The notes under the pieces: generated by a model
What the model was told of the DNA's origin: nothing
Databases searched by the model: none
Seen by the model: only the letters and a program-made list of their open reading frames with translations
Position numbers and translations under genes: made by a program
Part shown: positions 1-29,750 of the stretch, piece by piece
How the letters are laid out: each line of letters starts with the position of its first letter
How positions within the stretch are numbered: position 1 is the stretch's first letter
IMG/VR virus record: IMGVR_UViG_3300007276_000199
Span: 1 to 29,750 of that record
DNA from: a virus
Reading direction: 5' to 3' (one strand)
Length of the DNA stretch: 29,750 nt

Positions 1-3000
1 AAAAATTGGAATGACATATTAGGATCAAGCGTTACAACATCACAGCAATTAGTTGATTCGGTATTTTCTGGAAGTCTTTCTGGAATTGATTTGAATATTG
101 ATTATTCAGATTTTAATAACTTTGTATTTTATAGTTCGGCTACAGAACGAGTTAAGAATTTTAAATATAAAATTGGATTGATTGAATATTATGATTCGCA
201 ATTAAATACCTTAGGTTCTATATCAGGCAGTACTGCTATTACTAATATCCAAGAATTTACAAATCTTAAAAATTCATTAATTGGTGGATTTGATGAATTT
301 GAAAAGTATCTTTATTTTGAATCATCATCAACACCATTCACATATGATCTACCATTAGCAGACCCCAATGTTTCATATATAACCGGTAGTTATATTGATC
401 CATGGCCTAAGACAACAACATTCCGGCCGCATACATTGTATAGCAGCACATCAAGTATTGCTCAAGAATGGTATTCAACATTGTTAGACAATGCAGATAT
501 ATATGATAGAGCAAATTATAATTCTTTGATTAACGGCGTTCCGTTGTATTTACGAACTAATCCTGACAATGAAGGTTTAGAAACGTTCATTCATATGTTA
601 GGACAACATTATGATATTATTTATACATACATTCGCAATGTTTCTAAAATATATTCTAGAGATGAACATCCTAAATACGGTGTTCCAAATGAATTACTTT
701 ATTCTGTAGCAAAACAATTTGGATGGTCTTTAACGGATGGAAATCAATATAAAGATCTTTGGGAATATGTTTTAGGTACTAATGAAGCAGGAATTCCGAT
801 TACTGGTTCTAATACGGTAGGTGATGCATCATTGCCAGGCAAGGATATGACATATCATATATGGCGGCGCATTGTTAACAACTTACCAGGACTGTTAAAA
901 TCAAAAGGTACTAAAAGAAGCGTAAAAGCATTGTTATCATGTTACGGAATACCACAGAGCATGATATCAATCAATGAATATGGCGGGCCGAGAATCGAAC
1001 GTCCACCAGTTTATGAAAAATTGAATTTTGATTATGCATTAGATTTAATTCAAAATGCTGCTGGTACAGTAACAGTTGATTATGATCAACCAATTAATTC
1101 AGTAGAACTTCGTTTCCGAACTGATAATGTATTGACTAATCCATCATTGCCAAACACAATGAATTTATTTTCGATAGATTCAAATAATGTTACTTTAGAT
1201 TTTACAAGAGGAACATTAGGCACTATTCAAATTAATCAAACAGCTTCTGCAGATATCGAAATGTTTGATGGAGGTTGGTTGAATGTATTATTAAGAAGTG
1301 GTAGTAATGGTTCATTAGAAGTTGTTGCTAAAAAATCAAAATATGGTAAAATTGTAGCAGCAGTTTCTGCATCTGCAACAGCATCATTTGCTGCTGCAGG
1401 TACGGTAACACTCGGTGGTGGTGGCGGTGGTGGTGCACGTCTTAAAGGACAGCTTCAAGAATTGAGACTTTGGTCATCTAGTTTACAAGATTCGCCATTT
1501 AATAATCATACAAAAGCACCAGCTGCATATGATGGCAACGTTGATGCATATGATGAATTAGTATTCCGGTTGCCACTAACAGAAAAAACCAATCACACCA
1601 CGGCTGTCACAATGTCAGGAGTTGAACCTAACCTGTCAGGAATATCAGCTTCATTTGCAAGTTGGACTAATGCAGAGCCGTATGACTCAATTGAAGAAAC
1701 ATATTATTATGACGGAATATCATTAGCAGCAGGTACATTTGATGACAACAAGATTAGATTAGAAGATAATGAACTTGTCGGAACATTAGATGTTAAATCT
1801 AGAGCAGAAAGAAGCCAATTTGATAAAGCTCCATTAGATTCAAATCGTTTAGGAGTATATTTTTCTCCACAAACAATGATTGATGAGGATATAATTGCAC
1901 AACTTGGATTTACTGAATTAGATTCATATATTGGCGATCCTGGCCAGCAATATGAACGGTCATACCCAGATTTAATTAAAGCTGCACAATCATATTGGAA
2001 GAAATATGAAACTAAGAATGACCTAAATGCATACATCAAAATATTTACATTGTTTGATCTTTCATTCTTTAAGCAGTTAGATCAATTGTTGCCGGCTCGT
2101 GCTGATAAAATAACTGGATTATTGATCCAACCTAATATTCTAGAAAGAAATAAAGATTCATTCTTACCTCGCGTAAACAAACAAAATGCAGGATATAATA
2201 CAGATATCAATGTTCAAGAAACTACGGTTGTAACAGGTAGTTATCCAGTATATTTAGGTGGCATTGAAGGTGCAGTTGCAACAATAACAGCACAAGATGA
2301 TGATCAATGGCAAGCATATCTAACGAAATCATCAGATGAACGATATGCTGGGACAACATATTCGTATCAATATGCAGTATTAAGTGGATCACAGTATATT
2401 ACAGGATCAACACCTACATGGATGTCGCAGGCAGTATTCTTGCCAGTTACTGGCGCAACGTTGTCAGAAACAAGAGAAAGTCTTAGTTATGTTGAATACC
2501 GCAAATCATTGTATAATGAAACTGCAGTTTTAACAACGACGTCATCTGTAGCTGATTCCGGGTCTGATGTAGTGTTTGAAGGCGTTGCACATACAGGTTC
2601 TAATTCTAGCGTTTTTGAGTTTTCAAGTAGTTCTATTGATATAATAGATACGTGGTATCATAATTATGATGCTCCCGAATCGGGAAGCAACGCGTATTTG
2701 TTTGGGGGCACTGATATTATTATATTGAGTTCAAGTAACGTAAGTGGACTAAGTGACGTACGTGCTCCAGGTCCGGCAGGCCTTTTTCAAATTCAGTTAC
2801 CTGCAGATGTAGATGCTGTGAGTTCAGAAACCGTCGATATATATGAATTAATCAACACCGGGTCAGGACATCCTACTGCTAGCGGCGGATCAACACTTTG
2901 GGGCGATTTATATGAAGGATTGAAACGTTGGGAAACGCTACAAGTTGATGAGATCATCGGGTATCCTGAGCCAGCATGGTTACAATTGAGATTACTTCCT

Positions 3001-4329
3001 GCAGGCAGCGAAACAAAAATTGCTTCTGTTACAGCATCTTTATTTATAGGAACTGCTAGCCTCAGCGGGCCAGTTACATTCTCAACCGGATCTATACCAC
3101 ATTGGGTTGGCCAAGCTGCTTTTCCACTCACCGGAACGTATAACTCAACGCCAATTGATATGTTGTTAACGGGGTCATTAACTACCGGTAGTTTATTAGA
3201 GGCTTTAGAAAGACAAGGAAGTTACAGCGGATCAGATGCAGTTGTTGCACGTTGGAAATTCGAATTTGCATCAGACGCACAATTCAATATTGACACATTT
3301 GCTCTAGTAACAATTAATGATTCGTCGGCTTCCCCACCAAACGGGCATATCAATTTTGCAGCAACTGCTAGTTTGAATTATCAGACTACGGCATCAACAT
3401 CTGTTACGTCTTCTGCAGAACTATATCCATATACAGAATGGTATTTGAGTAGTGGTTCTGTATTTGACACTAGACTGTCTGATTTAGAATATGCTACAAC
3501 ATCAGAAGAGGCGGCGGCATTACAAGTCAATTTAATTGCATCTGCATCGGTATTACAATTGAGTTTATCAAGTAGCATATCAGCATCAATAGCTGCTACA
3601 TATAGTTCAAGTTTCAATGAATATACAGGTATTCAGATAGAATGGGAAAAATGGTGTATTACCGGTAGTGAAATTCAAGACCCAATTACGGCCGAAATCT
3701 CAGCCCCGCAGTCAGCTAACGATCATATTATTACTATTGATGGAAATGTAGTGACTGCATATCGTACAGGAAGTCTGTCATGGGAACGGGTTGGTTATGG
3801 GGATGACCCAACTTTAACACCCGGATTAAGTGCATTGTATGGTTTAGAAACTGGAGCAGATGGTGTTATTATCGGGGATTTACAAGCATTTGTAGATGAA
3901 GGTGACATCATAGAATTCGGTATTCAGCCGCAGATTATTACTAATGTATATGAAACAAATGCTCTTGTAGCAAAAGCACGTGTCAAAAATATAAACATAT
4001 TCTTTTCATATACATCTTCATATACATACGGGGACACCCCAATAGGTTATATTGTTGTATCTGGGTCAGACATATTAACACCTGACGTAAATGGAAATCC
4101 GGTGAGAGGCATTGATATTAATGGTCCAGCACAATTTCAAGATTTTATTGGTACTGGAGCAGAAAATTCATTATATAATGGAAGCAAAATGACTTCTAGA
4201 GGATTTAATATTGAAAGTCCAGACACAATAGATGGAGGCCCAGTAGTTGAAACTAGAACAGCAAATCCAAATCAATTGATATATCAATCTCCAGGAGAAA
4301 ATGGTAGTTTTACAATATCAGGACAATAA
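1..4329 (+). CDS. Large tail/baseplate-associated structural protein with LamG-like domain (5' partial)
   Basis: The reading frame is open from base 1, so the gene enters across the left edge. The first in-frame start-like codon (TTG at 91) is not a true start. About 1442 residues are visible. Residues about 1-340 are mixed helical and contain GLLKSKGTKRSVKALLSCYG near residue 297, a motif I associate with baseplate/tail proteins of marine T4-like phages. Residues about 345-520 look like a LamG/concanavalin-type beta-sandwich (ending GQLQELRLW), interrupted by seven consecutive glycines. A helical stretch near residue 676 (NAYIKIFTLFDLSFFKQLDQ) follows. The remaining half is Ser/Thr/Gly-rich and beta-like, with many TGS/SGS turns, as in fibres. 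It is probably a virion protein of the baseplate or fibre base. The family assignment is inferred from composition and domains; no enzymatic motif was seen. Confidence 0.75.
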   Translation, partial: KNWNDILGSSVTTSQQLVDSVFSGSLSGIDLNIDYSDFNNFVFYSSATERVKNFKYKIGLIEYYDSQLNTLGSISGSTAITNIQEFTNLKNSLIGGFDEFEKYLYFESSSTPFTYDLPLADPNVSYITGSYIDPWPKTTTFRPHTLYSSTSSIAQEWYSTLLDNADIYDRANYNSLINGVPLYLRTNPDNEGLETFIHMLGQHYDIIYTYIRNVSKIYSRDEHPKYGVPNELLYSVAKQFGWSLTDGNQYKDLWEYVLGTNEAGIPITGSNTVGDASLPGKDMTYHIWRRIVNNLPGLLKSKGTKRSVKALLSCYGIPQSMISINEYGGPRIERPPVYEKLNFDYALDLIQNAAGTVTVDYDQPINSVELRFRTDNVLTNPSLPNTMNLFSIDSNNVTLDFTRGTLGTIQINQTASADIEMFDGGWLNVLLRSGSNGSLEVVAKKSKYGKIVAAVSASATASFAAAGTVTLGGGGGGGARLKGQLQELRLWSSSLQDSPFNNHTKAPAAYDGNVDAYDELVFRLPLTEKTNHTTAVTMSGVEPNLSGISASFASWTNAEPYDSIEETYYYDGISLAAGTFDDNKIRLEDNELVGTLDVKSRAERSQFDKAPLDSNRLGVYFSPQTMIDEDIIAQLGFTELDSYIGDPGQQYERSYPDLIKAAQSYWKKYETKNDLNAYIKIFTLFDLSFFKQLDQLLPARADKITGLLIQPNILERNKDSFLPRVNKQNAGYNTDINVQETTVVTGSYPVYLGGIEGAVATITAQDDDQWQAYLTKSSDERYAGTTYSYQYAVLSGSQYITGSTPTWMSQAVFLPVTGATLSETRESLSYVEYRKSLYNETAVLTTTSSVADSGSDVVFEGVAHTGSNSSVFEFSSSSIDIIDTWYHNYDAPESGSNAYLFGGTDIIILSSSNVSGLSDVRAPGPAGLFQIQLPADVDAVSSETVDIYELINTGSGHPTASGGSTLWGDLYEGLKRWETLQVDEIIGYPEPAWLQLRLLPAGSETKIASVTASLFIGTASLSGPVTFSTGSIPHWVGQAAFPLTGTYNSTPIDMLLTGSLTTGSLLEALERQGSYSGSDAVVARWKFEFASDAQFNIDTFALVTINDSSASPPNGHINFAATASLNYQTTASTSVTSSAELYPYTEWYLSSGSVFDTRLSDLEYATTSEEAAALQVNLIASASVLQLSLSSSISASIAATYSSSFNEYTGIQIEWEKWCITGSEIQDPITAEISAPQSANDHIITIDGNVVTAYRTGSLSWERVGYGDDPTLTPGLSALYGLETGADGVIIGDLQAFVDEGDIIEFGIQPQIITNVYETNALVAKARVKNINIFFSYTSSYTYGDTPIGYIVVSGSDILTPDVNGNPVRGIDINGPAQFQDFIGTGAENSLYNGSKMTSRGFNIESPDTIDGGPVVETRTANPNQLIYQSPGENGSFTISGQ

Positions 4330-4351
4330 TCGTTGTTTTTTACAATGAAAA

Positions 4352-4359
4352 TATTTATA
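4352..4359 (+). promoter_or_regulatory. TATTTATA motif, putative late promoter element
   Basis: TATTTATA inside AAATATTTATATG, 23 nt before the ATG at 4383. It is one of nine same-strand intergenic copies in the window, and its reverse complement is the T4 late promoter TATAAATA. Function is inferred from recurrence and position. Confidence 0.5.
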
Positions 4360-4382
4360 TGAAATAAAAGGCGAATAAAGCA

Positions 4383-5033
4383 ATGGGATATTTAAATAAT
4401 AGTACAGTAACAGTAGATGCAATTCTTACCAAAAAAGGTAGAGAATTACTTGCAAAAGGTCGTAACAATTTTAATATTACTCAATTTGCGTTAGCAGATG
4501 ATGAAATTGATTATGATTTATGGAATCCAGATCATCCGCTTGGTACAGCATATTACGGCACAATCATTGAAAATATGCCTATAGTAGAAGCTATACCAGA
4601 CGAAACGCAAATGTTGAAATATAAACTTATTACACTTCCAAAGAAAACTACAAAAATACCTGTAGTTAATGTAGGTAATACATCAATTACTTTAAGTGCA
4701 GAGGGCGACATTGCAGTAATTAGTCCAAATACATCTAACTTTACTGGTGGAAATGCTACATTAGGATATACAGCAATTCTTTCAAATTCAGACGTAGCTG
4801 ATCTTAGAGTAGCTCGAGGAGGCGATATTCAAACATCAGTATTACCAACAGCACCTCGTTTTATTGGAGATAATGAAGATGCACAAAGTGTTGCAGTAAC
4901 AGGAAGAACATTTGAATTAATTGCAAAACGACAAGTAACGGAACAAACTGCTACAATAACTATTATAGGTAATGAAACGGGTGGTAGCACAACTATTAAT
5001 TTAACAGTTAAAGCAGCAACCGTTAACACATAA
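4383..5033 (+). CDS. Phage structural protein with C-terminal Ig-like region
   Basis: A 216-residue protein. The N-terminal half (VDAILTKKGRELLAKGRNNF, then ITQFALADDEIDY) is a recognisable conserved block in T4-like marine phage virion gene clusters, where it is usually an unnamed structural protein. Residues about 90-216 are beta-rich with alternating Val/Thr/Ile and resemble an Ig-like or adhesin-type fold, ending in TINLTVKAATVNT. It sits between the large tail protein and another structural gene, 9 nt before the next start, so it is probably co-transcribed and part of the tail or baseplate. A TATTTATA motif lies 23 nt upstream; the ribosome site is weak (AAAGG about 12 nt upstream). No catalytic residues are apparent. 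Confidence 0.7.
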   Translation: MGYLNNSTVTVDAILTKKGRELLAKGRNNFNITQFALADDEIDYDLWNPDHPLGTAYYGTIIENMPIVEAIPDETQMLKYKLITLPKKTTKIPVVNVGNTSITLSAEGDIAVISPNTSNFTGGNATLGYTAILSNSDVADLRVARGGDIQTSVLPTAPRFIGDNEDAQSVAVTGRTFELIAKRQVTEQTATITIIGNETGGSTTINLTVKAATVNT

Positions 5034-5042
5034 GGATTTGAA

Positions 5043-6320
5043 ATGAATATACAACAATTAAAACAATTACCTAAAGTAAGTCAAAGACGTCCAATTGGAG
5101 ATTCTGCATTTGTGTCAGCCCAAGCACCTGTTGCCGCTGTGTCAGCCCCAGCACCAAATAATTCTGCTGCATTACAATCACAAATCAATGCATTAGCTGA
5201 ACAGCGCGCTCAAGAGATTATCAGAGAACAACAACAAACTCAAATCCTTGCAAGAAATGGTCGTACTTTTACTAAATTTGATAGAGCAAATGATGTAATA
5301 GATAACCAAACAGAAGTTGTTACAGCTGGGTTATGGAGTGATGGTTTAGCTTCATTAACAACACATCATACCGGTTCTGCACAAACAACGTCACAACGTA
5401 GATATTATGTTGATGTTTATCAGAAAGATACTTCATTAACTGGTTCAGCAACTCAATATTCAATAGCATATGGTCATGCATTAGGTAGTGGATCTGATTC
5501 GCAAGGACAACTTAATGATTCACCAAGCCGAGCAGTATATTCGCAATATAAACAACTATTATTAGAAACTACAGACACGAGATTCACTGTCAATGGCACA
5601 GACACAGATTCTATTTATGTAATTAACTTTAGTCGTGCTAGAACAAAAGAAAAATTAGATCCGGGCAATTTTGAATTGCCGTTAACAAGTATTTCTTCAA
5701 GAGATACAAATGCAACAGGCTCTGTAGCTACCGGGAGTGATGTTTTTACGCTTATTGATGATTCAGGAAATAGCGGAGCTCCAACAGTTGGAAGCTCCGG
5801 TAGAGTATATAATATTGTATCAGGATCAATTAATGACGGAATATATAATTCAACTTCACCTGTATATTATGGACTCGTTTATCCAGACTACGGTGTAATG
5901 ATATTGAATGCTCAAACATTAGATGCAAACTTAGGATTTACAACTAATACTGGTTCAAGTTCTGAGGGCAATAATCATTTTGGATTGTTCCATTCAATTT
6001 CGGGATCAGGAGTACTTACAAACCCAGCTACTTCAGATCCATATGGATTCTTAGCAAGAAATGCTGAAACTATTACAAGTACACATTATTTTGTAAGAAT
6101 TAAAAATGCTGAATATAACTTTTCAAATAATCCATCATTTACAACAGGTAGTATAGGTGAGTTCCGTCAATCAACATTTATTGGTGACCCAAAAACATAT
6201 ATTACTACAGTAGGATTATATAACAATCAAAGAGAATTATTAGCAGTAGCAAAATTATCTAGACCATTATTGAAATCATTTAAGAATGAAGCACTTGTCA
6301 GAGTAAAACTTGATTTTTAA
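5043..6320 (+). CDS. Phage structural protein, shares C-terminal module with next gene
   Basis: A 425-residue protein. Residues about 43-75 form a Gln/Glu/Ala-rich helix, probably a short coiled coil. The rest is beta-rich with Ser/Thr/Gly turns. The last 70 or so residues (FVRIKNAEYNFSNNPSF, then YITTVGLYNNQRELLAVAKL, ending ALVRVKLDF) match the end of the following gene in order and pattern, so the two proteins share a module, probably a docking or assembly element. The start is supported by AAGGA followed by 6 nt before the ATG. The gene ends just before a strong terminator. It is likely a tail, baseplate or fibre component; the exact position in the virion cannot be told. Confidence 0.7.
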   Translation: MNIQQLKQLPKVSQRRPIGDSAFVSAQAPVAAVSAPAPNNSAALQSQINALAEQRAQEIIREQQQTQILARNGRTFTKFDRANDVIDNQTEVVTAGLWSDGLASLTTHHTGSAQTTSQRRYYVDVYQKDTSLTGSATQYSIAYGHALGSGSDSQGQLNDSPSRAVYSQYKQLLLETTDTRFTVNGTDTDSIYVINFSRARTKEKLDPGNFELPLTSISSRDTNATGSVATGSDVFTLIDDSGNSGAPTVGSSGRVYNIVSGSINDGIYNSTSPVYYGLVYPDYGVMILNAQTLDANLGFTTNTGSSSEGNNHFGLFHSISGSGVLTNPATSDPYGFLARNAETITSTHYFVRIKNAEYNFSNNPSFTTGSIGEFRQSTFIGDPKTYITTVGLYNNQRELLAVAKLSRPLLKSFKNEALVRVKLDF

Positions 6321-6342
6321 TTTAACACATAACTGAATTGAG

Positions 6343-6378
6343 GCCCTTTATATTTATAATAAATGTAAAGGGCTTTTT
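6343..6378 (+). terminator. Rho-independent terminator
   Basis: GCCCTTTA (6343-6350) pairs with TAAAGGGC (6366-6373). The stem continues inward through a T-G wobble and ATTTA/TAAAT to a 3-nt loop (TAA), giving about 14 pairs, and is followed by five T residues (6374-6378). It lies 22 nt after the stop at 6320. Its upper stem contains a TATTTATA motif. Confidence 0.9.
6351..6358 (+). promoter_or_regulatory. TATTTATA motif inside terminator stem
   Basis: An exact TATTTATA, 28 nt before the ATG at 6387. It forms the upper left arm of the terminator hairpin, so this copy could be a stem sequence by coincidence or a terminator-promoter overlap that separates two transcription units. Confidence 0.35.
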
Positions 6379-6386
6379 ACTAAATA

Positions 6387-7955
6387 ATGGCGACAAGAAA
6401 ATTAAATACTAAAGGCCGTAGAGAAGATAAATATAAAGGAAATTATCCTTCTGTATTTAAAAAGGTTGAACAATCTGATTTTAAGAAACAACGGTTTGTT
6501 ACAAATAAACTTTTTACTTTTTTATCTGGAAGCTCTACTGGTAGTGCGTTGCCATTAGAAGCAAGATACACTGATCGGAATTTTCTTCCTGCTTTAGGAT
6601 CTGAGTTAACATTTAATGATGCTGCAAATATTGATGGTTCATTACAAAGTGTTACATATTTTTCTATAGATCATTTGTATTATCGCAAAAAAGATCAACC
6701 CAGTAAAACTTTTGGTCCTACTGATTTAACACGTACGAAAAAACATTTATATGAATCTGCGTCAGTATTCGTAATACCACAACTTAAAATTGGTGAAGGT
6801 ATCAAGCCGGCATCATTTCAATTCACTGGGTCAGGATTAAATTTATCAGCTGATCGATATAGCAATATAATTGATGATGGGTTTGATTCGTCTTCGATTG
6901 TTTCAGATGTAAAATTTTATGAAGGATTCAATGAATATTTTGATACTTCAAGAATTAAATATGAATTAGCTCAAGGTGTTACGTATCTTGCAGGAATTCC
7001 TACTACAGATGGTGATACTGCAGCTATCGGCCGCCGTGCACATTTTGAAGGCGCTGGACATATTCAGAGTGCATTACCTGGATATTATGATAGACAACAT
7101 GATTATGCAATATCATTTTTTGTGTCAGGTTCTAATACTGGCAGTAACAATCAAATTGTTATTGCAAAACAATCTGGTTCGGTTGATAGATACCCATTCA
7201 GTATACAATTAAGTGGTAGTAATGAAATAGAGTTTAAAGTATCTTCTGATTCTTCTCTTAATACTACGTTGTCAGCAACTAGCAGTGTAGACGAATGGAC
7301 TCACATAGTTTGTCAAAAATCAGGAAGTGAATTACAAATTTGGATGAATGCTGGATTACATGTTTCGTCATCTCATGATTTCTTGTTATATGGCGTTAAT
7401 ACATTATATACAGCATCAGGACGAATCAATAATGATTATCCGGTAAACATTGGTGGTCTTAGCCCCAATACCTCAAATCTTACAGGTGATCTAGATGAAA
7501 TAAGAATCTTTAATAAGTCACTAACTGAGTCGGAGATAAGTGCGTTATCGGGCCGTACGGAGAACGGGACATTTTTGCAAACAAATCATGTAGGAAATGT
7601 ATTTAGTAAACATGGAACAATTGTTATTTCTAGTCCACATTATAAATACGATGATTTAACTGCGGCTCCATTTACATCAAGTTATCGAAGTACGGTAACA
7701 ACAACAGAATATTCTACATTGGTAAGAATAAGTAAAGATGATTTTAATTTAACACTCAATCCATCAACTCTGCAAGATAATGGCGTTGATTATGACACAT
7801 ATGTTTCAAGCAGCGATTTTGCACCATACATAACAACAATTGGATTGTATAATGAATCAGGACAACTTCTAGTTACAGGCAAATTAGCTTCGCCAGTACG
7901 TAAACGGGATGATATTGATATGAATATTTTATTGAGGTTTGATACTGACGTATGA
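6387..7955 (+). CDS. Phage structural protein with LamG-like (concanavalin-type) domain
   Basis: A 522-residue protein with a basic N-terminus (MATRKLNTKGRREDKYKGNY). Residues about 212-390 form a LamG/pentraxin-like beta-sandwich: the AHFEGAGHIQ entry strand, DEWTHIVCQKSGSELQIWMN, and GDLDEIRIFNKSLTESEIS are the characteristic strand pattern of this fold, which in phages often binds glycans or host surface material. The C-terminus (STLVRISKDDFNL, YITTIGLYNESGQLLVTGKL, ILLRFDTDV) repeats the terminal module of the preceding gene. It probably displays the lectin-like domain on the tail or baseplate. The stop overlaps the next start by 4 bp (ATGA), implying translational coupling. There is no convincing Shine-Dalgarno sequence. 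Confidence 0.75.
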   Translation: MATRKLNTKGRREDKYKGNYPSVFKKVEQSDFKKQRFVTNKLFTFLSGSSTGSALPLEARYTDRNFLPALGSELTFNDAANIDGSLQSVTYFSIDHLYYRKKDQPSKTFGPTDLTRTKKHLYESASVFVIPQLKIGEGIKPASFQFTGSGLNLSADRYSNIIDDGFDSSSIVSDVKFYEGFNEYFDTSRIKYELAQGVTYLAGIPTTDGDTAAIGRRAHFEGAGHIQSALPGYYDRQHDYAISFFVSGSNTGSNNQIVIAKQSGSVDRYPFSIQLSGSNEIEFKVSSDSSLNTTLSATSSVDEWTHIVCQKSGSELQIWMNAGLHVSSSHDFLLYGVNTLYTASGRINNDYPVNIGGLSPNTSNLTGDLDEIRIFNKSLTESEISALSGRTENGTFLQTNHVGNVFSKHGTIVISSPHYKYDDLTAAPFTSSYRSTVTTTEYSTLVRISKDDFNLTLNPSTLQDNGVDYDTYVSSSDFAPYITTIGLYNESGQLLVTGKLASPVRKRDDIDMNILLRFDTDV

Positions 7956-8500
7956 TACGACTTAAAACAATATTAGAACAATCCTCGCGCGAAGAACAAG
8001 TTGATTCTTTGTTAGACAAAATTAAAAACAAACAGTTTGAAAGAATTGGCGCTGGCGATAATGGCATTGTATATGCAATTCAAGGAACTGATTATGTGTT
8101 TAAAATTACGAGAGAGCGTGATGAATTCGAAGTTGCATCAGTAATCGTAGGCCGAGAATCTGAATTTACATGTTTCGTTCCGGTAGTGTATGTAAATGAT
8201 TCTGAAAAAATGTATATCATGCGCAATGCAGATCCATTGCCTTTGCAATATAAAACTGCTATTGATAATTTTTATGCCCGATATACTAAATTTGCATTAG
8301 ATATGCAAGGCGAAGTTAGCATATTTGATTATTTAGATGCAGAAGGCTCTCGAGAAACAGAAAAACCGTTAGTTGATTTCTTGAGACGATTACAACAACA
8401 AGTAGAACGAACCGGTATTGCAGAATTTGATTTAGATTTAGACTTTAAATCAGATAATGTAATGATGTATCAATCAAAAATGGTATTAATTGATTGGTAA
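7952..8500 (+). CDS. Truncated protein-kinase-like protein with capsid-targeting-like N-terminus
   Basis: A 182-residue protein. Kinase-fold landmarks are visible in the right order: a glycine loop GAGDNG (33-38, GxGxxG), a VAIK-type lysine (K51 in VFKIT), a catalytic loop D164-F-K166-S-D-N169 that matches D-x-K-x-x-N, and LID at 179-181 in the place of DFG. The protein then stops at W182, so the activation segment and C-terminal helices of a normal kinase are absent, and the HRD histidine is replaced by Asp. The first residues (MIRLKTILEQ) end in I-L-E, like gp21-cleaved propeptides. It overlaps the fibre gene upstream by 4 bp. It may be a minimal kinase, a small-molecule phosphotransferase or a pseudokinase; the fold call is inferred from motifs only. 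Confidence 0.6.
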   Translation: MIRLKTILEQSSREEQVDSLLDKIKNKQFERIGAGDNGIVYAIQGTDYVFKITRERDEFEVASVIVGRESEFTCFVPVVYVNDSEKMYIMRNADPLPLQYKTAIDNFYARYTKFALDMQGEVSIFDYLDAEGSRETEKPLVDFLRRLQQQVERTGIAEFDLDLDFKSDNVMMYQSKMVLIDW

Positions 8501-8501
8501 A

Positions 8502-8509
8502 TATTTATA
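8502..8509 (+). promoter_or_regulatory. TATTTATA motif, putative late promoter element
   Basis: TATTTATA in TAAATATTTATATATA directly after the kinase-like gene's stop, 19 nt before the ATG at 8529. An ATG at 8517 would leave only 7 nt, unlike the other copies, which favours the 8529 start. Confidence 0.45.
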
Positions 8510-8528
8510 TATATAAATGGACATTAAT

Positions 8529-9722
8529 ATGAAATTAGTAAATTTGTTAAACGAAGCAAGATTTCGTTGGAAATATAAAGAATTGCCTGAATTTCGACAA
8601 GAACCTGAATCTGTTACTGGGTATCGAATTGTACGTAGAGAACGAGGAGAAGATGCTAATGTTACACTCGATGATATGATGAAAATACTACGTAATGAAG
8701 AATTTGTAAGTAATTTTAAAAATAAAAGTTATGTATTTTGGGTTGAATTAAAAACTACAAGAGCAAGAAAAAAGGTTGCATTCGTTCATATTTTTAATGT
8801 AAATAATCTTCCTGATTATATATTACCAAATATACAGACCCCATATACGACCATTAATGGAGCTAAAATATTTATTAAAGATCCAAAGAAAGATGTTCAA
8901 CAAGGTGGGGAAGGTGATGAAGTTGGTGCAACTAGCGCAACTGATGTTCAAGGACCACAAGGAGAAACTGGAGAAACTGGTGTTCAAGGACCACAAAGTG
9001 CAACTAGTACTAATGTAAATATACCATCAGGAACACCTTTATTAAAACGAGGATCTAGAGGAGAGTCTGTAAAACAATTACAAACATTATTAGGATTGAC
9101 TGGAGATAGTGTTGATGGCAAATTTGGATCTGAAACAACTGCGTGGCTTACAGTTTGGCAAGCAGAACATGGATTCACCGGTAATGATATTGATGGAATT
9201 TATGGACCAAAGACTGCAGCCGCAATGAAAAAAGATTCATCCCCTGTTAAAGATACAGCTAAAGCAATTAAATTAACTACGAATGTAAAAGATGCGTTTG
9301 TTTCTAAGACTACAACAAGTAAACCAGCTGGGACTACATTGAGCTCTGGTTTATTTAAACAGTTAGAAACAAAATTTCCTAAAGTATTTAAAGGCAGTTA
9401 TACTTTTAAATTGGTTGGTGGGAAAGCTGGTGATACAGTTAAAAGATTAAGTATCGGATCTCCAACTCAAGCAGAAACATATGAAGCGGCTATGAAAAAA
9501 AATATTACAGGGGCCGGTATACAGACAAATGAACCTTTATTACTAGATATTTTTGAAAAAATTTCTAAACAACAGTTAACTACATTATTTAACAGTTATC
9601 AAAAAATTAATGGTACTAAGTTAGCTCATGATTTAAAGAACAACGCTTTTGATGAAAGTGAAATGTCAAAGTTAAAAGATATTTTTCTGAAAAAAGGATT
9701 AAAGTTATCTAACTATCAATAG
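8529..9722 (+). CDS. Peptidoglycan-binding (PG_binding_1) internal-type protein
   Basis: 397 residues from the chosen ATG at 8529. An upstream in-frame ATG at 8517 would add MDIN but lies too close to the TATTTATA motif. The N-terminus MKLVNLLNEARFRW contains L-N-E followed by Ala, like a T4 capsid-targeting propeptide. Residues about 15-118 are of unknown fold. About 130-155 is a short Gly-x-y stretch (GPQGETGETGVQGPQ) encoded by tandem repeats. Residues about 172-233 form a peptidoglycan-binding domain of the PG_binding_1 type, with two half-repeats (VDGKFGSETTAWL and IDGIYGPKTAAAM). The C-terminal 160 residues are unrecognised, and no lytic catalytic motif was seen. It might help the ejecta cross or anchor to the cell wall; the alternative is a virion lysin whose catalytic domain I do not recognise. 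Confidence 0.7.
   Translation: MKLVNLLNEARFRWKYKELPEFRQEPESVTGYRIVRRERGEDANVTLDDMMKILRNEEFVSNFKNKSYVFWVELKTTRARKKVAFVHIFNVNNLPDYILPNIQTPYTTINGAKIFIKDPKKDVQQGGEGDEVGATSATDVQGPQGETGETGVQGPQSATSTNVNIPSGTPLLKRGSRGESVKQLQTLLGLTGDSVDGKFGSETTAWLTVWQAEHGFTGNDIDGIYGPKTAAAMKKDSSPVKDTAKAIKLTTNVKDAFVSKTTTSKPAGTTLSSGLFKQLETKFPKVFKGSYTFKLVGGKAGDTVKRLSIGSPTQAETYEAAMKKNITGAGIQTNEPLLLDIFEKISKQQLTTLFNSYQKINGTKLAHDLKNNAFDESEMSKLKDIFLKKGLKLSNYQ
8945..8996 (+). repeat. Short tandem repeats encoding Gly-x-y linker
   Basis: TGTTCAAGGACCACAA occurs at 8945-8960 and again at 8981-8996. Between them GGAGAAACT is tandemly duplicated (8961-8969 and 8970-8978). Together they encode a five-triplet collagen-like linker before the peptidoglycan-binding domain. 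Confidence 0.85.
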
Positions 9723-9744
9723 GTAGTTTTTAGTATTATAATCA

Positions 9745-9762
9745 AAAACAAAACAAGTTATG
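9745..9762 (+). promoter_or_regulatory. A-rich non-SD leader AAAACAAAACAAGTTATG
   Basis: This 18-nt string, ending in the start codon of the endonuclease gene, is identical to the one at 20819-20836, and its core recurs before the bS21 gene. It contains no purine-rich Shine-Dalgarno sequence. It may be a translation-initiation element or an operator. Confidence 0.5.
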
Positions 9763-10242
9763 GCAAAAAATCATTGGAACTCGAAATCAAAAACGAGGCA
9801 GGAAGCATATAAATATGGTTATAAATCTGGATTAGAACATAAAGTTGCAGACGCTCTTAAAGAGATTAATTATCCAGTTAATTACGAAACCGAAACACTT
9901 CATTATACGGTGCCTTCGACAAAACACAAATATACTCCTGATTTCGTATTCACACGTAAAGATGGCGGCACTATGTACGTTGAAACAAAAGGACGTTGGA
10001 CTACTGCAGATCGTAAAAAAATGAAATATGTTTTACAATGCAATCCTGACATTGATATTCGCATAGTATTTCAAAACCCAAATCAAAAAATATCAAAAGG
10101 TAGTAAAACATCATATGAAGCGTATGCTCTGAAGATGGGTATAAAACACGTTGCAAAGAAAATGATACCTGCAGAATGGTTGGCAGAATGTTGCCAATTG
10201 GATGAAATTCCAACCGAAAAGAAAACTTTTTTTAAATTTTGA
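9760..10242 (+). CDS. T7-type endonuclease I (Holliday junction resolvase)
   Basis: A 160-residue protein, close to the 149 of T7 gp3. The family's active-site pattern is complete: E26 in SGLEHKV, D61 in YTPDF, and E75 and K77 in VETKG, corresponding to T7 E20, D55, E65 and K67. Downstream DIDIRIVFQN, KGSKTSYEAYALKMGIKHVA and IPAEW also follow the T7 sequence. The enzyme cuts branched DNA (four-way junctions, replication/recombination intermediates) before packaging. T4 itself uses the unrelated endonuclease VII (gp49) for this job, so this looks like a functional replacement. The gene is followed by primase and an Mre11-Rad50 fusion, forming a small DNA-metabolism island amid virion genes. 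Confidence 0.93.
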   Translation: MAKNHWNSKSKTRQEAYKYGYKSGLEHKVADALKEINYPVNYETETLHYTVPSTKHKYTPDFVFTRKDGGTMYVETKGRWTTADRKKMKYVLQCNPDIDIRIVFQNPNQKISKGSKTSYEAYALKMGIKHVAKKMIPAEWLAECCQLDEIPTEKKTFFKF

Positions 10243-10433
10243 TTGGAAGTGTGAAAAAAATTCATTATTTTCTAATGTAAGTAATGGCATTTAATTAATT
10301 GAATGAATGAAATGTTTAATGTAATGAATTCGTTAGACCAGGAATGAAATGAATGGGATGACATAAATTAATAATTATTATATTAATAAACCAGATCTTT
10401 TGAATCGTTCCGTGTTTTCATTATATTATATTA
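10243..10433 (+). other. 191-bp intergenic region before primase
   Basis: This is the longest non-coding gap in the window. It is AT-rich with repeated GAATGAATG/AATGAAATG strings at about 10301-10355. A weak promoter-like pair is present: TTGAAT (10400-10405), 16 nt, then TATATT (10422-10427). However, this would start transcription at or after the ATG at 10434, so it would give a leaderless mRNA at best. No TATTTATA motif, tRNA or strong hairpin was seen. A 14-codon ATG frame at 10303 has no ribosome site and was not called. Confidence 0.4.
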
Positions 10434-11375
10434 ATGAAGAATCTAAAATTATTACAATTACTTGAAACAGTACTAGGTAAAGGTAAGCCAACATCACGAG
10501 GCAATATTTCATTCTTCTCTCCTTTTATCTCACATCATAAACCAAAATTAGAAGTAAGATCAACACCAGATGAAAATGGTGATTATACATGGCATTGTTG
10601 GGTTTCTGATAAACGTGGTAAATCAATTTATACTTTATTCAAAGCACTAAATCAACCAAAAGAAAAGTTCGAGCAACTTGCAAGAATTATTCAAACAACA
10701 AGATATCGGATTGAAAAGCAAGAAGAACGAGATACTGTATTACAATTACCAGAAGAATATCATCCTTTGTGGGTGTATAAAAAATCATATGAATACAATG
10801 CAGCAATGCATTATCTGAAAGGAAGAGGTGTTACGGTTTTTGATATTATTAAATATAGGATAGGGTATGCAGAAGAAGGACAATATGCAAAACGAATCAT
10901 TATCCCAAGTTATGATGCTTCTGGTAGCCTTAATTATTTTGTATCTCGTATTTACCGTGATAGAGAAGGTATGAAACATAAAAATCCTACAGTATCAAAA
11001 GATATTATCGGATTTGAAATGATGATTAATTGGAGAGAACCAATTGTACTTTGTGAAGGTTCTTTTGATGCAATTGCAATTAAAAGAAATGCAATACCGT
11101 TATTTGGGAAACAAATTCAACCAGAATTACAAAAGAAAATTATCGAAGAACATGTACAAGACATTTATATTTGTTTGGATGCTGATGCATTAAAAAATGC
11201 GTTAGATATTGCCGAACGATTTATGAATGAAGGATTAAATGTTTACTTCGTAGAACTACAAGATAAAGATGCTTCCGAGTTAGGCTTTGAAGCAATTACA
11301 AAACGTATTTCAGAAACTATGCAGATGTCATTTGAAGATTTAATGATGATGCGAATGGGAATGTTATGGAAATAA
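10434..11375 (+). CDS. DNA primase, DnaG/T4 gp61-type with TOPRIM domain and degenerate zinc finger
   Basis: A 313-residue protein. The TOPRIM metal site is clear: E208 in IVLCEGSFDAIAI, and D249/D251 in YICLDAD, as in primases that lay RNA primers for lagging-strand synthesis. Residues 27-64 align with the primase zinc-binding module (CPF.HH.KP....HCW.C), but three of the four expected cysteines are lost: S29, I32 and S58, leaving only C55 and H34/H35. Residues about 130-200 (YLKGRGVTVFDIIKYRIGYA, then RIIIPSYDASGSLNYFVSRI) match the core between zinc finger and TOPRIM. Length is near the 342 of T4 gp61. The start has no ribosome site. The 3' end overlaps the Mre11-Rad50 gene by 10 bp, suggesting coupled expression of replication and recombination functions. 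Confidence 0.87.
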   Translation: MKNLKLLQLLETVLGKGKPTSRGNISFFSPFISHHKPKLEVRSTPDENGDYTWHCWVSDKRGKSIYTLFKALNQPKEKFEQLARIIQTTRYRIEKQEERDTVLQLPEEYHPLWVYKKSYEYNAAMHYLKGRGVTVFDIIKYRIGYAEEGQYAKRIIIPSYDASGSLNYFVSRIYRDREGMKHKNPTVSKDIIGFEMMINWREPIVLCEGSFDAIAIKRNAIPLFGKQIQPELQKKIIEEHVQDIYICLDADALKNALDIAERFMNEGLNVYFVELQDKDASELGFEAITKRISETMQMSFEDLMMMRMGMLWK

Positions 11376-14300
11376 AGAAGATTGATATTGGGGTAGACAT
11401 TATCGATAAAATATTTCATGTGTCGGATGTTCATATCAGAACATTGAAGCGACACCGTGAATATCGACAAGTATTTGAGAATATGTTTCTAACAATCGCA
11501 CAAGAAGCTACTGATAGATCAATATGTGTAGTTACAGGTGATATTGTTCATTCAAAACTTGATATGTCGCCAGAGTTAATTAATATGTTAACTGAATTCT
11601 TTAATGGATTCACATTACCTACAATTGTTATATTAGGTAATCACGACATGAATTTAAATAATACACATCGTGTTGATGCATTATCTCCAATACTTAATGT
11701 TATTCAAAATAAAAATATTCATTTTATAAAAGAAAATGGTTTATTTGAAGCCGGAAGTGTTTTGTTCAATCATATGGCTGTTGATGTTCCGCCTGCAAAG
11801 TATGTGAACGGATCTGATATTGATACCGAACATTTTAAAATTGCATTACATCACGGAGCAGTTCATTCTGCTCGTACTGATGTTGGTTATGAAATTTCAA
11901 ATGAACATGTTACGGTAGATTTATTTGATGGCCATGATTTATGTTTATTGGGAGATATCCATAAACCAAATCAAATACTTCAAGAATATCATGTTGAAAA
12001 TGGTGTAAAAAAGCCATTAACGGTATATCCTGGATCATTGATACAACAAAATCATGGGGAAGCATTAGGCCATGGAATACTTGTTTGGGATCTTCCTGAC
12101 AGAAGTTCTCAATTTATAGATATACCAAATGATTATGGTTACATAACATTTGAGTTAGATGGAACATCGATTGTTAAAGCACCATCATATGTGCCGGTCC
12201 GGCCTAGGATTAGGGTAAAGTTTAAAGACACGTCAGCAGCTGACATGAAAAAATTTCTTGCAGCGTTACGTAAAAAATATACTGTTGAAGACATTTCCAT
12301 TCAACGCATAACAGATACATCTACAAACACAGCTGCAGCAAATATTACAATAGGCAATGTTCGTGATGTTGAATATCAAAATACACTTATTACAGAGCAT
12401 ATTGAACTTAATTATCCGCAAGCAACTGATTCAGAAATTGATGCTATTCGTCATATTAATAGATCAACAAATTCAAAATTACCAGTATTAGAATCAGTTC
12501 GTAACATAACATGGCATCCAGTTTCATTTGAATTTTCAAACATGTTTTCATATGGCGAAAATAATCATGTTGATTTCACAAAACTTCAAGATGTTGTAGG
12601 ATTATTTGCACCAAATACATCTGGCAAATCATCATTGTTAGATGCAATGACGTATACTATTTTTGATAAATGTAGTAAAACCGGAAAAGCTAAAGAAGTA
12701 CTTAATAATAAATCTACACAATTCTTTGGTCGTTTTGTTTTTGAAATGAACAACGTAACGTATACGATTGAAAGAACAGGTATACAACAAAAATCAGGAC
12801 ACGTAAAAGTTAATGTTGAATTTTATTCTGATAATCAAAATCTTAATGGTGAAGAACGTAGTGATACAAATAAAAACATTAGAAAATATCTAGGAACTTA
12901 TGATGATTTTATTTTAACGGCATTTTCATTGCAAAACGATCAAAGTAACTTTATCAATAAATCACAAAGAGAACGCAAAGATTTATTATCACAATTTTTA
13001 GATATTACAGTTTTTGAGCAACTTTACCAACTTGCTGCAGAAGATATAAAAGAAACAGCTGGTAAATTAAAAGAGTACAAGAAAACCGACTTTGCTCAAA
13101 TTATTTCTGATGCAGAAGATATTATTTCGCAAAATATTGATGCAATATCTAAATGCGAACAACAAGAACAAGATGCACAAACACAAAAAGACGAACTTCA
13201 AGATGATTTATTGCGTCAAGTTGAAAGTAAACAGCCAACAACATATACAGGTCCGTCAATAAAACAACTTAAACAGGAAGAAATTGTATTAACTGATAAG
13301 ATAAAAAATCTGCAGCAAGAAATTGAAACGAAAGAACAAGAAGTTGAAGAAAAAAATGATACTCAACTTAAACTTCGTGTTGATATAAAGCAATTTGATC
13401 ATGATGATATTGAACACCACGTTGGAAAATATAATTCATATGATTCAAAGATAGAAACACAAACGAGAATAACAAATAAACAAAGGACATATGTTGATGG
13501 ATTGCAAGAAAAAATACAACATCTCGACACACATGAATATGATCCAGAATGCAAATATTGTACATCAAACGTATTTGTTAAAAACGCATTACAAGCCAAG
13601 GATTGTATTGATCAAGAACGTGAGTCATTGAAACGACATGAAGAATATTTAACACGTTTTAAAACAGAGCAACAGGAATTATTTAAATACACTATACAAA
13701 AAACTCAGTTAGAATCATTGATTTCAGAACGATCTGGAATACGAGATGATATTGAACGTGATGAACTTCGTTTAGAAATTTTAGAAAATGAATTACAGAC
13801 AAAAGAATCTGAATTAGAAACTTGTTTAGAGCGACAAGAACAATATACGATTAATCAATCTGCAATTGAAACCAATCAAAAAATTGAAGAACGGATTGAA
13901 TTAATTAAAGATGCATTAGAACATAATAAACATGCAATAGCAAAGATTACAACACGAATCAAAAATTTACATGGTGAGATTGAAGTTGCAAAAACAAAAA
14001 AGAAACATGCACTTGAAAGTTTAGATTCTTATAAAAAGTTAGAAACAGAATATAAGGCATATGAATACTATTTAGAAACAATAAAAAGAAATGGTGTACC
14101 ATATGATATTATTGCAAAAGCTCTTCCAAAAATTGAAGCTGAAATCAACAATGTACTTAATCAAATAGTTGATTTCAATATGGTTCTGAATACAGATGGC
14201 AAGAATATAAACGGATATATTATTTATGATGAGGATAATTTTTGGCCATTAGAATTAACATCTGGTATGGAACGGTTTATTTCTAGTTTAGCAATTCGTG

Positions 14301-14533
14301 TTGCATTAATAAATGTATCAGCATTACCACGTCCTAATTTTATCGCAATCGATGAGGGCTGGGGAAGTTTAGACTCAGAACATATTGCTGCAGTAATCAA
14401 CCTATTTGAATATTTTAGAAACAAGTTTGACTTTTCAATTATTATTTCACACGTTGATTCTATGCGTGATATGGTTGATAAATTACTTGAAGTTAACAAA
14501 CAAAACGGATTCAGCCAGATTCAGAACACGTAA
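11366..14533 (+). CDS. Single-chain Mre11-Rad50 (SbcD-SbcC, T4 gp47-gp46) recombination nuclease
   Basis: A 1055-residue protein. Residues 1-380 are a calcineurin-like nuclease: D21-V-H23, G58-D59, G91-N-H-D94, then HHG and GDIHKP in order. Residues about 390-1055 are a Rad50-type ABC ATPase. Walker A is APNTSGKSS (415-423). A Q-loop region (FSLQND) follows, then a long coiled coil (about 565-905) broken by a zinc hook C729-K-Y-C732. The ABC signature is TSGMERF (965-971), Walker B ends at D996-E997, the D-loop is SLDSE, and the switch His is in ISHVDS. In T4 the two subunits are separate proteins acting together on DNA ends and in recombination-dependent replication. Here the frame is continuous, with no stop or start between domains. 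It overlaps the primase end by 10 bp, with GGGA upstream of the ATG. Confidence 0.93.
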   Translation: MEIKKIDIGVDIIDKIFHVSDVHIRTLKRHREYRQVFENMFLTIAQEATDRSICVVTGDIVHSKLDMSPELINMLTEFFNGFTLPTIVILGNHDMNLNNTHRVDALSPILNVIQNKNIHFIKENGLFEAGSVLFNHMAVDVPPAKYVNGSDIDTEHFKIALHHGAVHSARTDVGYEISNEHVTVDLFDGHDLCLLGDIHKPNQILQEYHVENGVKKPLTVYPGSLIQQNHGEALGHGILVWDLPDRSSQFIDIPNDYGYITFELDGTSIVKAPSYVPVRPRIRVKFKDTSAADMKKFLAALRKKYTVEDISIQRITDTSTNTAAANITIGNVRDVEYQNTLITEHIELNYPQATDSEIDAIRHINRSTNSKLPVLESVRNITWHPVSFEFSNMFSYGENNHVDFTKLQDVVGLFAPNTSGKSSLLDAMTYTIFDKCSKTGKAKEVLNNKSTQFFGRFVFEMNNVTYTIERTGIQQKSGHVKVNVEFYSDNQNLNGEERSDTNKNIRKYLGTYDDFILTAFSLQNDQSNFINKSQRERKDLLSQFLDITVFEQLYQLAAEDIKETAGKLKEYKKTDFAQIISDAEDIISQNIDAISKCEQQEQDAQTQKDELQDDLLRQVESKQPTTYTGPSIKQLKQEEIVLTDKIKNLQQEIETKEQEVEEKNDTQLKLRVDIKQFDHDDIEHHVGKYNSYDSKIETQTRITNKQRTYVDGLQEKIQHLDTHEYDPECKYCTSNVFVKNALQAKDCIDQERESLKRHEEYLTRFKTEQQELFKYTIQKTQLESLISERSGIRDDIERDELRLEILENELQTKESELETCLERQEQYTINQSAIETNQKIEERIELIKDALEHNKHAIAKITTRIKNLHGEIEVAKTKKKHALESLDSYKKLETEYKAYEYYLETIKRNGVPYDIIAKALPKIEAEINNVLNQIVDFNMVLNTDGKNINGYIIYDEDNFWPLELTSGMERFISSLAIRVALINVSALPRPNFIAIDEGWGSLDSEHIAAVINLFEYFRNKFDFSIIISHVDSMRDMVDKLLEVNKQNGFSQIQNT

Positions 14534-14541
14534 TATTTATA
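14534..14541 (+). promoter_or_regulatory. TATTTATA motif, putative late promoter element
   Basis: TATTTATA in TAATATTTATAATAA, overlapping the stop of the Mre11-Rad50 gene, 16 nt before the ATG at 14558. It marks the return from DNA-metabolism genes to virion genes. Confidence 0.5.
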
Positions 14542-14557
14542 ATAAAGTATTTCGTGT

Positions 14558-17362
14558 ATGAAAAGAAAAGAAACTACATATAAAGGCTTAGACACATTCG
14601 ATGTGTTTTTTACTGACACATCACTCACATCGCCTGATGTATTTCAAATTACAGAATTTCCATCACGATTAACTGCAGGAAAGAATTTAATTAAACTTAA
14701 AGGACATCCTACCAATTTACGTATTGGTTCTTATCTAAACATTGAAATTTTAGATTTTAACGGAGATCCTATATATTATGAAGTTGTAAATTATATAGAT
14801 GAAGATAAATCTAGAATTATTGCAATATATGTATACGACGAAACATCTCCTGGTACTGCTACTATTACATTATTAGGCGAATTAAATGAAATCAACGGAC
14901 AGCCGGTACCGCAAGAATGGGAAGGTAGATCTAACGTTGGATGGTCTAGAACAGTTGAAGTTAATCCTACAATATCTAATGATTCTGAAATCATATTTGA
15001 AACATTGCCTTCTGCATCATTAACAGAACAAGTAGGAGTACAATTGGATAGAACATATCCTAATAATCAGCAGTTTCCTACTTATACTACAGGCACAGTA
15101 AGATATTTTTCATATAATAATACACCAGCATTTGAAATCGCAGGCGGGTTATTTACACAAGAAATGGAAGGTGGTACTATAACAGTTTCATCTCCTGTAA
15201 ATCCTACCCCTACACCACAATATACGCCTGGTACTACGACATATGAAACAACCGTAAGAAAAGTATTATCTGATACATTGATGTTGTTAGACGACAACTT
15301 TACGGTTGCATCATCACAATCTATATTTACACATACATATACACAGTTTGATTATTCTTCATTTTCTATAACATATGAAGCAGACCCAGTATATACACCA
15401 ACTCAAAATTCTGAATCATTTGCAAATATATCATTGTACGGCTTGCAACCAGCAACTGGAGATGTTAGCAGAATTAAAATATTTTTGAATGGTAATGGTA
15501 GTATAGGTACGTGGGAACAAATCAATGACATTGAGTTAGAAGAAACAGAATTGTTTATTGACGAAGCAAATGTATTTCCAAATTTTCGAATAGGGGCATT
15601 TACATCACAATCTGTTATTGATACATATTGGGAGTCAAACTACTATTCTGGTTTTGTAGAACTGTCTGCACCTACATTGACGTGGACTTCTTCAAGTATG
15701 GCAAATGCAGTGCAAGTAATTACAGGTAGTTCTGGGGACATTACTGCATATAACCAAGTATATACATTTCAAACAAAAACAGCGTATGCAGCAACATATG
15801 TTTCAGAATCTTCATATAAAATTACAATAGATGCAATTGGTACAAGAAGTGTTGTTAGTGGTAATAATAACCCAAAACTAAGCGTATTTTTATCCGGCTC
15901 TGCATTTCCGTTTGATGATACTGATATTCTTAATCAAGAATTAACAACTAAATTAGGTGTTCGAGTAGGTGAATTAGAAGTAACAAGTAATTCACAAAGA
16001 TTTGATGACACAGTATTTGAATTTGAAGCACCCGCAACCGGAACTGCATCACTAATATTTGTTATAGAATCTGGGGAATGGACATTTTCAGATATCAGAA
16101 CAACTACTGATAATGATGCTGGGTATACTCCTGCATACTCAAAAATACGTACGGAGATTCCTACAAAACATAAATCTTCAAATCAATATCGTTTCCGCAT
16201 AGATTATTTCAATGTAGATGGTGTTAAGAGTCGACAATCAACATATATCAATAATGTAGATTGGCAGGGCGGTAACCGTTATATAGACGGCGAATATTCA
16301 ATGATAACAGGTTCATTGTATGTAGCTGACACATTAGAAACGGGTATTGCAATATCAGGACTTAAAGATACTGGGTTTGTACGAAGCTTAGGATATTCTG
16401 GATTTGCATACGACGATCCTGGATTTTTATTATGGAGCGGTAGTGCACTATCTGGCAGTTCTGGAACTAAAGGCGGCGTACCATATAGTGGCGTTGGCTT
16501 AGAATTATATGCAACTACGGACAACTATTTTAGATTCTCAACTACAGATTCTGAATTAGATATACGAACCCAAAAGTTCTTTGTAGGTAATGCAACTACA
16601 TTTATATCAGGCTCAGATGGAAATTTAGAAATAAAATCAGGCAATACATTAAATATATATAATGGTATTATTACTGGGTCTGCATTAAAGATTACAACTA
16701 CAATCAGCGGAGAAGATTATACTGTATTAGATACAACTCAAAAAGTTATTGATTCTATAAATATTGGTCGCATACTTTATCAAAATGATACTAATTTAGA
16801 TTATACTGCATCAACGGCTAATGTTGAATCAACTGGGTCAAATACTACAATTGCAACGTTTTATGCATTTATTTTACCAGGCGAAACAACATTAACAACT
16901 ATGTATACAGTCAGTGGCAGTCGCACAGCAGGAACGGCAGTCTTTTGGTACGATATATTAGATTTATCCCCAGCATACATTTCTGGTTCTAATGCTAACA
17001 TTACATCAACTCGTACGAGACTTGGTGTTAGTTCTATACAACCATTATTATCTACCGGTAGTGCTACATTGCCAGCTTCTGGCGTAACATCTCCAACATT
17101 TGGTACATATTTTAGTAGTATGGATGGTGGCCTAGGCGCTGGAGGAAGCAGTATGTATCGTTTTTATCGTTATACTGATATATCATATTTAGCTGGCCAA
17201 TATGTAAAATTTACATTTAAACGATATCCTTATGCTTTTGGCGGTTCTGGAACAGCTACTGGTAATGTTTCATATAGAAATATTACAATTCTATCATCTC
17301 GATCTGGTTTAATAAAAGGAAATGCAGCTATCGCTACAGCCCCTGGCAGCCAGGTTGCATAA
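14558..17362 (+). CDS. Large tail-fibre-like structural protein
   Basis: A 934-residue protein, Thr/Ser/Gly/Tyr-rich and almost entirely beta-like. Residues 1-110 form a compact N-terminal domain (TYKGLDTFDVFFTDTSLTSP, then IGSYLNIEILDFNGDPIYYE), probably the virion attachment part. Residues about 115-540 look like several beta-sandwich repeats. Residues about 545-690 (YRFRIDYFNVDGVKSRQSTY, then YIDGEYSMITGSLYVADTLE) resemble a block found in marine phage tail proteins. The C-terminus is Ser/Gly-rich with many SGS/TGS turns, as in receptor-contacting tips. It is likely a tail fibre or distal structural protein that recognises the host. No enzymatic motif was seen. A TATTTATA motif precedes it and there is no Shine-Dalgarno sequence. 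Confidence 0.7.
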   Translation: MKRKETTYKGLDTFDVFFTDTSLTSPDVFQITEFPSRLTAGKNLIKLKGHPTNLRIGSYLNIEILDFNGDPIYYEVVNYIDEDKSRIIAIYVYDETSPGTATITLLGELNEINGQPVPQEWEGRSNVGWSRTVEVNPTISNDSEIIFETLPSASLTEQVGVQLDRTYPNNQQFPTYTTGTVRYFSYNNTPAFEIAGGLFTQEMEGGTITVSSPVNPTPTPQYTPGTTTYETTVRKVLSDTLMLLDDNFTVASSQSIFTHTYTQFDYSSFSITYEADPVYTPTQNSESFANISLYGLQPATGDVSRIKIFLNGNGSIGTWEQINDIELEETELFIDEANVFPNFRIGAFTSQSVIDTYWESNYYSGFVELSAPTLTWTSSSMANAVQVITGSSGDITAYNQVYTFQTKTAYAATYVSESSYKITIDAIGTRSVVSGNNNPKLSVFLSGSAFPFDDTDILNQELTTKLGVRVGELEVTSNSQRFDDTVFEFEAPATGTASLIFVIESGEWTFSDIRTTTDNDAGYTPAYSKIRTEIPTKHKSSNQYRFRIDYFNVDGVKSRQSTYINNVDWQGGNRYIDGEYSMITGSLYVADTLETGIAISGLKDTGFVRSLGYSGFAYDDPGFLLWSGSALSGSSGTKGGVPYSGVGLELYATTDNYFRFSTTDSELDIRTQKFFVGNATTFISGSDGNLEIKSGNTLNIYNGIITGSALKITTTISGEDYTVLDTTQKVIDSINIGRILYQNDTNLDYTASTANVESTGSNTTIATFYAFILPGETTLTTMYTVSGSRTAGTAVFWYDILDLSPAYISGSNANITSTRTRLGVSSIQPLLSTGSATLPASGVTSPTFGTYFSSMDGGLGAGGSSMYRFYRYTDISYLAGQYVKFTFKRYPYAFGGSGTATGNVSYRNITILSSRSGLIKGNAAIATAPGSQVA

Positions 17363-17387
17363 ATATCATATGATCTATATAAGTTAA

Positions 17388-17395
17388 TATTTATA
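17388..17395 (+). promoter_or_regulatory. TATTTATA motif, putative late promoter element
   Basis: TATTTATA in TTAATATTTATATAAA. The distance to the ATG at 17412 is 16 nt, like other copies; to the ATG at 17400 it is only 4 nt, which argues for 17412 as the true start. Confidence 0.5.
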
Positions 17396-17411
17396 TAAAA
17401 TGGGCATTCGA

Positions 17412-19988
17412 ATGAAATCAATACTACAAGAATTCAAACAACATCTCGCAGAGCAAACAAGTAATATTACTGTTTTATTTCCAGGCGGATTTAAACCTAT
17501 TACTGGAGCACATTTAGCACTTGCTAATCGTTATGCAGAAGATCCACAAGTACAACAAGTAGTGATGCTTATCGGCCCAAAAGATAGAGATGGGTTTACA
17601 AGAACACAATCAATCCAAGCATTCAATTTGATGAATTCAAACCCAAAGATCCGCATACAACCAACAGAATTTAATTCTCCTATCATGGCTGCATACGAAT
17701 ACTTGTTTGCATTGCCAGAAGATACTGCGGGTCAATATGCAATGGCTGCATCTGCAAAAGGAGATGATTATGTAAGAACTAAATCATTTGTGCCTAATGT
17801 AGACAAATACAAAACAGTAGGCGATAAGTCGGGTCGAATGATGCCAGCTGGTGTCGACGCAATTGAATTGACTGCAAACACAGATCCAATACAATATCCG
17901 ACAGGAGAGCCTGTATCTGCTACATCAACAAGAGCAGCAATTGCTGCAGGCGATTATCGTAGATTTAAAGAATCTTATCCAGGCATAACAGATGAAATTC
18001 TTAAAAATGTTTGGGAAATATTCACAGGTAAAATGATTGAAACCGTTTTTTCTAAAGAATGGTGGTCTACACAATTAGCAGAAGATGTTGAAAAATTATT
18101 TACTGAACTGAAAACTGGAAAGCGTTTACGTGTATTTGATTTTGATGATACATTAGCAAAAATGAATGCTACAATTTACGTTAAACACCGAGATGGATCT
18201 AACACAGAATTAAACCCAGCACAGTTTGCGGTTTATGAGCCAATGCCTGGCGATGATTTTGATTTTTCAGAATTTGATAGAATTATTAAATCTGCAAATC
18301 CAATACAAAAAAATGTAGATGCATTAAAAAGAGCAATGCAAGATGCTGGGGCTAAAACAACTATTTTAACGGCTCGTAGAGTAGCTTATCCAGTTAAAAG
18401 ATATCTTGAGCGCGAACATGGACTTAAAAACATATACGTTGTTGCACTGGGTTCATCTGACCCAATGGATAAAGCTCGGTGGATTGAAAAACAAATTCAA
18501 AAAGGATATGACGATATTGAGTTTATTGACGATTCTCCAAAAAATGTAAAGGCAGTCGATTCATTACAACAACAATATCCAGATGTTGCATTAACAGCAC
18601 ATTTAGTAGAAGGCTATATGGATCCTAAAACTGCTGAGAAACACAAAAAGAAAATTGAAAAGCTTCGCAAGTTTTTAGATAAAAATACCGGTAAAGAGTT
18701 TGTATATGATTTTGATACATACGACAAAACTACATATGGTGTTCCATTAACAGAAGGCACATTACTTACAGAAGGTGGAGCTGGGGGGCACATGGCTCAC
18801 CCATATGATGATCACGGATTAACCTTTAACGAAATGAAAGAATTAATTGCACGCGCGTTAGAAGGCGAATTAGATGTAGAAGAGGCAGTAACAGAAAAGA
18901 CAGATGGCCAGAACCTTCAAGTAACGTGGAAAAACGGACAAGTAGGATTTGCTCGTAATAAAGGTACAATTAAAAAGCCATTAACGACACAAGAACTAAT
19001 TAATAAATTTGAAGGTCGCGGACCTATATCAGATGCATTTCGTGAATCAGGACAAGATTTACAAGCAGCTTTCGGAAAAATAGATAGTTCTAAATTAGAC
19101 GAAATATTTAAAAATGGTCGAGTGTTTGCAAACATGGAAATTATATATCCTGCAACCAAGAACATTATTAATTACGATAAAGCACATATACAGTTTCACA
19201 ATTTAGTTGAATATGACGAAACTGCAAATAAAGTTCAGACCGATATGACCGGCGGAGCATTGATTCAGAAAATAATTGAAGATGCAAATGCGCACATGCA
19301 AAATACATTTTCATTCATACCTCCACAAAAAATTAAATTAGGTCGTATTGCAGATTTTGAAGATCAACAAGCAGCATTATTTGCAGAAGTAGATCAACTT
19401 AAAACGCAATTTGGACTTAAAGAGACTGATTTAATTTCTGAATATCATCGTGCTTGGTGGAGAGACGTAATTACTACAAAAGCTCAAGAATTGGGATATG
19501 ATATATCAGATGATTTGAGAGACACATTAGTAGATAGATGGGCGTTTAATGATAAGTCGACATCAATAACAGCTATTAAAAAACAAATTGAAAATCCTGA
19601 GTATTCACAATGGGTAACAGATTTTGATAAAAAAGATTTTAAATCATATCAAAAACAAAACATGGAACCATTTGAATCAATCTTCTTGAGATTAGGAGCT
19701 CTTGTATTATCAAATGTATCGCAGATATTAGCTGCAGATCCTAGTAAATCTACACAGGAAATTAAAAGAGATGTTGCTACATTAATGAAGCAAGTACAAC
19801 AAAGCAAAGACCCAGAAATTCTTAAAAAAGTTGAGTATCAACTAAAAAGAATTGAAAAGCTCGGAGGCTTTGATAAAATTGTTCCAATTGAAGGAATTGT
19901 ATTTACATTCAAAGGCAATACATATAAATTAACAGGCGCATTTGCGCCAGTCAATCAACTAATAGGCATATTAAAGTACGGACGATAA
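17412..19988 (+). CDS. Three-domain nucleotidyltransferase / HAD phosphatase / ligase-like protein, internal-type N-terminus
   Basis: 858 residues from ATG 17412; ATG 17400 would add MGIR but sits 4 nt from a TATTTATA motif. Residues 1-15 (MKSILQEFKQHLAEQ) end in L-A-E, like a gp21-cleaved capsid-targeting peptide. Residues about 18-215 form a HIGH-type nucleotidyltransferase: PGGFKPITGAHLAL (TxxH at 31-34) and SATSTR (169-174), the ISTxxR-like motif of NMN/cytidylyl transferases. Residues about 238-400 form a HAD phosphatase: D243-F-D-D-T, LTAR, and IDDSPKN around D373/D374. Residues about 460-858 carry covalent nucleotidyltransferase (RNA/DNA ligase-like) motifs: K496-T-D-G, E576 in MEIIYP, E827-G in IEGIVF, and K839 in YKLTGAF. 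This combination suggests nucleic-acid end repair or nucleotide salvage. Functions are inferred from motifs; the ligase-like call is the weakest, because its motifs are widely spaced. Confidence 0.75.
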   Translation: MKSILQEFKQHLAEQTSNITVLFPGGFKPITGAHLALANRYAEDPQVQQVVMLIGPKDRDGFTRTQSIQAFNLMNSNPKIRIQPTEFNSPIMAAYEYLFALPEDTAGQYAMAASAKGDDYVRTKSFVPNVDKYKTVGDKSGRMMPAGVDAIELTANTDPIQYPTGEPVSATSTRAAIAAGDYRRFKESYPGITDEILKNVWEIFTGKMIETVFSKEWWSTQLAEDVEKLFTELKTGKRLRVFDFDDTLAKMNATIYVKHRDGSNTELNPAQFAVYEPMPGDDFDFSEFDRIIKSANPIQKNVDALKRAMQDAGAKTTILTARRVAYPVKRYLEREHGLKNIYVVALGSSDPMDKARWIEKQIQKGYDDIEFIDDSPKNVKAVDSLQQQYPDVALTAHLVEGYMDPKTAEKHKKKIEKLRKFLDKNTGKEFVYDFDTYDKTTYGVPLTEGTLLTEGGAGGHMAHPYDDHGLTFNEMKELIARALEGELDVEEAVTEKTDGQNLQVTWKNGQVGFARNKGTIKKPLTTQELINKFEGRGPISDAFRESGQDLQAAFGKIDSSKLDEIFKNGRVFANMEIIYPATKNIINYDKAHIQFHNLVEYDETANKVQTDMTGGALIQKIIEDANAHMQNTFSFIPPQKIKLGRIADFEDQQAALFAEVDQLKTQFGLKETDLISEYHRAWWRDVITTKAQELGYDISDDLRDTLVDRWAFNDKSTSITAIKKQIENPEYSQWVTDFDKKDFKSYQKQNMEPFESIFLRLGALVLSNVSQILAADPSKSTQEIKRDVATLMKQVQQSKDPEILKKVEYQLKRIEKLGGFDKIVPIEGIVFTFKGNTYKLTGAFAPVNQLIGILKYGR

Positions 19989-19996
19989 TATTTATA
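19989..19996 (+). promoter_or_regulatory. TATTTATA motif, putative late promoter element
   Basis: TATTTATA in ATAATATTTATATTAA overlapping the end of the previous gene, 19 nt before the ATG at 20016. Confidence 0.5.
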
Positions 19997-20015
19997 TTAA
20001 AAATAGGACTTTCAA

Positions 20016-20816
20016 ATGGCAGAGAAACATAAGTCAAAATATAAAGCACCAAAAGATTTAGAAAAATCAACGAAACCAACTCCTCGTAAAGATCTTAAAG
20101 ATTATGACGGAGATGAAACAGAAAACATGGTGCCAAATTCTACTGGTGAAAAGCAAAAGAATGTACTTCGTAAAACTGATAAACCAGTAATTGACAACGG
20201 ATCGATTGTTCCGGACATGAAAGATGCTGATAGAGCGTATAAATCAGAAGGAGAACATGACCCGAAACATTCTGCTAAAGTAATGTCTAAGCGTCAAGAT
20301 GATGATGAAAAAGACAGTGAAGATTCTATTAAAGATAAAATTGAAAATCTAACAAGAGAACAAAAAGAACGTTTAGTTAGAGAAATGATTCGTCGTAGAA
20401 TTAAAGCAGTACTTAAAGAACAAGAAGAGCCAGAAGAAGAACCTGCCGCAGAAGAACCTGCACCAGAGCCAGAAGCACCAGCAGAAGAACCTACTCCAGC
20501 TCCTGCTCCAGCTCCAGCTCCTGCAGAAACACCAGAAGCCCCAGCTCCAGAGCCAGAAGCAGATGTGCCAGCAGAAGAACCTAAAGCTGATGCAGCACCT
20601 GAGCAAGATTCAACAGCACAATTAAATAGCTTTGTAACATTAGTTAAAAATAAACCAACATCCCCAGAACAAATCAAAATGATTTTGAAAGCAGTTCAAA
20701 AAACAGGAACGATGACTGACGAGCAAGGCAATGAAGTTATGAATCAAGGCAAATTAAAGGAACTTTATCGTTATCTAAAAATTGCTGCAGATAGAATGTT
20801 AGAAAAATATTCATAA
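20016..20816 (+). CDS. Acidic Pro/Ala/Glu-rich protein of unknown function
   Basis: A 266-residue protein in three parts. Residues 1-110 are very hydrophilic and Lys/Asp/Glu-rich (MAEKHKSKYKAPKDLEKSTK). A short helix (REQKERLVREMIRRRIKAVL, about 114-133) precedes a disordered stretch of Pro, Ala and Glu, including PAPAPAPAPAE (about 136-197). The last 65 residues look helical and folded (SPEQIKMILKAVQKTGTM, then LKELYRYLKIAADRMLEKY). An AGGA 7 nt upstream supports the start. The low-complexity middle looks like a flexible spacer joining two helical modules. I do not recognise a family. Its position between an internal-type enzyme and small genes, and a TATTTATA motif upstream, suggest late expression; it could be virion- or core-associated. 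Confidence 0.65.
   Translation: MAEKHKSKYKAPKDLEKSTKPTPRKDLKDYDGDETENMVPNSTGEKQKNVLRKTDKPVIDNGSIVPDMKDADRAYKSEGEHDPKHSAKVMSKRQDDDEKDSEDSIKDKIENLTREQKERLVREMIRRRIKAVLKEQEEPEEEPAAEEPAPEPEAPAEEPTPAPAPAPAPAETPEAPAPEPEADVPAEEPKADAAPEQDSTAQLNSFVTLVKNKPTSPEQIKMILKAVQKTGTMTDEQGNEVMNQGKLKELYRYLKIAADRMLEKYS
20424..20600 (+). repeat. Low-complexity Pro-Ala-Glu coding repeat
   Basis: Irregular repeats of CCAGCTCCTGCT-like and GAAGAACCT-like units encode the Pro/Ala/Glu spacer of the surrounding gene. Such runs are prone to slippage, so length may vary between related phages. Confidence 0.75.
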
Positions 20817-20818
20817 AT

Positions 20819-20836
20819 AAAACAAAACAAGTTATG
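20819..20836 (+). promoter_or_regulatory. A-rich non-SD leader AAAACAAAACAAGTTATG
   Basis: Identical over 18 nt, through the start codon, to the leader of the endonuclease I gene at 9745-9762. There is no Shine-Dalgarno sequence. Confidence 0.5.
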
Positions 20837-21472
20837 TCAAAAAAGTTACAGAATGTCAATGCAGTTAATAAAATGTTAGCTGGAGAGCATAAATTTCAAA
20901 CAAATAAAACCCATGGTTTTTCGGAATCTAAGAAAGATACTAAAAAGCGATTAGTTGGAGAAACATGGGAAGAAACAGATCTTAAATCTGGAATCACATA
21001 TCTTTATGAACAAAAAGATGGTTATGTGATGAAAACCAAACGTGGTGCTGAAACACTTCAATCTACCAGAGACTCACTATCAACATTTTCAAAATGTCCT
21101 AAAGAAACATGTACATGTAAATCACCTAATCATTTAGATCGCAAAATGAAAACGATACATGGTATGTGTTTTGATTGTGTCATTGAAATGGAAAATAAAC
21201 TTCGTATTGAAGGTAAATTTAATGAGTACGCAATAAAGAAAATGACAACAAACGCAACAGAATGGATTAAGCGAGCTGAACAAGATGTTGAACTACTAAA
21301 ACAAGCATATACTAGTACATATAAAGTTGTATCAAATGCAGATGGTAAAACAGAAACAGTTGATGCAAGAATGACCCCGGCAGAATTTGCTGACAAAGTA
21401 GAACGAGAATTTCAAGAGTATCGTGAAAAATTCATACAAGAAGTTGCAAAAATGGAGACTAAAGATGATTAA
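20834..21472 (+). CDS. Conserved-type phage protein with Cys cluster, unknown function
   Basis: A 212-residue, highly charged protein. A possible zinc site lies at residues 88-115: C88-x4-C93-x-C95, H100, and C112-x2-C115 (GMCFDC). The N-terminal 85 residues are Lys-rich (MSKKLQNVNAVNKMLAGEHK), with a beta-like WEETDLKSGITYLYEQKDG. The C-terminal half is long amphipathic helix (EWIKRAEQDVELLKQAY, then AEFADKVEREFQEYREKFIQ). I recognise no family. Its leader is shared with endonuclease I and bS21 rather than with the TATTTATA genes, hinting at a non-structural role such as regulation or nucleic-acid binding. It overlaps the next gene by 8 bp. Confidence 0.7.
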   Translation: MSKKLQNVNAVNKMLAGEHKFQTNKTHGFSESKKDTKKRLVGETWEETDLKSGITYLYEQKDGYVMKTKRGAETLQSTRDSLSTFSKCPKETCTCKSPNHLDRKMKTIHGMCFDCVIEMENKLRIEGKFNEYAIKKMTTNATEWIKRAEQDVELLKQAYTSTYKVVSNADGKTETVDARMTPAEFADKVEREFQEYREKFIQEVAKMETKDD

Positions 21473-21866
21473 AGAGTTATTATTAAAACTATGGAATTGG
21501 TTGAAAGGCCAAACTGAACTTGATGAAAAAATCAAAGAAAAAGTTGATGATATCAAAGAAGATTTTGATGATGTTGTAGAAGAAGTTAAAAGAAGATACA
21601 ACAGAGTAAAAGAAGAAATTGATGATGTAAAAGAATCAGCATCAGAAGTTATTAAACAAGTTGATGATGTTGCAAAAGCAGTGGTCGGTTCTAAAAGAAA
21701 AGGTAGAAAACCTTCTACAAAGAAAATCACAAAAAGTGCACTTCGTGCAATGAAAAAAGCAGAATTAGTTACAACTGCTAAAAAAGAATTTAAAATAACA
21801 TTAGATTCTAAACTTACAAAATCAAACTTAGTAAACAAGGTATATGAATTATACCATAAAAAATAA
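21465..21866 (+). CDS. Charged coiled-coil protein with HeH/SAP-like C-terminus
   Basis: 133 residues from the ATG at 21465. GGAG at 21454-21457, 7 nt upstream, decides this start over an in-frame GTG at 21423 that would overlap the preceding gene by 50 bp. After an aromatic N-terminal helix (MIKELLLKLWNWLKGQ), residues about 17-70 form a strongly charged helix with Asp/Glu/Lys/Val heptad character. Next is a basic linker (GSKRKGRKPSTKK). Residues 90-133 (LRAMKKAELVTTAKKEFKI, then KLTKSNLVNKVYEL) fit the helix-extension-helix/SAP pattern, often a DNA- or nucleic-acid-binding module. It lies two genes before the large terminase and might be a DNA-binding packaging partner, but no small-terminase family is recognisable. 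Its stop overlaps the next start by one base. Confidence 0.65.
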   Translation: MIKELLLKLWNWLKGQTELDEKIKEKVDDIKEDFDDVVEEVKRRYNRVKEEIDDVKESASEVIKQVDDVAKAVVGSKRKGRKPSTKKITKSALRAMKKAELVTTAKKEFKITLDSKLTKSNLVNKVYELYHKK

Positions 21867-22486
21867 TGAATCAATTTTTTAGTAACATAAAGAACATCAT
21901 CATAGTGGTATTAGTTGTAATAATCATTATCATGCAACAATGTTCTGGTCCATCAATCGATTTCAACTTATTTGGTAAGAAAAATAAACAACCCGATGCT
22001 GTTGAAGGAACTGTTATTACCAAAATAGAAACAAAATGGGATACTGTAAAATTTGATAGCTTAGTTTATGTTCCTAAATGGAGAGTAAGAGTTGATACGG
22101 TACATGATACAACCTTAAAGGATATTGATACACTTTCAGTATTAAAAGATTATTACGCAAAGTATTTTTATACGGATACATTAGATTTAGATTCATTAGG
22201 TAATATCATAATCAATGATACTATATCACAAAATTCAATCATATTCAGAGAAATCAATCCAAACATTTATATTCCGACTACAATCATAAAAAGAGATTCA
22301 CTTATTTCAAAAAATGAATTTTATTATGGATTTGGTTTAGCAGGAAATCAAGAACAATTCAATTACATTGGTGGTGAGTTACTTTGGAGAAGTAAACGTA
22401 AAAAAGTAATTGGAGTGGGATTAGGTATCAATCAAAACCTTCAACCGGTTGGTTCTCTAAGATTGATGTGGAAAATTGGTAAATAA
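21866..22486 (+). CDS. Single-pass membrane-anchored protein, unknown function
   Basis: A 206-residue protein. Residues about 10-23 are a strongly hydrophobic helix of Ile/Val (KNIIIVVLVVIIIIM) followed by QQC at 24-26. The cysteine could be a lipidation site, although Q-Q before it is not a typical lipobox, so a plain signal-anchor is more likely. The rest has alternating short strands with Asp-Thr-rich phrases (KWDTVKFDSLVYVPKWRVRV) and a C-terminal Gly-rich beta segment (GGELLWRSKRKKVIGVGLGI). The charged N-terminus and long soluble part suggest an inner-membrane protein with a periplasmic domain, for example a spanin-like or superinfection protein. No family was recognised. It starts at TAATG, coupled to the gene upstream, and ends 3 nt before the terminase. 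Confidence 0.65.
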   Translation: MNQFFSNIKNIIIVVLVVIIIIMQQCSGPSIDFNLFGKKNKQPDAVEGTVITKIETKWDTVKFDSLVYVPKWRVRVDTVHDTTLKDIDTLSVLKDYYAKYFYTDTLDLDSLGNIIINDTISQNSIIFREINPNIYIPTTIIKRDSLISKNEFYYGFGLAGNQEQFNYIGGELLWRSKRKKVIGVGLGINQNLQPVGSLRLMWKIGK

Positions 22487-22489
22487 TTT

Positions 22490-24073
22490 ATGGCAGCACA
22501 AAAAGACATAAAACAAATAATCGCGGAACAGTACCAAAAATGTGCTTCAGATCCCGTCTTTTTTATGCGTAATTATTGTTATATTCAACATCCTGTTAAA
22601 GGAAAAATAAAATTTAATCTTTATCGATTCCAGGAACAATCCTTAACGGATTTACGCGATAGTAGATATAACATTATATTGAAGTCCCGACAGTTAGGTA
22701 TATCAACACTATCTGCAGGATATGCTCTCTGGGCAATGTTGTTCAATGAAGATTTCAACGTACTTGTTATTGCAACAACACAAGAAGTAGCAAAGAACCT
22801 TGTTACAAAAGTGCAGGTAATGCATGATAATTTACCTTCATGGTTAAAAGGTAATATGACAGCAAACAACAAGTTGTCATTAAAATTTAAAAATGGTTCA
22901 CAAATAAAAGCAATTTCTTCAGCATCTACCGGAGCACGTTCAGAAGCATTATCATTATTAATTGTAGATGAAGCTGCATTTATTAGAAACATTGAAGAAA
23001 TTTGGGTAGCATCACAAGCAACTCTATCTACCGGAGGCGGCGCAATAGTACTTTCAACACCTAATGGTATTGGTAATTGGTTTCATCAAACATGGGCAGG
23101 TGCTGAATCTGGGCATAATGGATTCAACACAATTAGACTTAGATGGGATGTACACCCAGAACGAAATCAAGATTGGCGTGATGAACAAACACAACTTTTA
23201 GGAGAAAAAGGCGCAGCACAAGAATGTGATTGTGACTTTATTAGTTCTGGTCACACTGTAATTGATGGTTCAATATTGCAAGAATTTGAATTAAAATGTA
23301 CGGAGCCTATAGAACGAAGAGGATATGATAATGGATATTGGATATGGAAATATCCAGATTATTCTAGAGACTATGTAGTAATAGCTGACGTCGCGCGTGG
23401 TGATGGAGCTGACTTTTCTACATTTCATGTTATTGATGTTGAAACAATAGAACAGGTCGCAGAATATAAAGGAAAACTTCCTCCTAAAGATTTTGGTAAT
23501 ATGTTGATAAGTGTTGCATCAGAATGGAACAATGCATTACTTGCAATTGAAAATGCAAACATTGGATGGGCTGCAGTTCAACCTGCAATAGATAGAGGAT
23601 ATCAAAATCTATTTTATACATATAAAGATGATGGATATGTTGATGTAGATATTCAACTCAGAAAAGGATATGATACAAAAGACAAATCAAAAATGGTTCC
23701 TGGTGTGTCGACTACATCTAGAACAAGACCATTAATGATATCTGCACTTGAAATGTATATGAGAGAAGGTTCTCCTATTATTCATTCAAAACGACTTATA
23801 CAAGAACTATTTGTATTTATTTGGCAAAACGGCAAAGCACAAGCACAACGAGGTTATAACGATGACTTGGTTATGGCATTTGCAATTGGACTTTGGTTAC
23901 GAGATACATCATTAAAATTAAGACAACAAGGCATTGAATTAAATAAACGTGCCTTAACACAGTTACAAAAAACAGATTCAGTTATTTATACCGGAAACGA
24001 TCGACCAAAAGATATTGGGTGGGATTGGGACAATGGTTATGGCAATGAAGATTTGACCTGGCTTATTAAGTAA
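22490..24073 (+). CDS. terL: Terminase large subunit (T4 gp17-like ATPase/nuclease)
   Basis: A 527-residue protein. This DNA-packaging motor docks on the portal, pumps DNA with ATP and cuts the concatemer. ATPase domain: Q48 adenine-binding motif (YRFQEQ), a Walker A-like K65-S-R-Q-L-G-I-S-T73, Walker B LLIVD160-E161, and the coupling motif LSTPNG. Nuclease domain: D300 in IADVARGDGADFS, E354 in LAIEN, and D458/D459 in YNDDLVMAF, the RNase H-like acidic triad. The usual Walker A lysine next to Ser/Thr is Ile71, and an upstream Lys65 may serve instead, a variant known in this terminase group. Length is slightly below T4's 610. The portal follows directly, without the sheath and tube genes that separate them in T4. 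Confidence 0.95.
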   Translation: MAAQKDIKQIIAEQYQKCASDPVFFMRNYCYIQHPVKGKIKFNLYRFQEQSLTDLRDSRYNIILKSRQLGISTLSAGYALWAMLFNEDFNVLVIATTQEVAKNLVTKVQVMHDNLPSWLKGNMTANNKLSLKFKNGSQIKAISSASTGARSEALSLLIVDEAAFIRNIEEIWVASQATLSTGGGAIVLSTPNGIGNWFHQTWAGAESGHNGFNTIRLRWDVHPERNQDWRDEQTQLLGEKGAAQECDCDFISSGHTVIDGSILQEFELKCTEPIERRGYDNGYWIWKYPDYSRDYVVIADVARGDGADFSTFHVIDVETIEQVAEYKGKLPPKDFGNMLISVASEWNNALLAIENANIGWAAVQPAIDRGYQNLFYTYKDDGYVDVDIQLRKGYDTKDKSKMVPGVSTTSRTRPLMISALEMYMREGSPIIHSKRLIQELFVFIWQNGKAQAQRGYNDDLVMAFAIGLWLRDTSLKLRQQGIELNKRALTQLQKTDSVIYTGNDRPKDIGWDWDNGYGNEDLTWLIK

Positions 24074-24078
24074 CTTGA

Positions 24079-24086
24079 TATTTATT
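24079..24086 (+). promoter_or_regulatory. TATTTATT, variant of the TATTTATA motif
   Basis: GATATTTATTTTATA, 20 nt before the portal ATG at 24107. It differs from the others at the last base. Confidence 0.35.
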
Positions 24087-24106
24087 TTATATAAAGAATA
24101 AATACT

Positions 24107-25954
24107 ATGGCGTCACTTAGAAAACGATTACAAAACTTATTTTCTACAAATGTAGTTGTCAGAGCTTATGGCAAAGATAAACTTCGTGTAGTTGATACTA
24201 ACCGCCTTCAATCGACAGGTAACTTAACGCAAAGTAAAGTAGCCGACAGATATACAAGACTTCACGGTTCAAACAAGCATCGTGTTGGAGGTATGGGTGG
24301 GTATGACTCGAATTATTATATGCATCAAAATCGTATGCAGTTATATACTGATTACGAAATGATGGATAAAGATCCTATTATATCTTCAGCTTTAGACATA
24401 TATGCTGATGAATCAACATTAGCAGATCAATTTGGAGATGTTCTTACTGTAAAATCTAATGATAGTAGAATTCAAAAAATTCTTTACAATTTATTTTATG
24501 ATGTAATGAACATTGAATTCAATCTTTGGCCCTGGATTCGTAACATGGCCAAATATGGCGATTTCTTTTTGAAATTAGATATTGCTGATGAAATTGGTAT
24601 TTTAAATGTACGTCCGTTTTCTTCATATGAAATTGAGAGGTGGGAAGAATTTAATGATAATACAGGTGAGTATGATATTAAATTTAGACACATTGTGTCA
24701 GAACAACTTACATATGATGTATTTGAGATAGCACACTTCCGTAATATTTCGGATTCAAATTTCCTTCCATACGGTCGCAGTATGCTAGAAGGCGCACGTC
24801 ATGAATTTCAAAAATTAATGCTTTTAGAAGATGCAATGCTTATTCACAGAATCATGCGTGCACCACAAAAGCGTATCTTTAAAATTGATATTGGTAATAT
24901 TCCGCCTAATGAAGTTGATGGGTATATGGAACAAGTTATCAATAAAATGAAAAAGATTCCACACGTTGATCCCAAGACTGGTAATTATAACATGAGATTC
25001 AACATCAACAACATGTTAGAAGATTATTACTTGCCTGTTCGAGGAGGAAATAGTTCAACAGAGATCAATACATTAGAGGGTATGGAATTTACCGGTATTG
25101 ATGACATTGAATATGTAAAACACAAAATGATGGCTGCGTTAAAAGTACCAAAGCCATTTTTAGGATATGATGAAGGTGTAGAAGGTAAATCTACATTAGC
25201 ATCAATGGATATTCGTTTTGCAAGAACAATTGAGCGTCTTCAAAAGATATTTGTTTCTGAATTAACTAAAATTGCAATTATACATTTATATGCACAAGGA
25301 TATGAAGATAAAGATTTAGTTAATTTTGAACTTGAACTTACAGCTCCATCTATTATATATGATCAGCAAAAAGTTGCACTAATGAATGAAAAAATTCAAT
25401 TAGCGCAAACAATGAAAGATTCAAAATTAGTTTCTCATAGATACATTTATGAATACATATTCAATATGTCGGAAGAAGAATGGTTGCAAGAACGCAATGA
25501 TATTGTTGAAGATATTAAATTAGGTTTCCGACAAAATCAAATCGAACAAGAAGGAAATGATCCTACTGTAACTGGTAAGTCTTATGGTACACCGCATGAT
25601 TTAGCAACAGCTCATATGAGTAGCAATGATGTAGTAGAACCAGATAAAGGAGGCAGACCACCAGAAGGAATTAAGTCTGGACAACATAAGAATGCATTTG
25701 GTTGGGATCCGCTAGGTACAAAACAAATCAAACAAGATTTAGATCCTGAAAATAGAAAATCAGCATTTATTGGTGACCCAAGGTTCTACAGAAGAAATCC
25801 GAAGCATACGAATTTCACAACAGAACATTCAGATATCTTAAAAAAAATTAAACCTAAATCACCAAAAATCATTTCAGAAACATTAAATAATGAACAAAAT
25901 AACACAGAGATGGGTTCAATGTTAGATGAAAACAATATTTTAAATGATGATTAA
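24107..25954 (+). CDS. Portal vertex protein (T4 gp20-like)
   Basis: A 615-residue protein. The ring of portal subunits at one capsid vertex starts head assembly, passes DNA and joins the tail. Features typical of the gp20 family: MDKDPIISSALDIYADEST near residue 85, FLPYGRSMLEGARHEFQKLM around 222, LIHRIMRAPQKRIFKIDIG (stem/wing region), GNYNMRFNINNMLEDYYLPV around 297, and a helical crown and C-terminal tail rich in Asn, Lys and Asp. Length is somewhat above T4 gp20 (524), with the excess in the last 120 residues, which look disordered. It sits 33 nt after the terminase, followed by two core-like genes and the protease, matching T4 order (20, 67, 68, 21). There is no Shine-Dalgarno sequence; a TATTTATT motif lies upstream. 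Confidence 0.93.
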   Translation: MASLRKRLQNLFSTNVVVRAYGKDKLRVVDTNRLQSTGNLTQSKVADRYTRLHGSNKHRVGGMGGYDSNYYMHQNRMQLYTDYEMMDKDPIISSALDIYADESTLADQFGDVLTVKSNDSRIQKILYNLFYDVMNIEFNLWPWIRNMAKYGDFFLKLDIADEIGILNVRPFSSYEIERWEEFNDNTGEYDIKFRHIVSEQLTYDVFEIAHFRNISDSNFLPYGRSMLEGARHEFQKLMLLEDAMLIHRIMRAPQKRIFKIDIGNIPPNEVDGYMEQVINKMKKIPHVDPKTGNYNMRFNINNMLEDYYLPVRGGNSSTEINTLEGMEFTGIDDIEYVKHKMMAALKVPKPFLGYDEGVEGKSTLASMDIRFARTIERLQKIFVSELTKIAIIHLYAQGYEDKDLVNFELELTAPSIIYDQQKVALMNEKIQLAQTMKDSKLVSHRYIYEYIFNMSEEEWLQERNDIVEDIKLGFRQNQIEQEGNDPTVTGKSYGTPHDLATAHMSSNDVVEPDKGGRPPEGIKSGQHKNAFGWDPLGTKQIKQDLDPENRKSAFIGDPRFYRRNPKHTNFTTEHSDILKKIKPKSPKIISETLNNEQNNTEMGSMLDENNILNDD

Positions 25955-25962
25955 TATTTATA
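25955..25962 (+). promoter_or_regulatory. TATTTATA motif, putative late promoter element
   Basis: TATTTATA in TTAATATTTATAAGTA, directly after the portal stop, 23 nt before the ATG at 25986. Confidence 0.5.
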
Positions 25963-25985
25963 AGTAAATATACTTCGGATAAGTA

Positions 25986-26840
25986 ATGAAAAAACTAAAA
26001 CATAGCAAGTATAAGAACACAGGCATCCTTTTCGAAATGTTGGTTCGGAAACTAACTTCTGAAACAATGACTTCAGACAAATCAGTAACGATTGACATTA
26101 TTAAAAAGTATTTTGGAAAGAACACTGAGTTAGCTAAAGAAATAAAATTATACAATGCAATGCTTAAAGAACAATTTAAGTCTGAAGCAAAAGCATTAGA
26201 ATACATACGAAGCTTGAAAGAAGCTCACAAAAAATTAAATAAATCAACACTTCGAAGAGAACGATATAATCTCGTAAAAGAAATTTCTAACAATTTTAAG
26301 TTAGATCAAATTTCTAAGATTAGAGTTCCAAATTATAAACTTCTTGCATCTGCATATATCATTTTTGAAAATGACGAGGCAGACAATCCAAAACAAATCA
26401 TGGAATGCAAAAGTAACATAGTTGATTCTATTATAACAGAGAGAGCTCAGGCAGAAAAACAAACAGATACTGTATTAGAAGCATTTAAATCACAACCTAA
26501 GGATCAGCGTTTATTAACATATGAATTGCTTGTTGATAAATTTAATAGTAAATATTCAGGTTTAGATGAGAATCAAAAAGGTTTGTTGAACAAATATATT
26601 ACTAATGTTAATGACACAGAAGCATTAAAAGAATATATTCAAACCGTTATTCCTACAATCAAAAAAGGATTACAGAGTCACGTTTCTCATATCAATGATG
26701 CTGCAACACGTATTAAAGTAGAGCGTTTATCAGAAATGCTTTGTGATGTAGAAAATATTAATATTGTAAAAGAATCGCACGTATTGAATCTGTTACGTTA
26801 TTTTGATCTTTTAAAAGAATTGAATGGAGTACATAAATGA
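25986..26840 (+). CDS. Head-cluster helical protein, candidate prohead core component
   Basis: A 284-residue, Lys-rich, predominantly helical protein (MKKLKHSKYKNTGILFEMLV at the start, KAHKKLNKSTLRRERY-like helices in the middle). No enzymatic motif was seen and I do not recognise a named family. Evidence for a head role is positional: between portal and prohead protease, the slots of T4 gp67 and gp68, which form the scaffold core. At 284 residues it is longer than gp67 (80) or gp68 (141). It lacks an obvious capsid-targeting peptide. Its stop overlaps the next ATG by 4 bp (ATGA), so the two are translationally coupled. It is also possible that it acts as an assembly chaperone rather than a core protein. 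Confidence 0.6.
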   Translation: MKKLKHSKYKNTGILFEMLVRKLTSETMTSDKSVTIDIIKKYFGKNTELAKEIKLYNAMLKEQFKSEAKALEYIRSLKEAHKKLNKSTLRRERYNLVKEISNNFKLDQISKIRVPNYKLLASAYIIFENDEADNPKQIMECKSNIVDSIITERAQAEKQTDTVLEAFKSQPKDQRLLTYELLVDKFNSKYSGLDENQKGLLNKYITNVNDTEALKEYIQTVIPTIKKGLQSHVSHINDAATRIKVERLSEMLCDVENINIVKESHVLNLLRYFDLLKELNGVHK

Positions 26841-27709
26841 AATCATTACTAAAAGAAATGGAATCAAAATTCAAAGAGTTGGAAGAACAAGATCAAGACA
26901 AGGACGGAGACAAAGACTTCGCTGATGTAATGATTGCTCGTATGGTTGCTTCTGGTATGTCAAAAGAAGATGCAATTAAAAAAGTAAAAGAAAAACAATA
27001 TAATGAACAATCAGGCGAAGGTTCAATATCTGTAACAGATCCAGACAAAGCAAAAGAGTTAGCTGACAAAGGAATGGATGTTAAACTAGTAGATGAAGGA
27101 TTGCGAGGAGCACTTGATGAGCCATATTATATTGAAGTATCTATAAGAGATGCTCGTAAGGCTCTTAACTTATTCGCTGACAAAAAAAATGGATATCCAG
27201 AAGTAACTATTTATGGTAGTAATGTATATGCATCATTTGTTGAAAGTGAAATATATGATTTAATGGAAGATTTTAGTGCATATGATATTGAAGTATTAGA
27301 ATCTTCAACAGACGAAGATATTGATGAAGCATCAACATCTGCTGGTGCAGGAGCATATAATACACCAAAAGCATTTTCTACGCCAGAACAAGCTCGTAAG
27401 AAAAAGAAAATGAAATATTCTGGTGTTGCAGAGTCAATGGATAAAAAATATGAGAAACTTATTGAATCATACAAAAAATTTGCATTAGGTGATTCAAAAT
27501 CAACACCAGATAAAAAAGTAAAAGAAACGATCAAAGAAGTTTCAAAAAAGCTTCAAGAAATTGAACAACTTGTTCGTTATTCTTCTCGTTTAAAAACAGA
27601 GTCGGGTTTGTCTCGAGAAGGCTATGGCCCATCTGTCGATAAAGCATTAACAAAAATATCAGAGCGTCTTATTAAGATTTCTGAAAGAGTAAGAGCATTG
27701 GGAGAATAA
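26837..27709 (+). CDS. Prohead core/scaffold-like protein with gp21-type cleavage signatures
   Basis: A 290-residue, very charged, mostly helical protein. The N-terminus (MKSLLKEMESKFKELEEQ) has L-K-E at 5-7 and L-E-E at 15-17, fitting gp21 consensus (L/I)-x-E; further (L/I)-x-E sites occur inside (for example LQEIEQL). Residues about 96-150 form a small folded segment (YYIEVSIRDARKALNLFADK, then VTIYGSNVYASFVESEIYDL). A low-complexity piece (EASTSAGAGAYNTPKAF) follows at about 160, then two long helices to the end. A scaffold protein destroyed by the protease would look like this. GGAG 8 nt upstream of the ATG supports the start. The protease follows one base after its stop, as gp21 follows the core genes in T4. 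The role is inferred from position and composition. Confidence 0.65.
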   Translation: MKSLLKEMESKFKELEEQDQDKDGDKDFADVMIARMVASGMSKEDAIKKVKEKQYNEQSGEGSISVTDPDKAKELADKGMDVKLVDEGLRGALDEPYYIEVSIRDARKALNLFADKKNGYPEVTIYGSNVYASFVESEIYDLMEDFSAYDIEVLESSTDEDIDEASTSAGAGAYNTPKAFSTPEQARKKKKMKYSGVAESMDKKYEKLIESYKKFALGDSKSTPDKKVKETIKEVSKKLQEIEQLVRYSSRLKTESGLSREGYGPSVDKALTKISERLIKISERVRALGE

Positions 27710-27710
27710 T

Positions 27711-28334
27711 ATGAATAATCTTTTATTAGAATATAAACCATTTCAACCAAAGGTATTGTCAGAGCAAAGTGCTCGAGAATATGGCGTACCCGGCGGGTTT
27801 ATTGTTCAAGGAGTACTTCAACGCGCGGGAGCAAAAAACCAAAATGGCAGAATATATCCCAAGAATATCTTAGAAAGAGAATGTAAACGATATATGACAG
27901 AGTTTATTGGACAGAACAGAGCATTAGGCGAATTAGATCATCCAGAGTCATCAGTCGTGAACTTGAACAACGTATCACATAACATACTTAAGATTTGGTG
28001 GAGTGGAGATGATTTGATGGGAACAGTCCAAGTACTTGATACGCCATCAGGAAAGATCCTTAAAACGTTGTTTAAAGAAGGAATTACATTAGGAATTTCA
28101 AGCAGAGGTTTAGGTTCTGTGAAAGAATTATATAAAGAAGGAGCAGTAGAAGTACAAGATGACTTTGAACTTATTGCATGGGACTTTGTTTCAAATCCAT
28201 CAACTCATGGTGCATTTATGCGTCCTTCCAAAATGAATGAGTCTGCAGGAGCTGTAGAAAAAAGATTTAAGTACGCAACAACAAACCAAATAATTACATC
28301 AATTCTTTGCGATAACGGAAAATGTAGGATATAA
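27711..28334 (+). CDS. Prohead core protease (T4 gp21-like, serine peptidase family S77)
   Basis: 207 residues, nearly the length of T4 gp21 (212). The protease sits inside the prohead, cleaves scaffold and internal proteins after (L/I)-x-E, and finally itself. Visible family motifs: KNQNGRIYPKNILERE, H77 in ALGELDHPES (catalytic His), S130/S131 in LGISSRG (catalytic Ser), and FELIAWDFVSNPSTHGAF containing the conserved Asp. The N-terminus has two possible self-cleavage sites, L-L-E (5-7) and L-S-E (16-18). GGAG six nt upstream of the ATG supports the start, one base after the core-like gene. It is the key partner for the capsid-targeting-like peptides on other proteins in this window. Confidence 0.94.
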   Translation: MNNLLLEYKPFQPKVLSEQSAREYGVPGGFIVQGVLQRAGAKNQNGRIYPKNILERECKRYMTEFIGQNRALGELDHPESSVVNLNNVSHNILKIWWSGDDLMGTVQVLDTPSGKILKTLFKEGITLGISSRGLGSVKELYKEGAVEVQDDFELIAWDFVSNPSTHGAFMRPSKMNESAGAVEKRFKYATTNQIITSILCDNGKCRI

Positions 28335-28335
28335 T

Positions 28336-28710
28336 ATGAAAAGCAACTTAAAATATATACTTGAAATGATGGAAGGTGAACAACAACCTTCATTAACGAA
28401 AGAAGAAAAGTCAGAATTTGTTCAGAGCCTAAAAAACTTTTCTGCTATGAGTGAATCCGTATATGGCAAAGGTGATTTAAAAGAAATTACAGAAAGAGTA
28501 CGTAACATCATAGAACGTGCTGAAATGATTGTTAATGAGAATGCAGATTGGTTTGATAAAGTATCAATGAATCGTCATTTGAAAGAATTGAACGGTTCAT
28601 ATAAAACATTTGAAGCTACCGCACAGGAAATGTCTCAACTTCAAGAAAGACTTGCAATGGCATATGAAGATATAGGACAACAATTAAATAAATACTTTGA
28701 CGTAGAATAA
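28336..28710 (+). CDS. Small helical head-cluster protein, possible scaffold component
   Basis: A 124-residue, almost fully helical and acidic protein. The N-terminus MKSNLKYILEMMEGEQQ contains I-L-E at 8-10, a possible prohead-protease site. The rest forms amphipathic helices (EEKSEFVQSLKNFSAMSE, MSQLQERLAMAYEDIGQQLN). It occupies the place of the T4 gp22 scaffold (after the protease), but at 124 residues is less than half its length. AGGA followed by TATAAT gives good ribosome-site spacing, one base after the protease stop. No named family was recognised. Confidence 0.6.
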   Translation: MKSNLKYILEMMEGEQQPSLTKEEKSEFVQSLKNFSAMSESVYGKGDLKEITERVRNIIERAEMIVNENADWFDKVSMNRHLKELNGSYKTFEATAQEMSQLQERLAMAYEDIGQQLNKYFDVE

Positions 28711-28755
28711 TTTGGTTGTTTGAATATTATTCATTATTATATATAGGAAACAATG

Positions 28756-29097
28756 ATGAACAAAAATTTGTATAAAGAATTTTTTGGTTTAAAAGAAAAT
28801 AGTATCAAAGAAGCTCAATTGGTAAACAAAATAACTGATTACCAAGGAGGCGTTGTATACAAATTGTTCGATCCATCTACCTATGCAGACGTTCGTTCTG
28901 ACATAGAAAATTTTGCAAATAAAAAAGGATTGCAAGTTATTCAAAATAAATTTGATGCTGAAAAAGGCGTCGGATATATGAGATTCACACAAAGTGATGA
29001 TGTCGGTAAAGACTCGCAAAGAATTCAAGGATTTGTTTCACAATTACCAGAAGTATCAAAATTCAAATTCAAAGTTATAAACAGAAAATCAAAATAG
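28756..29097 (+). CDS. Small phage protein of unknown function with capsid-targeting-like N-terminus
   Basis: 113 residues from ATG 28756; an adjacent ATG at 28753 is possible. AGGA at 28745-28748 gives 7-nt spacing to 28756 but only 4 to 28753. The N-terminus (MNKNLYKEFFGLKENSIKEA) has L-K-E at 12-14 and I-K-E before Ala at 17-20, resembling gp21 sites. The rest is a small alpha/beta domain (DYQGGVVYKLFDPSTYADVR, then KGLQVIQNKFDAEKGVGYMR), with a basic end (KFKFKVINRKSK). No known family was recognised. The 42-nt gap upstream holds an AT-rich TATTATTCATTATTATATA stretch without an exact TATTTATA. Confidence 0.6.
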   Translation: MNKNLYKEFFGLKENSIKEAQLVNKITDYQGGVVYKLFDPSTYADVRSDIENFANKKGLQVIQNKFDAEKGVGYMRFTQSDDVGKDSQRIQGFVSQLPEVSKFKFKVINRKSK

Positions 29098-29107
29098 TTA
29101 AATTTCA

Positions 29108-29122
29108 AAAACAAGTTACATG
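29108..29122 (+). promoter_or_regulatory. AAAACAAGTTA leader of the bS21 gene
   Basis: AAAACAAGTTACATG has the same 11-nt core as the leaders at 9745 and 20819, shifted two bases from the start codon. No Shine-Dalgarno sequence precedes this ribosomal-protein-like gene. Confidence 0.4.
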
Positions 29123-29356
29123 AGTAAAAAACACAAGTATCATCAATCAATTATTCCAGGATTTGCTTTAGGTGCCGCTGTTCCAAATGGCGATTTAGGA
29201 TTTGCATTACGTCTCTGGAAGAAAAAACTTAAAGATTCGGATGTATTGAAAAATCTTAAAGAACGTAAAGAATTCACAAAACCTAGTGTCAAAAAACGCA
29301 AACAAATGTCAGACGCAATTTATTGGCAAAAAGTGCAAGATTCCCGAGAACAATAA
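29120..29356 (+). CDS. Ribosomal protein bS21 homologue
   Basis: A 78-residue basic protein. Residues 23-63 (GDLGFALRLWKKKLKDSDVL, then KNLKERKEFTKPSVKKRKQM) align without gaps to the bS21 core of bacteria (E. coli [20 protein letters not shown]...REFYEKPTTERKRAK). Cellular bS21 sits on the 30S platform near the anti-Shine-Dalgarno end of 16S rRNA and affects start-site choice; several phages are known to carry bS21. The N-terminal 22 residues (MSKKHKYHQSIIPGFALGAA) are an extension absent from E. coli bS21. It probably exchanges into host ribosomes and biases translation towards phage mRNAs; that role is inference. The gene ends 33 nt before a strong terminator and carries the non-SD AAAACAAGTTA leader. 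Confidence 0.85.
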   Translation: MSKKHKYHQSIIPGFALGAAVPNGDLGFALRLWKKKLKDSDVLKNLKERKEFTKPSVKKRKQMSDAIYWQKVQDSREQ

Positions 29357-29389
29357 TATTTTAAACTTTACATATTAATTTATGTTTAC

Positions 29390-29417
29390 GCCCCAGCAGC
29401 AATGTTGGGGCTTTTTT
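29390..29417 (+). terminator. Rho-independent terminator with GNRA-type tetraloop
   Basis: GCCCCAGCA (29390-29398) pairs with TGTTGGGGC (29403-29411) around a GCAA loop, with one G-T wobble, followed by six T residues (29412-29417). It closes the transcription unit containing the protease and bS21 genes. Confidence 0.93.
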
Positions 29418-29436
29418 ACTGTTTTACGTAGCCACA

Positions 29437-29444
29437 TATTTATA
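29437..29444 (+). promoter_or_regulatory. TATTTATA motif, putative late promoter element
   Basis: TATTTATA in CACATATTTATAAGAA, 19 nt after the end of the terminator's T-run and 16 nt before the ATG at 29461. Its place just downstream of a terminator is the best positional evidence that the motif starts transcription. Confidence 0.55.
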
Positions 29445-29460
29445 AGAAAGAAAAAATTAT

Positions 29461-29750
29461 ATGAAAAGACACGTATTAGCAGAAAATATGATACGGTTTA
29501 GAACAAAGAATTTAACTGAATTATATAACGAATCAGATTTACCAGATTTTAGTTATATTTTAATAAATGTCTTAGAACAAAAATATCCAGGTATACAATT
29601 CAACCGAACTTTAGATGGTATAGTAAGTGAAGACGGTCAACTTACAGTAATAGCAGACTCAATAATTGAAGACGGTTATGGCGGTATTTGGGTGTGGGAT
29701 GTAAATGTAGGGCCATATAAAGGAGTCATGACAGCTGCAATTCGTCAAAC
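29461..29750 (+). CDS. Phage protein with MKRHVLAENMIRF-type N-terminus (3' partial)
   Basis: The gene runs off the right edge; 96 complete codons are visible. The N-terminus MKRHVLAENMIRFRTKNLTE contains L-A-E at 6-8 followed by Asn, fitting gp21 cleavage. I recall similar starts in marine T4-like phages, attached to varied internal or head proteins. The visible remainder (DLPDFSYILINVLEQKYPGI, then DGGYGGIWVWDVN-like beta segment) is not recognised. It has its own TATTTATA motif and starts a new unit after the terminator. There is no Shine-Dalgarno sequence. The major capsid protein would be expected nearby in T4 order, but this N-terminus does not itself identify it. Confidence 0.7.
   Translation, partial: MKRHVLAENMIRFRTKNLTELYNESDLPDFSYILINVLEQKYPGIQFNRTLDGIVSEDGQLTVIADSIIEDGYGGIWVWDVNVGPYKGVMTAAIRQ

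Follow-up and report, generated by a model that had tools for sequence, protein, structure and literature searches.

The T4 RNA ligase Rnl1 also promotes tail-fibre attachment, and T4-type Pnkp phosphatases also act on DNA. In T4 the protease gp21 cleaves after L/I-X-E, and the internal head proteins carry propeptides of 10-19 aa (PMC9026906). Among cyanophages, homologues of a nucleotidyltransferase (NT), termed 'NMNAT' or cytidylyltransferase, are listed in the virion proteomes of S-SCSM1 and S-CBWM1 (PMC9602691) and S-CREM2 (PMC10665884), identified in these three cases by their published names, and in that of S-SZBM1 (PMC9146016); for the CsCl preparations the proteome authors note possible contamination (PMC9602691, PMC10665884). 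The locus compared with these systems here is a gene in a viral record of 29,750 bases, called the window, which is the whole stretch of DNA that was analyzed. Its product combines NT, phosphatase and ligase-fold domains, and it is slightly favored that this chain is a late head-packaged precursor, cut by a gp21-type protease into separate healing and sealing enzymes that are delivered with the DNA. The features of the gene are listed below, where a slash at the end of an L/I-X-E motif marks the predicted cut.

17388..17399, + strand: AT-rich TATTTATATAAA, immediately upstream of the start; in many relatives it reads YLYK
17412..19988, + strand: whole gene of 858 aa with leader, HIGH-type NT, HAD, LK segment and ligase-fold domain (ORF list, relatives)
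17412..17453, + strand: N-terminal leader MKSILQEFKQHLAE, ending in LAE/Q
17466..18026, + strand: HIGH-superfamily NT, residues 19-205, with T31..H34, K57 and S169-R174 (alignment, profile, fold)
18048..18083, + strand: FSKEWWSTQLAE/D, a helix of the form [FL][ST]KxWW at the NT/HAD junction, with LxE at its end
18096..18596, + strand: HAD phosphatase of PNKP type, residues 229-395, with D243, D245, T320, K354, D373 and D374; an optional module
18603..18611, + strand: LVE/G site after the HAD, residues 398-400
18621..18743, + strand: LK segment, residues 404-444, H..KI.KL...FVYDF....KT..G, conserved yet poorly ordered in the model
18747..18773, + strand: tandem sites LTE/G (446-448) and LTE/GG (452-454) before the ligase domain, pLDDT < 50
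18774..19985, + strand: ligase-fold covalent nucleotidyltransferase domain, residues 455-858, with GHMxHP, K496-D498-G499, R515, E576, F595/H596, E827-G828 and K839
19251..19859, + strand: mostly helical insertion of ~200 residues (about 614-816) between motifs IIIa and IV (model)

An earlier note on this DNA had proposed that NT, HAD and ligase motifs sit in a single chain, and this is the case: one frame of 858 aa holds GGFKPITGAH (residues 25-34), SATSTR (169-174), DFDDT (243-247), IDDSPKN (from 372), KTDG (496-499), IEGIVF (826-831) and YKLTGAF (838-844). A second in-frame ATG lies at 17400, and the relatives L002 and L003 begin at the Met of 17412. Alignment of up to 62 relatives shows little or no variation at the motif residues, dN/dS between the window gene and L002 is 0.14, and in the structural model KTDG, the Glu of motif III, IIIa, EG and YK fall at or beside consecutive beta strands, so that these motifs are not a product of chance. 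Searches of the whole chain by sequence against Pfam, PADLOC and PDB gave nothing useful, and no P-loop or kinase domain was found in the window protein. Pfam matches to DUF2608 and DUF3854, which covered the HAD and the following stretch, were below threshold and were dismissed. The AT-rich sequence upstream of the start is possibly a late-promoter-like element; matches to the late-promoter pattern showed no excess over chance within the window.

The C-terminal domain was modeled with AlphaFold2 using 62 relatives, which yielded a mean pLDDT of 88.7 and a pTM of 0.85. When the model was compared with the PDB by Foldseek, the top matches were all ATP-dependent ligases, headed by T4 Rnl1, an archaeal RNA ligase, fungal Trl1 and T4 Rnl2. 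These matches have E-values of about 1e-3, probabilities of 0.7-0.99 and low TM-scores, probably because the helical insertion of ~200 residues defeats global superposition. The motif order of the ligase superfamily, KTDG/R/E/FH/EG/K, is present, with motif I KxDG, motif Ia R, motif III E and motif IV EGxV in the sequence, and the aligned relatives vary little or not at all at K496, D498, G499, R515, E576, H596, E827, G828 and K839. Motif V reads Y-K839-L-T841, which is K-x-T and not K-x-K, and the second of the two basic residues is missing. Sequence profiles run against the PDB found no ligase for the C-terminal domain, the Pfam and PHROG ligase models did not match the window protein, and PF09414 gave only a sub-threshold match, in the relative L110. 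The earlier note had made its ligase assignment depend on the C-terminal fold; the AlphaFold2 and Foldseek results give an RNA-ligase-type nucleotidyltransferase fold and leave that assignment standing. Judged by its model, the C-terminal part has a ligase fold, is divergent and does not fall within the curated Rnl families.

DNA ligases appear lower down the same fold list, which would suit an enzyme that acts on phage or host DNA ends rather than on RNA, for instance by sealing nicks in the incoming genome; delivery with the genome and the activity of Pnkp-type phosphatases on DNA would fit as well, but nearly all top fold matches are RNA ligases and this reading is very unlikely. That the protein is a catalytically altered structural or assembly factor, comparable to T4 Rnl1 in tail-fibre attachment, is scarcely probable. 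The gene does lie among structural genes, the second motif-V Lys is missing and a weak match to phrog_562 (RNA ligase and tail fibre attachment; E 0.015) was obtained for L016, but the residues of motifs I, Ia, III and IV and the first residues of motif V are invariant or nearly so, and the catalytic motifs of the NT and HAD domains are intact.

By the features tested, namely the (H/T)xGH-type and SxTxxR motifs and the fold, the window NT belongs to the HIGH superfamily. An hmmsearch of the PDB with the NT family profile matched PPAT and nicotin(amid)ate nucleotide adenylyltransferases (best match PPAT, 1.7e-6), and the same folds (NaMNAT/PPAT) came up as matches of the full-length model, which supports the earlier proposal of a HIGH nucleotidyltransferase. 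Sequence does not decide between NMN, phosphopantetheine and a CTP-type substrate. A NAD+ role of the NT is a serious alternative and is compatible with the rest of the packaged-precursor view. Taken further, the chain could be a virion-borne NAD+ or cofactor enzyme, whose NT, as an NMN adenylyltransferase, would replenish the NAD+ that NADase defences have consumed; the ligase-fold domain would then have a small molecule or a protein as its target, or a secondary role. The profile matches to PPAT and Na/NMN adenylyltransferases, the name NMNAT chosen by the cyanophage proteome authors and the occurrence of phage-encoded NAD+ salvage (PMC9503650) speak for this possibility. It is nevertheless doubtful: no phosphoribosyltransferase was recognized in the window, PPAT and cytidylyltransferases are among the closest NT families, so that several substrates are compatible, the domain that always accompanies the NT has a ligase fold with RNA ligases as its nearest folds, and a PNKP-type HAD has been added in one lineage.

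A match to phrog_415 'polynucleotide kinase' (E 9e-12) covers the HAD part alone, and its DxDxT, T, K and DD motifs are intact in the alignment, so that the phosphatase proposed earlier can be specified as PNKP type; a sequence search of the HAD against the PDB gave no useful match. The domain is not a constant part of the family. A first scan found 27 related loci and the ligase profile then more than 570 in viral contigs; in genome collections only four contigs were found, each of them in a metagenome-assembled bin and probably a phage contaminant, and a plasmid search for relatives found none. Since the HAD occurs between NT and ligase only in a minority of relatives (the window clade, L010, L025 and L075), the conserved unit is NT plus ligase. 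The earlier view of a three-domain unit thus holds for the window chain but not for the family, and the NT in place of a kinase is more than a plain substitution, as the HAD was added to a constant NT and ligase pair in some lineages. Synonymous divergence between the window and L002 is 0.10 in the HAD, compared with 0.87 in the NT and 0.65 in the ligase; this value far below both flanks looks as if the HAD module had recently been exchanged between phages.

Other relatives carry other modules. An 'X' domain (phrog_14518/23027) is the middle module in many of them, a ParB-like module was read by eye in L007 and is N-terminal in L030, zinc-ribbon-like modules were read by eye in L012 and L018, HNH-like modules are present in L023 and L056, and between the NT and the ligase of L103 (1450-5058) lie a Zn_protease (PF05618) and a phrog_36119 module of 226 residues. 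In L023 (5977-8905) and L056 (4066-7272) the HNH-like ORF sits at the LTE/GG codons before the ligase, with Cys in place of Glu on the downstream side. These insertions, for which Rfam gave no intron match, are possibly homing elements using the conserved LTE/GG site. Free-standing X, ParB or zinc-ribbon modules were not found in the fetched loci; stand-alone X proteins exist in Melnitz and immuto phages, the Melnitz copy having no clear LxE leader. The huge phage LR756500 encodes the ligase as its own gene, adjoining a gene with the NT.

The segments between the domains carry a motif of the gp21 prohead-protease type. Seven times in the window protein an [LI]xE precedes a small or polar residue (at 12, 101, 222, 398, 446, 452 and 621), and five of these sites lie at the leader end or at domain junctions; pLDDT falls below 50 at the leader end, at the NT/HAD junction and in the stretch before the ligase. 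Among 51 non-redundant relatives, 48 have [LI]xE/GG before the ligase in a segment predicted to be disordered. All 51 keep L or I at P3 there and 48 keep E at P1, with P2 and P5-P10 variable. LxE motifs are denser in linkers than in domains (3.26 vs 0.81 per 100 aa), and linker sites number 145 against 65 +/- 7 after shuffling, or 112 against 58 +/- 6.5 without the last site, although these shuffles overstate independence because the counted sequences are related. The [FL][ST]KxWW...LxE helix recurs at module junctions of about 40 related loci and is almost exclusive to the NT and ligase family; in distant clades it shifts to the position right before the ligase, being immediately upstream of it in L091, L092, L095 and L098.

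An LxE at every junction suggests that the chain is cut into separate enzymes, so that the single three-domain enzyme envisaged in the earlier note is correct as to the joined domains but probably not as to the final product. An unpackaged enzyme that is synthesized in the infected cell and heals and seals as one intact three-domain chain, with LxE as part of a flexible linker of no further role, would agree with the resemblance of the domain set to Pnkp/Rnl systems (PMC7824862) and with the missing leader of most relatives. Such constancy of P3 and P1 within a disordered, variable segment is unexpected for a plain linker, however, the leader of a stand-alone ligase ends in the same motif (MKFLKSYEEFLNENLILE/GG), and the HAD is absent in most relatives, which together make an intact enzyme unlikely.

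The precursor reading is consistent with the surrounding genes. The NT-HAD-ligase gene lies among structural genes, and the window contains the T4-type head genes listed below.

22490..24073, + strand: large terminase, gp17-like (gene-order comparison with Mel-JY01)
24107..25954, + strand: T4-type portal (PF07230 in 11/13 related records)
27711..28334, + strand: candidate for a gp21-type prohead protease, itself carrying an N-terminal VLSE/Q (by comparison; Mel-JY01 annotation: 'putative prohead protease')

In related phages, LVKE/(S or A) or LISE/A is retained near the N-terminus of the major capsid protein, and LTE/S, LNE/Q or LSE/Q near that of gp21; from these retained sites the L/I-X-E rule of gp21 probably holds in the phage group of the window. 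The window protein has such motifs in exposed segments, and its genome encodes the protease candidate. Two further window proteins on the + strand have similar N-termini: a small kinase-like protein (7952-8500; weak PHROG kinase matches) begins MIRLKTILE/Q, which resembles a capsid-targeting leader, and a peptidoglycan-binding, endolysin-like protein (8517-9722) has LLNE/A. Kinase-like proteins are present in cyanophage virions (PMC10665884).

By analogy with the T4 CTS/gp21 rule (PMC9026906), the leader would be a propeptide of the capsid-targeting type. It has the form of a T4 internal-head-protein propeptide (HLAE/Q), and such forms also occur in distant clades, where unrelated leader sequences likewise end in [LI]xE/(Q or A) just before the NT. 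Packaging through the LAEQ leader, as suggested in the earlier note, is supported by this ending and by the detection of homologous cyanophage NTs in virions, but it does not extend to most relatives: in the 74 scored, 11 had the leader without the LK segment, 53 the LK segment without the leader, 6 both and 4 neither. If the close relatives without a leader are packaged, another targeting element is needed, and the LK segment is a possible internal one, mostly where the leader is missing. That it substitutes for the leader is a guess, because the complementary distribution follows one clade.

In the proposed precursor pathway, the chain would be expressed together with the head genes, and its leader, perhaps along with the LK segment, would direct it into the prohead. 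A gp21-type protease would cut after LAE14, LAE224, LVE400, LTE448 and LTE454, and the freed NT, HAD and ligase would be delivered into the cell alongside the DNA. Once inside, the PNKP-type HAD could take off 3'-phosphates and the ligase domain could join RNA ends through a K496-AMP intermediate, most likely those of host-cleaved tRNA or other RNA, with the NT supplying an adenylylated cofactor of NAD+ type or acting on ends. As the HAD is missing from most relatives, sealing there would need another healing enzyme.

A similar pair is found in cyanophages, in which the ligase half is the Pfam family DUF6267 (PF19782; 1e-98 or better). NT and ligase stay together, either fused, with one or the other in front, or as adjacent genes: S-PM2 has DUF6267 fused ahead of the NT, the reverse order, and the two genes lie side by side in Syn9, ACG-2014j, DSL-LC02, P-TIM40 and S-SZBM1. 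The DUF6267 model does not match the window protein and an hhalign comparison of the window domain with DUF6267 is weak; the two are linked by a fold search that connects the window ligase domain to the S-PM2 protein (E 1.3e-5), by the HxxH/KxDG/EG motifs and their order, and by the constant NT partner. DUF6267 appears to have the RNA-ligase fold in L150, L151, L152 and L154-L160, often beside a cytidylyltransferase gene, and 471 phage records match the S-PM2 member. In HTVC008M (L152:3563-4225) a zeta-toxin-like P-loop kinase lies between the DUF6267 and NT genes, which is in line with end healing. The S-SZBM1 NT begins MRFRQFIIE/A.

In general terms, the data describe what may be a widespread head-packaged polyprotein system of T4-like phages, with an NT and RNA-ligase core, a slot for interchangeable modules and prohead-protease joints cut in the capsid, the ligase half and DUF6267 being members of a new family of RNA ligases whose helical insertion is large; for this wider proposal the chances are even. 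If true, RNA repair would be carried in the virions of abundant T4-like phages ahead of phage gene expression, and tRNA-cutting, perhaps also NAD-depleting, defences would be blunted from the first minute. DUF6267 would gain a function, the 'NMNAT' repeatedly found in cyanophage virions a partner, and prohead proteolysis could serve to split a multi-enzyme cargo.

Compared with the gp21-processed proteins IPI-III and Alt of T4 (PMC9026906), the window protein shares a short propeptide ending in L/I-X-E, T4-type head genes and the logic of a delivered enzyme, but its chain consists of several enzyme domains with sites between them, most relatives have no propeptide, and packaging is proposed here by analogy. 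The polyvalent proteins of Iyer et al. 2017 (PMC5512222) are likewise multidomain phage proteins of late blocks that join disparate enzymes, including ParB-like ones, and were proposed to be co-injected with DNA; the window family also shows a chain of disparate enzymes, a late-gene context and variable modules. The window chain is apparently separated at prohead-protease sites and not by an internal metallopeptidase, and the NT and RNA-ligase-fold core is not among the polyvalent cores described in the passages compared (PMC5512222). In comparison with phage RNA ligases (PMC7824862), the window ligase domain shares the fold and motifs I, Ia, III, IIIa and IV with T4 Rnl1 and Rnl2, archaeal Rnl3-type ligases and fungal Trl1, and differs in its insertion of about 200 residues, its K-x-T motif V, its N-terminal GHMxHP and its lack of a Pfam ligase match. 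Bacterial and phage healing and sealing enzymes of Pnkp type also combine phosphatase and ligase modules, but the kinase is absent from the window chain and a HIGH-type NT occupies the first position. DUF6267 and the 'cytitidyltransferase' (T4-GC190) of cyanophages share with the window the NT and ligase-fold pair, HxxH/KxDG and a virion-associated NT; their sequences are almost unrelated, they are separate genes or in reversed order, and DUF6267 had no predicted function before.
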